From Leptospirillum ferrooxidans C2-3 (GTDB taxonomy: Bacteria; Nitrospirota; Leptospirillia; Leptospirillales; Leptospirillaceae), in the NCBI RefSeq assembly GCF_000284315.1, contig NC_017094.1, positions 1,333,486-1,397,485 on the forward strand: 64,000 nucleotides of DNA, written 5' to 3'. A program made the translations under genes and the position numbers. Of the stretch, positions 1-64,000 are shown piece by piece. The first letter of the stretch is position 1; each line of letters begins with the position of its first letter. A model generated the notes under the pieces. It was given only the letters and a program-made list of their open reading frames with translations, did not search any database and was not told the origin of the DNA.

Positions 1-177
1 TCTCGACTATATTGAAGGCGACGAGACGATCTGGGAAAGAGCCCCGATGGAGAGACTGGCAAAAGAAGGTCAGATTTCGGCCTACCTGCATGAGGGATTC
101 TGGGAGCCGATGGATACCTTAAGACCCATCTTGAGGAGTTATGGTCTTCCGGCAAGGCTCCCTGGAAGATGTGGTAA
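1..177 (+). pseudogene. rfbF: glucose-1-phosphate cytidylyltransferase, 3' end, frameshifted
   Basis: The window opens inside a gene whose translation matches the C-terminus of RfbF, which makes CDP-glucose from CTP and glucose-1-phosphate, the first step to CDP-linked deoxysugars. Recognisable pieces are [18 protein letters not shown] and [11 protein letters not shown]. Just after the MDTL codons (about 119-123) the frame changes: the expected tail [17 protein letters not shown] with a TAA at 175-177 is read in another frame. The 5' part is outside the window. The neighbour rfbG, next in the same pathway, is also broken, so the frameshift is probably real decay and not a sequencing slip. Assignment from family knowledge is firm; loss of function is inferred. 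Confidence 0.8.
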
Positions 178-567
178 AGGGACGACATATGGATCCTTCT
201 TTCTGGAATAAAAAAAAGGTGTTGATCACCGGTCACACAGGCTTCAATGGAAGCTGGCTTTCTCTCTGGCTTTAAAGTGCGGGGGCGAACGTTGTGGGGT
301 ATGCCCTTCCTCCTCCGACCAATCCCAGCCTCTTTGAGCTTGCAGACGTCGCTTTCGGAATGGTTTCTCTCACCGGAAATGTGAGGGATCTGGATCAGCC
401 ATCCTCTATCCAATCCCACAGGCCCGAAGTTATTTTCCATATGGCCGCTCAGGCTCTGGTCAGACCCTCCTATCAGAATCCGGTCGAAACCTATGCGACC
501 AATGTCATGGGAATGGTGAACCTTCTGGACGCGGTTCGCCGGATCCCCGGAACCCGGGTTGTCGTCA

Positions 568-586
568 ATGTTACAAGCGACAAGTG
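568..586. repeat. left copy of 19-bp target-site duplication
   Basis: The 19 bases here recur exactly at 1967-1985, on the other side of the IS1202-type element. Removing the element and one copy rejoins the rfbG codons VTSDKCYENREW, which proves that this is the duplicated target. Confidence 0.9.
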
Positions 587-1966
587 TAGGGAACACATAA
601 TCTGTCCGGTTTTGTAGCGCAAGACTTGTCCGGTTCCATAATGGGTCCAAGGAGGACCCAGAATGGACCGAACAAATGTGCTACAGGAGATCCGGAAGAT
701 GCGTTTTGAAGACACCTGGAATGAATGGAAGAAAGGATGCCTCACTCAGGAAGAGGCCGGCCGGATTCTCGGGATGAGTGAAAGGACCTTCCGGAGATAT
801 GTCCGGCGAGTCGAGGAGGAAGGGATCCAGGGGATTCTGGACAAACGACTCACCCAGGCCTCATCGAGACGGGCCCCGGTCGATGAAGCCCTGGGACTGG
901 TCGAAAAGTACCGGAGCCGGCATGATGGCTGGAACGTGAAACACTTTCACTTCTGGTACCGGAAAGAAGGCGGGAAACGGAGCTATACCTGGGTCAAGAA
1001 GACGCTTCAGGAGAACGGAGCGGTCCGGAAAGCTCCTGGCAAGGGGAAGCACCGGAAGAGACGGGAACGTGCGGCCTGGGAAGGGATGATGATCCATCAG
1101 GATGCCAGCAGTCATCCCTGGGTGTCCGGACAGATCTGGGATCTGGTGGTGACGATGGATGATGCGACCAATGAGCATTACAGCATGTTCTTTGTGGAGG
1201 AGGAGGGAACCGCGTCCAGCCTTCAGGGGATACGGGAGGTGATCGGGAAAAAAGGGCTTCCTTCCTCCCTGTACACAGACCGGGGCAGCCACTACTGGGT
1301 CACGCCGGAAGCGGGAGGGAAGGTGGACAAGAAGAACCTCACCCAGTTTGGACGGGCGATGAAACAGCTGGGCATCGAAATGATTGCCGCCTACTCCCCC
1401 GAAGCGCGGGGACGCAGTGAACGGGCTTTCCGGACCCATCAGGAGCGTCTTCCCAAAGAGCTCGCCCTGGCGGGAATCACGACGATGGAAGCGGCCAACC
1501 GCTATCTGTCCGACGTCTATCTTCCAGCCTTCAATACCGAATTTTCCCATCGGGCCCCGGAGGAAGGATCGGCCTTCGTTCCCTGGACCGGAGACTCTAT
1601 AGACGAGATTCTCTGCGAGCACCACGAACGGATTGTTGGCAACGACAACTGCGTGTCTTTCGAAGGACGGACCCTTCAGATCCCTTCCGACCGGTACCGG
1701 CTCCATTACGTCCGGGCCACAGCAAGATCCACCGGCATCCCGACGGATCGCTCTCCCTGTTTCATGGACCCCGGAAGCTTTCCGACTATCCTGTCGAAAA
1801 ACCGGAGATTCCAAAAACGAAAAAGGAACCACGAACCAAAGCTCTTTCGACCGGAATCCGCCCGGTCGAAGCTCATGTCTGAGAACGGGGAAACCCGGAG
1901 TTTTTAAATGAAAAAAAGTGGACAACTCATTTGCTATAAAACCGGACAACTCTACTTGCTACTAAC
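587..1966 (+). mobile_element. IS1202-type insertion sequence (1380 bp)
   Basis: The element is delimited by the 19-bp direct repeat. Its ends share an inverted subterminal block: TGTCCGGTTTTGTAGC near the left end, and TTGTCCGGTTTTATAGC on the reverse strand of the right end. In both ends a second TTGTCC motif follows a little further in, so each end carries two tandem-like binding motifs. It holds one transposase gene, transcribed in the same direction as rfbG. IS1202-group elements are known for unusually long target duplications, which fits the 19 bp here. The transposase is frameshifted near its end, so this copy may be inactive. Confidence 0.8.
663..1907 (+). pseudogene. IS1202-type transposase, C-terminal frameshift
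   Basis: The start ATG has a strong ribosome site (AAGGAGG). The N-terminal 60 residues form a helix-turn-helix (EEAGRILGMSERTFRRYVRR). A DDE integrase core follows, with WDLVVTMDDATNEHYSMFF, LYTDRGSHYW and a later SPEARGRSERAFRTHQERLP carrying the last acidic residue. After LQIPSDRYRLHYVRA (about position 1720) the frame is lost: the expected tail (HPDGSLSLFHGPRKLSDYP and onward) is read one base out and would stop at 1880-1882, whereas the ORF as it stands runs out of family sequence to 1907. The catalytic core is intact, so partial activity cannot be excluded. Confidence 0.75.
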
Positions 1967-1985
1967 ATGTTACAAGCGACAAGTG
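1967..1985. repeat. right copy of 19-bp target-site duplication
   Basis: Exact copy of 568-586. It restores the rfbG reading frame after the IS. Confidence 0.9.
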
Positions 1986-2776
1986 CTATGAAAATCGGGA
2001 ATGGGTCTTGGGGTACCGGGAAAATGAACCGATGGGGGATATGATCCCTACAGCAACAGCAAAGCCTGTTCTGAACTCGTGACATCAGCGTTCAGAAACT
2101 CCTTTTTCCCTTCTGGGGATTTTAGCTGCCATGGCGTGGCACTGTCATCGGCAAGAGCCGGAAATGTGATAGGCGGTGGGGACTGGGCAGAGGATCGTTT
2201 GATTCCGGACATCATGCGGGCGTTCATGAATGAGGAGACGGTCATCATCCGGAATCCCAGAGCCTTTCGTCCCTGGCAACATGTTCTTGGCCTCTTTCGG
2301 GCTATTTTCTTCTGGCTGAAAAATTATGGGAGAATGGTCCGGAATTGGCCGAGGGGTGGAATTTCGGACCGAATGACGACGATGCCCGTCCGGTCTCCTG
2401 GATTGCCGATCGGCTGACAACCATGTGGGGTGAGAAGGCCGGATGGAAAACTTCTGATGGAGAACAGCCCCATGAAGCCAATTCCCTCAGGCTGGACTCT
2501 TCAAAGGCCAGGGCACGGCTGGGATGGCGGCCAAGATGGAATCTTCTAAGCGCCTTGGAAGAGACCTCCGTCTGGTACCGCGCCTATCAGTACCAAAAAG
2601 ACATTCGTAACGTCGTGTTGGAACAGATTCAGGAATACGGTCGTGTTTGATTGGAGAGCGATTCCTAGAGTGCGTTATCGTCACTCCCAAGAAAGTCCGT
2701 ACCTTTTGACCCGTCATCCATTTTCCAAAACAATTAATGAAGTTCACGGGATAAGAGCCTGTTTGGAGACACTCTC

Positions 2777-3010
2777 ATGAAACAGAAAGTCATTCGTGAA
2801 ATCGTTCGCGTCGATGGGAATCACCAGCTTCACATCAATGTTCCACTCGATATGGGTGATGAGTTCGAGGTCATACTGATGCCATTACGCCCCAAATCTG
2901 AATTTGAAAGTCTAAGCGATGATGACCGCTTCAATCTTGCGGCCTACGCAACAGTTGTCGACGACGATCCGGAAGAGGATGTCCTTTGGGAGCGATATAC
3001 GCATGCATGA
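2777..3010 (+). CDS. putative antitoxin of a MazF-type pair (77 aa)
   Basis: A small acidic protein whose C-terminal half is rich in Asp and Glu (SLSDDDRF, VVDDDPEEDV). A GGAG sits eight bases before the ATG. I do not recognise a named family. The N-terminal stretch (about residues 1-38) reads like a short beta-rich DNA-binding or AbrB-like segment, and the acidic tail like a toxin-wrapping region. The strongest evidence is context: its last codons overlap by 8 bp the start of a MazF/PemK-like toxin (ATG at 3003), the usual antitoxin-first arrangement. The toxin has been cut off by an IS3 element, so this antitoxin is now an orphan. Confidence 0.6.
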   Translation: MKQKVIREIVRVDGNHQLHINVPLDMGDEFEVILMPLRPKSEFESLSDDDRFNLAAYATVVDDDPEEDVLWERYTHA

Positions 3011-3098
3011 TGATGTCATACCCGGAAACATCTATATCTACCAAGTCCCTTTTGTAGATGGGGCACAGGTAAAACCACGGCCCGTTCTTGTCACCTCT
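3003..3098 (+). pseudogene. MazF/PemK-like toxin, truncated by IS3 element
   Basis: Only the first 32 codons survive. They carry the typical MazF opening: a G-x-I-Y-x-Y-Q-V-P-F strand, then a K-P-R-P-V-L-V-T-S strand, as in the family's G-x-I-W-x-v-d ... R-P-v-l-V pattern for this mRNA endonuclease. The IS3 end begins at 3099 and supplies an immediate TGA (3099-3101). The catalytic Arg region may remain, but the rest of the SH3-like fold is missing, so no toxin activity is expected. It overlaps the upstream antitoxin by 8 bp. Confidence 0.7.
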
Positions 3099-3710
3099 TG
3101 AATTGGACCCATGTATTAAGACCATTTTTTGACTTTGTTAAGCACAATTGCTTCAAATGAGAATGAACTTCACTTGGTCGTTCAGTGTCTTTGACCTTCA
3201 AAGAAATCTTATAAATCTCTAACGGTGTTTTGTAGTCAAGACTCTGATGAGGTCGCGCTTCATTGTAAAACCGGAAAGAATTTTCAATTCCTGTTCTGGC
3301 TTCCCGTGGAGAGCGGTATTCCTTCAGGTATATGTCCTCATATTTTAGACTCCTCCAGAGCCTTTCGCTAAAGATGTTGTCGATGGCTCGCCGACGGCCG
3401 TCCATACTGATTTTAATGCCTTCCATTTCCAGCCTTTTGGTGTAAAGATCACTTGTGAAATGGGATCCTTGATCACTGTTCCAGCTCACAGGAACCCCCT
3501 TCGATAAAGCGCTCTCCACCGCTCTCATGACAAATGGCTGTTCCATGCTTTGATCCAGCTCCCAGCTCACCACATACAGTGAATACCAATCGATGACAGC
3601 CACCAGGTACAGCCATCCCCCCATAAGACGGATGTACGTTATGTCGATGCCCCAGATATGCTGAGGGTGTTGGGGCACGACGTTTTTCAGCAGGTAAGGG
3701 TAGCGGTAAT
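3099..3710 (-). mobile_element. IS3-family element A, 3' fragment
   Basis: The element's right end (rev-comp ending GGTCCAATTCA) abuts the truncated mazF. Reading on the minus strand from about 3706 is the C-terminal two thirds of an IS3-family OrfB transposase: IWGIDITYI, VAVIDWYS, WNSDQGSHFTS, then ERLWRSLKYE with the catalytic Glu region, and RPHQSLDYKTPLEIY. The N-terminal part and OrfA are missing because element B (3711-5376) abuts it directly. A worn copy of this same right end is found at 14019-14130. Confidence 0.8.
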
Positions 3711-3712
3711 TG

Positions 3713-4776
3713 TCAAACAATCTGTCGCATTTTCTTGGACTTTTCCTCATTAAAATTTTGGTCTTTACTGACCACCTCTTTTTGAGGATTCAAAGTCACT
3801 TTTTCGATAGGCGTCCAGTCTCTCGTTTTTCCGGACCATCGTTCGGGATTTTTCTTTTGTGCTTCATGGTAAGTTCGGTCCCTTCGAGTCAGAATCTCTC
3901 GATCTTCTCCTCTATGTCTCTGTGAAGGCGTTACAAACTTGATGGCACTGTGGCGGTGCTCTTCGTTGTACCACCCTGTGAAAGATGAGACCCATTTCCG
4001 CCCCTCTTCCAGTGTGTCGAAGGGCTTTTCCACCGGGTCGTCCGGCCGGTATTTCAGGGTTTTGAAGAGTGACTCCGAATAGGCGTTGTCATTACTGACG
4101 GAAGGACGCCCGAATGAGGGGCGAATTCTCAGCATCTGGAGCGTTCCAAGCATTGTGGCTCCCTTCATAGCCGCCCCATTGTCCGAGTGCAGGACGACCT
4201 TCGGCGCGATCCCTCCTTTTCTCTCCCGAAAAACGGTTTTCCGGATCGTCTCGGCCGCATGTTCGGAGGATTCTTCCGCATAGACCTCCCATCCCACAAC
4301 CTTTCGGCTGTAAAGATCCAGAATCAGGTACAAATAGAAAAAATGGCCTTTGACGGTCGGGGAGAGATAGGTGATATCCCATGTCCAGACCTGATTCGGA
4401 GCGGTGGCTTCAAGCGGCGAAGGACGCTTGTGCGTCGGGGCCTTGGAACGCCCACGATGGGCAAGCTGCCCTCGATTCGGTAGAGAGTCGACTCCGATGC
4501 CAGATACTGCTCTTCATCGGCCAGAATCGGAACGATCTGGGCCGGAGACATGGAGGCGAAGCGAGGTTCGTTCACCGTTGATACAATCATGGCCTCCTCT
4601 TCGCAAGTGAGCCCATTGGCAGGGGCTCGTTTCGTCTGGGCTGCCTTGCGCCCGTCCTCTCCTCCCGCTTTCTTCTTCCCATGTCGCTGGAACGTCCTGG
4701 GAGAAATCTCCAGAACGGCACAGATCCTGGAAAGGCGAGCCCCCTCCTTTCGGGCTTCCTCGATCAAACGTGTCAT
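3713..4776 (-). pseudogene. IS3-family transposase OrfB (element B), frameshifted
   Basis: The first segment (4776 down to about 4480) has the HTH_21-like part LSRICAVLEISPRTFQRH and runs to SESTLYRIEG. There one base is missing in a G-run, and the frame continues as QLAHRGRSKAPTHKRPSPLE ... VWTWDITYLSPTVKGHFFYL into the second segment. That segment has LDLYSRKVVGWEV, VLHSDNGAAMKG and SNDNAYSESLFKTLKYRP with the DDE residues. The last residues run into element A. With this break the element cannot make an intact transposase unless the shift is suppressed. Confidence 0.75.
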
Positions 4777-4834
4777 TTCCTGACGGGACTCCCCATCGAT
4801 CTTCCGACCTCTTTTTCCTCCAAAAGAGCGTCCA

Positions 4835-5296
4835 CTTTTTTTTAAGCATCAGGAGAGTGGCCGCCTCTGCCAGGGCTTTTTCCTTCCGAAGAAGCTCGCT
4901 TTTCAGCTGCCGGATCGTTTTGGCTTGCTGAGATACCTTTTCCCTCTGCGTCTTTTCAGGGAGAGAGCCCAACCCCTCCAGAACCGTTTTCTTCCAGGCC
5001 TCAATCTGTTCCGGGTAGAGGCCCTTTTGACGACAATACTCTCCCAACTCGTGTTCATTTAAGGACATTGTTTCGAGAAGGATTGAAAGCTTCTCTTCCG
5101 AGCTCAGGGAAGACGTTTCCCGATCTTTCAAAAGGGCTGCGCCCATGAACCGGGATCGATATTTAACCCTCCAGGTATAAAGAGTATCGACAGGAATCCC
5201 GGTTTCCCGGGACAAGGTGGGGATATATTCGTTCTGAGGAGAAAGCATTCTCTTGACGATGCTTTCCTTGAATTCCAATGCGTATTGTTGACCCAT
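4835..5296 (-). CDS. IS3-family transposase OrfA (element B)
   Basis: About 154 residues before a run of eight A on the coding strand (positions 4843-4836). The start is MGQQYALEFKES. A helix-turn-helix (LSRETGIPVDTLYTWRVKY) is followed by a leucine-zipper-like stretch ending SELLRKEKALAEAATLL, the usual DNA-binding and dimerisation layout of OrfA. OrfB lies in the frame reached by dropping one A from the run: LKK then SGRSFGGKRGRK leads straight into OrfB. Slippage at the A8 run could make the fusion transposase, but the shift is +1 (or -2), not the classical -1. A simple one-base mutation is the alternative. Confidence 0.75.
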
Positions 5297-5376
5297 GTTT
5301 TCTCTCCTCGCCTGTTTAGTTTTGAATCAATCTTCCCTCAAAGACTTCTCAAAGTCATGCGACAATTATCCTGACA

Positions 5377-6190
5377 CAGGGGGTGGTTACCCGACTTGCA
5401 AAGGCATTTCGGGAAGGGAAGAAGAGCAAGGTCAAATCCTTGCAACACATCCTGACCCGCTCGCTGGCCGCCAAAGTTCTTGCGGTCCGGCGGGTGACGA
5501 CGAACCAATGGAAAAATACTCCGGGTGTGGACCGAATGCTCTGGAAAACCCCGGAGGAAAAATCCAGAGCCGTGTTGTCGCTCAGAAGAAGAGGGTACAA
5601 CCCCCTTCCTCTCCGTCGCGTTTTCATTCCGAAGAAAAACGGAAAGCTTCGGGGGCTGGGCATTCCGACGATGAAAGACCGGGTGATGCAGGCAACGTTT
5701 CTTTTAGCCCTCATCCCCGTCTCGGAAGAAGCGGCCGATCCGAACTCCTATGGGTTCCGACCTTTTCGGTCCACAGCGGATGCCATGGGGCAATGCTTTA
5801 CCTTGCTCGCAAAACGCGCTTCGCCTCAGTAGATAATGGAAGGGATATCAAAGGCTGCTTTGACAACATAGACCATAACTGGTTGAGGACCAATGTCCCA
5901 ACGGACAAGAGGATTCTCCAGAAGTGGCTCAAGGCAGGGTTTATTCACCGTCAACTCTTCTCTCCCACAGTGGCCGAAACGCCTCAGGGCGGAATTATTT
6001 CCCCAACGGTAGCGAACTGGGCGCTGGATGGTCTGGAACATGAACTCAAGGAACTCTTCCACTCCAGACATCTGGTCCATATGGTGAGGTACGCGGACGA
6101 TTTCGTCATTACCGGAAGATCGAAAGAATTTCTGGAACAGGATGTACTCCCCATAGTAGAAGCATTTCTAGGGGCGCGGGGACTGGAACT
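5377..6190 (+). pseudogene. ltrA: group II intron reverse transcriptase, N-terminal part, decayed
   Basis: The reading starts directly at the element B end, so the first ~30 residues are gone. RT domains follow: RRVTTNQWKNTPGVD, RRVFIPKKNGKLRGLGIPTM, DPNSYGFRPFRSTADAMGQC, then GDIKGCFDNI-like, TPQGGIISPTVANWALDGLE and the catalytic MVRYADDFVITG. A TAG replaces the expected Trp codon at 5830-5832 (ASPQ-W in the family), and one G is missing just after it, shifting the frame. The gene ends at 6190, where an IS256 end begins, just after RGLEL; the maturase/X domain is missing. A maturase C-terminus next to the same IS256 end lies at 13656-13787. Confidence 0.85.
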
Positions 6191-7432
6191 GAGAAATAGT
6201 CAAAAGTGGTGTTTGAGAGCATCAAGCCGCGTCCTGCTTTGAGTTGTCCTCTAGAATTCCGTCTTTAAATATTTTCCCTTCCAGAATCAGAGTCAGGTGG
6301 TTGAACCCCTTGATCTTTCTCCACCGTTTCTCGGCACAAAGTCCCAACTTAAACATCATGGTCAGGATTGTCTCTTTGCTGAAGCATCCTCGGGACTGAT
6401 TGGTCCGAGGTCGAATCGTGGCAAAGGTCGATTCAATCGGGTTGGTCGTCCGGATGTGAATCCAATGCTCCGCCGGAAAGTCGTAGAAGGCAGGAGCGGT
6501 TCCCGATCTTTCAGGAGACATTCCGTGGCTTTCGGGTATTTGGCTTCGTAGGTTTTTAGAAACGTGTCGAACGCTTTCTGAGCCGGTTCTCGGCCTTCCG
6601 ACATCCAGATCTCATGGAGTCCTTTCTTGGCCTTCTCCTGAAGGGAGTCCGGAAGGTAGTTGAGAACATTGGCTGTCTTATGAACCCAACACCGCTGATG
6701 CGTCGTTTGGGGAAAGACCGCCTCCATGGCTCCCCAGAACCCCATGGCCCCATCCCCAATGGCCAGTTTGGGAGAAGAAAGGTCCCGTTCCTTCAGATCC
6801 AGAAGGACATCCTTCCAGCTCTGGATCGATTCTCTCATTCCATCCTCGATCGCCAAGAAGTGCTTTTCTCCCCGATTATTCACTCCAACAATCACGAGAG
6901 CGCATAAACGTTCCGAACTGGCCCGAATTCCGCTGTAGATTCCGTCCGCCCAGAGATACACCCAGCGGTCTTTGTCCAGACTCCGTTTCTTCCACTCGGA
7001 GTCTTCCTGGAGCCAGCTTTCCTTCAGTCGTCGAATCACGCCAGGGGAGAGTCCTTTGGCTTCGGGTCCCACTAGAACGGAGAGAGCCTCCTGCATCTCA
7101 CCTGTCGAAATCCCCTTGAGGTAGAGCCAGGGAAGCGCCGCTTCCAGAGATCTTGTTTTCCGAACATACGGAGGAACCAGCGCAGATCGAAAGGTTACTG
7201 CGTCTCCTGTCCTGCTCCGGACCTTCGGAATCCGAACGGAGACTGCTCCGACCCCCGTCAGAATCTCCCGTTCCGGTTGATACCCGTTTCGGATCACTCC
7301 TCTTTTCCCCTCGGAGGTCTTCCGTTGCTCGAACTGCCCAAGGAATTCAGACAATTCCGCCTGAATGGCTGCTTCGATCAATTTCCGGGCTCCCATCCTC
7401 AAAAGTTCGGTCAACGGGTCTGAAATCGTCCC

Positions 7433-8886
7433 AGTCAATTCCAATTGAAGAATGAGTCTGAAAATCAGATCCTCCGATGAGGAAAAAGATCAGAATCGTT
7501 TCTGGTTAAAAGTCTGGATCTGAGTTTTTGGCTTTCTGATCCTCAGGCCCGTTTTTCAGGTCTTTCTGTCCAGGACTGAAAAAGGGAATCCCTAGCGATA
7601 TTCATCTGTTCTGCCGCTTCATTATCCGTCTTTGACAAGGCGATCTTTTCCAGTTGGGACATGGTCACACCCGGTTTCAGGCAACTCTCCGAACAGAGGA
7701 GGGACTTGAACTTTTCAAAAGGTGTTTTCATGTCCTCATATCGATCGCTTTTCTTCTCCTTTCCTTTTGTATCGGTCACGGTTCTGGGGAAGAAACAGGG
7801 CCGGTGGAAGTTCACGTAAGGGTTCAGGTGCTCCCGACAGAAGGTATTGACCTCCTTGGAAAAGACTTGGGGAATATGGGCATATCCCAGATGCTTTCTC
7901 ACCACGGAAGCATTCTTGGATTCTGCCAGGGCATTGTCGTTTGAGTGTCGTGGCCGGCTCTTGGTAAGCTCGATCAGGAGCTTCTTCAGGAGCTTGGCGA
8001 CCTGGTAGTTGATATATTCCGATCCGTTGTCGGCATGAATGCCCAGAATCACGAAGGGAAAGGCCTCTATCATCTCTTTTAAAACCGGGATCAGGTAGGC
8101 TTCGCTGATCTTCTCGCAAGTGGCCACCACTTGGTACTGGGTCACGCAATCGACGGCATTGATGTGATAGACCCCTTTCTGCCCGTCCTGGTCTCCCTGA
8201 TGCACGCTGTCGATCCGGAGATACCCGGGAGAGCCTTCCGGACGGGGAGCGCGTCGTTCCCCAATGGGAGCTTTCGTGGACCGGGTTTTCGTCCAATGCC
8301 GGCGTTTTGAGATGTACTCTTTGCCGCCCCTCAGGTTGTACAGGTGGGAGACCGAAATCCCGGAGAGGACAGCATACTTTTCTTCTCCGTAGATCTTAAC
8401 GGCCCGCTCCATCAGCTTCTTCGTGGCGGGTCCGGAAAGGGTTCCATGCCGTTCATCCATCTCTGCCAGAAGAGCCACATCGCGAGGAGTAAAAACTCTC
8501 TTGAATCCCTGCCTGGGCGACTGGTATCCCAGTGTCACCGTCCCCGTGGCCTGAAACTTCCGGACAAGCCGGGTCACCTGCTGGCGGGAGAGTCCGGTCA
8601 TCCGTTCAAGATACCGAAGGACCACACCCTTCTCCTTCCGTCCTAGTTTCTCATACCCAAACCGCGTCAGGGTGCGCTGAACAAAGGGGTATCGTTCCTC
8701 CTTGACCACACAGAACAGGCTCTCTATTCCTTTCAAAAACTCTTCTACTTGCATCAGCGTTTTGAGCTTCGCCTCGTCCATATTGATCACCATGCCCTAT
8801 ATTATGAACGATTCGATCTCTTTCAGACTCATTTCTTACTGGAATCACGAACCCCCTTTCAGACTCATACCATATTGGATGAGGCT
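7433..8886 (-). mobile_element. DDE-type IS, copy 1 (1454 bp), nested in IS256
   Basis: It is bounded by the 5-bp duplication GTCCC (7428-7432 and 8887-8891). The ends begin with AG and share an ATGAGTCTGAAA block 18-19 bases in, in inverted orientation. It is almost identical to copy 2 at 9659-11112. I do not assign a family name; the transposase has an integrase core of the IS3/IS481 type. Confidence 0.85.
7543..8793 (-). CDS. integrase-core transposase, copy 1 (416 aa)
   Basis: The N-terminal third has two helix-turn-helix regions (YLERMTGLSRQQVTRLVRKF is one). The DDE core starts near residue 190 with LRIDSVHQGDQ, continues with HADNGSEYINYQVAKLL, and the last acidic residue lies in HSNDNALAESKNASVVRK. 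The C-terminal ~90 residues are charged and include PCFFPRTVTDTKGKEKK. The reading frame is intact. It differs from copy 2 by a handful of substitutions near the C-terminus (D versus Y, LC versus PS), so the two transposed recently. The start could be the ATG given or the one four codons later. Confidence 0.85.
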   Translation of the reverse strand: MVINMDEAKLKTLMQVEEFLKGIESLFCVVKEERYPFVQRTLTRFGYEKLGRKEKGVVLRYLERMTGLSRQQVTRLVRKFQATGTVTLGYQSPRQGFKRVFTPRDVALLAEMDERHGTLSGPATKKLMERAVKIYGEEKYAVLSGISVSHLYNLRGGKEYISKRRHWTKTRSTKAPIGERRAPRPEGSPGYLRIDSVHQGDQDGQKGVYHINAVDCVTQYQVVATCEKISEAYLIPVLKEMIEAFPFVILGIHADNGSEYINYQVAKLLKKLLIELTKSRPRHSNDNALAESKNASVVRKHLGYAHIPQVFSKEVNTFCREHLNPYVNFHRPCFFPRTVTDTKGKEKKSDRYEDMKTPFEKFKSLLCSESCLKPGVTMSQLEKIALSKTDNEAAEQMNIARDSLFQSWTERPEKRA

Positions 8887-9658
8887 GTCCCTGGCTTCAC
8901 AAACCCGATCAGTGTATTCTCTTCCATGTGGCGTGCTCCCTTGGCTGAATTGTTGTGGTTCGGCAACCACATTTCAGCAGGACACGCCTTTTCTTTTCAA
9001 TCCCTCCAAACACCACTTTCCATCATAACTCGTATGACTCCTCATCCAACTGGTTAGTATTTCCGGAAAAATATATGTACCTTCAAAGTAGATCAACGCT
9101 CAACTTTTTTCACAAATTCGCTTGCACAGGCATAGGAGAGATGAATGCAGATGGGGATCCAACAGGGTGGAAAAAGGAAAGAATCATTAGAAGCATTGAG
9201 AGGATTAGCATCTATAATTGTTGTATTATGGCATTCTATACTTGGATTCCATCCAGAATGGGTTGGTATATTTCAAAATTCTTCAATAAATTTCAGATTG
9301 CCTTGCAAGTATTATTTCGTATTAATGAACGGAACTGGCGCAGTAATTTTATTTTTTGTTTTATCAGGTTTTGTATTAAGTAGAACCGCATTGGTAAATG
9401 AAAATAAAAAAAATATTTTAATAAATTCCATTAAAAGATTGCCAAGATTAGCGGTTTTAACAACAATAGCAACGCTTATTTCATGGACTTTTTTTTATTT
9501 AAATTTTTATCATTTCAAAGAGGCAGGAAAAATTACTAATTCTCCATGGCTAAGCAGCTTTGCTAATTCATATACGTCTGGCAATCCATTCCTGTTCTCA
9601 TTTTGGGATGCATTAAATCAAGGATTATGGAAAACTTTTATAATTGGAGATTACTATT

Positions 9659-11112
9659 AGTCAATTCCAATTGAAGAATGAGTCTGAAAATCAGATCCTC
9701 CGATGAGGAAAAAGATCAGAATCGTTTCTGGTTAAAAGTCTGGATCTGAGTTTTTGGCTTTCTGATCCTCAGGCCCGTTTTTCAGGTCTTTCTGTCCAGG
9801 ACTGAAAAAGGGAATCCCTAGCGATATTCATCTGTTCTGCCGCTTCATTATCCGTCTTTGACAAGGCGATCTTTTCCAGTTGGGACATGGTCACACCCGG
9901 TTTCAGGCAACTCTCCGAAGAGGGGAGGGACTTGAACTTTTCAAAAGGTGTTTTCATGTCCTCATATCGATAGCTTTTCTTCTCCTTTCCTTTTGTATCG
10001 GTCACGGTTCTGGGGAAGAAACAGGGCCGGTGGAAGTTCACGTAAGGGTTCAGGTGCTCCCGACAGAAGGTATTGACCTCCTTGGAAAAGACTTGGGGAA
10101 TATGGGCATATCCCAGATGCTTTCTCACCACGGAAGCATTCTTGGATTCTGCCAGGGCATTGTCGTTTGAGTGTCGTGGCCGGCTCTTGGTAAGCTCGAT
10201 CAGAAGCTTCTTCAGGAGCTTGGCGACCTGATAGTTGATATATTCCGATCCGTTGTCGGCATGAATGCCCAGAATCACGAAGGGAAAGGCCTCTATCATC
10301 TCTTTTAAAACCGGGATCAGGTAGGCTTCGCTGATCTTCTCGCAAGTGGCCACCACCTGGTACTGGGTCACGCAATCGACGGCATTGATGTGATAGACCC
10401 CTTTCTGCCCGTCCTGGTCTCCCTGATGCACGCTGTCGATCCGGAGATACCCGGGAGAGCCTTCCGGACGGGGAGCGCGTCGTTCCCCAATGGGAGCTTT
10501 CGTGGACCGGGTTTTCGTCCAATGCCGGCGTTTTGAGATGTACTCTTTGCCGCCCCTCAGGTTGTACAGGTGGGAGACCGAAATCCCGGAGAGGACAGCA
10601 TACTTTTCTTCTCCGTAGATCTTAACGGCCCGCTCCATCAGCTTCTTCGTGGCGGGTCCGGAAAGGGTTCCATGCCGTTCATCCATCTCTGCCAGAAGAG
10701 CCACATCGCGAGGAGTAAAAACTCTCTTGAATCCCTGCCTGGGCGACTGGTATCCCAGTGTCACCGTCCCCGTGGCCTGAAATTTCCGGACAAGCCGGGT
10801 CACCTGCTGGCGGGAGAGTCCGGTCATCCGTTCAAGATACCGAAGGACCACACCCTTCTCCTTCCGTCCAAGTTTCTCATACCCAAACCGCGTCAGGGTG
10901 CGCTGAACAAAGGGGTATCGTTCCTCCTTGACCACACAGAACAGGCTCTCTATTCCTTTCAAAAACTCTTCTACTTGCATCAGCGTTTTGAGCTTCGCCT
11001 CGTCCATATTGATCACCATGCCCTATATTATGAACGATTCGATCTCTTTCAGACTCATTTCTTACTGGAATCACGAACCCCCTTTCAGACTCATACCATA
11101 TTGGATGAGGCT
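9659..11112 (-). mobile_element. DDE-type IS, copy 2, inside the acyltransferase gene
   Basis: It has the same 1454-bp length and ends as copy 1. The 5-bp target duplication is CTATT (9654-9658 and 11113-11117); a sixth matching base is ambiguous with the element's first base. The host gene reads through once the element is removed. Confidence 0.9.
9769..11019 (-). CDS. integrase-core transposase, copy 2 (416 aa)
   Basis: It is the same protein as copy 1 with only a few changes, and its frame and DDE residues are intact. Two undamaged, nearly identical copies within 3 kb show that this IS has been active recently, in contrast to the decayed IS3, IS256 and intron pieces around it. Confidence 0.85.
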   Translation of the reverse strand: MVINMDEAKLKTLMQVEEFLKGIESLFCVVKEERYPFVQRTLTRFGYEKLGRKEKGVVLRYLERMTGLSRQQVTRLVRKFQATGTVTLGYQSPRQGFKRVFTPRDVALLAEMDERHGTLSGPATKKLMERAVKIYGEEKYAVLSGISVSHLYNLRGGKEYISKRRHWTKTRSTKAPIGERRAPRPEGSPGYLRIDSVHQGDQDGQKGVYHINAVDCVTQYQVVATCEKISEAYLIPVLKEMIEAFPFVILGIHADNGSEYINYQVAKLLKKLLIELTKSRPRHSNDNALAESKNASVVRKHLGYAHIPQVFSKEVNTFCREHLNPYVNFHRPCFFPRTVTDTKGKEKKSYRYEDMKTPFEKFKSLPSSESCLKPGVTMSQLEKIALSKTDNEAAEQMNIARDSLFQSWTERPEKRA

Positions 11113-11818
11113 CTATTATGACTCTTCTATGTGGACTATGCATAATGAATTCTTAGGGAGTTTCGTTGTCTTTGGTCTTGCTCTTTGGATCTTAAATTTT
11201 AATTCTAGAAAAAAAGAACTCAGAGTTATTATCTTATACTTTTTATTAATTATTTTTATGATAGTAATTTATAATAATATCTGGTTATTGCCCTTTGTCG
11301 CAGGGATTACTTGTGCAATATATTTCCCTGAAATTGAAAAAAATAATTCTTTATATAAAGCTTTCAAGTTTGTCTTAGGAGGAATTGGATTATACCTTTT
11401 AGGTCATTATCAGTCATGTGGAGCTTATTTATATTTTAAAAATATAAATTATATTTATTCTAATACAGTTGGATCCTGTCTTCTAATATTTTCTCTTTAT
11501 AACTTAAGATTGAGTGGATTCAAATCGAAAATCGCTGTTGTTCTAGGAAAGATATCATTCCCTCTTTATCTTATCCATGTATTAATTATCTGTTCATTTA
11601 GTAGTTCTTTATATATTTATATGATATCAAATAATTATCCTCATTACTTTATCTTAATAATTTTGTTTACTTTGTTAATAAGTGTGATTATATCTTATCC
11701 TCTTATATTAATTAATGATGTCTGGATTAAGTCATTGAATAAATTAATTATTAAATTAGTTAAGTAGAACTCTCAACCCACTTTCAGCACTTCTTGTTGA
11801 AGACGTGATCTATTTTAA

Positions 11819-11849
11819 GACCCGATGTCTTTTAAAAAGACATCGGGTC
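11819..11849. terminator. 15-bp perfect hairpin at the end of the IS1634-type transposase
   Basis: GACCCGATGTCTTTT (11819-11833) pairs perfectly with 11835-11849 and overlaps the transposase stop codon (minus strand, 11850-11848). Downstream on the minus strand the sequence is TTAAAAT, a weak U-tract. It could end transcription from the transposase or shield it from the convergent acyltransferase. Confidence 0.55.
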
Positions 11850-13515
11850 AGGGAACGCCGTAGATCGCTTTCACCTCCGGGGAGAAGAAGGAGATGATCT
11901 TTTTCTGCACCTCCTTCATCCAGATCGCCCCGGCGGGATCCCCTCGGGAGGGCATCCAGTTTATGCCCTCCATCAACTGGAAGATCCAGCGCATCGTGGG
12001 GCGACTGGTCGGCTTCTTCTTCTGATCCGGAACAGACCCCTTCAGGGTCTTGAGGGTTCGGCGCAGCTCCTCTTCGGCCAGGGAGTAGATCAAGAGGGCG
12101 ATCCCCATGACCACCGTCAGGGCCATGATGCGCTTCTCGCTCTTAAGGAAGAACGCGTCCGCAAAGAACAGCGGATCTTTGTAGAAGCGGAACCCCGGTT
12201 CAATCGAGGTTCCCTGGGACTTGTAGAGCGCGATCATCTCCGGGGCGGGCAGGGCCTTGTCATCCAGATGGTTTGAGGCAATGACAAAGAACCCTTTGCG
12301 ATGGAGCTCCCGATCGATCCCTTCGGGATCCGGCTCAAAGGATCCCGAGATCCGGTACCCCTGAATCTCCGGTTTCGCGTCCTTTTTGGGACGTCCGGAA
12401 CGGACATGGCCCGTTTCCTCGGACACGACGCATTCGGAGGCCCGGTGGTACCGGGCTTTTCCAAAGATCTCCTCCCAGGCGGTCCTGGCATCCTCCGAAC
12501 AGGAGAAGACCGTCTGGGACAGAGCGCGCAGGGAGGCCTCTAGCGCTTTCTTTTCCCGGGACACCGCTCGAGACAGCGTCTTCTCCTCCCGTTCCCGGGA
12601 CGTCTGGGAGTAGACCAGGATCCATCGCTGAGGAATGCCTCCGAAGGTGGTTCCCACCTCGCAGAATCGGATCCCCGGAAGATCCTCTCCTCCCGGACGG
12701 AAGGCCTCGAGAGGAACCTCCGACAGCAGGTGGCGGACTAGACCAACCGTCTCGGGTACCCGCGTGACCCACTGGATCTTGCCTGACAGCTCTCCGATCG
12801 TCTTCTTGGTGTAGAGGGCGCTGTCGGCTACGAAGAGCATGGGAGTCTCCGCTCCCTGGACCTGCTGCAGGAAGGACTGGATCGTCCGGGAGAAGCTGGT
12901 CTTGTCGACGGTGTTCCCATCCAGGGCTTCCACCCAGATCGGGATCCGGCTCTTGTGCAGGGTGATCATATTGAGCACGAACTGCTTCAGATCCGGACGG
13001 TGATCCTTCGAGAACCCATGGGTGATCCGAATCACGGCCGGTTCCCCCTCATCCTCCGCCTCTTCGTCCTCCCGGGCTTCGCTCTGCGGATACCGTCCGG
13101 AGAGCGTGAAAGAGGTCGAATCGAGGTGGAAGAAGGTGGTTCCTCTCTCCGACAACCCCACGGCGGAACTGGCCAGGTGCAGGAAGAGCGCGGAGAGCCC
13201 CGCTTCGTGCAGATCATCCAAAGCCCGGCCCAGGGTGAACTCGTTGAGGTCTTCTTCCGTCAGTCCCGAACGAATCAGCGTTCCCACCGGCTTCGTCTCG
13301 AAGTAGGCCGGAGTCAGATAGAGAGGACGACTGACGAAGCCCAGGCCGTTCAACACCAGGGCCAGGACCGCCTCTCCTGCTGTCACACCCCGCTGGGGAG
13401 CCGGCGGAATCATCCGGTCGATGATCTCCACCAGACGGATCTTCCGAGCCACACCCGAGACGATCCCCAGATGGTCGATCCGGCGAACCTGCGATAAGAG
13501 TCCATTTTCTTCCAC
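11848..13515 (-). CDS. IS1634-type transposase (555 aa)
   Basis: An intact, high-GC frame. N-terminal residues 1-60 (HLGIVSGVARKIRLVEIIDR) and GEAVLALVLNGLGFVSRPLY match the family, as do the FHLDSTSFTLSG region with the first catalytic Asp, ITHGFSKDHRPDLKQFVLNM, MLFVADSALYTKKTI with the second Asp, and the GFRFYKDPLFFADAFFLKS region near the C-terminus with IMALTVVMGIALLIYSLAE. I could not find convincing terminal inverted repeats; the element probably reaches from about 11.8 to 13.5 kb. It separates the acyltransferase from the deoxysugar genes. Confidence 0.85.
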   Translation of the reverse strand: MEENGLLSQVRRIDHLGIVSGVARKIRLVEIIDRMIPPAPQRGVTAGEAVLALVLNGLGFVSRPLYLTPAYFETKPVGTLIRSGLTEEDLNEFTLGRALDDLHEAGLSALFLHLASSAVGLSERGTTFFHLDSTSFTLSGRYPQSEAREDEEAEDEGEPAVIRITHGFSKDHRPDLKQFVLNMITLHKSRIPIWVEALDGNTVDKTSFSRTIQSFLQQVQGAETPMLFVADSALYTKKTIGELSGKIQWVTRVPETVGLVRHLLSEVPLEAFRPGGEDLPGIRFCEVGTTFGGIPQRWILVYSQTSREREEKTLSRAVSREKKALEASLRALSQTVFSCSEDARTAWEEIFGKARYHRASECVVSEETGHVRSGRPKKDAKPEIQGYRISGSFEPDPEGIDRELHRKGFFVIASNHLDDKALPAPEMIALYKSQGTSIEPGFRFYKDPLFFADAFFLKSEKRIMALTVVMGIALLIYSLAEEELRRTLKTLKGSVPDQKKKPTSRPTMRWIFQLMEGINWMPSRGDPAGAIWMKEVQKKIISFFSPEVKAIYGVP

Positions 13516-13534
13516 CCATGCCTACCGATTACAC

Positions 13535-13660
13535 TCTGTCGAGAACCATTAAATCGCACTCAGATATGAAAAATCAAGTAAAATTTCTCGTAAGAAAATA
13601 TCGTTAAAGGAAAATCACTTACAAATCTCCAAAAACTTCACGAGAGAACTGCTGGATGTG
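13535..13660. repeat. diverged direct repeat, copy A1
   Basis: This stretch and 14131-14258 share long matches, for example CTCTGT-GAGAA-CATTAAATCGCA, CGTTAAAGGAAAATCACTTA and CTGGATGTGG. They are about 600 bp apart and bracket the intron, IS256 and IS3 fragments. The origin is not recognised; it may be an end of another lost element. Confidence 0.7.
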
Positions 13661-13787
13661 GGCGTTATGCAACAATGTGAAGGCATTTCTGGGCATGGTA
13701 CGGGACTTCTTGAAGGAATCTAGACCGCTGACGCAAGAAGCCGTCAGCGGTCTGCTGAACCCGATCATTCGGGGATGGGCCAATTAT
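13656..13787 (+). pseudogene. group II intron maturase, C-terminal fragment
   Basis: Translation gives NVKAFLGMVRDFLKES, then LTQEAVSGLLNPIIRGWANYE, the characteristic C-terminal 'LNP-IRGWANY' region of LtrA-type intron proteins. It is cut at 13787 where an IS256 end starts; a TAG at 13794 is supplied by the IS. There is no RT domain upstream. It could be the missing 3' part of the gene at 5377-6190 or of a sister copy. Confidence 0.75.
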
Positions 13788-14018
13788 GAGAAATAGCCAA
13801 AAATCGTGTTTAAAAGCATCAGGCTGCATCCTGCTTTAAGTTTCCCTCCAGGATTCTGTCTTTAAATTTTTTTCATTCCAGAATTAGAGTCAGGGGGTTG
13901 GTCCCTTGAGCTTTCTCCACCGTTTCTAGGCAGAAAGTCCCAGCTTAAATATCATGGTCAGAATCGTCTCTTTTTGGTGAAGCATCCCTGAGACTGATTG
14001 CTCCGATGATGAATAGTG
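13788..14018 (-). mobile_element. IS256-family fragment (transposase C-terminal end)
   Basis: It aligns base by base with 6191-6420 of the better-preserved copy, from GAGAAATAG-CAAAA through the stretches for the inverted repeat and the transposase C-terminus, with many substitutions. It then breaks off near 14018 into an IS3 fragment. Confidence 0.8.
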
Positions 14019-14130
14019 AGATTTCTTTTAATGTCAAATACACTGAAGGAGCAAGGTGACAGTTCATCCTCATTTGTAGCTATTGTCTTTAAGAAAGTAA
14101 AAAATGATCTTAACACATGGGTCTAATTCA
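14019..14130 (+). mobile_element. IS3 element A, worn right-end fragment
   Basis: It aligns with the reverse complement of 3099-3210 over its full length: AGATTTCTTT, GTCAAA-ACACTGAA, TCATTTG and the terminal CATGGGTC-AATTCA all match. It is therefore the same IS3 element whose 3' fragment truncates mazF, in the opposite orientation here and more diverged. Confidence 0.75.
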
Positions 14131-14258
14131 CTCTGTTGAGAAGCATTAAATCGCATTCAGATATAAAAAATAAAGAGAAAGATTTTCTAAAAATACCGTT
14201 AAAGGAAAATCACTTAAAATCCCCCTGCTCCTCTTGGAGAACTACTGGATGTGGTTTA
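14131..14258. repeat. diverged direct repeat, copy A2
   Basis: Partner of 13535-13660. It begins exactly where the IS3 end stops. Nothing recognisable lies between it and the rmlD-like stop codon near 14399. Confidence 0.7.
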
Positions 14259-14398
14259 TAAAGAAGATCCTAAGTCTTGTTCGGAGGATGTGAGAATAAA
14301 GGATGCTGATCATGCGGGAAGAGTATACGGAATCGTATTTTATACTCTACCTTTAATTCGATTCCAAGAACTATGATCTGATCTGTTGACATTATCTT

Positions 14399-15259
14399 CT
14401 AGAAATTCATCACATACCGTTCAAGGTCTTCTCTCCACATGCCTGGAAAAGGAGCACTAGTCATTAATGGAAGGTATATTGATTCAATTGCATCAGACAA
14501 AGGTCTTGGAGCTGATAATGGAAACATAGAGGATGAAACTGAAGTCACTTTGCCACGATATTTTAGGATCTTAGATAACTCCAAAGCAATCTCATAACGG
14601 CTTATTCCCCCAATACTTGCATAATGAACAATGCCTGCTGGTCTATTATCGATTGCCCATTTTATAAAACAAGAAAGTGATTCGGCTTCAGTTATTGAAC
14701 CGATTCGATCACTAACAGCTTTGATTTCAGGAACCCCTGATTCAATTGCTTCAATTATCTTACCAACGAATTTATGGTCTTTTCCTCTTCCTCCGCCAAT
14801 CATCCATCCGGCCCGTATAATCAAAAAGTCTTTGGGCCCAAACATTGCTATAGCTTGCTCACCATAAAATTTAGATTTCCCATAATAATTAGACGGGTTT
14901 GGAATATCTAACTCATTAAAGATTATTTGATTGGCTGAGCTAAAAATATTTGAGGTTGATATGTATACTAAATATGATCCACATTCCCGTGCTCCTTGCG
15001 CAATTGATTGTGTCGCAAGAGCATTTTTTCTTGCAGCTATTTGAGGTGCTCTCTCGCATAAATCAACATCAGTTTCTGCTGCCATATGGATAATACAATA
15101 CGGGCGGTATTTCAATATCGTCTCATAACAAGTTTGGGGGTTATCTAAGTCAAGCTCATTTCTCGGTGGAATGACCAAATTAAAATTGGACAAACTCAAA
15201 TTACGGCTGATATAAGAACCCAACATACCTGTCGAACCAGTTATTAGCAAATTACTCAT
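14399..15259 (-). CDS. RmlD-like NAD(P)-dependent sugar reductase (286 aa)
   Basis: Extended SDR enzyme of the dTDP-4-dehydrorhamnose reductase (RmlD/RfbD) family, which reduces the 4-keto group of a dTDP-6-deoxyhexose. Visible are the nucleotide-binding motif TGSTGMLGSYISR (residues 7-19), IHMAAETDVDLCE, the STSNIF Ser/Thr, and the catalytic YYGKSKFYGEQ with Tyr and Lys (about 134-138). Length is normal. It overlaps the upstream RmlC-like gene by 8 bp, so the two are co-translated. The sequence is AT-rich and probably imported. Because its partner is a non-standard epimerase, the product may be a sugar other than L-rhamnose. Confidence 0.8.
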   Translation of the reverse strand: MSNLLITGSTGMLGSYISRNLSLSNFNLVIPPRNELDLDNPQTCYETILKYRPYCIIHMAAETDVDLCERAPQIAARKNALATQSIAQGARECGSYLVYISTSNIFSSANQIIFNELDIPNPSNYYGKSKFYGEQAIAMFGPKDFLIIRAGWMIGGGRGKDHKFVGKIIEAIESGVPEIKAVSDRIGSITEAESLSCFIKWAIDNRPAGIVHYASIGGISRYEIALELSKILKYRGKVTSVSSSMFPLSAPRPLSDAIESIYLPLMTSAPFPGMWREDLERYVMNF

Positions 15260-15833
15260 TTGTTACCTCCAATAATTCTGAATCTTTGAGTTTTTTATAA
15301 TGGCCATCCTTATTGTTAACGATATACCCTAAGGCGATTGGATATTCATAAGGAATTAAAGGCCATTTAATTCCAATGATTGGATCATCGTGGTGAATAT
15401 ATCTCTGATAGTATTCATTACATTTTTTTGTATATTTAGAATAAATTAGAGTTTCGTTTGTTAAAGATAACCAACCTCTAGCATAACCTTCTGGAATCCA
15501 CATTTGGGTATGGTTTTTTTGAGACAAAACCTCCCCTCTCCAATGTCCTAAGAATCTGGAATTTTTCATAATATCAACTGCTACGCAATAAACTTCCCCT
15601 CTTAACACGGTAATCAGTGTTCCTTGGGTGTCTTGAATCTGATAATGTAGTCCTTGAATTTCTGCTTGCTTTAAAGAAAATACTCTGTCTTCAGTGAAAC
15701 TTACCTTTTTTCCTATTAAAGAATCGAAATCGTCATTGTTATATGACACATTAGAATAACAGTATGAATTTAATTCCTCATTAGGTTCTAACAGAACTAC
15801 ACCATTTAGTGATAACCTTTTTATTAACTTCAT
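15252..15833 (-). CDS. RmlC-like sugar epimerase with altered active site (193 aa)
   Basis: Cupin enzyme of the dTDP-4-dehydrorhamnose 3,5-epimerase family. I chose the ATG at 15833 because GAGGAAAAA precedes it; an upstream in-frame ATG exists at 15872. The core is EIQGLHYQIQDTQGTLITVLRGEVYCVAVDI, here described by parts: the GLHYQ His is present, but the Arg before GLHYQ is Gln, the Lys of the family's QGKLV is Thr, and the His in the family's P-G-F-A-H-G is Arg (EGYARGW). These are positions tied to catalysis and substrate binding, so it is probably a 3- or 5-only epimerase or acts on another sugar. A canonical paralogue lies at 18666-19214. Confidence 0.75.
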   Translation of the reverse strand: MKLIKRLSLNGVVLLEPNEELNSYCYSNVSYNNDDFDSLIGKKVSFTEDRVFSLKQAEIQGLHYQIQDTQGTLITVLRGEVYCVAVDIMKNSRFLGHWRGEVLSQKNHTQMWIPEGYARGWLSLTNETLIYSKYTKKCNEYYQRYIHHDDPIIGIKWPLIPYEYPIALGYIVNNKDGHYKKLKDSELLEVTNE

Positions 15834-16009
15834 TTTTTCCTCTACGAATGAAGGGGCATAGTAAAAAAACAAAAACTGTCATTTGATTCGTGAGACTCTT
15901 ATATTGTTTTATAATTTCCAAAACATGAATAAAGCGTTTAAAAAGGCAAATTTTTTGAATTATACCTTTATCAATTGACTAAGGAGCTATAATTCCTTTT
16001 ATAAACTAG

Positions 16010-16290
16010 GGTTAGATCAGCAAGATCAGGAGCATCCTACTTAGATCACTCTAAACAATATTATTTTAATATTTTCTCTCTCAAGAATAAATGTTATGTG
16101 TTTAAATCCACTAATCTTTCTCCCCCAGTTCTAAGTATAAAGTCTAATTTAACATTATTATCATTTTCACTTCCTCTTCTTCGTGCAACATAGAATTGAT
16201 TGACCAGTTTCGTTATGAATTGTGGCAATCACAGCTCGTTCGGATTCGTGTTCCCGATATCGCTAATGCTATTTTTGGGGAAATACTTCC
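16010..16290 (-). mobile_element. very degenerate IS256 remnant
   Basis: It aligns without large gaps to 6230-6480: ATCTTTCTCC-CC-GTTCT, AAAGTC-AA-TTAACAT, GATTG-CC, GAAT-GTGGCAA and TCGTTCGGAT-CGTGTTCC-GAT match in order, but more than a third of positions differ and most changes are toward A or T. It is the oldest of three copies of this IS in the window. Confidence 0.65.
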
Positions 16291-17317
16291 TCCCATGTAT
16301 ACTGGGAATACTTGGGCTCCTCCGACAGTATTTTGGGCGAGGAAAAAAGTGTCCCCTCAAAACGGGAATCATAATAGACTATTTCCATACAAAATAAAGG
16401 GATCTAGTCTAAAATGAATAGAAAATATTTTTCCCCTGATTATTCACACCACCTAAACAAAAAGTACACCGGCAACCCTTATAATTCTTAAGGTGTAGTG
16501 GATCTGTTCATCCAAAGACAATCAAACAAACCATCTCCTGAAAGCAGTTTTTCCGCTGGGAGTCTGGAACGATGGAGTCACCGGACAGCACCAGAAGCAT
16601 GCTTATCCCTCTGTCCGCGAGATTCATTTCCTTTCGAAGAACAGACAAACCCTGAGAAAAAGAGTTTAGAGGGGACAGCTAAGTGCATCAATAATTCAAC
16701 CACTTCTTCTGGAACTAATCCCGATAAGACCTAAACGGTCTCTTTGCCCTCCGTCTTTACAATGGTCCACCCAGAATGGATCTTGGTCTCCATGTTCACC
16801 GCCAGCAGGGCGTTGTACACATACTCTCGCTATTTTTCATGAAGACTCGATTATCCCCAGATCCGAAAACTAGATCTCCTTCTTGTCTCCATCTCTTTGC
16901 GGGTTTATCTTTCTCTTACTGAGTTTTAAGCTCCGCTTTCGTTTTCAGGATTTATGTCAGCTTTTCCTCCTGAAACACAATCTTTCCCTCTGCCCGGATG
17001 ATCGCTTCCTTGGAGAGTACTTTTCTAAAAGCGCTGTTGGAAAGAATACCGATTTCTACGGGAGAACTCCTACCCAGTCTACTTCACCTTGTCGAGATCC
17101 AGCACTTTAGCTTCTCTTCCTCTTCTTTCATCCAGTCATGGCTCATGGTTTATTGCTTGAAGGTGTCCTCAGGGACTTTTCTTTGCTTCGGGCAAGAGGA
17201 ACATCCACTTGAAGACCACTTCCATCTTTGCATAGATGCCACTTCCTAAATTCGATGAAGCTCGGGTAGTACCCCTTTATTTATGGTTCAATGCATGTTA
17301 TATCCATAAAAATATAG
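16291..17317. other. decayed non-coding stretch, origin unknown
   Basis: No intact gene. Between about 16600 and 17150 the minus strand reads like broken coding sequence (for example EYVYNALLAVNMETKIHSGW at about 16800, followed by GLVPEEVVELLMHLA after a stop, and KEAIIRAEGKIVFQEEKL near 17000), with many stops. The GC content is higher than in the flanking genes. I do not recognise the source. Confidence 0.4.
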
Positions 17318-18553
17318 CTATTCGTTGTTTATATAATGATATATTTTTTCCATTTCACTATCCCAAGTAATATTCTTCATCGTATTTACCCCACCTATGC
17401 CTAACATTTGCCGCAAATCGAAGTCATCATATAGCTTTTTAAATCCATCAAATACAGCTTGAGGTACAGGATCGGTTAAATATGAATTTACTTGATTCTT
17501 TAGCATCCACTCAACTTGTGGACCATTATTTGACAAAACAGGAACGCCACATGCCATTAACTCAACCGGCAAATAGGATAGATTAGTCGCAGAAAATGCA
17601 ATACCTATATCACATGTTCTATACAGATTCCCTGTATCTTTTAGACTCATATTCCCTAATAATGTAGCTTGAAAGTTTGGCTTAAATGCTAGTTTAAGCC
17701 CTGCTATAACTATTTCAACGTCTGGATAATTCTCAGATATTTTCTTTAATACTTTCATACCAAGCTCAAAACAGCGTCTCTCAGTAGAGGGTCTTCCATA
17801 AAAAAAGATCCGTTTTACCTTAGGACGAATAAAGTTTGCTTCTCTAAATGGAAAGAAAATTTCCTTATCAGCCGCAAAAAAATAATCCTGTGCTTTTCCT
17901 CCATGCATTTCAAAACAATGCTTCAGCCAACCTCCGCCAGTGATCCCTTTAAAGCCAAATGTATAGGTTGTTTTTGCTTGTAAAGATGTCGTTCCAAATG
18001 GATAAAAATAACACTCATAATCCTGCATAAAATAATATTTTTCCTTTGAAAATGGAAATGACCTGACTTGATATGCTGATTGCCATGTAGTAGCAATTGC
18101 AGCTGAACACTCAGGTAGACATCGTCCATCAACATAAACTTCTAATCTACAATCAGGTAGTGCTTCGTTTAACTCAGTCTGGAGATTATTGCTGGATAAA
18201 TGCCGTTCATTGTTATACACGTAAATAATATTCCGGGTATCTTTTTGAGCAAAATAATTTGCAAATCGGAATAATGTGTAATGACCTCCCCCCCACACAT
18301 TTGACCAATCGGGCACAAACCAGATAAAGGTTTTTTTGGCCATGGGAGGGCCAGTTATTTTTTGTGCACCTCCAAATGAACTCCAATCCGTATAATCATA
18401 AACTGGATTCTCTGCAATAGGCACTTCTCCCCTTCCTTTGGATAAAAGAAGAAGAAAGCTCCCTGGAAATATTTTATAAAATGCATAGAATATCGTATTT
18501 AAAAATCCATATTTTTTTAAAAAAGAGAAAAATTTTAAAAAATTTCCTGTCAT
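17318..18553 (-). CDS. WsaF-like rhamnosyltransferase (GT4 type, 411 aa)
   Basis: The segment FIWFVPDWSNVWGGGHYTLFRFANYFAQK (read as FVPDWSNVWGGGHYTLF plus FANYFAQK) is typical of the WsaF-type rhamnosyltransferases that build rhamnan glycans. The C-terminal GT-B half shows RIFFYGRPSTERRCFELG, ENYPDVEIVIAG, GNLYRTCDIGIAFSATNLSY and LPVELMACGVPVLSN, where the Glu and Gly-Val-Pro loop bind the nucleotide sugar. The N-terminus has one short hydrophobic stretch but no clear membrane anchor. It lies between the two rmlC-type genes in an AT-rich cluster on the same strand, which supports rhamnose or a related deoxysugar as donor. Substrate is inferred, family is fairly clear. Confidence 0.75.
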   Translation of the reverse strand: MTGNFLKFFSFLKKYGFLNTIFYAFYKIFPGSFLLLLSKGRGEVPIAENPVYDYTDWSSFGGAQKITGPPMAKKTFIWFVPDWSNVWGGGHYTLFRFANYFAQKDTRNIIYVYNNERHLSSNNLQTELNEALPDCRLEVYVDGRCLPECSAAIATTWQSAYQVRSFPFSKEKYYFMQDYECYFYPFGTTSLQAKTTYTFGFKGITGGGWLKHCFEMHGGKAQDYFFAADKEIFFPFREANFIRPKVKRIFFYGRPSTERRCFELGMKVLKKISENYPDVEIVIAGLKLAFKPNFQATLLGNMSLKDTGNLYRTCDIGIAFSATNLSYLPVELMACGVPVLSNNGPQVEWMLKNQVNSYLTDPVPQAVFDGFKKLYDDFDLRQMLGIGGVNTMKNITWDSEMEKIYHYINNE

Positions 18554-18665
18554 TTCACTCCCTAAATAAAAGAATTAAGTTAATTAGTAATTTATTAGTA
18601 AGGTTAAAACTTATTTTCCACTAGAAATGTAGACAAATAAATCATACGAAATAGATAATATCTTA

Positions 18666-19214
18666 CTATGGATAAATCTCAGCATTTTTGAGGTGGATAC
18701 CATTTTTATCTTTAACTGACAATATAGGTGATGAAAGATCTTTGAACGGCCAGTTAATATCAACATCAGGATCGTTCCAGAGAATACAGCGTTCTAAACT
18801 AGGCTCATAAAAATTTGTTGTTTTGTATAAAAAGTCCACTCTCTCAGAGAGTACGTAGAAACCGTGAGCAAAACCAGGAGGAATCCATAGCATTTGATTG
18901 TTTTCATCAGATAAAACAACACCGAACCATTTTCCAAAATTAGAAGAAGATCGCCTTAAATCAACTGCAACATCAAATATAGAACCATAAGCTACTCGAA
19001 CCAACTTACCTTGGGGTTGTTGAATTTGATAATGCAAACCCCGAAGAACACCTTTTTGAGATCGGCTATGATTATCTTGAAGGAAAGTAAAATCAAGATT
19101 AGCTTCCTTAAAAGCTTTTTGGTTCCAGCTTTCAAAAAAAGAACCTCTTTGATCTCCAAAAACGTTTGGCGTAATCAAAAGTATACCAGATAATTCTTGT
19201 TCTTCAATTTTCAT
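18666..19214 (-). CDS. rfbC: dTDP-4-dehydrorhamnose 3,5-epimerase (182 aa)
   Basis: Canonical RmlC/RfbC, the cupin enzyme that double-epimerises dTDP-4-keto-6-deoxyglucose on the way to dTDP-L-rhamnose. The order GVLRGLHYQIQQPQGKLVRV carries the conserved Arg, the catalytic His of GLHYQ and the Lys of QGKLV. Later come FDVAVDLRRSSSNFGKWFG and LWIPPGFAHGFYVLS. All signature residues that are altered in the paralogue at 15252-15833 are normal here. Length is typical. No rmlA, and no intact rmlB, was seen in the window, so dTDP-glucose and its dehydratase product must come from genes elsewhere. Confidence 0.9.
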   Translation of the reverse strand: MKIEEQELSGILLITPNVFGDQRGSFFESWNQKAFKEANLDFTFLQDNHSRSQKGVLRGLHYQIQQPQGKLVRVAYGSIFDVAVDLRRSSSNFGKWFGVVLSDENNQMLWIPPGFAHGFYVLSERVDFLYKTTNFYEPSLERCILWNDPDVDINWPFKDLSSPILSVKDKNGIHLKNAEIYP

Positions 19215-20048
19215 TTGCGAACCCTTATTGTGATTAAGAAAAATATTTTTTAATTCATTATTTTTAAAAGAAAATAATTTATAAACATAATCCCAAAAAA
19301 TTGGAGTATACCTTTCTAGAATTATAGATCAAAATGGATAGTTTTCTTCTAGAAGACTAACAATGCAAAATATGATTTAAAGGCGATTACATTCTGTTAC
19401 TTGTAGATATCACTAGTTATAACGCATGATTTTCAGAACTCTTCGTGCATGGAAAACCTGTCAATTTCCCAAATAGCACCCCCAGGCTCAAGTTCTTGTC
19501 GATCAAATTCCCGGTTTCCCGGGCTCTTACTGATGCCCGTAAATCCGGGAAAAATCTCAAGTACTCCCTGATTGATAACGCCTTCTTGGCTTTTTCCATC
19601 TTCTTCACAAAATCACCTTTTTCCCTATGTTTTCATAGGAATCTAACACTGATGACCGGAAGAATAATATTCAGCACAGTCGATATTCGGCATGCATGAT
19701 GTCCTATCGAGGTACGAATCCGATATCTACCTAATAACAAGGAAAATTATTCCTTTCAAAAGAGAAGTTAGGTTATTACTCATAAAAAAGATGATAAATA
19801 AGCTCCATTAAAGAATGTTCAAGTCTTTCTTGAGACAGTTTTCAATGACGGCCTTTATTGGTCCTATGACAGGAGTCGACTTCTCAGAAATAATCTGGCA
19901 CCGGGGAGCTTCCGTTATCTCAATCGCGTTACGGATCGTCACCAAGCTTCCTATCTCGCTTATAAAGCATTGACGATGAGGTCAACAACTTAAAAGGAGG
20001 GGTCGGTTGGTTCACTTTTAAATTACTAACCACATTCTTAATAATCCT
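19215..20048. other. intergenic stretch with worn gene fragments
   Basis: No intact gene. On the minus strand 19417-19608 there is a 63-codon frame (KKALSIREYLRFFPDLRASV) without known family. On the plus strand about 19840-19990 reads NDGLYWSYDRSRLLRNNLAP then FRYLNRVTDRHQASYLAYKA, which looks like the tail of a lost protein. Both patches are richer in GC than the flanking glycosyltransferase genes, so they may be remnants of resident DNA or of an IS. Confidence 0.35.
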
Positions 20049-21245
20049 TCAAAAAAATCTACTCATTATTAACTCTAAAATTTTTGAACTAAAAATCCAA
20101 TCTTTAAATTCCTCAAAAGGATGTTCATTTTCAATCTGCTTCGCTTTCTCTTTCCCAGTAAAGATTATACAAAGAATAATAGTTAAAGCATTCCCTAGTT
20201 GATTTTTAGAAAGCCTCATCAGAGCTAAAAAAAGTTGAACACTGCAGATAAGTGGTAGAAAGTGAGGGTAGTGCTTTTTTGTAAAGACTATCCGACTCCT
20301 AGTCAAATAGAATTCAGAAAAAAGGGATTTTTTTTCCCTCCTAATTGAATTTGACCCTGTCGTTCGGCCTTCTTTATGGTAAACAATACTCTTTGACGCA
20401 TATCCTGAGCGAAAGATTTGGCTACTCCGAATACCCCAATCTTGTTCTTCAGAATACAGGAAATAATCTTCTGATATCAATCCGATTTTTTCCAGAAATT
20501 CTCTTTTAAGAAAAATTGAAGCTCCCTGAATCCAATACATTTTCTGTTCTATTTTTTCTTCAAGATCTTTTCGATGAATAAAGGACCTCCATTTTTTTAG
20601 GTGACCGAGTTGCCTAGACATTCCGATCCAAGGAATAAAAGAAAATCCACCTAAAGCCTGTATGATTTCAGGATCGTGGTAATAAAGGGTTGTGTTACCA
20701 CAGGCTCCTAATAAAGGATCTGAGATCATTTTCCTAACGAGATGTATCAGTGAATCTGGGTCAACCACCGTATCATTATTCAGTACCCAAACATAGTCTA
20801 GCTTAGGGTCCGTTAATGCCAATCGTATACCTGCGTTGTTACCTGCACCAAAACCTATATTTTCTCCATTATCTAAAAAAATAAGTTGAAATTGTTCAAT
20901 TTGGTTAATTGTTCTTTGTGTTAGATTATCTTTATCCAGAAAGAGATATGGAATAGGTTTTGGGACTACGTTTCCAGCCAGAAAAGATGCTCCCAACCCT
21001 GAAAACTGAGGAATAAAGTTACCTTGTGCCCATCTCTGCAGAAACTCTAGAGAAGAGTCTGTCGAACCATTGTCACAAACAATAACAGTAAATTTCGCAT
21101 ATTTAAGCCTGAAAACACTTTCAAGACATTCTAAGCTATCTTTATAATTATTATAATTAAGAATAATTATATAAACATTATTTAAAAATTCAGGATTTTC
21201 TTGTGAAAAGACAATCCTTGTTTCTTGTTCGGCATTTTGTAACAC
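20049..21245 (-). CDS. family 2 glycosyltransferase (398 aa)
   Basis: GT-A fold enzyme, rhamnosyltransferase-like. The N-terminus (YIIILNYNNYKDSLECLESV, residues 25-44) and VIVCDNGSTDSSLEFLQRW give the nucleotide-binding part; GENIGFGAGNNAGIRLAL and VWVLNNDTVVDP contain the DxD-like metal site (NND). Further on are YWIQGASIFLKREFLEKIG and DYFLYSEEQDWGIR with the catalytic acidic pair. A ~45-residue insertion separates the first strand block from GENIG. A hydrophobic helix near residue 335 may attach it to the membrane. AT-rich like its neighbours; presumably adds a deoxyhexose to the lipid-linked repeat unit at the cytoplasmic face. Confidence 0.8.
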   Translation of the reverse strand: MLQNAEQETRIVFSQENPEFLNNVYIIILNYNNYKDSLECLESVFRLKYAKFTVIVCDNGSTDSSLEFLQRWAQGNFIPQFSGLGASFLAGNVVPKPIPYLFLDKDNLTQRTINQIEQFQLIFLDNGENIGFGAGNNAGIRLALTDPKLDYVWVLNNDTVVDPDSLIHLVRKMISDPLLGACGNTTLYYHDPEIIQALGGFSFIPWIGMSRQLGHLKKWRSFIHRKDLEEKIEQKMYWIQGASIFLKREFLEKIGLISEDYFLYSEEQDWGIRSSQIFRSGYASKSIVYHKEGRTTGSNSIRREKKSLFSEFYLTRSRIVFTKKHYPHFLPLICSVQLFLALMRLSKNQLGNALTIILCIIFTGKEKAKQIENEHPFEEFKDWIFSSKILELIMSRFF

Positions 21246-21452
21246 CTTTTTACCCTCATAACACTGAGTGGACTACTCTTTATATAAGCTCATTAAGTGA
21301 CTCTATATAGTTGGGTTTTTTCCTTTATATCATTGATGTCTGTTCAAATTGTTTCAGGAGTCAATACAATAAAAAAGGTAGGAAAAAAAGTCAGTCGTAG
21401 ATACCCCGTCTTTCGCAATGTCTCTTGCTTAATTATTATCTAGTCGTCATGA

Positions 21453-21681
21453 GCAGGGCTCACCCTGCAGGATGAAAATGGGGTATCCTTCTTGCTGTCG
21501 TTCTCGCTATACGTCGCGTTTTCTTGGTACCGAAACAAGAGTCCGTATCTAGTCTGACGAGGGAGGCTTCCGGAACCCCGCATTGTTGCCTCGAGCACGC
21601 CAACCAGAGTCGCTGATGAGGGACTCCCCGAGAACGACAACTCATTGATCCGTCGTAACCATTCTGGCAGGAGGGACCCCA
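21453..21681 (+). ncRNA. candidate IS110 bridge RNA region
   Basis: IS110-group elements transcribe a structured bridge RNA from the non-coding left end, upstream of the transposase, that pairs with donor and target DNA. Here the left end is about 230 nt and opens with a perfect 6-bp hairpin (GCAGGG, loop CTCA, CCCTGC, 21453-21468). Other short complementary blocks follow. Assignment is by position and element family; loops matching the target were not proven. Confidence 0.45.
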
Positions 21682-22911
21682 ATGGAACAGCTGATTGAGC
21701 GATGTGCAGGACTGGATGTGCACAAGGACACGGTAGCGGTCTGTGTCCACCTTTCCGGAGCAGGTGGAAAGACGGTTCAGGAGATCCAGACCTTCGGGAC
21801 GATGACGCCAGATCTTCTGGCTCTTCGGGACTGGCTTGAATCCCTGGGAGTGACCCATGTGGCAATGGAAAGCACGGGGGTCTACTGGAAGCCCGTCTAC
21901 TATATTCTGGAAGAGGGGTTCACTGTTCTTCTGGTCAACGCGGCCCATATCAAGAACGTGCCGGGCCGGAAGACCGATGTGGTGGATTGCGCCTGGATCG
22001 CGCAACTTCTGGAGCACGGGCTTCTGCGGGGAAGCTTTGTGCCGGACAAGCCGATCCGGGATCTGAGAGATCTGACTCGACATCGGAAGGTCCTGATCCA
22101 GGAGCGAGCGCGGGAAGCCAATCGCCTGCACAAATTCTTGCAGGACGCCGGGATCAAGCTGTCGTCGGTGGCGACGGACATTCTGGGGGTCTCGGGACGG
22201 GCCATGATTGAAGCTTTGGTGGAAGGGAAGGCCGATCCGGTCGCACTGTCGGATCTGGCCAGAGGTAAACTGAAGAAGAAGCTGCCGACTTTGCAGAAGG
22301 CGTTGACGGGTCGGTTCCGGTCGCACCATGCGTTTCTGGTCAGCCGGATTCTCGCCCATCTGGACTACCTGGAGGATGAGATCGACGCCTTCAGCCAGAG
22401 GATCGCGGAGGAGATCACCCCTTTCGATGAGGCGGTTGCCCTGCTGGACACCATTCCCGGGGTGAACCGCCGCACGGCCGAAGTCCTCATTGCGGAAATC
22501 GGGCCCGACATGGGACGCTTCCCTTCGTCGGGACACCTGGCTTCCTGGGCGGGGTTGTGTCCCGGCAACAACGAAAGTGCCGGAAAACACAAGTCCGGCA
22601 AGACCCGGAAGGGGGATCGGTGGCTCCGGATCGCGCTCACCGAATCCGCTTTGGCGGCGGTCCGAGAGACCGATTCGTCCCTGTCGGCCCAATACCGCCG
22701 AATCATGCGGCATCGGGGTCACAAGAAGGCGATTGTGGCGGTGGCTCATTCGATCCTCTGCATCAGTTATCACATCCTCTCCGACCGGAAGCCTTATGCC
22801 GAACTCGGAGCGGTCTCTCTGGAGAAGCGGGAGAAAGATCATGCCATCCGGCGATATGTAAAACAGCTTGAAAGACTGGGACAGAAAGTCATCCTTGAAC
22901 CGGTGGCTTAG
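21682..22911 (+). CDS. IS110-family transposase (409 aa)
   Basis: DEDD recombinase guided by bridge RNA. The N-terminal RuvC-like domain has CAGLDVHKDTVAVCV with the first Asp, VAMESTGVYWKPVYY with Glu, and KTDVVDCAWIAQLLEHGLL with the last Asp pair. The C-terminal Tnp domain has LLDTIPGVNRRTAEVLIAEI, the helix-hairpin-helix-like motif, FPSSGHLASWAGLCPGNNES with the nucleophilic Ser region, and GHKKAIVAVAHSIL. Start: ATG with GGAGGGA upstream. The frame is intact and GC-rich compared with the flanking glycosyltransferase genes. Its last 13 codons are repeated in the tandem duplication directly downstream. Confidence 0.9.
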   Translation: MEQLIERCAGLDVHKDTVAVCVHLSGAGGKTVQEIQTFGTMTPDLLALRDWLESLGVTHVAMESTGVYWKPVYYILEEGFTVLLVNAAHIKNVPGRKTDVVDCAWIAQLLEHGLLRGSFVPDKPIRDLRDLTRHRKVLIQERAREANRLHKFLQDAGIKLSSVATDILGVSGRAMIEALVEGKADPVALSDLARGKLKKKLPTLQKALTGRFRSHHAFLVSRILAHLDYLEDEIDAFSQRIAEEITPFDEAVALLDTIPGVNRRTAEVLIAEIGPDMGRFPSSGHLASWAGLCPGNNESAGKHKSGKTRKGDRWLRIALTESALAAVRETDSSLSAQYRRIMRHRGHKKAIVAVAHSILCISYHILSDRKPYAELGAVSLEKREKDHAIRRYVKQLERLGQKVILEPVA

Positions 22912-23030
22912 CGAGGTCTTTTTCACTCCGCAGATCCCCATTTTCTAACCAGACTGGGACAGAAAGTCATCCTTGAACCGGTGGCTTAGCGAGGTCTTTT
23001 TCACTCCGCAGGTCCCCATTTTCTAACCAG
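22873..23030. repeat. 78-bp tandem duplication of the IS110 right end
   Basis: Two copies with a period of 78 bp (22873-22952 and 22951-23030), differing at one base (CAGATCCC versus CAGGTCCC). The unit spans the last 13 transposase codons, the stop, and the right non-coding end. It may have arisen when the element inserted next to a resident right end, or by slippage. Confidence 0.9.
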
Positions 23031-23286
23031 GACATTGGGGATGCAGAGATTTTTATTCAATCAGGTGGACAAATTTGATCGCCAAAAATCTAGCGGGGTG
23101 GTCATGTTCGACTTGATACATATCCAACTCCGATAATTCAAAACAGGTATCGATTCCTCAGGCATTTTAAACCTTCTCTTGAGCAAACCAGAATAAATTT
23201 TGACCCTCTATAAAGGTTAAAAAGGTTGAAAGGGAATAACAAAAAAATTAACGTCTAAATATCAAAAATTCAGATGATATATTATA

Positions 23287-24057
23287 TCATTTGAAGTGCA
23301 AATCATTTTTGTATTTTTTTTGGCACTCGTTCCAAGCTATAAGAAGGAATATCACATTTCCAATCAGGTACCGCCTCCAGAGACGCTTAGGCTCATGGAT
23401 AAGTCGCCAAAACCACTCCAGTCCTGTTTTCTGCATCCAAAGAGGCGCCCGAATGGTCTTTCCTGCTAAAAAATCAAAAGTTCCCCCAACCGCCAGAACA
23501 ATGCCTGTCTTTAATTTTTTTTGGTTCCTTGCGATCCAGATTTCCTGCTTGGGCGCACCGAATCCGATAAAAACAATATCCGCACCTGATTGATTGATCG
23601 TTTCGAGAAGATCGGAATGGATCTTTTCGTCATGAGCAAAATCGATCCAGGGAGTCGCAAAACCTACCACATTCATGCTTGGAAACCGCTTGAGGAGATT
23701 CTCGATGGCTTTGGGAGTTACATCCTCCGTTCCACCCAGAAAGAAAACTTTTAGCGATTTTCTCTCGGCCATTCGGCAAAGCTCCGGAAGAAGGTCCGAT
23801 CCCGTCACCCTCTCCGGAAGTCTTTCTCCGATCAAACGACTGAACCAGACCAGAGGCATTCCGTCGGCAAGAACAAAATCTGCCTCATGATAAGCCTTTT
23901 GAAACTCCCTGTTAGATGTTAACAAAGCAATATGTTCGGCATTGGCCGTAAAAATCACTCGAGTTTCTTTTTTCCGTGCCATCTCAGAAAATACTTCTGA
24001 CGCTTCACTCAAAGTAATCGATGCCACGGAGATCCCGAACATCCGGACGGTTTTCAT
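23287..24057 (-). CDS. WecG/TagA/CpsF-family glycosyltransferase (256 aa)
   Basis: GT26 enzyme that adds a sugar to a polyprenyl-linked acceptor at the cytoplasmic membrane (ManNAc transfer in the best-known members). All family blocks are present in order: VIFTANAEHIALL (the T-x-N motif), ADFVLADGMPLVWFSRLIG with the catalytic Asp, ERVTGSDLLPELC, VFFLGGTEDV, VFIGFGAPKQEIWI, LAVGGTFDFLAGKTIRAP and the C-terminal tail GLEWFWRLIHEPKRLWRRY that binds membrane. Length is normal. It lies downstream of the Wzm/Wzt exporter genes on the same strand, so it probably acts in the same polysaccharide. The exact sugar cannot be told. Confidence 0.9.
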   Translation of the reverse strand: MKTVRMFGISVASITLSEASEVFSEMARKKETRVIFTANAEHIALLTSNREFQKAYHEADFVLADGMPLVWFSRLIGERLPERVTGSDLLPELCRMAERKSLKVFFLGGTEDVTPKAIENLLKRFPSMNVVGFATPWIDFAHDEKIHSDLLETINQSGADIVFIGFGAPKQEIWIARNQKKLKTGIVLAVGGTFDFLAGKTIRAPLWMQKTGLEWFWRLIHEPKRLWRRYLIGNVIFLLIAWNECQKKYKNDLHFK

Positions 24058-24096
24058 CGGAGGAATCCCCTGCTCCCTATCGGCTTGGAATGCATA

Positions 24097-24810
24097 TCAG
24101 CCCCCTTCGAGACAGATCTTCCCCTTCTCAAGCCGCATGACACGAGAGCACACTTCTTTCAAAATCTCAGGCGAATGAGAGGCCATGACCAGAATGGGAG
24201 TCTTGTTGACCAGTGCCTTGAGCCTGTCTTCCGCCTTTTTCACAAAATCGGCATCCCCAACTGAAAGCCATTCATCCATGAGGAGAATATCCGCTTCCAC
24301 GCTCGTTGCAATCGAAAATGCCAATCTCATTGTCATTCCAGAAGAGTAAGTCCGGACCGGAAGATCGATAAAATCTCCCAAGCCTGAAAAGTTGATAATT
24401 TCTTCGGTCTTTTTCTGAATATCTGACTTGGAAAGCCCGAGAAGAATCCCCCGTAGAAAGATATTTTCAAGACCGGATGCTTCATGATCCATACCGATTG
24501 AAATATCAAGAAGTGAGGCAATACGTCCTTGTACTGATAGACTCCCGCCTGTAGGCTCATAGACTCCCGCCAATACACGGAGAAGCGTGCTCTTTCCAGA
24601 GCCGTTGTGGCCGGTCAAACCCAATCGATCCCCTTCTTTAAGTTCAAAACTGATCCCATCCAAGGCCCGCACAACGACTGCCCCTCCGGCATCGGAAGAA
24701 ATGCGGCCCCCGGTTGCGATCTTCAGAAGACTCTTCTTGAGAGAACGGTGGGGGGTGCTATAAATCGGAAAATCCACTGTCACATTGTCGGCGATGATCG
24801 AAACGCTCAA
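24097..24810 (-). CDS. wzt: polysaccharide ABC transporter ATP-binding protein, Wzt type (237 aa)
   Basis: ATPase of an ABC-2 exporter for O-antigen or capsule polysaccharide. Walker A is GLTGHNGSGKSTLLRVLAG, the signature is TYSSGMTMRLAFSIAT, and Walker B is ADILLMDEWLSVGD; the switch His is in VMASHSPEILKEV. The protein stops soon after the NBD, so it lacks the C-terminal sugar-binding domain of O8/O9-type Wzt, implying a substrate that is not capped by a terminal modification. It lies 28 bp downstream of wzm on the same strand. Identification is firm; gene symbol by function. Confidence 0.88.
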   Translation of the reverse strand: MSVSIIADNVTVDFPIYSTPHRSLKKSLLKIATGGRISSDAGGAVVVRALDGISFELKEGDRLGLTGHNGSGKSTLLRVLAGVYEPTGGSLSVQGRIASLLDISIGMDHEASGLENIFLRGILLGLSKSDIQKKTEEIINFSGLGDFIDLPVRTYSSGMTMRLAFSIATSVEADILLMDEWLSVGDADFVKKAEDRLKALVNKTPILVMASHSPEILKEVCSRVMRLEKGKICLEGG

Positions 24811-24838
24811 TTTAGAGAATCCTTGTCATTCGGAAGTT

Positions 24839-25621
24839 TCAAAGCCAGTAAGCGATGCGGGAGCGATAGCGGACCAGCATCCGAAAGGCGACAAGCCATC
24901 CCAGAGCAGCCATGCCAGCCACCACACCCCAAGACCCAAGAGATACTGGCCCGCCGAGAAGGCTATTTCTGGCGATTGTCATCATATGGAAGAGAGGATT
25001 GCACTCCATGATCCAAACCTTGCCCTGAATACTTGATGGAGACCACATCACCGGCGTAATAAAAAAAAGGATCTGGACGACACTCAAGACGACCTGGGAG
25101 ATATCCCTATACCGGGTTCCCAGTATCCCCAGGAGGATTGCAACCCAGAAGCCGTTTAGCATGATCAGAAAAACAGCCAAGGGAAAAAGAAGAAGATTAA
25201 CGCCAGGAGCAACTCCAAAAAAGAGCATTACAGCAACCACAACGACCATGTTGTGCAAAAAGATAATGATATTTTTCCAGATCATCCTGAGAGCATGGAT
25301 GCCAAAAGGCATGGGGATCTGCTTGATGATCCCTTCAGCACCGATAAAAACGGTGGTGCTATCGGTGATCAAAGAGGAGACCAAAGCCCAAAAAACCATT
25401 CCCACCGAGAGAAAGGGCAGATAGGTATGGATATCCTGATGGAACAGCTTCGCATAGAGAAATCCCATGGTCAGGACGGTAATTCCGAGACTCAGGGTGA
25501 TCCAGAGAGGCCCGAGTGAGGATCGTCGGTAGCGCTGTTTGATGTCCTGCCATCCAAGAGTCATCCAGAGAGGATAAGAGAGAAGGCTAATCCGAATATC
25601 GTCTGAGGCCTTTTCGACCAT
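24839..25621 (-). CDS. wzm: polysaccharide ABC transporter permease, Wzm type (260 aa)
   Basis: Membrane partner of Wzt, six helices. The amphipathic gate-helix motif WQDIKQRYRRSSLGPLWITL precedes the first membrane span, as in Wzm/TagG proteins, and ILGTRYRDISQVV followed by QILFFITPVMW is the conserved second half. I use the ATG at 25621; the frame stays open upstream with TTG codons at 25636 and 25678, and a GGAGGGG lies 22 bases before the ATG but closer to the first TTG, so the start is uncertain. The gene heads the wzm-wzt-wecG run on the minus strand, divergent from the LhgO remnant. Confidence 0.88.
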   Translation of the reverse strand: MVEKASDDIRISLLSYPLWMTLGWQDIKQRYRRSSLGPLWITLSLGITVLTMGFLYAKLFHQDIHTYLPFLSVGMVFWALVSSLITDSTTVFIGAEGIIKQIPMPFGIHALRMIWKNIIIFLHNMVVVVAVMLFFGVAPGVNLLLFPLAVFLIMLNGFWVAILLGILGTRYRDISQVVLSVVQILFFITPVMWSPSSIQGKVWIMECNPLFHMMTIARNSLLGGPVSLGSWGVVAGMAALGWLVAFRMLVRYRSRIAYWL

Positions 25622-25912
25622 TCTGTTACCCAATGCCCTGAAATCCCCTCCATGATAGTGTGTTTTTAGACAACTCAAGACAAAACAGCCTGTGTCGCCT
25701 TACCCATATCTATTCGGCATATTTGTCGAATAGAGGAGCGACAAAAAATCCTCTGTCCCGGACATCCCGATAAATAAGTAAAAGTTCTTTACATCCTAGC
25801 AAAAATGAAATTCTTTCAACAGATCCCAATCAGGATCCAGATTAGGTAATCAGGAGATCAACACTCAATCAGTAAGGATGAAAAGTTCAAAAATTGTCGC
25901 TCTACCTTCAGA

Positions 25913-27228
25913 ATGTTAAGATGTTGCGACATAAAGACCTTTAGGCAGGTATTCATCGAAAGGAAATCGGACTTAGAAGAAAAAACCGTATCAACGGACT
26001 ATCTGATCATCGGCGCGGGAATCATGGGGCTTGCTCTGGCACAAGAACTCCGGAAATCGGAGCCGCTGGCCACTGTGTGCGTGATCGAAAAGGAACAAAC
26101 TCCGGCCTTTCACGCCAGCGGGCGAAATAGTGGAGTTCTCCATGCCGGATTCTACTACACCGGCGATTCGTTGAAGGCAAAATTCACTCGGGATGGCAAT
26201 CGTCTCTGGCGGGAGTATTGCCTGGAAAAAAATCTTCCTATGAACCCCTGTGGGAAAGTCGTCGTCGCCCAGAATGAAGGAGAGGCTGCAGGCATTCTCG
26301 AGCTCAAAAAACGAGGGGACAGAAACGGTGTCAATGTCACCGTCATCGACGAAAAAGAGCTCTCTGATATTGAACCCAACGCCCGAACTTCCGGGATCGC
26401 ACTATGGTCCCCAAATACGACCACCGTCGACCCGGTTGCCATTTGCAGAACTCTTGAAAAAGACCTTGTCTCTTCTGGCGTCCGATTCTTTTACGGGACA
26501 TCTTACAAAAAAAGACTTGGCCCTCATGAGATCACTTGCGCAGGAGATGTCGAAAGAACCTTCACCTATCGAACTCTTATCAATGCCGCCGGGCTCTATG
26601 CCGACTGCATTGCCCGTGACTTCGGGTATTCTGCCGACACGACCATTCTCCCCTTCAAGGGCATTTACCTGGAATACGATTCGAGTGTTCCGGAAGATCG
26701 GCCGGTCAAGACCAATATCACCCCTGTCCCCAATCTGGGGCAACCCTTTCTGGGTGTTCACTTCACCATCAAGGTCAATGGAACGATCAAGATCGGTCCC
26801 ACGGCCATTCCGGCCTTCTGGAGAGAGAACTACAGCGGTCTTTCCAGATTTTAGCTATCCGAACTTCAGGAGATTCTTTCCTGGGAAGCTTTCCTGTTTT
26901 TTCGAACGACTTCGGGTTTCGGGATCTGGCCCTTCATGAGATCCTGAAATACCGAAAACTCCACATGGCCGAACAGGCCAGAAATCTTGTCAAAAAGATC
27001 GATCCTTCCCGGTTTACCCATTGGGGAAAACCCGGCATCCGGGCACAGCTTTTAAACACAAGAACCCGGACACTGGTTTCAGACTTCCTAGTCGAAGGCG
27101 ACCGGGAGTCGATCCATGTCTTGAATGCCGTCTCCCCCGCTTTTACCGGAAGCCTTCCTTTCGCCCGATGGATTCTCGAGCGATATAGAACTGGAGAAGG
27201 ATGGAAGACTGGATCAGGCAATTCCTGA
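25913..27228 (+). pseudogene. L-2-hydroxyglutarate oxidase-type FAD enzyme, frameshifted
   Basis: FAD-dependent DAO-fold oxidoreductase of the LhgO type, which oxidises L-2-hydroxyglutarate to 2-oxoglutarate. DYLIIGAGIMGLALAQEL is the FAD Rossmann motif, HASGRNSGVLHAGFYY and SPNTTTVDPVAICRTL are family-typical, and LPFKGIYLEY to GPTAIPAFWRENYSG is the substrate side. The frame stops at TAG 26852-26854, where the family continues; a second shift is needed near 26905 to reach the C-terminal part HEILKYRKLHMAEQARNL ... LNAVSPAFTGSLPFARWI, ending 27228. A partial second copy with the identical break lies at 30008-30446. The start is uncertain. Confidence 0.8.
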
Positions 27229-27458
27229 GATGGTTTCACATTAGCCTGATTTAAAAATTCGGTTTCTTCGCATGGGGATACTATCTCGTGGACAAGCGAA
27301 CCCTCTCTGGAAATCCTTCCATATTAAAGCGATAATTGTAAAGGTTTCTCTTTAAACAACGACTTTAGTGGCACCTTTAAAGACTCATTTATAGAAAGTT
27401 ACGGTGCACACTTGATGATTCTTGATATTGTGTCACGCCATTTCCCCGGTGAGGGAAG

Positions 27459-28427
27459 ATGATCCGTATCGCCGTTCTGATTCCCTGCCTCAATGAAGCA
27501 TTGACCATCGGAAAAGTTATTGATGATTTTCACAAATCACTTCCCGGTTGTTCTATTTTTGTCTGCGATAATGCTTCAATCGATCAATCGGCCGAGATTT
27601 CCCGACTCCGGGGAGCCACCGTCCTTCATGAACACCGGAAAGGAAAAGGATTTGTCGTATCCCGAATGTTTCGGGATATCGACGCTTCGATCTATCTCCT
27701 TGTGGATGGCGACGATACTTATGATCCGGAAATCGCAGGATCAATGGTGAAGCTGGTCTCGGAAGGATATGACCTCGTAAATGGTGTACGCGTCGCAGAA
27801 AAGACGCGTGAGGCATATCGCCCGGGCCATGCAATCGGCAATATTGTCCTGACCGATACTGTCCAACTCCTTTTCGGCGATGCGGTAACAGACATGCTCT
27901 CAGGATACAAGGCCCTTTCGCGCCGCTTTGTCAAATCTTTTCCTGTCTTTTCAGAAGGGTTCGAGATCGAAACAGAAATTGTCGTGCATGCGCTGGAATT
28001 GGGCGTATCGATCATCAATGTCAAAGCTCCCTATCGAAGCCGGCCTCCCGGATCCCAGAGCAAACTCCATTCTTTCAGGGATGGACAAAGGATCCTCATG
28101 CAGATCTTGATACTCTTGAAACAGGAAAAACCGCTCCTCCTTTTTTCACTGTTTGGTCTATACCTGACGTTAATGTCTTTGGCCGTCGGAATCCCGGTCA
28201 TTCAGGAATATTTCCAGACGGGTCTTGTCCCCCGCTTGCCGACAGCCCTTCTCTCAACGGGTATGATGATTCTTGCCTTTCTAAGCTTTTTCGCGGGTCT
28301 CATTCTCGATACCGTCAGCCGTGGACGAAAAGAGGCAAAAATGCTTGCCTTTCTGAGCATTCCCTCCCCTGACCATTCAGAGATCACTTCTCTTGATCCA
28401 TTTGACGGAAAGATTCTGGACAGTTGA
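27459..28427 (+). CDS. family 2 glycosyltransferase with membrane tail (322 aa)
   Basis: Dolichyl-phosphate-mannose-synthase-like enzyme. The N-terminus RIAVLIPCLNEALTIGKVID binds the nucleotide, LLVDGDDTYDPE is the DxD metal site, and LSGYKALSRRFVKSFP and SEGFEIETEIVVHALELG form the acceptor side. Two hydrophobic helices (about 225-245 and 262-285) anchor it. Such enzymes load a sugar onto polyprenyl phosphate for later use by GT-C transferases. That fits the next gene, which overlaps its stop codon (TTGA at 28424-28427). A GGTGAGGGAAG ribosome site precedes the ATG. Confidence 0.85.
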   Translation: MIRIAVLIPCLNEALTIGKVIDDFHKSLPGCSIFVCDNASIDQSAEISRLRGATVLHEHRKGKGFVVSRMFRDIDASIYLLVDGDDTYDPEIAGSMVKLVSEGYDLVNGVRVAEKTREAYRPGHAIGNIVLTDTVQLLFGDAVTDMLSGYKALSRRFVKSFPVFSEGFEIETEIVVHALELGVSIINVKAPYRSRPPGSQSKLHSFRDGQRILMQILILLKQEKPLLLFSLFGLYLTLMSLAVGIPVIQEYFQTGLVPRLPTALLSTGMMILAFLSFFAGLILDTVSRGRKEAKMLAFLSIPSPDHSEITSLDPFDGKILDS

Positions 28428-30007
28428 AAGAGAGCCCCGGTCGTTTTCGATTGATCGAAAGGACACTTCTCATCCTGCCTCCCTTTCTTTTTGGACTTCT
28501 GGCCCTGACACAGGGCCAGGATGTGAACTGGGATCTCCTGAACTACCATTACTACACAGGCTATGCCTTCTGGACAGGATCCTGGCAAAAAGACATGATG
28601 CCAGCCGGTATCCAGTCCCTACTCGAACCGCTTTATAACATCTTCATTTTTCTCTTGATTCACAATCTTCCGCCGATCGCGGTCGGACTTCTTATCGGCA
28701 CACTCGACGGTCTTGGCTTTATCTTCCTGTATCTTATCGCCGGCATATTCATCGACAAAAGGATTGAGAGAACGTCTTACCGCATTGTTTTCAAGACTCT
28801 TCTTGCCCTTTCCGGACTCTATGTTCCCAACTTTCTCTCTCAGCTTGGAAACACCAATGGAGATGTTATGACCGGACTTTTTGTATTGTCCGGACTGACC
28901 ATACTCCTCCACCGCATGGGCGATCAGTCGAGTTCCGGATGGATATGGGGCGGTATACTCATGGGAATGGGGGTCGGACTCAAACTTACGAACGCCGTTT
29001 ACATCCTGGGAATAGCCGTTGCTGTCCTCTTTTCGATGGGAATCAACACGACGAACAGCAAACGCCTGATCTCTTTTCTTTCCGGAAGTGGTGTTGGTTT
29101 TGCTGTCACCGGAGGATTCTGGTTTCTTAAAATCTATCAGCGCTTCGGGAACCCCTTTTTTCCTTATTACAACACTCTCTTTCATTCCCCCTACGGACTT
29201 TCCGTCGATTCCCATGACTATCGGTGGTTTCCGTCATCTTTTGCCGAATGGATTTTCTTTCCATTCTATTTCACAAAACAACATCAGATTGCCGAACTGA
29301 GCATTGAAAATTATTCCTTTATGTTCATCTATGTTCTCATTCTTCTCGTTTTACTGAAGATGATTGTTTCCAGAGCCTTTCCGGTGGGACAGATCAAAGA
29401 AGTAGAAAAAAAGACCTTTCCCTTGGATGAACAATTTTTCCTGACCTTTTTTGTTGCCTCTTTTATCATCTGGGAAGTGACTTTTTCTTATTACCGATAT
29501 TTGTCTCCCCTTGAAGAACTTGCGCCCATTCTGATTTTTCTTCTTCTCCGATACCTCCTCGGCAAGGGAGCCGTGATCGTCACCCTCTCTTTCATTCTCT
29601 TTAATGCCATGAATCCCCATTATCCCGACTGGGGGCGAATCTCCTGGGGGAAAAGCTATTTTCAAGTGCGGGGAATCCCAAAAGGACTTCCGAAAGAGGC
29701 TCTGGTTCTGGTGGGATCAAAACCGTTGGCTTTTGTGATTCCTGAACTGCCAGAAGAGTTCCGGTATTTCACGATCGGAAATCTTGGCGGCATTGCTTCT
29801 CCCTTTTGGGATAAAAAAGTTCATGAATATGTTCAAAAATCTAAAAAACCGCTCTATCTCCTGACAAACAAGGATGCATTGTCTTCCAATCAAAAATCCT
29901 TGAAAAAATTCGGAGTGCAGATTGATCGATCTTCCTGCTTTTCATTGAAAAACCAGGCCAGAGCCGGGATCCGGCTCTGCCGGTTGAGGAAGATTGCGAT
30001 TCTTTAA
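28424..30007 (+). CDS. polytopic membrane protein, GT-C-like (527 aa)
   Basis: About ten to twelve hydrophobic helices. The first periplasmic loop holds GQDVNWDLLNYHYYTGYAFW, with acidic residues in the place where GT-C glycosyltransferases keep their catalytic Asp/Glu. The start is TTG at 28424, overlapping the stop of the GT2 gene as TTGA, so translation is coupled. Together the pair suggests a system in which the GT2 enzyme makes a polyprenyl-phosphate sugar and this protein transfers it on the outer face of the membrane. The C-terminal ~90 residues are soluble. No named family is certain; function inferred from topology and neighbour. Confidence 0.65.
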   Translation: MKESPGRFRLIERTLLILPPFLFGLLALTQGQDVNWDLLNYHYYTGYAFWTGSWQKDMMPAGIQSLLEPLYNIFIFLLIHNLPPIAVGLLIGTLDGLGFIFLYLIAGIFIDKRIERTSYRIVFKTLLALSGLYVPNFLSQLGNTNGDVMTGLFVLSGLTILLHRMGDQSSSGWIWGGILMGMGVGLKLTNAVYILGIAVAVLFSMGINTTNSKRLISFLSGSGVGFAVTGGFWFLKIYQRFGNPFFPYYNTLFHSPYGLSVDSHDYRWFPSSFAEWIFFPFYFTKQHQIAELSIENYSFMFIYVLILLVLLKMIVSRAFPVGQIKEVEKKTFPLDEQFFLTFFVASFIIWEVTFSYYRYLSPLEELAPILIFLLLRYLLGKGAVIVTLSFILFNAMNPHYPDWGRISWGKSYFQVRGIPKGLPKEALVLVGSKPLAFVIPELPEEFRYFTIGNLGGIASPFWDKKVHEYVQKSKKPLYLLTNKDALSSNQKSLKKFGVQIDRSSCFSLKNQARAGIRLCRLRKIAIL

Positions 30008-30446
30008 AAACTTCTTACCAAAAAAGACATGGCTCCAAGAGATCAGATGCACAGGAGATGTCGAAAGAAGCTTCACCTATCGAGCTCTTAGCAATGCCGC
30101 TGGACTCTATGCCGACCACATTGCCCGTGACTTCGGGTATTCTACCGAAACGACCAACCTCCTCTTCAAAGGGCATTTACCTGGAATACGATTCGAGTGT
30201 TCCGGAAGATCGACCGCTCAAGACCAATATCACCCCTTCCCCAATCTGGGGCAACCCTTTCTGGGTGTTCACTTCACCATCAAGGTCAATGGAACGATCA
30301 AGATCGGTCCCACGGCCATTCCGGCCTTCTGGAGAGAGAACTACAGCGGTCTTTCCAGATTTTAGCTATCCGAACTTCAGGAGATTCTTTCCTGGGAAGC
30401 TTTCCTGTTTTTTCGAACGACTTCGGGTTTCGGGATCTGGCCCTTC
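30008..30446 (+). pseudogene. partial second copy of the LhgO-type gene
   Basis: It corresponds to 26490-26930 of the gene at 25913. The first ~190 bp are diverged (VERSFTYRALSNAAGLYADH); the last ~240 bp are nearly identical, including the premature TAG and the second shift. One extra indel lies around 30238. It ends abruptly at the GGCCCTTC that in the other copy continues into HEILKYR. It has no start of its own. Confidence 0.85.
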
Positions 30447-30499
30447 CCCTAAAATCATCACATATTGGAGGAGGCTAGCCGTTTGAGACAATGACGCAA

Positions 30500-30527
30500 A
30501 ATTGTATAAACTAATGTTTATACAATT
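30500..30527. promoter_or_regulatory. perfect 12-bp inverted repeat, operator of the mazEF-like pair
   Basis: AATTGTATAAAC (30500-30511), spacer TAAT, GTTTATACAATT (30516-30527). It covers the likely -10 box TATAAA (30505-30510), which has TTGAGA (30483-30488) 16 bases upstream. Toxin-antitoxin operons are usually repressed by their own antitoxin at such a site. Confidence 0.7.
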
Positions 30528-30529
30528 TA

Positions 30530-30799
30530 ATGAGGAGGTGGCTCATTTCCGAAGAGGTTCTCGACATCAAACGCTGGGGAAACAGCTTGGGTCTCAGAAT
30601 ACCGTCCGCCATCGCAAAGGAGGCGAGACTGCACGAGAACAGCCGGGTCCGGATCACGGTCGAAAACAACCACTTAGTGATCACGGAGATCAAAAATCGC
30701 GATATTTCCCTGAAGGAGAAACTGGCACAATTCGATCCGAGCCGGCACGGAGGAGAATCGATGGCAGCCGAATCGGTCGGAGCCGAAAACTGGCCGTGA
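30530..30799 (+). CDS. mazE: MazE-like antitoxin, AbrB/SpoVT fold
   Basis: The core VLDIKRWGNSLGLRIPSAIA, then RVRITVENNHLVITEI, is the swapped-hairpin AbrB fold that binds the operator as a dimer. The C-terminal 30 residues (EKLAQFDPSRHGG and on) would embrace the toxin. The open frame begins with ATG at 30530, only a few bases after the predicted transcript start. A strong AGGAGGTG lies inside it at 30533-30540 and would suit a start near 30545, where only ATT is in frame; the true start is therefore open. It overlaps mazF by 4 bp (GTGA at 30796-30799). Confidence 0.75.
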   Translation: MRRWLISEEVLDIKRWGNSLGLRIPSAIAKEARLHENSRVRITVENNHLVITEIKNRDISLKEKLAQFDPSRHGGESMAAESVGAENWP

Positions 30800-31196
30800 A
30801 GAAACCTGCAGAAATGGCTGGTCCACTCTGGGTACCGGAGCGCCAGACCATTATCTGGATCGACGGCTACCCGCAGTCCGGCCGAGAAATGCGCAACGTC
30901 CACCCCTTCTTGGTTCTTTCTCCCCGGATTTTCAACGAAAGAACCTCCCTCGTCATCGGATTGCCCATGACAACGGCCGAGTACAACGCAGACAATCCAT
31001 TCGCCATCCCCGTCGGGACGGCAAAAAACCGAAACGCTGGCAAACAAGTTACGTGTTGTGCCATCAGCCCAAATCGTTTGACTGGCGTGTTCGTAAGGCC
31101 GGACCCCACCCGATGGGCAGACTGCCGGATTCCCAGTTTACGGCAGTCTGCGACTGTATGAATCAGATCATCGAAATCGGCAAAGCACGGCCATAG
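30796..31196 (+). pseudogene. mazF: MazF/PemK-like toxin, frameshifted
   Basis: Endoribonuclease toxin. The N-terminal part is normal: IIWIDGYPQSGREMRNVHPF, LVLSPRIFNERTSLVIGLPM. After NPFAIPVGTAKN the expected sequence lies in another frame (KKPKRWQTSYVLCHQPKSFD, then WRVRKAGPHPMGRLPDSQFT, and MNQIIEIGKARP with TAG at 31194). The slip is at the six-A run at 31022-31027. As written, the frame runs out at 31161 with unrelated residues. The GTG start overlaps the antitoxin stop. A slip at A6 could be a sequencing error or phase variation; otherwise the toxin is dead. Confidence 0.75.
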
Positions 31197-31327
31197 CGGC
31201 CATGTCGCTTCTGGTGCTCTATCGCATGCAACACGCCTCAAGGTGTTCCGTATCCAGAGACCAGGAACGATAGCGTTCGTTGAACAGCCCACCCATTCCC
31301 CTTCTTGGACTGTAAGGCAGGAATGGC

Positions 31328-31480
31328 TCAAGCGGGCGGTTTGGCTTTGCGCGGTTTTTCCTTGCTCCCCTGGCTTTCGACATAACAACGGACGCTTTCT
31401 GGTGTCGCCTCCCCGACACTTTCGACAGAGTAGGCCAGATGCCAGAAACGGTAAACGACTTCAGATCTCACCGTGGACAA
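31328..31480 (-). pseudogene. IS200/IS605-type TnpA, C-terminal remnant
   Basis: Minus-strand reading gives VVYRFWHLAYSVESVGEATP then ESVRCYVESQGSKEK, matching the last strand and helix of the Y1-transposase family ('S-Y-F-V-x-S-V-G ... V-x-x-Y-I-x-x-Q'). The HUH and Tyr parts are absent. It sits between two toxin-antitoxin pairs. Confidence 0.5.
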
Positions 31481-31493
31481 CTCCAACCCCAGA

Positions 31494-31916
31494 TCAGGGA
31501 ACAAATCTCTTCACTCCCGATTTTTCGGCAGCTTTCATCAGATCTTCATCCAGGCTCGCAAGTGACAGGCCATGACGCAGCGCCAGTTCAAGATAAGAAG
31601 CATCGTAAGAGGATAGGGCATACCGCCGAGCCAGTTGAAGGGTATCCGAAAGAGCATGATCCACCGTGTTCATATCCACTTCAATATCCAACTCCGAAAG
31701 GAGCGAAAGGAATGATGAACTCCGGGCTTCTGTCACCAATCCCTTCCATTCTGCTCTGGCGAGGACATTGGAGACTTCAAGCCTCCAGATCACAGGAACC
31801 ACGGCAACGTTAGCTTCCATGGCAGAAAGAACACCCGTGGCATAGGCTAATTCTTGATGCATTCCGTCGCCAAAGAACCAGCGCATTGTTATGGAGTTGT
31901 CCAGAACAAAATTCAT
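31494..31916 (-). CDS. vapC: VapC-type PIN-domain toxin (140 aa)
   Basis: PIN-fold RNase, the toxin of a VapBC pair. The four acidic metal ligands are visible: Asp6 (NFVLDNSI), Glu47 (WRLEVSNVL), Asp105 (LSSYDASYLELA) and Asp123 (LASLDEDL). Length is typical. Its ATG overlaps the stop of the antitoxin gene by 4 bp, so both are translated together. The frame is intact, so this pair is probably active, unlike the mazF next door. The target (often tRNA or 23S rRNA in the family) cannot be told. Confidence 0.9.
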   Translation of the reverse strand: MNFVLDNSITMRWFFGDGMHQELAYATGVLSAMEANVAVVPVIWRLEVSNVLARAEWKGLVTEARSSSFLSLLSELDIEVDMNTVDHALSDTLQLARRYALSSYDASYLELALRHGLSLASLDEDLMKAAEKSGVKRFVP

Positions 31917-32158
31917 TTCCGGCCTTCCAAGATCAGTTCCTTGATGTTCACATCCCGAACAGGGTGAACCATCATCAACTCCTTCAGTTTCCTGACCGCA
32001 AGAGCCCTGTCTTTCCGTTTAATGCCAATGTTTGGAACAAGATCCGCAACCGGCTCACCGCGATTGGTAATCGTAAAACTCTGCCCATCTCCAACCAACC
32101 GCAACAACTCGGAAAGTTTCGTTTTCGCTTCATAAGCACCGATTTCTGTTTTCATCAT
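31913..32158 (-). CDS. Phd/YefM-type antitoxin (81 aa)
   Basis: The N-terminal fold is MKTEIGAYEAKTKLSELLRL, then SFTITNRGEPVADLVP, the Phd/YefM DNA-binding domain; the C-terminal tail (VRKLKELMMVHPVRDVNIKE) binds the toxin. The frame is open further upstream to 32221, but the family begins at MMKTEIGAYEAK, so I take the ATG at 32158. It lies directly upstream of VapC with a 4-bp overlap, and probably represses the operon. Confidence 0.85.
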   Translation of the reverse strand: MMKTEIGAYEAKTKLSELLRLVGDGQSFTITNRGEPVADLVPNIGIKRKDRALAVRKLKELMMVHPVRDVNIKELILEGRK

Positions 32159-32582
32159 GTTTAGCGCAACATCCCCTCTTTCCTTGAGGCCCTTTAGTGA
32201 AAGCGGGGATAATGGGCGCATCTCCTTTTTTTTCTTGATACCATTCCGTAAGTCGCCATGGGTGTGAAAGATGTCCTGACATTAACCTTCATCGACCTAG
32301 TCTAAAGACTAGTCTTATTAATGTCAAAACAACTTAAACAAACGCCGGGAGAGCGACTTTTTCTCGTGTCATAGATCCTATAGAATCTCGTCATAGAGTC
32401 TCAGGAAATGAGTCTCAGAAAATTTTGCTCCATCTTTTAAAGACAATCGAATTGCCCGCTGAACGCTACCCTTCCGATTGTGGGTTCCTCCTTCCGGCGT
32501 TATGTCGAAAGCAGAGAACCACAAAAAGAAGACGAGACCAAAATCTCTTTTTTGGGGTTCACCATCATCAAAAGGGGGGAAA
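32159..32582. other. intergenic region with a small palindrome
   Basis: It holds the promoter of the vapBC pair (minus) and of the small secreted protein (plus). CTAGTCT-AA-AGACTAG at 32297-32312 is a perfect 7-bp dyad, a candidate operator for the antitoxin. No gene is seen. Confidence 0.45.
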
Positions 32583-32909
32583 ATGAACAGGTGGTTGGGT
32601 CGCATCATAATGGGAGCGTCCGTTCTTGTTTTTTGCGGAGCGGCCTGGGAAAAACCTGTGGTTGAGATTATCTCCCCCAAAAACGGCGCAGTGGTCGGAA
32701 AGCATGTCATGGTGAAATATGCCTTTCATCACGAATGGCGGGCCGACCATGTCCATGTCTTCATCGATGGAAACTTCCTGAAGTCCACTCATCAAAATCC
32801 TCTTGCTCTCACGCTCGGCAAGGGAGTTCACACGATCATGCTTCGAGCCGCAACGGTCCATCATAATCTGCTAAAAGCCAGAGGCTCGATCGATGTCACC
32901 GTCAAATAA
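32583..32909 (+). CDS. small secreted protein with Ig-like fold (108 aa)
   Basis: I take the ATG at 32583 because AAGGGGGG precedes it and the protein then begins with a signal peptide (RWLGRIIMGASVLVFCGAA). The mature part is VEIISPKNGAVVGKHVMVKY, then HHEWRADHVHVFIDGNFLKS, GKGVHTIMLRAATVHHNL and a final strand. The 'SPK-GA-V ... V-V ... HVHVFIDG' arrangement resembles small beta-sandwich periplasmic domains. Several His residues (HVH, HH) might bind a metal. I do not recognise an exact family. Confidence 0.7.
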   Translation: MNRWLGRIIMGASVLVFCGAAWEKPVVEIISPKNGAVVGKHVMVKYAFHHEWRADHVHVFIDGNFLKSTHQNPLALTLGKGVHTIMLRAATVHHNLLKARGSIDVTVK

Positions 32910-32969
32910 TCAAGACCCATCTTTACGAAGAGGCAGAGGAGAAGATCTCCTTTGCTGATCAAAAGTCTC

Positions 32970-34472
32970 TCAGGAGATCTCTCGCGGCATCTCCTCTTGT
33001 GAAAAATGGTTGCCATAAATCTCCCGAAGTCCTTCCATCTCCTCTTCAGGGAGATTTCCGAAAAGGGATTTCTGTTTGTTCTTTGAAACCACCCCATTGT
33101 TCTCCAATGAAAGTCTGATAAAAAGATCCGCCAACCGGTCAGGCAGTTCGAACCTGTTCTGGATTTCCTTTTTGGCCCCGTCATAGCGGACCAGAAAGGA
33201 AAGTTCTTCTTTCAGGTCCTCTTCGATAACACGCTCGATCGTCTTGTAAAGATATTCGACCATCGGAGTCGCATCGAAGTATCGATAGAGTCCCGGAAAA
33301 CGATTTTCCCTGGAAATGATCCCGTCCCTGTCGATGAAATAGTCCGTCAACGCCATGACCTTTTTTGAAAAAGTCTCAAGACAGTGATCATACTCGACCG
33401 GATGGGCCAGAATATTGGAAGAGACAGGAAAAATGGCACTGTCCGGAGTCAGTCCCCTTTCTGAAAGAATCTTGTGAATCAAAAATCTGTGAAGCCGTCC
33501 GTTCCCGTCCGAAAAAGGATGAATGAACACAAATCCGAAAGAGACGACCGCCGCCTCGACAACAGGCGGCACGGCCGATTGCATTCGGTTCATCGAGTGG
33601 ACAAGTCCCGACATCAGAGATTCCACATCCTGGGGATCCGGAGCGATATAATGGACCACTTCCCCGCCAACCCGGGATTCCCCGACATAGTTCTGGGCGG
33701 AACGATAGCCTGATTCCCGATAGGAGGGATCGACGACAAGATTTTGTATCCGTACAAAGTCACGGAGTGATTCACAGGGATATGAGGAGCTTTTCTCAAG
33801 AGCATTGGAAAACCGTTCGATCCGGCTCATACTGGCCGTTTCTCTCTCTATGAGAAAAGAGGATTTCGTTTCTTTCCGGAAAAGGTACTGACTCGCTCGA
33901 TGGACCAGTTCAGGAGAATAGGACTTGAGAAGCTCCCTGGCTCTCTCTCCAAGATTCTTGGCCAGATATTCGGAAATGAGCGGGGTTTTTCTGACGACCG
34001 GACAGAACGTCCGGTCCCCAAGAAGATTGTCATCGATCCTCCACTTTTTATTTTTCCGAATTTCTCCGGTGAAATACAAGTTGCCATCGATCAACCCGGC
34101 GTAATTTCCGTTATGGATTTTCGGGTCTGGCAGTGTCCTTCCAGTCAGGAACTCATAGAGAAATCCGATTTTCCGCTCATAAAGCCCTCCCGGATTCATC
34201 ATGACAAAATCCGAAATCACGTCTTCTCCGATTTTGTCAAAAATGCACTGGATCAGGAAGAGATCCGTTTCTTCATGTTTCAGTGCAAAAGAGAGGTGAG
34301 CCATCGGAGTATCCGGAACCGCATACTCCTTCCGGAAGACCCTGATATTCTGAAACGGGTGATCTTTTCTGTAAGACTCTCCGGGTTCCCCAATGGTCGA
34401 TATGGTCGTACTCCCGGGAACCCGAAGATCCAAATTGTCGATAATCCATTGATATCCAATTGGGCTTGCCAT
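32970..34472 (-). CDS. Fic-family protein, putative AMP transferase (500 aa)
   Basis: Fic enzymes transfer AMP or other phosphates to proteins. The active motif is complete: FIHPFSDGNGRLHRF with the catalytic His318. An N-terminal motif FLIERETAS, with the S-x-x-x-E pattern (Ser205, Glu209), fits the inhibitory helix of class II Fic proteins, although the usual Gly/Asn after Glu is Arg. The N-terminal ~150 residues look like the Fic/DOC N-terminal domain; the C-terminal ~120 residues could be a winged-helix (LPDRLADLFIRLSLENNGVV). No small antitoxin is adjacent, so self-inhibition is likely. It stands alone on the minus strand. Confidence 0.85.
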   Translation of the reverse strand: MASPIGYQWIIDNLDLRVPGSTTISTIGEPGESYRKDHPFQNIRVFRKEYAVPDTPMAHLSFALKHEETDLFLIQCIFDKIGEDVISDFVMMNPGGLYERKIGFLYEFLTGRTLPDPKIHNGNYAGLIDGNLYFTGEIRKNKKWRIDDNLLGDRTFCPVVRKTPLISEYLAKNLGERARELLKSYSPELVHRASQYLFRKETKSSFLIERETASMSRIERFSNALEKSSSYPCESLRDFVRIQNLVVDPSYRESGYRSAQNYVGESRVGGEVVHYIAPDPQDVESLMSGLVHSMNRMQSAVPPVVEAAVVSFGFVFIHPFSDGNGRLHRFLIHKILSERGLTPDSAIFPVSSNILAHPVEYDHCLETFSKKVMALTDYFIDRDGIISRENRFPGLYRYFDATPMVEYLYKTIERVIEEDLKEELSFLVRYDGAKKEIQNRFELPDRLADLFIRLSLENNGVVSKNKQKSLFGNLPEEEMEGLREIYGNHFSQEEMPREIS

Positions 34473-34941
34473 TATGTCCCCTTAAACCCATTCTGGTTGT
34501 CAAAAAATGATCAATATGCAAAAAAGATTATATCACCAAAATCTCTTGCAGAATAACTTAATGATCCTCCGGAGAATATTTGAAAAAATTTCCCGATTTT
34601 GGGATTCACCAATTGGATCTCTTGAAAGATCTGCCCAGACTGATCGTCTTGTCATTGATCCTTCCGACGGTGTTCCATTTTTAGAAAGGAAAAGCATTGG
34701 GAGTGGTCTGGAATCAGAGCCATGGACGGAAATGTTCGGCAGTTCCGTCCATGGACATGGAAGATTGGATAGAAAAAACTCGGATGTAGGAGTCGAACGA
34801 TGAATTGTCACCTGCCGCAAGAATAATGTGTCAGTTTTCTGATTTTTTCAGGTCTAAAAATTCTTCTCTGAGAATTTTCGGGATAATATCACTCACTTTC
34901 CCTGATTCCCGAATGAATAATCAAACAAAAAAGGAAATCCA
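34473..34941. other. intergenic region with a 12-bp hairpin
   Basis: CCATGGACGGAA (34720-34731) and its perfect reverse complement (34743-34754) form a hairpin with an 11-nt loop. There is no T-run on either side, so it is not a classical terminator. No gene is seen. Confidence 0.5.
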
Positions 34942-35832
34942 TCAGCCCAAATCTTCAAACCGTTTACCGACCCACTCCCTGGTATGTTCAACAAAGACTT
35001 TGGCGGCTGGAGATAAGGATTGGAACTTTGGAGCTGCAAGGACAATTTGTCTCAAAATGGGAGGGTCGATGGGAATGACCCGGATTCCCGTATGGTCCTT
35101 GGGTACGGCCAATCCAGGCAGGATGGCCGAACCTGCTCCGGAGCGAACCATGGCGGAAACCGTTGAAATATTTCTCGCTTCGATTGTTTTCAGTCCCGGG
35201 GATAGTCCGGCTTTTGAGAATCCCAAGGCCACAAGAGTTCCGCAACTTCCCAAAGACCGGATAATCGGTTCCAAGGAGAGCTGGTCGAGTGAAAGAGATT
35301 GCCGGTTTCCGAGAGGATGATTTTCTGGAAGGATTCCGAACATCCGGTCCGAGATCAGTGGAAATACCTCCAGACTACTAGCGCAAGGGGCCGTCAGTAT
35401 TCCTAGGTCTACTGTATCTGACTTCATCCATTCCAGAACTTCCTGATCGGTTCCCTCAAAGACGGAAATCTCGATCCCAGGAAATTTCTGTCTCATGGTC
35501 CCCATAATCCCAGGAATCATACGAATCGCTGCGCTTTGGAGAGCGCCGACCCTGACTTTGCCGATCTTGAGTCCGGAAAGGGATGACGCCTCCTCCTGAA
35601 TACGGTCCACACGAAGCAGGATTTCCCGAACGTGCTCGAGAATCCGGTGTCCCGCTTCCGTCGGGACGACTCCCCGCCGATCCCTGTTGAAAAGGATAAG
35701 GCCTATTTCCTTTTCAAAAGACGCCAACGCATGGGAAACCGCCGATTGGGTAATTCCAAGACGTTCTCCCACTTCCGTAAAGTTTCCCAAGTCTTTCAAT
35801 TCCATTAAAACACGCAGCTGAATGATTGTCAT
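34942..35832 (-). CDS. LysR-family transcriptional regulator (296 aa)
   Basis: The N-terminal winged helix-turn-helix (residues 1-60, QLRVLMELKDLGNFTEVGER, then ITQSAVSHALASFEKEIGLI) is followed by the linker helix and a two-lobe effector domain (GKVRVGALQSAAIRMIPGIM, VDLGILTAP, MVRSGAGSAILPGLAVP). Length is standard. It is divergent from the EamA exporter gene with 120 bp between, the classic layout for a LysR regulator controlling its neighbour. The ligand is unknown and is probably the substrate of that exporter. Confidence 0.9.
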   Translation of the reverse strand: MTIIQLRVLMELKDLGNFTEVGERLGITQSAVSHALASFEKEIGLILFNRDRRGVVPTEAGHRILEHVREILLRVDRIQEEASSLSGLKIGKVRVGALQSAAIRMIPGIMGTMRQKFPGIEISVFEGTDQEVLEWMKSDTVDLGILTAPCASSLEVFPLISDRMFGILPENHPLGNRQSLSLDQLSLEPIIRSLGSCGTLVALGFSKAGLSPGLKTIEARNISTVSAMVRSGAGSAILPGLAVPKDHTGIRVIPIDPPILRQIVLAAPKFQSLSPAAKVFVEHTREWVGKRFEDLG

Positions 35833-35852
35833 ATGAATTTATTCTCATCCTT

Positions 35853-35903
35853 TAAATGATAATTATTAATTTTACTAATGTAATTTTGCACTTTATCATT
35901 TAA
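35853..35903. promoter_or_regulatory. 11-bp dyad in the lysR-eamA intergenic region
   Basis: TTAAATGATAA (35852-35862) is the reverse complement of TTATCATTTAA (35893-35903). The half-sites are 30 bp apart in an AT-rich stretch between the two divergent genes. This suits binding of LysR dimers across both promoters. Confidence 0.5.
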
Positions 35904-35952
35904 TAGAACAGTCGGCAAGAAGCGATATTTGTATTTTAAGGAGGTGATCGTG

Positions 35953-36921
35953 ATGGGGAATTCGTTTTTTCTGGGCGTTCTCATGTGTGTCTTGGCGGTC
36001 ACCTCTTGGGGAGCGATGTTCCCAGTGATGGAGCATGCCTTGAGATTTATGGATCCTTTTTATTTAACGGCGATTCGTTATGGGATTGCCTCCATTTTGT
36101 TTCTGGTGATCCTTTTCTTCTTGGAAGGGCGGCATGCGTTTGCTACAGAAGGAAGGGAGATCTCCCTTTGGGTTTTCGGAACGTTGGGTTTTGCGGGATT
36201 TGGCTTTCTGGTGTTTAAGGGACAGCAGGAAATTTCGGGACACGACGGGGTCATTATCGCAGCGGTCATCACGGCTACCATGCCTTTGTTGGCGGCCTTC
36301 GTGACATGGTATGCCTCCGGAAAAAAACCGGCATCCTTTACGATATTGATGCTTGTCTTCGCATTTATTGGAGTTCTTCTTGTGGTTACGAAAGGTGATT
36401 TCAGTCTTCTGAAGTCAATGGGATCCCGTCTCTTTGCCGATACGATTATATTGGCGGGGGTCTTTTGCTGGGTTTTCTACACCAGGGGAGGGAACCAGTT
36501 TCCCGATTGGTCGCCGCTTCGGTATACGGCTCTTTCCTGCGCATTGGGAAGTCTTTCCATCATCGGATTGACAGGAGTTGGAACGATGATCGGCTGGCTT
36601 CATCTCCCGAACGAGGAACAGCTTTATTCGGTGACATGGGATCTTGGTTACATGATCCTTGGTGCCGGTATCTTGGGCGTTTTTGCCTGGAATGCAGGCA
36701 ATCGCCTTTTGGGATCAGTAAACGGGGTTCTTTTTATCAATCTTGTGCCGGTTGTCGCTCTCGGTATTTCTTTCATGACGGGAGAACATGTGAGTTCCGG
36801 CGAAATTTTGGGAGCGTCTCTGGTGATCACGTCTTTGATCTCTAACAATCTGTTCCAGCGACCGGAAACACAGTCCTTTGTTTTCCGTCTAAGGAAGAAA
36901 ATCAATGTATTCTTTCGTTAA
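35953..36921 (+). CDS. EamA/DMT-family transporter (322 aa)
   Basis: Ten hydrophobic helices in two repeats of five, as in drug/metabolite exporters. The first EamA repeat starts MCVLAVTSWGAMFPVMEHAL and includes TAIRYGIASILFLVI; the second shows WVFYTRGGNQF, YTALSCALGSLSII and the typical AWNAGNRLLGSVNGVLFINL. The start is the ATG at 35953, with TAAGGAGGTGATC just upstream; an in-frame codon at 35929 precedes this site and is unlikely. It likely exports a small metabolite under control of the divergent LysR protein. Confidence 0.88.
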   Translation: MGNSFFLGVLMCVLAVTSWGAMFPVMEHALRFMDPFYLTAIRYGIASILFLVILFFLEGRHAFATEGREISLWVFGTLGFAGFGFLVFKGQQEISGHDGVIIAAVITATMPLLAAFVTWYASGKKPASFTILMLVFAFIGVLLVVTKGDFSLLKSMGSRLFADTIILAGVFCWVFYTRGGNQFPDWSPLRYTALSCALGSLSIIGLTGVGTMIGWLHLPNEEQLYSVTWDLGYMILGAGILGVFAWNAGNRLLGSVNGVLFINLVPVVALGISFMTGEHVSSGEILGASLVITSLISNNLFQRPETQSFVFRLRKKINVFFR

Positions 36922-36996
36922 AACCTTGGAACGATACTACCCCCAAACCATAAAATGGCCACAGCGGACATGTTATCCTTCCCAACTCAGATTGAA

Positions 36997-38838
36997 TCAG
37001 TCTCTGTGGGAAAAATCGAACAGGTTCGTCAGATCTCCGATGGACGGTCGATTTTGAGGGATATAAAAGCTCCTTTGACGATCCGGAGGAAGGGATTCAG
37101 GATGTTCGGGAAAACGAGGCATAATCGGATTGGGGAGATTGTCCAGACTCCTTTTCGACAACGGGCCAAGATGCCAGTTTTTCTCAATAAACTTGATCAG
37201 TGAGACATGATTGTAATAGGTGTGGTCGACAAACCCCCTTCGGGCGAAAGGCGAAATCAGGATCAGGGGAACCCGCGTCCCGTCTCCGAAAAACCAGAGG
37301 GGCTGGATATAGCCAGAGTCGTAATAACCTCCCCCTTCGTCGAAGGTGATGAAAATGGCCGTATTCTTATAAAGTTCGGGGTGGCTCCGGATGAGAGCGA
37401 CGGTTTTCTCAAGGAAACGCTCGAACTTCGAGAGGGATGAATAGCCAGGATGTCCATCAACGCTGTTGCCCGGCTTGACGAAAGACACGGAAGGAAGCGT
37501 TCCTTTTTCGACCCGAATGCGAAAATCCTTATACCCTTGCAAATTCTTTCGAAGGTCTGTGGTCATGACCGACGTTTCAAACTGAAACGGATTACAGTGT
37601 GCGCAGTATTCCTTCGTGGGGTGCCCATGGTTCCAGCCCTGTCCGAAGTATCCCCAGGAAACTCCCTTGGCCGACAGAGCATCCCCGATCGAAGGAATGC
37701 TCTGGGGCGAAGCCAGAAACGGAGTCTTCACCAGAGGAATCCTGACTCCCTGTCCATCGTAGGCGGGGTCATAGTTATTGACCAGATAATAGGTCTTGGG
37801 AGCGCAGTCTGCCGGCCCACCGGGAGAAAACACCCGGTAGGGGAGCTGCGAAAGATAGCGCCTGATCGAGCCGACGCCAGGACTCTTGAGATTTTCGCAC
37901 TCCACGTAATTTCCGCCCATTCCTGTCCGGTGGTCTCCATATCCGTCATTGGTGTAGACATTTCCCTCCGCCACTCCGGAAGCTGAGATCAGCCCCCCTT
38001 TCCGGGGATCCGGATTTTCAATCTGAGCCAACGGAGGGGTGGAGGGAATTCCGGAAGGTCTGTAAAAAGCCACATCGGCCGTTCCGATCGCGATATGGTT
38101 TGCTCCCGTTCCGCCCATGATCACCTGGTGATAGTTGTCCGCCAGAGCATAATGACGGGCAAGACGGGAAAGAACCGGTTCGTCGCCGGCGCTCATGTTG
38201 TAGAACCCCATCGACACCGATCCCTCTCCCGTCGTTTCCTGGCCAAATGGAGACGGCGGAGCGTTTCCATCCCCTCCTTCTCCGGCGGTCATCCCGACCC
38301 ATGGGAACAGGTCCATGGCCCCCTTGTCGGTCTCCTGCCACATCTGGAAAAAGCGGTGGACCGGACTGCCAACAAACGTATCCCGATAGGGAACGTAGCG
38401 CGTGATTTGAAAGGGAGCGTTCGGAAGGACCGGGGGGAACATCGGGTCCGCCCCAATCGAGTGGCTCCCGAAGACCTCGCTGTTGCCTGGAGACGGTAGA
38501 GTGGAGAATTCGCCAATGATGTTAGGGGCAACACTGTAGCGTCTCAAATCGGAGGCCTCTCTCTGACGGCCCGACTGAACATTTATGCCTGGTTTTCCAT
38601 CCGCTCCAATGATTCTTTCCGACAGGATATTCAGGACAAATTGCCCTAGGGGAGGAACAAAAGCACCGAATGTATCGTCGAAGGAGCGATTTTCACCGAT
38701 GATCACGATGACATGTTTGATCGGTGTCTCTGTCGGAAGATCCCCTGCCCTCCCTTCCCCGACAGTCAGAATAATCATAGCCATGGATATGAAGAGGACA
38801 GACAGAAGGAATTTTCGGAGTGATTTCAATGGGTTCAT
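36997..38838 (-). CDS. secreted phosphoesterase (phospholipase C / acid phosphatase family, 613 aa)
   Basis: Member of the alkaline-phosphatase-like phosphoesterase family that includes phospholipase C. The signal peptide SLRKFLLSVLFISMAMIILT is followed by KHVIVIIGENRSFDDTFGAF, where the Asn/Glu-Asn-Arg-Ser-Phe-Asp motif is the metal and nucleophile site. Then come HYALADNYHQVIMGGTGANH and, near the C-terminus, AIFITFDEGGGYYDSGY and RVPLILISPFARRGFVDHTY with the last metal ligands. GGGGAG abuts the ATG at 38838, so TTG at 38829 is an equally good start. It is exported and may release phosphate from organic esters or phospholipids. Confidence 0.85.
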   Translation of the reverse strand: MNPLKSLRKFLLSVLFISMAMIILTVGEGRAGDLPTETPIKHVIVIIGENRSFDDTFGAFVPPLGQFVLNILSERIIGADGKPGINVQSGRQREASDLRRYSVAPNIIGEFSTLPSPGNSEVFGSHSIGADPMFPPVLPNAPFQITRYVPYRDTFVGSPVHRFFQMWQETDKGAMDLFPWVGMTAGEGGDGNAPPSPFGQETTGEGSVSMGFYNMSAGDEPVLSRLARHYALADNYHQVIMGGTGANHIAIGTADVAFYRPSGIPSTPPLAQIENPDPRKGGLISASGVAEGNVYTNDGYGDHRTGMGGNYVECENLKSPGVGSIRRYLSQLPYRVFSPGGPADCAPKTYYLVNNYDPAYDGQGVRIPLVKTPFLASPQSIPSIGDALSAKGVSWGYFGQGWNHGHPTKEYCAHCNPFQFETSVMTTDLRKNLQGYKDFRIRVEKGTLPSVSFVKPGNSVDGHPGYSSLSKFERFLEKTVALIRSHPELYKNTAIFITFDEGGGYYDSGYIQPLWFFGDGTRVPLILISPFARRGFVDHTYYNHVSLIKFIEKNWHLGPLSKRSLDNLPNPIMPRFPEHPESLPPDRQRSFYIPQNRPSIGDLTNLFDFSHRD

Positions 38839-39503
38839 CTCCCCAAACTCTGGACAGGATTCCCCGCCGGGATAAAAGATTTCACCGGGAGAATTGAAAA
38901 TGCCATATGATTGCATTCAATTTATGGCTTTTGAGCATTCTTTCCGAAGAATCCAGTCGTCAGGACAAACCGGAAAAAAGAGTCGATACGATATCAGTCC
39001 TCGACCCGTCCATTCATTTTTCACAGACGTCCCTTCATGATCGGAAACCTCTTCAAGAAAGAGCTCCTGTTCAACCCTGGACATCTTTTCCATTATTTCC
39101 ATCCGACATTTCGACACCGTTAAAAAATGGTAAAGAACAACCTCTTTCTTCCTGAAAGAGAATCTCTGAAAAAAGATCATATCCTTTCACAAAAAAGTTC
39201 TGAATTTGATTGATCGATTCCTCTGTCAGAATTCGGAACCCCTGCTGATAACGGGGAAAATCCTGAGAAATGGTTCAAAAACTCTTCTAAAACAAATTTC
39301 ACCATCTGAATCAGGATGCCAAACCCTAAATTGACAGGCCAAACCTATCGTGATATCTGTTTCTCGTGAGATTTCTCCCAATCTCCACACTTCTTTTCTT
39401 GAAGGGATTCTTGCAGAAACTCTTGAAGGTTCAGGTGAAAGAGTGCTTTTTCTCCAAGATCTCCCAATTTCCATGATGCCAAACATTTGCTTGGAGAAAA
39501 TCG
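38839..39503. other. intergenic region, possible small minus-strand ORF
   Basis: The minus strand has an 87-codon frame at 38917-39180 (for example RVEQELFLEEVSDHEG) with no recognised family. Its composition is not clearly coding. No hairpin or promoter stands out. Confidence 0.3.
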
Positions 39504-39683
39504 ATGAAAATGGAAGAGATCCGAAAAATTGCACAAGATAAAGGAATTTCGCCCCAAAAATCCCGGAAAGCCGATCTGATCAGAATGATTCAGAGAGCAG
39601 AGGGAAATAACGACTGTTTCGAATCCGGACAAGCGGAGATTTGCGGTCAGATCCATTGTCTCTGGCGGGAGGATTGTGTCTAA
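39504..39683 (+). CDS. SAP-like mini-protein (59 aa)
   Basis: An ATG with GGAGA upstream opens MKMEEIRKIAQDKGISPQKS, then KADLIRMIQRAEGNNDCF, and ends with CGQIHCLWREDC. The first 35 residues have the helix-extended loop-helix pattern of SAP/Rho-N-like nucleic-acid-binding motifs. Four Cys (about 43, 51, 56 and 64 if counted loosely along the tail; they lie in NDCF, EICG, IHCLW and EDCV) could bind a metal. Similar ~60-residue proteins are widespread in environmental bacteria but their role is unknown. Confidence 0.75.
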   Translation: MKMEEIRKIAQDKGISPQKSRKADLIRMIQRAEGNNDCFESGQAEICGQIHCLWREDCV

Positions 39684-39722
39684 CGGTTCCTCTCCGGATT
39701 GCTCAAAGCCCCCAAAAAGCAT

Positions 39723-39853
39723 CCTGATTAGCACGATTGTTCAGCCAGGCGTACCAAGCCTCCGGACGGGACCCAGTTGAGAGAGTAGCTGCCAAAAGAC
39801 GCATGTGCAGGGCCTTGAGACGAAGCGTCGCTTGAACAATCGAGCTAATCAGG
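39723..39853. repeat. 131-bp element with 21-bp terminal inverted repeats
   Basis: CCTGATTAGCACGATTGTTCA at the left end (given here as CCTGATTAGC plus CGATTGTTCA around one variable base) matches the reverse complement of 39833-39853 at 20 of 21 positions. The inside carries no reading frame of note. This is MITE-like in size and layout, or the two joined ends of a deleted IS. Confidence 0.65.
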
Positions 39854-40085
39854 CAGATCTTTGTGAATTCCAAAAAGGAATGAACGAGGAGGCGCAGGAG
39901 TTTTTTAAGGAACAAACACATAACGTCGAAGAGCACATAATCAACAGAATCTCATGTGGGTAGAAAATGATTGAGCTTCGTGAGAAGCTGGGAAACGGAA
40001 TACACTTCGCGCCTGCGGTGAATCTCAATCAATCTCTGGCCTCAAATCCTTCAGTGACCGTGCAATGTGACCACAACCTGCCGAA

Positions 40086-40119
40086 AACCCGGACGCGCGA
40101 TTAATCGTGCGTCCGGGTT
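40086..40119 (-). terminator. intrinsic terminator of the sigZ-arsM run
   Basis: AACCCGGACGC (40086-40096) pairs with GCGTCCGGGTT (40109-40119), an 11-bp GC-rich stem. Read on the minus strand it is followed by TTTTC and lies five bases after the arsM stop codon. Confidence 0.8.
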
Positions 40120-40123
40120 GACC

Positions 40124-40915
40124 CTATTTGATGGCCTCAATGGAGGCCGACACCACATACTCCTCAATATCCGTCCCTGGCGCCCAATCGCGGATGAACA
40201 ATTTGCTCTCGTCTTTTGGGAGCACAAGAATATCCGTGAATCCGCTTGTTTGCAACGCTTCGACCTCCGAAACAATGGAAGCACCGGCTATACAACCTAC
40301 ATAGAATGCCATGTCTTGCCGGACGGCCTCCGGCAACTCGGCGAAGGCGATGACATCCGAAATTGCCAACCGGCCACCAGGCTTCAGTACGCGATACGCT
40401 TCGCTGAACACACGGGGCTTATCCGGCGAAAGGTTGATGACACAGTTCGAGATGATGACATCTACAGTCGCATCCGCCACCGGCAAATTCTCGATTTCAC
40501 CCAAGCGAAATTCGATATTCAGGTAGCCGCCCTTCTCCGTATTGACACGGGCCTTAGAAATCATTTCAGGGGTCATGTCCACACCAATGACTCGTCCCGT
40601 CACGCCAACCTGACGCGCGGCGAGAAAACAATCAAAACCGCCACCGCTACCCAAATCGAGAACAATCTCACCCGGTTTCAGTGCGGCGATGGCTTGCGGG
40701 TTTCCGCAACCCAAGCCCATGTTCGACCCCTGAGGAACAGTACCGACATCGTCTGCAGTGTACCCGAACCCTTGGGATAAGCTTTCAGAGCTTGCCATTG
40801 ATGCTCTGCTGCTGTATGTCGGACCGCAGCCGCAGCCTGTTTCTAACCCCTCAGCCACACGACCATATTTTTGGCGTACGACCTGACGGATTTCGTCATT
40901 TTTCAAGGCATCCAT
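40124..40915 (-). CDS. arsM: arsenite S-adenosylmethyltransferase (263 aa)
   Basis: ArsM methylates As(III) to volatile or less toxic methylated arsenicals. I use the ATG at 40915 (AGGAGAAATTC just before); the frame is open to 40993. The SAM motif is [20 protein letters not shown] (residues 84-103). The arsenic-binding Cys residues of the family are present: Cys70 (GLGCGNP), Cys158 (SNCVINL) and Cys208 (YVGCIAGA), plus an N-terminal pair Cys28/Cys30 (TGCGCG). It is transcribed with sigZ upstream and ends in a strong terminator. No arsR, arsB or arsC is in the window. Confidence 0.92.
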
Positions 40916-41012
40916 GAATTTCTCCTGTCGTTCAAGGTTGCGACGCTCGTTGCGTCGTACTCTATAGACGGAGATCCAATGAAAAAGACGCAATCCCTCT
41001 CAAGCCTTTATT

Positions 41013-41549
41013 TCAGTAGCAACCCCCATCACAGTTCTTGCCGCGTGGCTCGTAGCCAATGATGCCGACTCGTCCGGTTTCGATGTCAGAGCATTCGAGC
41101 AAACGCTGACGCAGTTTCTCCCTCCCACGTTGGATCCTGGATTTTGTACCGGAGAGAGAGAGACCCAGTCGGTTGGCTACCTCTTTCTGGGGCAGGCCTT
41201 CCAGATCCGATAGAACAAGGGCTGATCGGTAAGTCTCTGGCAAATCCGCGATCAATGGCTGAAGGCATGCTGCCAACTCTGCGACATAATTGCATTCTGG
41301 CTCGGGTGCGGCGAGTTCCTCGGGAAGCTCAACCCACAACTTCTGTGAACGGTAGTGGTCCGCTATGGCATTTGCGGCGATACGGAACAACCAAGCTGCA
41401 ATACTGCCGTGTGATTTGATCGTATGCAGGCTCGTGTGGGCCTTGAGGAACACATTCTGGAGTATGTCGTCCACTGCCTCGCTTTCTCTAACGCGCTTGG
41501 CGATGTAGCCTCGTAATCGAGTTTTGTATTCTTGCCAGAAATCAACCAT
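41013..41549 (-). CDS. sigZ: ECF-type RNA polymerase sigma factor, SigZ-like (178 aa)
   Basis: Region 2 is DFWQEYKTRLRGYIAKRVRE, then DDILQNVFLKAHTSLHTIK and SIAAWLFRIAANAIADHYRS; region 4 is LPETYRSALVLSDLEGLPQK, then RLGLSLSGTKSRIQRGREKL with the -35 recognition helix. The C-terminal tail ends NCDGGCY, preceded by CSDIE, a Cys cluster that could sense a thiophilic metalloid. No anti-sigma gene is adjacent. SigZ-like sigma factors next to arsM are seen in other bacteria, so it may drive arsM in response to arsenite; that is inference. Confidence 0.85.
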   Translation of the reverse strand: MVDFWQEYKTRLRGYIAKRVRESEAVDDILQNVFLKAHTSLHTIKSHGSIAAWLFRIAANAIADHYRSQKLWVELPEELAAPEPECNYVAELAACLQPLIADLPETYRSALVLSDLEGLPQKEVANRLGLSLSGTKSRIQRGREKLRQRLLECSDIETGRVGIIGYEPRGKNCDGGCY

Positions 41550-41599
41550 ACAAATTCTCTCCCCCGATAAATCTCCAACCGTCTTTCGATCATGGAGGG

Positions 41600-42670
41600 T
41601 TACTGTTCTAAGGTGTCGGTCAATGTGGCAAAATACTCGGCAAATGCTGGTACCACCAACGGAAAAATCGCCAGCAGTTGCGGATCAAACTGATCCGGAC
41701 AGACCCTTCCGTCCCCTTTCAGGATAATCTCGACCGACAGGTCATGGTCGAAAGGTTCTTTGTAGGGACGCCGGCTCCTGAGGGCATCGTACACATCAGC
41801 CAGGGCCATGATCCTGGCGCACAACGGGATCTCCTCCCCCTTTCTCCCCAAAGGATAACCGCAACCGTCCCAGCGTTCATGATGGCCAAGGGCAATGTCA
41901 TATCCCATCGCAAGTTCCAAAGAAAGATTCTTCTCTCCGATAATATTGGCTCCAAGGGTCGTATGGGTTCGCATGATGAACCACTCGTCCCGGTCGAGAG
42001 GTCCCGGCTTTAGCAATATCCGGTCCGGAATCCCGATTTTCCCGACATCATGCATCGGACTGGCCCGGAAGATGAGGTCCGTATAGTCAGCGCTCATCCC
42101 AAGCCGTATGGCCAGTTCTTTGCAGTAATAGGCAATGCGCTTCAAATGGGCGCCCGTTTCCTCGTCCTTTTTTTGCGCGGCCCGGATCAGCGTCTCAATC
42201 GTCTGGCGATAGCTTTCCTGTAGTTGAATGGTTCTCTGATGAACCGCCTCCTCAAGCCGCTCATTACTTTTTTGAATGTGGTCGCTGTACTCCTTGAGAC
42301 GAAGGAGATTGCTGACCCGAACCAGAAGCTCAGCCCGGTCGATCGGCTTGTAAAGATAGTCGTCCACTCCGGCCTCAAGGGTTCTGAGCCGAACCGACCG
42401 ATCATCGAGCGCCGTGACGATCACCACCGGTATCGTTCCATACCGGTGGTCCCCCTTGATTCTGGCCGCCAGCTCAAAACCGCTGATTCCTGGCATCATT
42501 CCGTCCGTCAGGACCAGATCCGGGTGACACGACTCCATCTGGTCGAGCGCATCCTGCGCCGAACACGCGGTCAGCACTGTATAGGGTTCCGACTTCAGAA
42601 GCGCGGTGATGAGGCGGCGACTGCTTCCCTCATCATCCACGACCAGAACCACGGGAAGACGATCAGACAT
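41600..42670 (-). CDS. response regulator with HD-GYP phosphodiesterase domain (356 aa)
   Basis: The REC domain has the acidic pair VVDDE, phospho-acceptor Asp56 (LVLTDGMMPG) and Lys108 (YLYKPID). A coiled-coil linker (about 128-160) leads to the HD-GYP domain: SPMHDVGKIGIPDRIL with the HD pair (207-208), HTTLGANII, and HHERWDGCGYPLGRKGEEIP with GYP (271-273). Such proteins hydrolyse cyclic di-GMP when phosphorylated. I take the ATG at 42670, which overlaps the upstream regulator's stop by 8 bp; the open frame reaches 42781 inside that gene. It is the last gene of a three-gene signalling run. Confidence 0.92.
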   Translation of the reverse strand: MSDRLPVVLVVDDEGSSRRLITALLKSEPYTVLTACSAQDALDQMESCHPDLVLTDGMMPGISGFELAARIKGDHRYGTIPVVIVTALDDRSVRLRTLEAGVDDYLYKPIDRAELLVRVSNLLRLKEYSDHIQKSNERLEEAVHQRTIQLQESYRQTIETLIRAAQKKDEETGAHLKRIAYYCKELAIRLGMSADYTDLIFRASPMHDVGKIGIPDRILLKPGPLDRDEWFIMRTHTTLGANIIGEKNLSLELAMGYDIALGHHERWDGCGYPLGRKGEEIPLCARIMALADVYDALRSRRPYKEPFDHDLSVEIILKGDGRVCPDQFDPQLLAIFPLVVPAFAEYFATLTDTLEQ

Positions 42671-43049
42671 CGGAAGGACCTTTTCCGGAGAGAAGAGCGG
42701 AGACTTTCTGAAGGAGATGTTCATGTCCGACCGGTTTCTGGATGTATCCATCGGAACCGGAGGCGATGATCCTGTCCTCATCCCCTTTCATCGCAAGCGC
42801 TGTCAGGGCCAGAACCGGAATCTCCCGGGTAGAAGGATCCTTTTTCAGAATGCCAATGGCCACAAGACCATCCATTCCAGGCAGGTGTATATCCATCAGG
42901 ATCAGATCCGGACGGAGCGATTTGGCAAGCTCAATCCCTTCTTCCGCATCCCTTGCAGAAAGGATCCGGTAACCCGATTTTTGCAAGATGATCTCGACAA
43001 GTTTCAAGTTGATCTCGTTATCCTCAACGATCAGAATTCTTCTCGACAA
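42663..43049 (-). CDS. single-domain response regulator (128 aa)
   Basis: It consists of a REC domain only, CheY/DivK-like. It has ILIVEDNEINLKLVEIILQK with the acidic pair, phospho-acceptor Asp53 (LILMDIHLPGMDG), and Lys105 (YIQKPVG). It overlaps the HD-GYP gene by 8 bp and follows the hybrid kinase by 57 bp, so it probably shuttles phosphate from that kinase or competes with the other receivers. Confidence 0.92.
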   Translation of the reverse strand: MSRRILIVEDNEINLKLVEIILQKSGYRILSARDAEEGIELAKSLRPDLILMDIHLPGMDGLVAIGILKKDPSTREIPVLALTALAMKGDEDRIIASGSDGYIQKPVGHEHLLQKVSALLSGKGPSDV

Positions 43050-43106
43050 AATCTTCTCCCTCCCCGAACATCAGGGTCAAAAACACATGATATCAAACGA
43101 TTGGAT

Positions 43107-45902
43107 TCAAGAAGTCCCTTTCTCCTGGACAGACGCACCACTCGCCAGTGCCCGATGAACTTCCCCCAAGAAACGATCGGACTGGAATCCGGCTTTTTCC
43201 AGAATCTGGAGAATGGATCCGTTCAGTCTGTGACGATCCTCGGTGGTGATCACTTTTGCCGTCAGAACAATCACCGGAATGGCGTTTGTAGAGCGATCGG
43301 ACTGAAGGGCTTCAACCACATCGAATCCGCTGAAATCCGGCATCATCAAATCCAGAAGGATCAGCTCCGGATGAAAATTCCGGGCCATCAAGACCGCATC
43401 CTGACCGCCATAGGCGCTCAGGACCTCATATCCTCCATTGGTCAGCTGTCTGCGCAGGATTTCGACCGCATGGGCATCGTCGTCGACAACCAATACCAGA
43501 TGTCGCTCTTTTTGGGTGGAAGACAGTCCCAGTTTGTTGAGAATTTTTTTCAGCTCGTTCGTATCCACAGGTTTCTGGAGAACCTGAACACTGCCAAGGG
43601 AAAAGCCGGAACCTTCCCTGGAATCCATGGTTGTGATCACCACGGGGATACCCGATAGGAGCTCGTCGTTTCTCTGAGCCAACAGAAAATCCCAGCCGTC
43701 CATATCGGGAAGTTTCATTTCCAGAATAATCAGGTCCGGTCTCTCCTGCCTGGCCATCGCCAGCCCTTCCATGGCCGTTTTGGAACGCCGAACCCGAAAG
43801 CCATCTTCTGATAGGGATCGCTCCAGAAGAAGCGAAGATTCATCGTCACTTTCGATCAGCAGGGTCATCCGGTCCGAATTTTTCCTTTGAAACGCGGGAG
43901 AGGTCAAGATCTCCTGCTCTTCGTGATCGCTTCTCCACGGGAGCCAGACATGGAAGGTCGAACCTTCCCCCAGGACGCTTTCCACCGAAACCCTTCCGCC
44001 GTGGAGTTCTGCCATACGCTTGAGCAGGGAAAGCCCAAGTCCCGTCCCTTCATAATGTCGATCCAGACCGCTGTCCGCCTGCACGAATGGCTGGAACAGA
44101 CGGTCCAGATCCTTTTTTGAGATACCGATTCCCGTATCTTTCACGCTGATTTCAAGCCAGGTGGGAAAATCTGAAAATTCTGGCTCTTTCAAATCGCTGT
44201 GGCGTCGTGCCTGAAGAATGACACGGCCCCCCTTGACATTGAACTTGACGGCATTGGACAAAAGATTATAGAGGATCTGCTTGGTTTTTCTTTGGTCCAG
44301 AACGACGGGAGGAGAGTCCGGATCGACTTCTATGCTAAGGGATATCTGGTGGGCAGCCGCTTTTTCCCGCACAACTCCCAATGCATTTTGAAGAAGGTTC
44401 TGAAGATCGGTCGCCTCAAGCTCGAGCTTCATCATGCCCGCCTCAACCTTCGAGAGATCCAGGATATCGTTGATGAGGGAGAGAAGATGCTCTCCGCTTT
44501 CAAAGATGTCTTTTGCGGCGTCCGTCTGTTCCGGAGAGAGTTTACCCAGGATCCCGTCCTTCAATAACTCGGAAAAACCGATGACAGCGTTAAGAGGAGT
44601 GCGGAGTTCATGAGACATGTTCGCCAGAAAATCCGACTTGGCCTGATCCGCCATTCGCAATAACTGATTTTTCTGGAGCAACTCCCCGCTATGGGAGCGC
44701 AGTTCCGAGGCCATGATCTGCTGATTTTCTTTTTGTAGAAAGCTGTTGAGGGCTGCTCCGAGCTGCAGGGAAAGCTTTTCAAGAAAAGAAGCCTCCCGGT
44801 CGCCAATAGCCCGAATGGAACCCAACACAATCACCCCGAACCGTTGGTCCTGAAACCGGATCGGAAGCATTGCGATCTCCACAGGTGAAAATTGACAGAT
44901 GCCTGTCCTGATCAAGAATCCGGGAGTGGCACCGGGCTGTCTCAACCGTTGGAGAGAGTCCGCCATGGCGGCCTCTCCCAATATCCCTTCTCCCCGATGG
45001 AAACTTCTTTCCAACTGATCATCGGTACCCTTGTGCGCTTCCAGAAGAAACACTCCCTGCCACTCGTCATAACGATAAAAGGCCGAAACCGGAAAGGGAT
45101 GATCCTCTGCCAATATATTCAGTACTGTTTGGAGTGTCTCGGAGAGTCCTGAAACGGAACCGCTGAAGAGAGAAAGGATTTTCCCCTGGCTTTTTTCGAT
45201 CAGAAGCGATTCTTCCAATGCGTTTTCCGCTTCGAGACGGTCACGCATTTCTGCCCGGATCCGCCAAAGCAACCCTCCAAGCAAAGCCATCAGAAAGATT
45301 GCCGCAGTTGCTATTACCCACAGGGTTTCTTGCCCTGCCACCCTGGAGGCTTCCGTTCGCTCCCGCAACAGATTTTTTTCCGTTGCATGCATCTCATTGA
45401 CCAGATCGTGAATCGCTGTCATTTCCCCGATGCCTGCTCCGGCCCGAAGAAGCGCCTGAGCTGATCCCAATCCATGTTTTTGATAGGTGGAGAGAACGGT
45501 CTCCAGAATTTGGATCCGCATCTGCACATGTTGCCGGATTTCAAGGGCCCTGCGTTCTTCGAGGGGGTTGTCCGAGACTTTTTTGGGGAATTCGTCTACA
45601 ACGGTTTCAAGACGTCGGATGGCATTCTGGCGTTCCCGGAGATAGAAAGGGCTTGATGTGAGAAGGTATGCGCGCTGGGCGGATTCGGCCTCGTTGATCA
45701 ACGCCCAGCTGTTGTCAAGTGCTCGGAGGACCTTTTGAGTATGGTCCACCCATTCGGCGGACTGAAGATAATCCCCGGCTGACCTAAAAGCCATGAGAGC
45801 AGAAACCGCAAGAGCGGATACCGCGATGCCAAAACCCAGGAAAATCTTCTTTTCGGTCGAAACCCTCACACCCATCGGGGCTCTTTCATCGTGCGTCCTC
45901 AT
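43107..45902 (-). CDS. hybrid sensor histidine kinase, CHASE3-GAF-HisKA-HATPase-REC-REC (931 aa)
   Basis: Order of domains: TM1 (20-40), a periplasmic CHASE3 domain (45-190; ESAQRAYLLTSSPFYLRERQ), TM2 (196-215), GAF (245-390), HisKA with His431 (ANMSHELRTPLNAVIGF), HATPase (540-660; QILYNLLSNAVKFNVKGG, DTGIGISKKDLDRLF, GTGLGLSLLKRM), then two receivers. REC1 (680-790) has Glu728 where the phospho-acceptor Asp should be (LIILEMKLPDMDG); REC2 (802-920) has a normal Asp851 (LILLDLMMPDFSG). It is the first gene of the run with the two response regulators. REC1 may act as a fixed 'on' or as a pure interaction domain. Confidence 0.92.
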   Translation of the reverse strand: MRTHDERAPMGVRVSTEKKIFLGFGIAVSALAVSALMAFRSAGDYLQSAEWVDHTQKVLRALDNSWALINEAESAQRAYLLTSSPFYLRERQNAIRRLETVVDEFPKKVSDNPLEERRALEIRQHVQMRIQILETVLSTYQKHGLGSAQALLRAGAGIGEMTAIHDLVNEMHATEKNLLRERTEASRVAGQETLWVIATAAIFLMALLGGLLWRIRAEMRDRLEAENALEESLLIEKSQGKILSLFSGSVSGLSETLQTVLNILAEDHPFPVSAFYRYDEWQGVFLLEAHKGTDDQLERSFHRGEGILGEAAMADSLQRLRQPGATPGFLIRTGICQFSPVEIAMLPIRFQDQRFGVIVLGSIRAIGDREASFLEKLSLQLGAALNSFLQKENQQIMASELRSHSGELLQKNQLLRMADQAKSDFLANMSHELRTPLNAVIGFSELLKDGILGKLSPEQTDAAKDIFESGEHLLSLINDILDLSKVEAGMMKLELEATDLQNLLQNALGVVREKAAAHQISLSIEVDPDSPPVVLDQRKTKQILYNLLSNAVKFNVKGGRVILQARRHSDLKEPEFSDFPTWLEISVKDTGIGISKKDLDRLFQPFVQADSGLDRHYEGTGLGLSLLKRMAELHGGRVSVESVLGEGSTFHVWLPWRSDHEEQEILTSPAFQRKNSDRMTLLIESDDESSLLLERSLSEDGFRVRRSKTAMEGLAMARQERPDLIILEMKLPDMDGWDFLLAQRNDELLSGIPVVITTMDSREGSGFSLGSVQVLQKPVDTNELKKILNKLGLSSTQKERHLVLVVDDDAHAVEILRRQLTNGGYEVLSAYGGQDAVLMARNFHPELILLDLMMPDFSGFDVVEALQSDRSTNAIPVIVLTAKVITTEDRHRLNGSILQILEKAGFQSDRFLGEVHRALASGASVQEKGTS

Positions 45903-46581
45903 GAAATGATTTCATGGACAAACATGAAGATCCAGAATAGCCGTGGCGTCCCCCGTTCCCTTGGCGATCAGATCGAAATGAGCTGCCTAAACAAAAAAGC
46001 GAAATACGAACTCCAAGATCCGGCTCATCAATCAGAGGAATCAGATGGGTTGCCCGACCTTGCTGTAAAGACAAAGCCGGAACATACGAACCAGAAGACC
46101 CTGTACCCTTTCAGCAATATGAAGATAGGCGAAACGGCCGTCATGAGGGCCACACATCACCGGGAAATGCTCCCGATGATAGCACCCTTTTCTTGCACCA
46201 ATGACAGCATATGATAAAAAGCTTTTATAAACTATCAACTTACAGTTTAGGAGGGATTGGTTAAAGATACTTTAACACTTTTCGCAGACAGGTCAATGCT
46301 GAATCTGAAAAGAAAAGACAACTCTTCGTATTAGTCTGGAAAAACCAATGTATGGCTTAGATCTGGCCAATTGGGGTATATTAGGCGAAAAGGCTCTCTT
46401 CCCATGATTGAGTACCCATTCTCTGACACCCGACCGATCGCTGGGAAAAGAGCATTGGAAGAGAGAGCCATGAACCATTCGGATCACCGGTCATTACAGA
46501 CCTTGGCCACTTGTCCGATCCTGCCTGTTTTCGAAGACCGAAAGACATAACGTTATCGACCCTCTTTACAAGGATAGAACC
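45903..46581. other. intergenic region
   Basis: No gene is supported. A 7-bp dyad GTTAAAG-ATA-CTTTAAC lies at 46260-46276 and may be an operator for either divergent neighbour (kinase run on minus, methyltransferase run on plus). Confidence 0.4.
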
Positions 46582-47166
46582 ATGGCTCATGTTTTTAACC
46601 CGTCCCTTCTTCACCGTCTCGATGACCCCAAGCGTCAGGAATATCAAAATCCCCAGAGCCTGATCGAAAAGATGCATCCTGTTGCCAACACCTCCCTTCT
46701 GGATTTCGGGGCGGGAGCGGGATATTTCACCTTCCCCATCGCCAGGGCTTTTCCGGAGAACAATCCGGTTCATGTCGTCGATATCCAGAAGGAAATGCTG
46801 GACCATCTGATTAAAAGATCCAAGGAGCAAGAACTTTCAGCCCGGATGGAACCCCACCTTCTTGAAGCCTTCCCGCTCTCCATTTCCGACGGTTCCGTGG
46901 GTCTCGCGTGGATGGTGAATGTGTTCCATGAAATCGACGATCGGAAAACCTCCCTTTCAGAGATTTTCCGCGTCCTTGCCCCCGGCGGTTCTCTCTTCAT
47001 CGTCGACTGGAAACCCGAAGAAACACCTATGGGCCCCCCCCTGTCGGAGCGGGTTCCAGAGGTGGGAATCATCACTTCCCTTCTGGAGGCAGGATTTTCC
47101 CTGATCCGTTCCTGGGAAATCTATTCGATGCATCTGGTGATCGAAGCGCAAAAGAGTCAGGATTGA
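46582..47166 (+). CDS. class I SAM-dependent methyltransferase (194 aa)
   Basis: Seven-strand Rossmann methyltransferase. Motif I is SLLDFGAGAGYFTFPIARAF, the acidic loop after strand 2 is VHVVDIQKEMLDHL, and WMVNVFHEIDDRKTSLSEIF with LAPGGSLFIVDWKPEE follow. It resembles the UbiE-like small-molecule branch. Substrate unknown. A GATAGAACC with AAGGA lies upstream of the ATG. Its stop overlaps the next start (TTGA at 47163-47166), so it is coupled to the DUF5069 gene. Confidence 0.85.
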   Translation: MAHVFNPSLLHRLDDPKRQEYQNPQSLIEKMHPVANTSLLDFGAGAGYFTFPIARAFPENNPVHVVDIQKEMLDHLIKRSKEQELSARMEPHLLEAFPLSISDGSVGLAWMVNVFHEIDDRKTSLSEIFRVLAPGGSLFIVDWKPEETPMGPPLSERVPEVGIITSLLEAGFSLIRSWEIYSMHLVIEAQKSQD

Positions 47167-47534
47167 GCACTCTTCCGAGAAATGGGCGAGAGCTTGTGGG
47201 TGGTCTGCCCTGGCTTGGCCGGATGATCGACAAAGCCAGGATGATCAATGCCGGCAGCATCGGGGATTACGAGTTTCCCTGCGGAATGGACATGGAGCTT
47301 TTAAACCATCTGAAGATATCTCCAGAAGAGTTTATCGATCTTGTCAAAAACGGGGATAAGGGTGAAATGGCCTCCCGTGAAGAGTTTGATGCCGCTATTC
47401 TGGAACGACTTTCCTTGCGGACGTCTTCCCACGATGAATCGGCCATTGGAAGACGGGACAGTTTTTTTGCTTCCGTCTTTCTTGTCAGAAACAGCCGGCT
47501 TTTAAATCAGCTTGAATCAGAGGAATCTCGATAA
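47163..47534 (+). CDS. DUF5069-family protein (123 aa)
   Basis: It starts with TTG at 47163 in a TTGA overlap with the methyltransferase stop. The signature is GLPWLGRMIDKARMINAGSI then GDYEFPCGMDMELLNHL, which matches the DUF5069 pattern (W-L-x-R-M-I-D-K-A-R-A). No enzymatic residues are known. Its C-terminal end overlaps the long open frame of miaB but not the likely miaB start at 47623. Confidence 0.75.
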   Translation: MSTLPRNGRELVGGLPWLGRMIDKARMINAGSIGDYEFPCGMDMELLNHLKISPEEFIDLVKNGDKGEMASREEFDAAILERLSLRTSSHDESAIGRRDSFFASVFLVRNSRLLNQLESEESR

Positions 47535-47622
47535 GAACCTACAGATTCACATAGATATTTCACCCGGGTGGCCCCTGATTTCTCCGGAGCGACCCTATAG
47601 ACATATTAAGGACAGAATCCAG

Positions 47623-49014
47623 ATGATCGGCAAGGACAACCCCACCCCAAAAGAGGGAAAAACATTTTTTATACGGACATTCGGCTGCCAGATGAATGTC
47701 CATGATTCCGAGCGCATGTCGGGTCTCATGGCCGAGGCAGGCTACACCCCCGTTTCGGAAGCTTCCGATGCGTCGGTCATTCTGGTCAACACCTGTACGG
47801 TCAGGGACAAGGCTGACCAAAAGGCGCTCTCCGATATCGGAAGGCTCAGATCAGTGGCCGAAGATGGACATTCCCGCCATCTTGTCATCACCGGCTGCAT
47901 GGCCGAACGCGAGGGCAAGGAGCTTTTCAGGATGGTTCCCGATGCCGATCTGGTCATGGGTCCCTCCCAGATCAGGAACCTCATTCCCCTTCTTGAAAAA
48001 GTGGAACAAGGATCTCACAAGGTGATGGGACGGGATCTCCCTCCTGCTCCACTCATAACTCCTCCGGCAGCAAGACCCCCAGGCATCATGGCCTATGTGA
48101 CCATCCAGGAAGGATGTGACAAATCCTGCGCCTATTGCGTCGTACCAGCGACTAGAGGTCCCGAGATCAGCCGGACGATCTCGGATATCAAAAAAGAAGT
48201 TGAGCAACTCGTCCGGGAAGGGTATCGGGAAATCACCCTTCTCGGACAAAATGTCAACGCCTTCGGGATCAAGGAGGGGACCTCCCTGGCCAATCTGATG
48301 AGGGCTCTTGACGAGGTCGAGGGTCTTTCACGCATCCGGTTCACAACGAGCCACCCAAGGGACATGTCCATTGATTTGATCCGGGCCATGAAGGATGTCA
48401 AAAAAGTCATGCCCCATTTTCATCTTCCCATGCAATCGGGCTCGGACGCGGTTCTGGCCCGGATGAACCGAGGCTATACCCGAAAGGAATTCGCCCGCTG
48501 GATTGAACATCTCCGTGATGAAATCCCGGGAATTGCGATCACCACCGACCTGATTGTCGGATATGTGGGTGAAACACAGGAAGAGTTTGAAGAAACGCTG
48601 TCGGCTGTCGAGGAGTTCTCCTTCGATGGCGCTTTTTCCTTCATCTATTCCCCCAGACCGTCCACTCCGGCTGAAAAGCTCGAAGGAATGCCGGCGAGAG
48701 ACGTCTCCGTCGCAAGACTCAACCTTCTCCAGAAAAGGATCGAAGAGCTCGTTCACAAGAAAAACAGTGGACATATCGGCGAGATCATCGATATTTTGGT
48801 CGATCGGGCCGATCCGGAAACGGGAGCGGTTTTTGGAAGGGCTCCCTGGTTCCAGAATGTCCGTGCCCAACCGTCCTTTCCCTGGGACGGCCCATCCATC
48901 CGGGAACTTCTTCCCTCCCAGGGCTCGATTGCCAGGGTCCGGATCACGGAAACCACCCGATCGGGCTTCAAGGGGGAATGGGTAACAGAGCTTGCGGTTG
49001 GTATCGGGCTTTAA
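47623..49014 (+). CDS. miaB: tRNA-2-methylthio-N6-dimethylallyladenosine synthase (463 aa)
   Basis: Radical-SAM methylthiotransferase that modifies A37 of tRNAs reading UNN codons. UPF0004 domain: Cys22 (RTFGCQMNVHDSE), Cys58 (NTCTVRDKADQK) and Cys92 (TGCMAEREG) hold the auxiliary [4Fe-4S] cluster. Radical-SAM triad Cys165, Cys169, Cys172 (EGCDKSCAYCVVP). A TRAM domain ends the protein. I take the ATG at 47623 (AAGGA ten bases upstream); the frame is open to 47512. Its TAA overlaps the lptF ATG by one base, so it is the first gene of a coupled run miaB-lptF-lptG. Confidence 0.93.
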   Translation: MIGKDNPTPKEGKTFFIRTFGCQMNVHDSERMSGLMAEAGYTPVSEASDASVILVNTCTVRDKADQKALSDIGRLRSVAEDGHSRHLVITGCMAEREGKELFRMVPDADLVMGPSQIRNLIPLLEKVEQGSHKVMGRDLPPAPLITPPAARPPGIMAYVTIQEGCDKSCAYCVVPATRGPEISRTISDIKKEVEQLVREGYREITLLGQNVNAFGIKEGTSLANLMRALDEVEGLSRIRFTTSHPRDMSIDLIRAMKDVKKVMPHFHLPMQSGSDAVLARMNRGYTRKEFARWIEHLRDEIPGIAITTDLIVGYVGETQEEFEETLSAVEEFSFDGAFSFIYSPRPSTPAEKLEGMPARDVSVARLNLLQKRIEELVHKKNSGHIGEIIDILVDRADPETGAVFGRAPWFQNVRAQPSFPWDGPSIRELLPSQGSIARVRITETTRSGFKGEWVTELAVGIGL

Positions 49015-50147
49015 TGAGCATTCTTTCCCGTTATATTTTCAGGGAGCTGATCCCTCCCTTCATTATCGGGCTTTTCATTCTGGTGATCCTGATCCTGACC
49101 CAGCAGACCCTTCTGATCATGAACCTTCTCGTCAACAAGGGACTTTCCCCCGGAACGGTGGCAAGGCTAATCCTTGCCATCTTTCCCCAGTTTCTGACCA
49201 TGATCATCCCGGTCTCCGTCCTTGCCGCCTCGACGGCTGTTTTTCACCGGCTGGCATCGGATGGAGAGATCATCGCCATCAAGGCTTCCGGGATCGGAAT
49301 CTCCCGGCTGATTCCTCCGCTGGCCCTATTTGCCCTCATCGGATTCGCTCTGAGTCTGGGAATGTCGTTAAAAGCCATGGAAACCCAGGGGATGTCGCTA
49401 CAGGATATGCTTCTGACGGTTCTGCAGAAAAAACTTTCTCTCGGGATCAAACCCCAGTCTTTTAACAACTTCATGAACAAATTTGTGATCTATGTCGACC
49501 GGATGCCGACTTTTTCGCGGATGAACGGGATTTTCATCTATGAAAAACCTGTCGGGAAAAACGATGCCGGATCGGTCATCATCGCAAAGGAAGGCCATCT
49601 TGAAAATGAGATCAATCCCCCAGGGCTCAGGCTCAAGCTGACATCGGGCACCCTTTACCGGGAAGGGACCTACCAGCAATTTGTCCGCTTCGATTCTTAT
49701 GACCTGACTATTCTGGGATCCATCCCCAAGGGAGAGTCCCGGCACATCCTGAGCATCTCCGAGCTTCAGAAAAAAATCCGCGAAAGCAAAACACCCAAAT
49801 CGGATGATCTTCGCCAGCTTGAAGACCGTTACAAAAACTACACCTATCCGTTTTCCTGCATCATTTTTGCCTTTATGGGGATCCCCTTCGGAATCTATGC
49901 CAAACGATCCGGAAAGCTTTCAGGGTTTGTCTTTGCAACCACCTCCGTCATCGTGTTCTATATGCTCAATACGATCGATGACCTGCTGGTTGCGAGAAAA
50001 CTTCTTCCTCCCCTTCTGGCATCCCTCATTCCCGATCTTGTATTGGGATCGGTCATGGTGTTTCTACTAATTCTGGTTTTCAGGGAGATCGAGATCCCCC
50101 AGATGACCCTCCCCAAGTTCCGCTTCCGGAAAAAGGCTTCGGCGTGA
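49014..50147 (+). CDS. lptF: LPS export permease LptF (377 aa)
   Basis: YjgP/YjgQ family. It has six transmembrane helices with a large periplasmic beta-jellyroll domain between helices 3 and 4. The N-terminus MSILSRYIFRELIPPFIIGL is typical, followed by LLIMNLLVNKGLSPGTVARL and ASDGEIIAIKASGIGISRLI. The periplasmic part runs from about 130 to 265; YTYPFSCIIFAFMGIPFGIY starts the second membrane bundle. The ATG at 49014 overlaps the miaB stop. With LptG and cytoplasmic LptB it extracts LPS from the inner membrane; presence of both argues for a true outer membrane. Confidence 0.93.
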   Translation: MSILSRYIFRELIPPFIIGLFILVILILTQQTLLIMNLLVNKGLSPGTVARLILAIFPQFLTMIIPVSVLAASTAVFHRLASDGEIIAIKASGIGISRLIPPLALFALIGFALSLGMSLKAMETQGMSLQDMLLTVLQKKLSLGIKPQSFNNFMNKFVIYVDRMPTFSRMNGIFIYEKPVGKNDAGSVIIAKEGHLENEINPPGLRLKLTSGTLYREGTYQQFVRFDSYDLTILGSIPKGESRHILSISELQKKIRESKTPKSDDLRQLEDRYKNYTYPFSCIIFAFMGIPFGIYAKRSGKLSGFVFATTSVIVFYMLNTIDDLLVARKLLPPLLASLIPDLVLGSVMVFLLILVFREIEIPQMTLPKFRFRKKASA

Positions 50148-51232
50148 CGATCCTTTCAAAGTACATCGCATCCGAGCTTTTCAAGATCTTCCTGATCAGC
50201 GCGGTGTCTCTTGAAGCGATCTACGGCGTGATCGACTCGGTGGAAAAACTGAAAGACTTCTTCAGCCATCACGCGCCCCTCGCGACAATCGGGCTCTATT
50301 TTGCCTATCGATTCGTAGAGGTTGGATTCAGGGTTCTTCCCATGGCGGGGCTTCTCTCCACGATCCTGACATTGGGAATCCTCTCCAAAAACCATGAACT
50401 CACCGCCATCAGGGCCTCCGGGATCAGTCTGATCCGGGCCACCAAGCCCTTTCTCCTTCTGGGTATCATCATTACATTTCTTGAAATCGGACTGAACTAC
50501 ACCTTTATCCCATCAGCCTACACCCACACGGACTATATCAAGGACGTCCTGATCGACCAGGGGGGAAAAAGAGTTTCACAGAGCATCCTGAAAGATCTCT
50601 GGATCCGCTCGGGAGACCGTTATCTTTTTCACACGCTCTCTGTCGAATCGGGAGGTACGAATCTTTTCGGGGTGACCCAATATGAGATCAGCCAGGATTT
50701 TCATCTGCTGGAAACCATCTCGGCTCCGAAGGTCTTCTGGACCCAAAATCACTGGGAGTTTGTGAATGGGGTCATCACAACAATGAATCCTGACGGATCC
50801 CTGAAAAGGATCCCATTCCTTAAAAAACAAGCTCCTCTTGACCGACGCCCGGAAGACTTTTCCTATCAAAGCGTCCGGATCTCCAGGATGACCTATCCCG
50901 AGCTTGTGGAAACGATCCATGTCCTCAAAGACAGCAAGCTTCCGACCATACGATTCGAAACGGTCAAAGATGGCCTTGTGGCCTTTCCCGTCGCGTCGTT
51001 TCTGATGGTTCTCCTGGCGATTCCCTTTGGCATACGGGAAGGACGCCAGGTCGGGATCGCCAAGGGGTTTGGACTGAGCCTCATGTTTTCCCTGTCCTAC
51101 TGGGTTATATACTCGTTGGGAATTTCCCTGGGCAGGGGGGGAGTGATTTCTCCCTGGCTGGGGGCATGGTTTGCCAATATCATTGTCTTTTCCGTCGCCT
51201 TTGTCCTGTACCTGATGATCAACAGGACATGA
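50144..51232 (+). CDS. lptG: LPS export permease LptG (362 aa)
   Basis: Partner of LptF, with the same topology: TM1-3 in residues 8-115, periplasmic jellyroll about 130-260, TM4-6 from 270. Start: GTG at 50144, overlapping the lptF stop (GTGA). Typical blocks: ILTLGILSKNHELTAIRASG and VASFLMVLLAIPFGIREGRQ. LptA, LptB and LptC are not in the window. Confidence 0.93.
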   Translation: MTILSKYIASELFKIFLISAVSLEAIYGVIDSVEKLKDFFSHHAPLATIGLYFAYRFVEVGFRVLPMAGLLSTILTLGILSKNHELTAIRASGISLIRATKPFLLLGIIITFLEIGLNYTFIPSAYTHTDYIKDVLIDQGGKRVSQSILKDLWIRSGDRYLFHTLSVESGGTNLFGVTQYEISQDFHLLETISAPKVFWTQNHWEFVNGVITTMNPDGSLKRIPFLKKQAPLDRRPEDFSYQSVRISRMTYPELVETIHVLKDSKLPTIRFETVKDGLVAFPVASFLMVLLAIPFGIREGRQVGIAKGFGLSLMFSLSYWVIYSLGISLGRGGVISPWLGAWFANIIVFSVAFVLYLMINRT

Positions 51233-51303
51233 ATCACGAATAGCCACCAATCATCGACTTCTGGCCATCCCGTTCATCGCGGGGAAAATGCAGGGAGAAC
51301 CAT

Positions 51304-52398
51304 ATGACTTATGCCCATGACCACCATACTTCAAACCGGCAGCCATCGTTTCAGGGAAACAGGATCGGAGTGCTCCTGTTCAATCTGGGTGGTCCGGAAA
51401 CCCTCGACGATGTCTATCCGTTTTTATTGAATCTTTTCTCCGACCCGGAGATCTTCCGGGTTCCAAGACTCCTGCAGCCATTGATTGCCCGGATTGTAGC
51501 CCGGAGAAGGGCTCCGACCAGCCGATCCTACTATGCCCAGATCGGCGGTGGGTCTCCTCTTCGAAAAATCACCTCCGATCAGGCCAGCTCGCTTGAAAGG
51601 ATCCTCAATGCCGGAGAGTCCGGAAAAGAATACAAGGTGGTTGTCGCCATGAGATACGCTCCACCCAGAATCGAGGAAGCTCTTGTGGCGCTTGATGGCT
51701 TCAAACCCGACCACCTTGTCTTTCTTCCCCTCTATCCCCAACGCTCGAAAACCACCACAAGGTCCTCTTTCATGGAAGCCCTCGAGGCGATCTCAAAGGG
51801 TTTCCCAAAACTCGCGGATCTCCCGAGAACAGTCATTCCGGCTTATCCCGTTGAAAGCAACTACATTGCGGCTCTTTCGGGAACCATTGCGGAAAAGATC
51901 CGGGACGTTCCCGAGGATGAGCCGGCCACAATCCTCTTTTCGGCCCACGGCATTCCGGAGTTCATGGTGACCAAAGAGGGTGATCCCTATCAAAAAGATA
52001 CGGAGAGCACCTGCCAGGCGGCAGAGGCTTATCTTCGGCGGGAATTCCCCCACAGGAAGCTGGTGTTCTCCCTGGCGTACCAAAGTAGGGTCGGACCTCT
52101 CAAATGGCTGGGTCCGGAAACGAAGGCAACAATTGTTTCCCTTGCTGAGAAAGGTACCAAGAACCTGATTCTGGTTCCTGTAAGCTTCGTCTCCGACCAT
52201 CAGGAAACACTCTATGAAATGGATATTCTCTACAGGGATCTCGCTTCGACTCTTCCCTTGAAGCGTTTTTTACGCGCTCCAGCCCTCAACACCAGACAGG
52301 ACTTTATCTCCGGACTTCAGACTCTGGTTACATCGGCACTCTCCGGGGAAAAGACTTCCTGTCAGGATTGTTCGTGCCGTTGTGGAGGCTGTCCCTAA
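51304..52398 (+). CDS. hemH: ferrochelatase with C-terminal Cys cluster (364 aa)
   Basis: Inserts Fe(II) into protoporphyrin IX, the last step of heme b synthesis. Landmarks: GVLLFNLGGPETLDDVYPFL, SYYAQIGGGSPLRKIT, the catalytic His215 in LFSAHGIPEFM, LAYQSRVGPLKWLGPET, and SFVSDHQETLYEMDILY with the acidic metal path. The last 12 residues hold five Cys (353, 356, 358, 360, 363), a possible [2Fe-2S] ligand set as found in some bacterial ferrochelatases. Start: ATG at 51304 with AGGGAG upstream. It follows lptG by 71 bp on the same strand. Confidence 0.92.
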   Translation: MTYAHDHHTSNRQPSFQGNRIGVLLFNLGGPETLDDVYPFLLNLFSDPEIFRVPRLLQPLIARIVARRRAPTSRSYYAQIGGGSPLRKITSDQASSLERILNAGESGKEYKVVVAMRYAPPRIEEALVALDGFKPDHLVFLPLYPQRSKTTTRSSFMEALEAISKGFPKLADLPRTVIPAYPVESNYIAALSGTIAEKIRDVPEDEPATILFSAHGIPEFMVTKEGDPYQKDTESTCQAAEAYLRREFPHRKLVFSLAYQSRVGPLKWLGPETKATIVSLAEKGTKNLILVPVSFVSDHQETLYEMDILYRDLASTLPLKRFLRAPALNTRQDFISGLQTLVTSALSGEKTSCQDCSCRCGGCP

Positions 52399-52535
52399 AG
52401 AGGGATTGCTACCGCAATCAATGGACAAGCTCAACAATGGGCTGAAAGGTATGTTTTTATAAAAGCCAAAAATCCCGGATGGATATGATTGAAGATAATC
52501 AGATCAATAATTGATATCTTACCCTGACTTATTCA

Positions 52536-53621
52536 ATGAACTTAGAGGTAAAAGTGGGTTTTTTGGAATCTGAAGATAAAATCTCTGTTATATCTACAAT
52601 CTATAAACACAAGCAAAAACTGTCTCAAGCACTTGATTCCATTCTTAATCAAACTTTTAAAAACATTGAAATTATTCTTGTCGATAATAATGCTCTCCCT
52701 GAAACATTGATGGTAGCCAAGGAATATAGAGACCGTTATCCGACAATAGTCAGAATAGTATCTGAACCTACTCAGGGAATCGCATCTGCCAGGAATCGGG
52801 GAGTCAGAGAATCGACTGGAGATTTTATTACTTTTTGTGACGAGGATGACATCTGGATGCCTGATAAGCTTCTGAAACAATTGAATGTCCAAAAAAAACA
52901 TCCGGAATATTCGATCGTTACGAATCTTGTTGACTTCATATCTTATGAAGATGGTCGTGTTGTTGAGTCCAGAAAAACCTTTTCTCCTCAATTCTGGGCA
53001 ACTGAGCTTTTAGGAAAGACTGAACACTATCAAAAATATCCCCTTTACAACCCCCACCCATCTACGATGTTCTTTCGTAAAAGCTTAGCCCTTGAGGTTG
53101 GCCTTTTTGACGAGGGATTCAATCCTTATTGGACAGAGGATACTGAGTTTTCATTAAGAATGTATGAAAAAGGGCCAATTTATCTAATACCAGAATCATT
53201 AACCCAAATCCGGTTATCATCAAAAGAATATCTTAAGACACGCCAAGGTGATTTTGACTGGGTTGCGATCAAAAACCTGAATTATTTTTTTAGTATTCTT
53301 TGCAAAAAATTTGGATCAGATAAAGATCCTGTCTCTCGAAAAGCATTAAAAAAAATCAGGGCCCAATGGATGCGAGAATTAAGCATAAAGTTTTTAGCCT
53401 ATCAAGAAGGAAAAACTTACGCTCGGGAGCTTCTGACTAGAGCACTAGCAGATCAGCCTTTCAACCTAAAAACATGGAAAATTTATTTGCGAACCTTTTT
53501 CCCTCAAAAATACTATCCATCCTTTTTTCATTTTGAAAAAATAGTTAAGGGAAGTTTACCAATGAAGGTTGATGAATCTTTATTGAAAAACTTATTCACA
53601 CTTGATGAAATAAAATTCTAA
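52536..53621 (+). CDS. family 2 glycosyltransferase (361 aa)
   Basis: GT-A fold enzyme. VISTIYKHKQKLSQALDSIL and IEIILVDNNALPETLMVAKE are the nucleotide-binding part, EPTQGIASARNRGVRESTGD and FCDEDDIWMPDKL the metal site (DEDD), and FNPYWTEDTEFSLRMYEKG the catalytic region. The C-terminal ~100 residues (YARELLTRALADQPFNLKTW) are helical and resemble those of the convergent paralogue at 53700. AT-rich compared with hemH upstream, probably imported. It makes a surface glycan; the sugar is unknown. Confidence 0.82.
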   Translation: MNLEVKVGFLESEDKISVISTIYKHKQKLSQALDSILNQTFKNIEIILVDNNALPETLMVAKEYRDRYPTIVRIVSEPTQGIASARNRGVRESTGDFITFCDEDDIWMPDKLLKQLNVQKKHPEYSIVTNLVDFISYEDGRVVESRKTFSPQFWATELLGKTEHYQKYPLYNPHPSTMFFRKSLALEVGLFDEGFNPYWTEDTEFSLRMYEKGPIYLIPESLTQIRLSSKEYLKTRQGDFDWVAIKNLNYFFSILCKKFGSDKDPVSRKALKKIRAQWMRELSIKFLAYQEGKTYARELLTRALADQPFNLKTWKIYLRTFFPQKYYPSFFHFEKIVKGSLPMKVDESLLKNLFTLDEIKF

Positions 53622-53699
53622 TTCATTTCTATAAAAACCGACATTAATTTTCCTGAGACCAGCGCAAAATCAATTCTTGTCTTAGATTTTTGAGAAAAA

Positions 53700-54749
53700 T
53701 CATGGTAACAAAAATAACTTCTCCAATTCTTCAATATTGACATCATCTTTTAACTTACCATTTGCAAATGATTTTATATTAAGACTATTTTTCAATCTAC
53801 CATCAGAATAATAAGTCCTCAAAAACCATTTCCAGTTTTTCAAATCCAATTTATCTGCGTAGATAGCCCGTAACAACAGTCTTCTAGCGAAAGCTCTTCC
53901 ATCTGAATATCTTAAGATATTGTGAGAAGTTTCTCTCAATAATTGTGATTGTGATAATTGAAAGTTTTTAATGTTTTTTGAATCATTTTTATTAAAATAT
54001 TGACTTACTAGTTTTTGAAAAAATAGATCCTGATTTTTCCTTGTTTGATACCAATCTAAAATCCCTTGACGTTTTTTTTCAAAAAATGACGCTGTCGCCC
54101 TACGGTAGATTGAAACAGATTTCCGAACGCCGAAAAAGGGGCCAGAGTGCCACATACGAAAAGAAAAATCTGTGTCTTCCGTATGACACGGATTAAATTT
54201 CGTATCAAAAAGTCCTGCTTTTATGGCCTTCTCTTTTTGAAAAAACATAACAGACGGAAGTATTAAAAGAGGGGGATCTTCTTTAAATCTATGATGAGAT
54301 TTCATAATTGGTTTTACAAAAAACTCGACATTAGGAGCAAGATTTTGTTCATGAATTTCCTCCCCATTGTAGGAACAGACATCAATACCACCATATATAA
54401 TTGATGCCTCTGGGTGAAGAAGCGCGATTGATAGCTGTGATTCAATACGCCAGGGATGCATCATGTCATCATCATCTAAGAGAGCTATATAAGATCCTTT
54501 AGCATCAAGAATACCTTTATTTCTGGCAGAACTATTTCCTTGAACAGATTCATAAACGAGTCTGATTTTTTTATTTGATTCAGCAATCATTTCTTGGATA
54601 ACTTCTTTTGTTTCTTCATTTGCATTGTTATCAACTATAATTAACTCATAATTTTCATAGGATTGATTGAAAACAGATTGAATAGCTTCCTTAATCAATT
54701 CCCCTGACCTATAAGCGGGAATTACGATTGATACCAATGGATCGGCCAT
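53700..54749 (-). CDS. family 2 glycosyltransferase, paralogue (349 aa)
   Basis: GT-A fold. I take the ATG at 54749, five bases after GGAG; the frame is open to 54788. VSIVIPAYRSGELIKEAIQS, YELIIVDNNANEETKEVIQE and VQGNSSARNKGILDAKGSYI lead to LLDDDDMMHPWR, the metal site, and to FNPCHTEDTDFSFRMWHSGP. The C-terminal helical part (FARRLLLRAIYADKLDLKNW) matches the same region of the gene at 52536, and the genes converge with 78 bp between. They look like a diverged pair brought in together. Confidence 0.82.
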   Translation of the reverse strand: MADPLVSIVIPAYRSGELIKEAIQSVFNQSYENYELIIVDNNANEETKEVIQEMIAESNKKIRLVYESVQGNSSARNKGILDAKGSYIALLDDDDMMHPWRIESQLSIALLHPEASIIYGGIDVCSYNGEEIHEQNLAPNVEFFVKPIMKSHHRFKEDPPLLILPSVMFFQKEKAIKAGLFDTKFNPCHTEDTDFSFRMWHSGPFFGVRKSVSIYRRATASFFEKKRQGILDWYQTRKNQDLFFQKLVSQYFNKNDSKNIKNFQLSQSQLLRETSHNILRYSDGRAFARRLLLRAIYADKLDLKNWKWFLRTYYSDGRLKNSLNIKSFANGKLKDDVNIEELEKLFLLP

Positions 54750-54936
54750 ACCATCTCCAGAAAAATTATCTTTTAATCCAACGTGCAAGCTAATCTCTCA
54801 AAACCAAAAAGATATGACGATTTGAGCCATTATCAAGATCTCTTAAAAATCATAGATAGAATAATTAGGCTAACGAAAAGAACTCATACTTGGCGAGCAT
54901 GAAACAACCCTTCTTTTATCTCTATTAAGAATGAGC

Positions 54937-56250
54937 TTACCCCCTTCTGGTTCTTCCCTCTGAAGAGCCAGATCGTCTGGACTCACCCCCTCCCGAGCGA
55001 TCATTTCCGGAGGAAGTTTTCTGGGGAGATCGACTCGAAGGCTTCGGGCGACCCGAGAAACCCCTCCTTCCCTGCCCATTATCGATAGGTTCCGCTTTGG
55101 CATTTGGATCTGGCTCGAATCCTGGAACCACCTCCCTCGGTAAAGATATCTTGATCAGACGCTCGATTCCTTCCAGAAGCTTGTGCTCATCGATACAGAC
55201 AAGAGATATGGCCTCTCCTTCGGCACCAGCACGGGCGGTGCGTCCAATCCGATGGACATAATCTTCCGGAACGTTTGGAAGATCAAAGTTGACTACATGC
55301 GGAAGTTCCGAGATATCGATGCCCCGAGCCGCAATGTCCGTAGCGACCAGAACATGAAGGGTGCCGGTCTTGAACTCCGCAAGGGCATGTGTTCTCGCTC
55401 CCTGACTTTTGTTGCCATGGATTGCAAGGGAAGAGATTCCATCTTTATTCAACTGTTCCGCCAAACGGTTGGCCCCATGTTTTGTTCGCGTAAAAACCAG
55501 GATCTGAAACCAATCATGCTGCTTGATCAACTTTGAAAGAACCGCTCGCTTCTTGTCGCGATCGACGAGGTAGATCTTTTGGGACACCTTCTCGACCGGT
55601 TTTCCGCTAGGGGTGATTTCAATGAGAATCGGATCCTTTAAAATACTGCTTGAAAGACTCTTGATCTCATCCGAAAACGTCGCCGAAAACAGAAGATTCT
55701 GTCGAGTTTTCGGAAGAAGAGAGATGATCTTCCGGATATCCCGGATAAAACCCATATCCAGCATGCGGTCCGCTTCATCGAGAACCAGAATTTCGACATG
55801 CGAGAGATCCAGCGTTCTTTGCTGGACATGGTCGAGGAGACGCCCCGGGGTCGCAACCAGAATATCCACTCCCGTCCTTAATTTCTGAATCTGGGGATTG
55901 ATGCTGACACCGCCAAAAATAACGGTTGAGGAGAGTTTCATATGCTTCCCGTACTCGACAACGGACTCCTCAACCTGAGCCGCAAGCTCACGGGTGGGAG
56001 TCAGGATAAGAGCCTTGACGGGAACCCTTCTTCCTTTTTCCTTTTTATCATTTTTTCTGGAAAGGATCTCAATGATTGGCAAGGTAAAACCCGCTGTTTT
56101 TCCGGTTCCAGTCTGGGCTCCGGCCATGAGGTCCCTTCCCGACAATACAGCCGGGATCGCAGCAACCTGGATCGGTGTCGGGGTCAGATAACCCCTTTCG
56201 GTAACAGCGCGCACAATTTCTTCGGAAAGGCCAAGAGCTGAAAAAGACAT
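54937..56250 (-). CDS. rhlE: DEAD-box RNA helicase, RhlE-like (437 aa)
   Basis: ATP-dependent RNA unwinding in ribosome assembly or mRNA turnover. Q motif [13 protein letters not shown], Walker [13 protein letters not shown] (44-55), [15 protein letters not shown] in [22 protein letters not shown] in [11 protein letters not shown], and the second domain with [27 protein letters not shown] and [10 protein letters not shown]. The last ~60 residues are a basic, Ser/Gly/Arg-rich tail that would bind RNA, as in RhlE. All motifs are intact. Confidence 0.92.
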
Positions 56251-56503
56251 GGAAAGGATCCTGACGTTAAAAGGGGGTTGAGAACTTTGTATGAGGAGAA
56301 GTTTTACATCTGGCTTTTTTGGGGGAAGCGCGGCCGACCAAATAGCTCTTCTCTGGAAAAAGATAAACTAGACCTGAACAGTATACGCTTTTATCTCCCG
56401 ATATTATAGCAAAAATCATTAATTCGAATTGTCAAAGAAGGCCATGGACCCCAACCCTGGGGGAAAAGAATATGCCCGTTTCGCCATATTACTCTTCCTA
56501 AAT

Positions 56504-57010
56504 TCAGGGAATAGCAGACACAGGAATAAACATCGGGGAAGGATGTGGGTTTTTATTTCCTTCCAGAAGCGAAAATCCTAGGCTTGTGTAGAAATCAATA
56601 GCCTGGGGGTCTGCATCCAAATACATGCCGAAACAGCCTATGGACTCAGATGAAATTTTTACGAGGTCAAAGGCGAGGTTGATTAATTGCTTCCCTAATC
56701 CGGCTCTTGAATCCCTTTTATTGACCCCCAACATGATCAAACGAACACAGGGAATAGTCTTCGGTAAAGAACCAAGGTTCAAGGCAGTTAGCTGATTCAT
56801 AGAAATCGAGTGATTTGCAATCGTGAAAAAACCAACGAAGCGATCATTTTGGCTGGTATCTAAAAGGGCATAGCCTACACTGAACCCTTGCATTATCTGA
56901 TTTCTTAATGAAGATCGAACAAAACTGTCAGTAACACTATGCCCACAATTAAACTTCTTGTAGTCAGTATAAATTTTTTGAGGGTCAAAAAGCTCAATAA
57001 TAAAACTCAC
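56504..57010 (-). CDS. GNAT acetyltransferase toxin, TacT-like (168 aa)
   Basis: GNAT-fold enzyme of the kind that acetylates aminoacyl-tRNA in TacAT toxin-antitoxin pairs. CGHSVTDSFVRSSLRNQ at the start, VGFFTIANHSISMN in the middle, RLIMLGVNKRDSRAGLGKQL with the acetyl-CoA loop, MYLDADPQAIDFYTSLGF with the late Tyr. Its ATG overlaps the stop of the DUF1778 antitoxin by 4 bp, the standard layout. The frame is complete. Confidence 0.85.
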   Translation of the reverse strand: MSFIIELFDPQKIYTDYKKFNCGHSVTDSFVRSSLRNQIMQGFSVGYALLDTSQNDRFVGFFTIANHSISMNQLTALNLGSLPKTIPCVRLIMLGVNKRDSRAGLGKQLINLAFDLVKISSESIGCFGMYLDADPQAIDFYTSLGFSLLEGNKNPHPSPMFIPVSAIP

Positions 57011-57291
57011 TCATTCCTTACCGGTAGTCTAGGAAGGCTACGCAGTTCGATCATCTTGTCAGTGGGCATTGGATGAGCCTGCAACAAGCGGGAAAGCAGA
57101 ATCTGACCTTCTTCTGAGAGAGCAATCGAAGTATGGTCCCGTAGGATTGCTCGCGCCTTTTCGATGGCAGCGGCAAGCATGAATGAAGATAAATCCAACC
57201 CGTCAAGAATAGCCGCCTTACTAAGCAGTTCTTTGGCTTCCTTCGTAGTTTTTAACTCAACGCGGGCATTTTTGACTGCAATTGTACTCAT
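57007..57291 (-). CDS. DUF1778/TacA-family antitoxin (94 aa)
   Basis: Ribbon-helix-helix protein. ARVELKTTKEAKELLSKAAI and DGLDLSSFMLAAAIEKARAI are the DNA-binding part, followed by the toxin-binding tail with LSEEGQILLSRLLQAHPMP. AGGAGGGATCT precedes the ATG. A short dyad ATACG-N9-CGTAT lies about 25 bases upstream and may be the operator. Confidence 0.87.
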   Translation of the reverse strand: MSTIAVKNARVELKTTKEAKELLSKAAILDGLDLSSFMLAAAIEKARAILRDHTSIALSEEGQILLSRLLQAHPMPTDKMIELRSLPRLPVRNE

Positions 57292-57866
57292 AGATCCCTC
57301 CTACGTCTTTGATCATACGGACGATGAACGTATATGTCAATGAATAGCCTCATCTCAATATGGTATGAATCTGAAAGAAGGGAGGTAACCGTCAATGGAG
57401 CGAAGGTCTGTTTTAAACCTCTGTCACGGATATCTCGGAAGCTCGACTGTACGGCCCACGACCTGATGCCGGGATGTGATGACAACCAGAACAGCATCCC
57501 CATCAAAGACGCGAATTCAGTCACCAGATCCTTTTTGTTCCGTTGCTCAAGAGCGATTTTCAATCGTGTCTCTGTGCCGATGTCATGGTCGGGACCAAGC
57601 TCAAACATCGATGGAATCCGATCTATTGCAATAAACTGTTTTTTTAGACAGGTACCGGAGAGTTCAAGAAAAGATGGAAGGCCCTGAGGATGGTCCCAAT
57701 GACCACCATCAGGGAAAGTGAACCGGAGGGGTGAGGACGACGGGCACTTCCCCCCGGCTGACAACATTGCAGACTTTCTGAAGAAAACTGAAGAGTGGAA
57801 AAAAGTGAGGGTCCCGTCGTTTCCTTTCACTTTGGCGGAAGGGGGATAACTCCAATCCATTTCGGG
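57292..57866. other. intergenic region with an uncertain minus-strand frame
   Basis: The minus strand keeps a 190-codon frame open from 57860 to 57288 that ends in an ATGA overlap with the tacA start, as an operon gene would. It has no ribosome site, no known family, and its first third overlaps nothing conserved, so I do not call it a gene. The tacAT promoter must lie inside it. Confidence 0.3.
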
Positions 57867-58961
57867 TCACATGCCCCTGTATCCGAATGGACCGTTGAAG
57901 TAAAGGGTAACGGTCCCCATTGGGGTCACCGTTCTGGGATAATTGTCCTGATAAATGGGCATCGCCACACCGGCACCCCATGTCGCGGCAAACTTTGGAG
58001 TGGATGGCCAGGTCATCTCAATCTCTGGAGCCCACCATAGAAAAGAAAACTCCGGAGCGTTTGACGGTCCAAAGATCAGATTTTCTCCGCTTTGGGACTG
58101 TCCGTAGATTTCCAGAAGATAGCCAGCACCCCAATCGGTATTGATCACATGTTCGAATGCCCCCGCATAATACAAAAGGTTTCCATCGACCATATGGTAT
58201 CCGGGGGTCATATTCTGGGTAATGCCATTGTTGAAGGTATACCCGACTCCGACTGTCGAGGGATTCTCGATAATGTCACCTGCCTGCAAATAGATCATGA
58301 ATGGCTTGAAATGCTTTCTCACAAGTAACATGACCGCTTCATTATACGTACCGTTTCCCAGCTGATCGGCCCCGAAGTCCTGCGGGTTCAGATTCTGGTA
58401 CTGCCCACTCGGAATCCAGAAATCGAAGGTCAGGGCGATTGCCGGCCTGGCAAAGGGTAGGTAGACGTCCTCATCGCTTGTCAGACCCCATTTGACTTCA
58501 AAATGGGTATTCCCTACTCCGAAGTGGCTGGAAGAAGTTCCCTGAGGCGTTAAAGGGAAACCCTGCCAGTTCTGGACCAGAGGAATGAAGCTATCAAACT
58601 CCAGGTTATGACCAAGTCCTATCGCAAGACGCATGGGCATATACAGAGACGAGCTTCCTGGTGAAAGCCCATCATATGCAAAGGGCTCAAGATACCAGGA
58701 TCCGATCGGTTCAACCTCGGCCGTGCCTGTAAAAAAAGGTCCGCTCGTATTGGGTCCCCAAGGAAGAAAAGGGGGAGCCAGAGCCTGGAATTCCTTCGAG
58801 ATATCACTATCGCTCGAAAAGGGAACGGCCGATGGCATTTCACCGGTGCCCGCCCCCATCACCGGTGAATCTGCCCAAACCAACTCTGGAATCAAGAGAA
58901 CCACTACTGAAAATAAGACACAAAAAAAACGCAAGACTTCCCCTGGTCGCATCCGCACCAT
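57867..58961 (-). CDS. outer-membrane beta-barrel protein (364 aa)
   Basis: The signal peptide EVLRFFCVLFSVVVLLIPEL is cleaved near VWADSP. The mature chain alternates aromatic and polar residues in the manner of a porin: SWYLEPFAYDGLSPGSSSLY, MRLAIGLGHNLEFDSFIPLV, FGVGNTHFEVKWGL, PAIALTFDFWIPSGQYQNLN, WGAGYLLEIYGQSQ. It ends TLYFNGPFGYRGM, strand-like although the very last residue is not aromatic. GGGGTC lies upstream of the ATG at 58961. Substrate unknown; it may belong with the TPR lipoprotein just upstream. Confidence 0.7.
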   Translation of the reverse strand: MVRMRPGEVLRFFCVLFSVVVLLIPELVWADSPVMGAGTGEMPSAVPFSSDSDISKEFQALAPPFLPWGPNTSGPFFTGTAEVEPIGSWYLEPFAYDGLSPGSSSLYMPMRLAIGLGHNLEFDSFIPLVQNWQGFPLTPQGTSSSHFGVGNTHFEVKWGLTSDEDVYLPFARPAIALTFDFWIPSGQYQNLNPQDFGADQLGNGTYNEAVMLLVRKHFKPFMIYLQAGDIIENPSTVGVGYTFNNGITQNMTPGYHMVDGNLLYYAGAFEHVINTDWGAGYLLEIYGQSQSGENLIFGPSNAPEFSFLWWAPEIEMTWPSTPKFAATWGAGVAMPIYQDNYPRTVTPMGTVTLYFNGPFGYRGM

Positions 58962-59006
58962 TTTAAGACCCCTTGGAATCAAGAATCGTTTATCGTCAGG
59001 CAGCCA

Positions 59007-59537
59007 TTACTGCCGGGAGATCGTATTTGAGAGATCGTGTTTCTTTAAGAGGATTGCCAGGGCATGGGAGGACTCCCCATTATGAAGAAGAGCTTCCGCC
59101 ATGATTTTCCGATAACCCTTTGGCCACTTCTGCCGGGGCTCGATCAGTGAAAGGAGTGAAAGTCCTCTCTGATATTCATGATGGGCGATCAAAATTCGGG
59201 CTTCATTCAGGATATAGGGCTCATCGTTGCTTCCCGGTTTCAATGCCCGGGCCTGCTCCAGAAAACCGACCGCTTTCCGGGTATGGCCTTCCTTAAAGGC
59301 AATAAGAGCCATATTGTTCAGGATAGAAGGCTCTTCTGGATTGTCTTTCAATGCTTTTCTCAGATCCAGGCTGGCCAGCTGAAGCTTGCCGCCCTGAATC
59401 TCAGCGTAGGCTTTTTTCTCATGAATATAGGCTCTGACAGCCGGTTCAGTCGTTTCCGCACATCCGGAAAGAAACACTGCCAACAGAAAAACAGACAATC
59501 CTGTTCTCAAATGAAAGACTGTTTTTAAAATCATCAC
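59007..59537 (-). CDS. TPR-containing lipoprotein (176 aa)
   Basis: The signal sequence has the lipobox FLSGC with Cys26, so the protein is lipid-anchored. Three to four tetratricopeptide-like helix pairs follow: KLQLASLDLRKALKDNPEEP, ILNNMALIAFKEGHTRKAVG and EARILIAHHEYQRGLSLLSL. AGGAG lies seven bases before the ATG. A GC-rich hairpin (CTCCCGGG with CCCGGGGGAG) is just upstream of that site and may regulate translation. It lies 45 bp upstream of the outer-membrane protein on the same strand, so the two are probably one transcript. Confidence 0.8.
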   Translation of the reverse strand: MMILKTVFHLRTGLSVFLLAVFLSGCAETTEPAVRAYIHEKKAYAEIQGGKLQLASLDLRKALKDNPEEPSILNNMALIAFKEGHTRKAVGFLEQARALKPGSNDEPYILNEARILIAHHEYQRGLSLLSLIEPRQKWPKGYRKIMAEALLHNGESSHALAILLKKHDLSNTISRQ

Positions 59538-59664
59538 GCAACTCCTGCCATTCTTTTTGTCATTGGAAAGGACCTCCCCCGGGACACTCCCGGGAGAGAT
59601 CCTCTGATTCCTAAGCCCATGGAAGTAATTCTTTCATGGCCTCTTTTTTTATTTTTTGACCCGA

Positions 59665-59778
59665 CTAGGGCACAAGCCGACCCATGGTTCCTGGGCCAGA
59701 AAGGACATCCTGAAGATCCTTCACAATCCTCCTGAACCAGTGGATCAGTCGATCCAATACAGTTTCCATTTTTCGCAT
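59665..59778 (-). CDS. small peptide gene (37 aa), unknown
   Basis: A 37-codon frame with an almost perfect ribosome site (GGAGG, six bases before the ATG). The peptide is amphipathic and helical (ETVLDRLIHWFRRIVKDLQD) and ends GTMGRLVP. The spacing of Leu, Ile, Val and Trp puts hydrophobic residues on one face. A structured leader (59809-59838) precedes it. It could be a membrane-active or regulatory peptide, or a leader; I recognise no family. It lies between the IS1380 element and the lipoprotein gene on the same strand. Confidence 0.5.
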   Translation of the reverse strand: MRKMETVLDRLIHWFRRIVKDLQDVLSGPGTMGRLVP

Positions 59779-59808
59779 GGTTTACCTCCATCGGAGATGC
59801 TTTCTGAA

Positions 59809-59838
59809 GGCTCAAAAAGGGCATCAACAGCCCGAGCC
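59809..59838 (-). promoter_or_regulatory. nested hairpin in the leader of the 37-codon gene
   Basis: On the minus strand GGCTC-GGGC-TGTTGAT-GCCC-TTTTT-GAGCC. The inner GGGC/GCCC stem is followed by five T and would act as a small terminator. The outer GGCTC/GAGCC pairing would enclose it. The two are in the shape of an attenuator, 30 bases upstream of the ATG. Confidence 0.45.
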
Positions 59839-60137
59839 TAAAAAAGGCAAGACTCTCCGTCATTTAAGTTGTTGAATGGATGAATCAAATGTGCGGAGGA
59901 AAAGGAGGCGAAAAAGGGAAAAACACAGGAAGAACAGAACAGCGATCGAAAAACGGACATCAATCAGTCAGTCGCTGCACCCCCTTTTCCATCCGCATGG
60001 GACTAGGACCTTCGTCCACAATGACTCCTTCACTTTTGGGCGGTACCCGTTTTAAAAATCTCTTAAAAAAAACGGCCCGTCGCTCTTTTTTCCCGAAACT
60101 GCCAGACAATCATCCGACACCGGCAGCGTTGAATGAC

Positions 60138-60163
60138 AAAAATACGGGAACCCTATTCCCGTA
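60138..60163 (-). terminator. intrinsic terminator of the candidate sRNA
   Basis: TACGGGAA (60156-60163 on the minus strand side) pairs with TTCCCGTA (60143-60150), loop of five, followed by TTTTTG on the minus strand. On the plus strand a T6 run starts five bases after the stem, so it could work both ways. Confidence 0.75.
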
Positions 60164-60226
60164 CCCGCTTTTTTGAGGGAGGATCACGATCATTGCATCA
60201 ATGATAATCCGGACACTCTCAAAAGC
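60138..60226 (-). ncRNA. candidate ~89-nt small RNA
   Basis: A promoter at 60233-60261 and an intrinsic terminator at 60138-60163 define a short transcript with no reading frame of its own. From the 5' end it has a hairpin (ATCATTG, loop ATG, CAATGAT; 60189-60205), then an unpaired stretch GATCCTCCCTCAAAAAAGC, then the terminator. CCUCCCU is complementary to Shine-Dalgarno sequences, as in the C-rich seeds of RsaE/RoxS-like RNAs. No Rfam family is recognised. Confidence 0.55.
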
Positions 60227-60232
60227 GTCCAC

Positions 60233-60261
60233 ATTATGTACTCCCCTAGAGTATATGTCAA
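60233..60261 (-). promoter_or_regulatory. strong sigma-70-type promoter with a dyad in the spacer
   Basis: -35 TTGACA (60261-60256), 17-base spacer, -10 CATAAT (60238-60233). The spacer contains the dyad TACTC-TAGGG-GAGTA (60239-60253), the position used by MerR-type regulators and by many repressors. Predicted start near 60226. Confidence 0.6.
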
Positions 60262-60441
60262 GTCTTTTTTTATGACCGGACACACTCCCTTCTTCCGGAG
60301 CCATCGCATCTTCAGAAGCGCCCAAAAACCGAAATTGATTTTAAAACCGGCCCTCGCAAGAGGGGTAAAGAGAGGGAGCCTTCATTTTTGAAGGGAAGGA
60401 TTCCCCACCGCATCCCGATCTAATGGCCAGAAGAGGGAAAA

Positions 60442-61982
60442 CCGGGGTCGTTTTCGGCTTTTTCCGGGTTTTCCCCTCTCTTTTGGACGCAGGTTCCCCT
60501 CCGATCCGGTCGGGTGCGTTTTCAGGGAGGCGTGGACGAAGAGGGAAGTCTTACGGACTTCCTTCCCGGCACCAGAGCCGCCAGCACCTCTCCCGAAAGC
60601 TCCGAAAGGGGGCCAGAACATCCTCCGCCACCTTGAGAACGAGAACGCCCGCATGACGCACCACTTTCCCGGCCATCTGATAGATCTGCCATCGGACCGT
60701 CTGGACCTGGGCCCGCTTGAAGCTCTCGTCCAGAATCTGTCCCCGGAACAGGAGAAAGAGGTTGTAGGCCAGCACTCCGATCCGGAAAAAGATCCCGTTG
60801 GCTTTCGTGTCTCCACTGGGCATCCGCTCCATCCCGAACCCGATCTTCAGCTCCTTGATCCGGTTCTCGGAATCCTCTCCCCGCTGCTTGTACCAGGCCA
60901 CGACCCATTCGGGGATCTCCTTGTGGCTGGTGGCCAGGACCTTGTATCGGACATCGGGAGAAGCCTCTTTTTCTCCTTCCTCCTCCATTCCCGGCAAAGG
61001 GGTCTGCACTCGCCGGCGCACCACGATGAGCCGGAAGGCGTTGTGGGTTTTGTTCATCGTGTGCACCGTCTCGGCGATATGACCGTCCTGATAGGGCCTC
61101 CAGTCGCTCTCGGGGATCCTTCCGATCGCCTCCCGCACCGCCACATCCAGATCGGCTCCGATCACGAACCGGATTCCCCGCTCCTGGCAGAAATTGATGA
61201 CGGAGGCCTGGTACGACGCGCTGTCCGCCCGAAACCGGGCGATCCGGATCCCTGCCGGAAGACGCCGGAGGCAGTCCTTCAGAAACGGAACATGGTCCGC
61301 TCCCGGAGAGACGTTCCCCTCCCGAAATTCTTCGTGTATCACCATCCCGGAGAGTTCCTTCACGTGCCCCACCAGAGGCATGTACCCCTTCTCCCCCTTG
61401 TAGGTCCACAGGGCTTCGGCCTTTTCCGCCACGATCTGGCTGGCATCGATGTCGAGGGTCACCTCCCGGACCCAAGACAGGCCGGCCTTCTTCCACCTCT
61501 TCCGAAGTGTCTTGCCCAGAACCGACAGAACCCGGGCGATGACCGACTCCAGTGCCGACAACCCGGTGTCGGAAGCCCCCATCCGCCGGAGCCACCGGCC
61601 GAACGCGTCCGTCGACGGCACCTCTCCGATACCAAGAAGCCCCAACAGTCCCTTGTCCCGGGCGATCATCCGAAGGTCACAAAGGCTCCGTCCTCCGCCT
61701 TGCAGCATCAGCAACAGGGGGACCACATAGGACGAGGCTCTGTACCCCGCTCCGCTTCCGGGCTTCCCGAAGGCCCGGTCAATCTTCTTCTTCAGTCCGA
61801 GAGACTGAAGAAACTCCCCAAACAGAACCAGCCCCGCCTGAGAGGTGATCGTGTCGTCGGTCGATTCGAGTTTGAATGGAAGAACGGTTTGTCGTACCAT
61901 GAAGTCGCCCCTTTCGTTTCACCCTTCGGGTGGGTAAATGGTTGTCTTTGACAACATCCATTTTACCAGAAACGACAAGGGG
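60442..61982 (-). mobile_element. IS1380-family element (about 1540 bp)
   Basis: Ends at about 60442 (CCGGGGTCGTTTTCGG) and 61982 (reverse strand CCCCTTGTCGTTTCTGG) are imperfect inverted repeats. The limits may be off by a few bases, and no target duplication was clear. It holds one intact transposase. Confidence 0.7.
60551..61900 (-). CDS. IS1380-family transposase (449 aa)
   Basis: DDE transposase, intact. YRASSYVVPLLLMLQGGGRS and LLGIGEVPSTDAFGRWLRRM in the N-terminal part, WVREVTLDIDASQIVAEKAE with the first Asp, KGYMPLVGHVKEL, IARFRADSASYQASVINFCQ with the second Asp, and AWYKQRGEDSENRIKELKIG with the catalytic Glu. SGDTKANGIFFRIGVLAYNL is the family's C-terminal signature. Length normal. 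GC-rich; likely still able to move. Confidence 0.9.
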   Translation of the reverse strand: MVRQTVLPFKLESTDDTITSQAGLVLFGEFLQSLGLKKKIDRAFGKPGSGAGYRASSYVVPLLLMLQGGGRSLCDLRMIARDKGLLGLLGIGEVPSTDAFGRWLRRMGASDTGLSALESVIARVLSVLGKTLRKRWKKAGLSWVREVTLDIDASQIVAEKAEALWTYKGEKGYMPLVGHVKELSGMVIHEEFREGNVSPGADHVPFLKDCLRRLPAGIRIARFRADSASYQASVINFCQERGIRFVIGADLDVAVREAIGRIPESDWRPYQDGHIAETVHTMNKTHNAFRLIVVRRRVQTPLPGMEEEGEKEASPDVRYKVLATSHKEIPEWVVAWYKQRGEDSENRIKELKIGFGMERMPSGDTKANGIFFRIGVLAYNLFLLFRGQILDESFKRAQVQTVRWQIYQMAGKVVRHAGVLVLKVAEDVLAPFRSFRERCWRLWCREGSP

Positions 61983-62408
61983 TTTCTTGTTTTTTTCCTC
62001 ACTTTTTCTCTTTCAATCGCGGTTCTTGGGAAGCGGTGAGGAATTGACGAAACAGAAGGGAATTCGTTATCTTTAGACTGGATGTTGTTCAGGTCAGGAA
62101 GTTTGTCTCCTGGCTTTTGTTCCAATTCAAAAATGGGACGAAGAAGTCCCCATCTTTTCAACCATCTCAAATACCTGCCGAGACCTGAAGGGTTTCCACC
62201 CTCACCTTCGACGGCCGGGTACCTCCCCCAACTTCAAAAAGACGACGCAGTCACAAAGAACGCCATAACATCCGACCATGTGCGCTTCCATTCCCACGCC
62301 TTGGCCCAACTCTCATTTTGCTCAAAATCCGGAAAGACAACGGCGTCTTGGAACTGCCCTATCCCTCAGGGATAGGATCAGACAAACACTTTAAAAGGAG
62401 AAACAGAA
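61983..62408. other. intergenic region upstream of ferredoxin
   Basis: No gene is supported. A perfect 8-bp hairpin CCTATCCC-TCA-GGGATAGG (62358-62376) lies 32 bases before the ferredoxin ATG and is presumably in its 5' leader; it has no T-run. Confidence 0.45.
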
Positions 62409-62714
62409 ATGCCAATCGTCACCATCATGCCATCGGGAAAAACCAAAGAAGCAGAAAGCGGAACAAGAATTCTCGACATCCTCGTCGAGGCCGGAGAAAA
62501 CATCGGCCACAAATGTGACGGAAAGGCATCCTGCGGAACGTGCCATATTTTTGTCAACGAAGGACGAAAGACCCTATCCAAAACGGAACGTCTCGAAAAT
62601 GAACGACTCGATGCGGTCGTCGGTGTGGGATCCAAATCCCGTCTCGCCTGCCAGGCTAAGCTCGGAGCGGAAAATGTGACCGTCGAACTCTTAGGATTCT
62701 CCTCCGGCTACTGA
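62409..62714 (+). CDS. 2Fe-2S ferredoxin, adrenodoxin type (101 aa)
   Basis: Electron carrier with one [2Fe-2S] cluster. Ligands are Cys36, Cys42, Cys45 (HKCDGKASCGTCHIFV) and Cys81 (SRLACQAKLG), the spacing C-x5-C-x2-C-x35-C of the vertebrate/ISC type. The start ATG follows AAAAGGAGAAA. It stands alone, with a leader hairpin upstream and a terminator downstream, so it is probably a single-gene transcript. It could serve Fe-S assembly or a reductase; no partner is adjacent. Confidence 0.9.
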   Translation: MPIVTIMPSGKTKEAESGTRILDILVEAGENIGHKCDGKASCGTCHIFVNEGRKTLSKTERLENERLDAVVGVGSKSRLACQAKLGAENVTVELLGFSSGY

Positions 62715-62759
62715 CCGAATCACCACTCCAGAGAATATCTTCAAACTCTTCACTGTCTT

Positions 62760-62789
62760 CCCCGCTGAGCGGTTATCCCCTCAGCGGGG
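62760..62789 (+). terminator. hairpin downstream of ferredoxin
   Basis: CCCCGCTGAG (62760-62769) pairs perfectly with CTCAGCGGGG (62780-62789), loop of ten. The downstream T-tract is poor, but the position 45 bases after the stop codon suits a terminator. Confidence 0.65.
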
Positions 62790-63452
62790 CATCAGAAAAG
62801 GTTTTCCTCAGAATTCACCTTCCAAAACCAGTTGATTCTCAATTATTTGTCGACTTATCCCACAGCCAACCTCACTGAAAATCATAAGAACTCTAATTGA
62901 GTGGAGATAAAATCGATTTAAAATCAAGATACCTTCTTATCTTTTCTGGATAAATAGCAGGTATCGATGTCTACAGAGCAAAAGTTCGGCCATACCCAGA
63001 CCCAGAAAACACGTTGGAATCTCTAGTATGTTGCCGGAAAAGTGGTTCGCCATGATTTGGACATCCTGTTGAAGGTGTCTCCAGATATTCTCTCCCTCTT
63101 TCAGGCTCTCCGGAAAAGAAATTTTGGTCTTTTTCTCCGGGAAGGAGTCTCCTGAACAAATCCACCCGGATCTTCTCTTCATTTTTCAAGCAACCGCAAG
63201 AACATCAAGGTGGATCTGCGTAAAAATGCGGCCTTAGGATTGAAAAAACGGGAGTTATGGAACGTTCAATCCATCTCGAAGCAAAAAGAAAGTATAAGGA
63301 GAGGAATCCTTATTTTTGAGATCAGGATTCCTCTCCTTCACCCTCCTTTCAGGGATTGTTTCAAAAATCAATTTTAGTTTTGGGGCCTAGACTATGGTTT
63401 ACAAAACATAGTGCATTATCTACAGTTGTAGACTGCCAAAGGAGGAGCTGCC
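62790..63452. other. intergenic region with a 14-bp hairpin
   Basis: AAGGAGAGGAATCC (63296-63309) and its perfect complement at 63325-63338 form a stable hairpin; on the minus strand it is followed by ATACTTTCTTTTT. Short minus-strand frames at 62937-63189 are not convincing. No gene is called. Confidence 0.45.
63391..63431. promoter_or_regulatory. two dyads upstream of the XRE regulator
   Basis: ACTATG-N10-CATAGT (63391-63412) and CTACA-GT-TGTAG (63420-63431) lie just before the ribosome site of the next gene. They are likely operator sites for its own helix-turn-helix protein. Confidence 0.5.
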
Positions 63453-64000
63453 ATGATTGGTCAACGGTTGTACCGAGCACGAAAAGCAGCAGGTCTGTCG
63501 CTGCGTGATCTAGGGGCCCGAGTGGGACTCACACATGCCGCCATCAAGAAATATGAAGATGAGCTGGCAACCCCCCGGTCAATAACCCTACTGAAACTCG
63601 CACGCGCACTCAACGTACGCACAGAATATTTCTTCCGTCCGGAAACGGTTGCACTCGATCGAATCGAGTATCGCAAGCGCAGCTCTCTGCCGAAGAAGCG
63701 GCTTGAAGCGATTGCGCACGAAGTAATCGATCAGATCGAGCGGCGGATTGAGCTTGAAAATCTATTCCCGTCGCCACCGGTTCTTCCGTTTGCGCTTGTT
63801 CAAGGTTTGCCTGAATTGGTTAGCGACATCGCGCAAATTGAAGATGCTGCAGAAGCCGTCCGAAAGGCATGGGATCTCGGTTATGACCCTATCCCTGACC
63901 TAATCGACGTTTTGGAAACGCATGGCATTCGCGTATTCATGATCGAGGTCAATGCCGATCCAAAATTCAATGGTCTGGCTGCTTCCGTCAATCATATGCC
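63453..64000 (+). CDS. XRE-family regulator with ImmA/IrrE-like domain, partial
   Basis: The N-terminal helix-turn-helix is GQRLYRARKAAGLSLRDLGA, then RVGLTHAAIKKYEDELATPR, and LLKLARALNVRTEYFFRPET ends that domain. Further on the protein continues (IEDAAEAVRKAWDLGYDPIP, LIDVLETHGIRVFMIEVN, FNGLAASVNHMP) in the manner of ImmA/IrrE metalloprotease-containing regulators, but the HExxH would lie beyond the window. AAAGGAGGAG lies just upstream of the ATG. Such genes are common as antitoxin-like or phage/ICE repressor controls. The next gene is not visible. Confidence 0.8.
   Translation, partial: MIGQRLYRARKAAGLSLRDLGARVGLTHAAIKKYEDELATPRSITLLKLARALNVRTEYFFRPETVALDRIEYRKRSSLPKKRLEAIAHEVIDQIERRIELENLFPSPPVLPFALVQGLPELVSDIAQIEDAAEAVRKAWDLGYDPIPDLIDVLETHGIRVFMIEVNADPKFNGLAASVNHM

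Follow-up and report, generated by a model that had tools for sequence, protein, structure and literature searches.

Published RcnR operators have the form TACT-G6-N-AGTA, and type 1 sites of the CsoR/RcnR family contain a single G/C tract of 3-8 bases with inverted repeats placed 6-9 bp apart (PMC7055735, PMC3902906). The nickel-responsive pncrA promoter, which serves nickel resistance, carries a GC-rich inverted repeat (PMC3046157).

Here we describe a locus in a 64,000-nucleotide stretch of the Leptospirillum ferrooxidans C2-3 genome (hereafter the window), where a sequence-only reading had proposed a stand-alone trans-acting small RNA of ~89 nt with a free anti-Shine-Dalgarno tract. Our analysis favours a different interpretation, to which we assign a probability of roughly 0.6: the RNA is the 5ˊ leader of an operon and is ended early by a terminator specific to the window locus. 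This reading is preferred because the promoter is operonic by homology, no second promoter-like site was found on this strand from 59000 to 61500, and the RNA occurs in no other searched genome. That the RNA might be only a leader had been named beforehand among the cases that would refute the small RNA proposal, and this case now appears the more likely one. The features at and near the promoter are as follows.

60233-60261, minus strand: sigma-70 type promoter TTGACA-N17-CATAAT, seen in the sequence and as the top profile match
60239-60253, minus strand: predicted RcnR/CsoR-type (type 1) operator TACT-CTAGGGG-AGTA, from the sequence and the published motif
60138-60226, minus strand: predicted ~89-nt transcript, a 5ˊ leader ending at an intrinsic terminator (fold z = -4.8)
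60166-60226, minus strand: rod-like stem in the predicted fold, GCUUUUGAG paired with CUCAAAAAAGC, enclosing a 7-bp hairpin
60175-60185, minus strand: GATCCTCCCTC tract, the proposed anti-Shine-Dalgarno sequence, mostly paired according to modelled pair probabilities
60136-60166, minus strand: intrinsic terminator hairpin with a T5 tail (z = -3.9)
60321-62030, minus strand: IS1380-family insertion sequence with transposase NF033539, its edges set by four other copies

Promoter and predicted operator

The promoter (TTGACATATACTCTAGGGGAGTACATAAT) has a -35 box TTGACA at 60261-60256 and a -10 box CATAAT at 60238-60233, separated by a 17-bp spacer and matching the consensus at 11 of 12 positions. 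The spacer is filled by the dyad TACTC-N5-GAGTA (60253-60239, minus strand), and both elements are as the sequence-only reading had given them. The TACT and AGTA arms, their spacing of 7 and the G4 tract conform to the type 1 pattern. The dyad is thus predicted to be an RcnR/CsoR-type operator, from which we infer repressor binding and an inducer. The match therefore supports, at the sequence level, the earlier guess that the dyad is read by a metal-sensing protein, and this guess is well supported when the promoter family described below is considered together with the operator motif.

No further operator copy with fewer than three mismatches was found in the genome, and a scan of the minus strand from 59000 to 61500 revealed no second promoter-like site. 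Upstream, 60 bp separate the -35 box from the edge of the IS1380 element, whose four further genome copies are 100% identical, which indicates recent activity.

A promoter family associated with repressor genes

All PF02583 (RcnR/CsoR/FrmR) genes of Leptospirillaceae were gathered and their promoters compared, and the regions 5ˊ of TPR-protein homologues in relatives were inspected for gene order. A profile (PWM) built from eight promoters of relatives' PF02583 genes ranks position 60261 first among the 127,944 positions scanned in the window, with 24-26 bits compared to 11 for the runner-up; restricted to the spacer, the profile ranks this position 3rd or 14th. The pattern TTGACANNTANNNNNGGGGAGTANANNAT, derived from the window and relatives and allowed up to two mismatches, yields nine matches in 21 genomes, and its reversed-pattern control yields one. 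Seven of the nine are located directly 5ˊ of PF02583 genes, one (G011:C35) is 5ˊ of a degraded copy, and the last is the window itself. Membership of the window promoter in a family otherwise found almost exclusively 5ˊ of RcnR/CsoR-family repressor genes is well supported by these sequence comparisons.

The six promoters of relatives' small-ORF operons are TTGACANNTAGNNNGGGGGAGTATATATT or near it, and the window promoter is identical to them at 20-22 of 29 bases. Within the spacer, 12-13 of 17 bases are held in common with the promoters of G003, G005 and G007. The AGTA arm is retained in five of the six relatives' promoters, with the opposite arm reading TAGG or TAGA. In relatives, the promoter heads a module that begins with the repressor gene, continues with sORF1 and sORF2, and closes with TPR/outer-membrane or RND metal-efflux genes. 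The PF02583 gene precedes both small ORFs in G005, G010 and G011; TPR/outer-membrane genes end the module in G005, G010 and G011:C75, and a TolC/RND-type efflux cluster does so in G011:C5 and G011:C35. A cation-efflux protein and RND-type efflux genes are neighbours of the relatives' loci. By eye, a nickel/cobalt-type transporter is also found nearby in G008.

Fold, terminator and conservation of the short transcript

None of 200 dinucleotide shuffles folds as well as the 91-nt RNA (z = -4.8). A perfect 7-bp hairpin (ATCATTG-N3-CAATGAT, 60205-60189, minus strand) is present as earlier described, and the transcript indeed contains no convincing reading frame. A long-range stem, overlooked in the sequence-only reading, turns the 5ˊ 60 nt into one rod; these 60 nt alone have z = -2.7. 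Because of this stem between GCUUUUGAG and CUCAAAAAAGC, the GATCCTCCCTC tract is predicted to be mostly paired, with unpaired probabilities of 0.94, 0.48 and 0.61 for the central U, C and C and at most 0.06 for the remaining eight bases. The tract was previously taken to be unpaired, and this description does not hold: in the model, the accessible seed expected of a trans-acting small RNA is reduced to about three nucleotides.

The terminator has the form proposed earlier, with a perfect 8-bp stem (TACGGGAA/TTCCCGTA, 60163-60143) followed by T5 to 60138, and it folds independently of the upstream sequence. It is located between the promoter and the operon (60166-60136, with sORF1 at 60019), as is typical of a leader or attenuator. 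Upstream pairing with the 5ˊ arm of the terminator was sought and no antiterminator was found; therefore, an attenuator switch is not claimed and read-through is assumed. Termination at 60163-60138 could simply be constitutive. A promoter matching at least 11 of 12 positions and, no more than 200 nt behind it, a strong terminator are found together once in the window and in 2 of 300 Markov-1 windows.

No homologue of the RNA was found by DNA search of 60 relatives, nor did a covariance model of the 91-nt RNA find a match in 20 other genomes or at loci carrying a like operon, in homology searches where two same-genus genomes are only 72-80% complete. The unit of promoter, hairpin and terminator, whose conservation in relatives had been put forward as a check, is thus unmatched in these sets. 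DNA searches of plasmids gave chance matches only, and Rfam gave nothing at the gathering score, with sub-threshold matches that are implausible and at chance level. The leaders of the like operons in G014 and G008 are not unusually stable (z = +1.4 and +1.1) and contain no such terminator, which was checked on the operon strand for G014.

The downstream operon and a second predicted structured leader

Beyond the terminator, the minus strand carries the following features.

59960-60019, minus strand: sORF1, 19 aa (VDEGPSPMRMEKGVQRLTD), with an AAGGAG-type ribosome-binding site and an equivalent ORF in nine other relatives' loci
59892-60019, minus strand: conserved structured leader RNA overlapping sORF1, from the folds of ten loci
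59665-59778, minus strand: sORF2, 37 aa (MRKMETVLDRLIHWFRRIVKDLQDVLSGPGTMGRLVP), with a GGAGG site; a Leptospirillaceae family (own copy E = 3.5e-18)
59007-59537, minus strand: TPR-repeat protein (Pfam TPR), likely a lipoprotein, with homologues in relatives
57867-58982, minus strand: outer-membrane protein with a borderline Phenol_MetA_deg match and a homologue in the corresponding operons of relatives

Across the ten loci, sORF1 spans 15-20 aa; in the repressor-headed modules of relatives it has 16-20 aa and sORF2 has 35-37 aa. The sORF2 family, which has no Pfam match and ends in PGxxGRLxP, is found at ~15 Leptospirillaceae loci, 3ˊ of sORF1 in ten of them, and lies 5ˊ of outer-membrane/RND efflux genes. 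Among the searched genomes it is limited to Leptospirillaceae, bar one weak match with an internal stop. Homologues of the TPR protein are present across Leptospirillaceae.

Structurally, the leader RNA at sORF1 forms a GGAC...GTCC stem at the start codon and then a long purine/pyrimidine helix (~59997-59980 with 59910-59892), in which the purine arm is inside the ORF and the pyrimidine arm is CGCCUCCUUUUCCUCCG. Both elements recur in the minimum-energy fold at every one of the ten loci, namely the window and L134, L136, L113, L101, L102, L104, L100, L099 and L098. The z-scores range from -0.5 to -3.4 across the loci (-3.4 in the window), and covariation is modest, with double changes in 4 of the 13 pairs of the consensus. 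Because base composition in the pairing tracts is biased, the conserved leader RNA is a lead and not proof. Nothing resembling this RNA was found in Rfam. It may act as a leader-peptide element or as a cis-regulatory one that responds to metal.

Elsewhere in the window, a GNAT-type protein (168 aa) and an upstream antitoxin-like protein of 94 aa are encoded at 56504-57340 on the minus strand. A TTGACA-N17-TATGAT promoter at 57340 precedes the two genes, which by eye resemble a GNAT/DUF1778 toxin-antitoxin pair.

The missing local repressor and a candidate regulator encoded elsewhere

No remnant of a repressor gene was found by tblastn between the window promoter and sORF1. The layout of the window recurs in G014, where promoter TTGACAGAGATTTGAGGGGAGCATATAGT is followed by a ~130-nt leader, sORF1, sORF2 and the outer-membrane protein gene, likewise without a repressor gene. 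Like genes in G008:C63, also without a repressor gene, lie behind a weaker promoter-like site. A natural parallel is found at L113 (G011:C35:34532 onward), which has an intact RcnR-type promoter, a degraded repressor gene, sORF1, sORF2 and an efflux cluster.

The L. ferrooxidans genome, a single contig of 2,559,538 bases, contains a single PF02583 gene (G000:C1:98334-98585), which does not adjoin the window promoter. The encoded protein matches Pfam with E = 3.6e-18 and is nearest to FrmR among solved structures; by family name it comes closest to RcnR and FrmR, each below the curated cut-off. It is without the Cys35 of RcnR/FrmR, and therefore the inducer is not secure. The operator of this gene (AATAGTTGGTAGGGGTATT) is identical to that of the window at just 7 of 17 spacer bases, which makes recognition of the window site in trans uncertain. 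The gene stands before a paralogous TPR/outer-membrane operon, with an ISNCY element now in between.

The ISNCY insertion at G000:C1:98319-100700 (L054, L122) may have uncoupled or rewired the paralogous operon. Another element of this family (NF033594, ~1385 bp) is located at 585-1948 of the window, and the genome contains several copies (L054, L056, L057, L058, L060) in which target duplications of 16-17 bp are apparent and the end motif TTGTCCGSTTTT is repeated; solo ends (L055, L059) also occur.

Alternative explanations

A stand-alone, metal-regulated RNA of ~89 nt that pairs with mRNAs via CCUCC, transcribed from a promoter freed by loss of the repressor gene, would suit several of the findings: a promoter and terminator of its own bound a short transcript without a reading frame, the fold is stable (z = -4.8), the terminator is independent of upstream sequence, and chance seldom produces such promoter-terminator pairs (2 of 300 simulated windows). 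We nevertheless consider this unlikely, because relatives have a like promoter in front of an operon, the CCUCC tract is mostly paired in the model, and no homologue emerged from 60 relatives by DNA search or from 20 genomes by covariance model. The same three observations count against the original proposal of a stand-alone RNA with a free anti-Shine-Dalgarno tract. It is quite doubtful that loss of the repressor gene made the promoter that of a discrete metal-responsive trans-acting RNA, leaving the operon under the control of the downstream leader RNA and leader peptide. The missing repressor gene, the recent IS1380 insertion 60 bp upstream and the lack of conservation of the RNA would also be consistent with a relic, in which what remains of the lost gene's promoter and operator is decaying and the hairpins arose by accident. 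Such decay is rather improbable for a promoter that is near consensus (11 of 12) and carries a dyad closer to the RcnR motif than several functional-looking copies, and the reading frames of both small ORFs, the TPR protein and the outer-membrane protein are intact.

The -10/start region might instead be the worn end of an ISNCY-family element, whose genome copies begin TGTAGGGAGCACATAATCTGTCCGGTTTTG, and over 28 of 132 bases the site matches an ISNCY-like end of G026 at 89% identity; the IS-like pattern has one match in the genome contigs, which is the ISNCY-like end. This origin is highly improbable: a profile of 19 ends gives the site E = 1.1 per 64 kb and the true end at 585 7e-18, and the promoter family accounts better for these bases. 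The terminal repeat TGTAGNGAGYACATAATCTGTCCG at the -10 region, striking by eye, was rejected on this calibration. The leader interpretation has difficulties of its own. A classical attenuator switch is unsupported where no antiterminator competes with the terminator, the leaders in G014 and G008 have no such terminator, and the genome's PF02583 gene has a differing operator and encodes a protein without Cys35.

A model for regulation of the operon

The leader interpretation builds on features visible in the DNA, namely promoter homology, operon context, the missing local repressor gene and the terminator. The promoter at 60261-60233 would drive a leftward operon of sORF1, sORF2, the TPR protein and the outer-membrane protein. 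Presumably, an RcnR/CsoR-family tetramer occupies TACT-CTAGGGG-AGTA between the -35 and -10 boxes and keeps RNA polymerase out until a signal, Ni/Co or a related one, frees the promoter. The candidate for regulation in trans is the PF02583 protein encoded at 98 kb, the cognate gene having probably been lost from the window operon. Transcripts from ~60226 would mostly end at 60163-60138 to give the ~89-nt leader RNA, and read-through past the terminator, in an amount that we infer, would feed the operon.

The guess of an isolated small RNA is thereby replaced by a testable circuit, in which the candidate repressor gene of an RcnR-type and probably Ni/Co-responsive promoter lies at another genomic site. 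The host is an iron-oxidising acidophile of metal-rich conditions. The analysis also exposes a conserved module of two small ORFs, both unannotated, with a structured leader before metal-efflux/outer-membrane genes in the searched Leptospirillaceae genomes.

Comparison with known systems

The locus resembles trans-acting small RNAs with CU-rich anti-Shine-Dalgarno seeds in its own promoter, its intrinsic terminator and its length of ~90 nt. However, its CU tract is predicted to be mostly paired, the RNA is not conserved in the searched genomes, and the promoter is an operon promoter in relatives. Like transcription attenuators, it carries a terminator in the 5ˊ leader of an operon, although no antiterminator was found and there is no leader peptide 5ˊ of the terminator. 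The predicted operator is similar to those of Escherichia coli RcnR in its 15-bp extent, TACT/AGTA arms, single G tract and position in the promoter; it differs in having a G tract of 4 rather than 6 (CTAGGGG), one site instead of tandem sites, and no adjacent repressor gene. NcrB of Leptospirillum ferriphilum UBK03 protects -4 to +25 of pncrA before the operon ncrABCY, whereas the window site is between the -35 and -10 boxes before sORF1-sORF2-TPR-outer-membrane protein; the two systems have in common the genus by name, a PF02583 (DUF156) repressor and a site in the promoter (PMC3046157).
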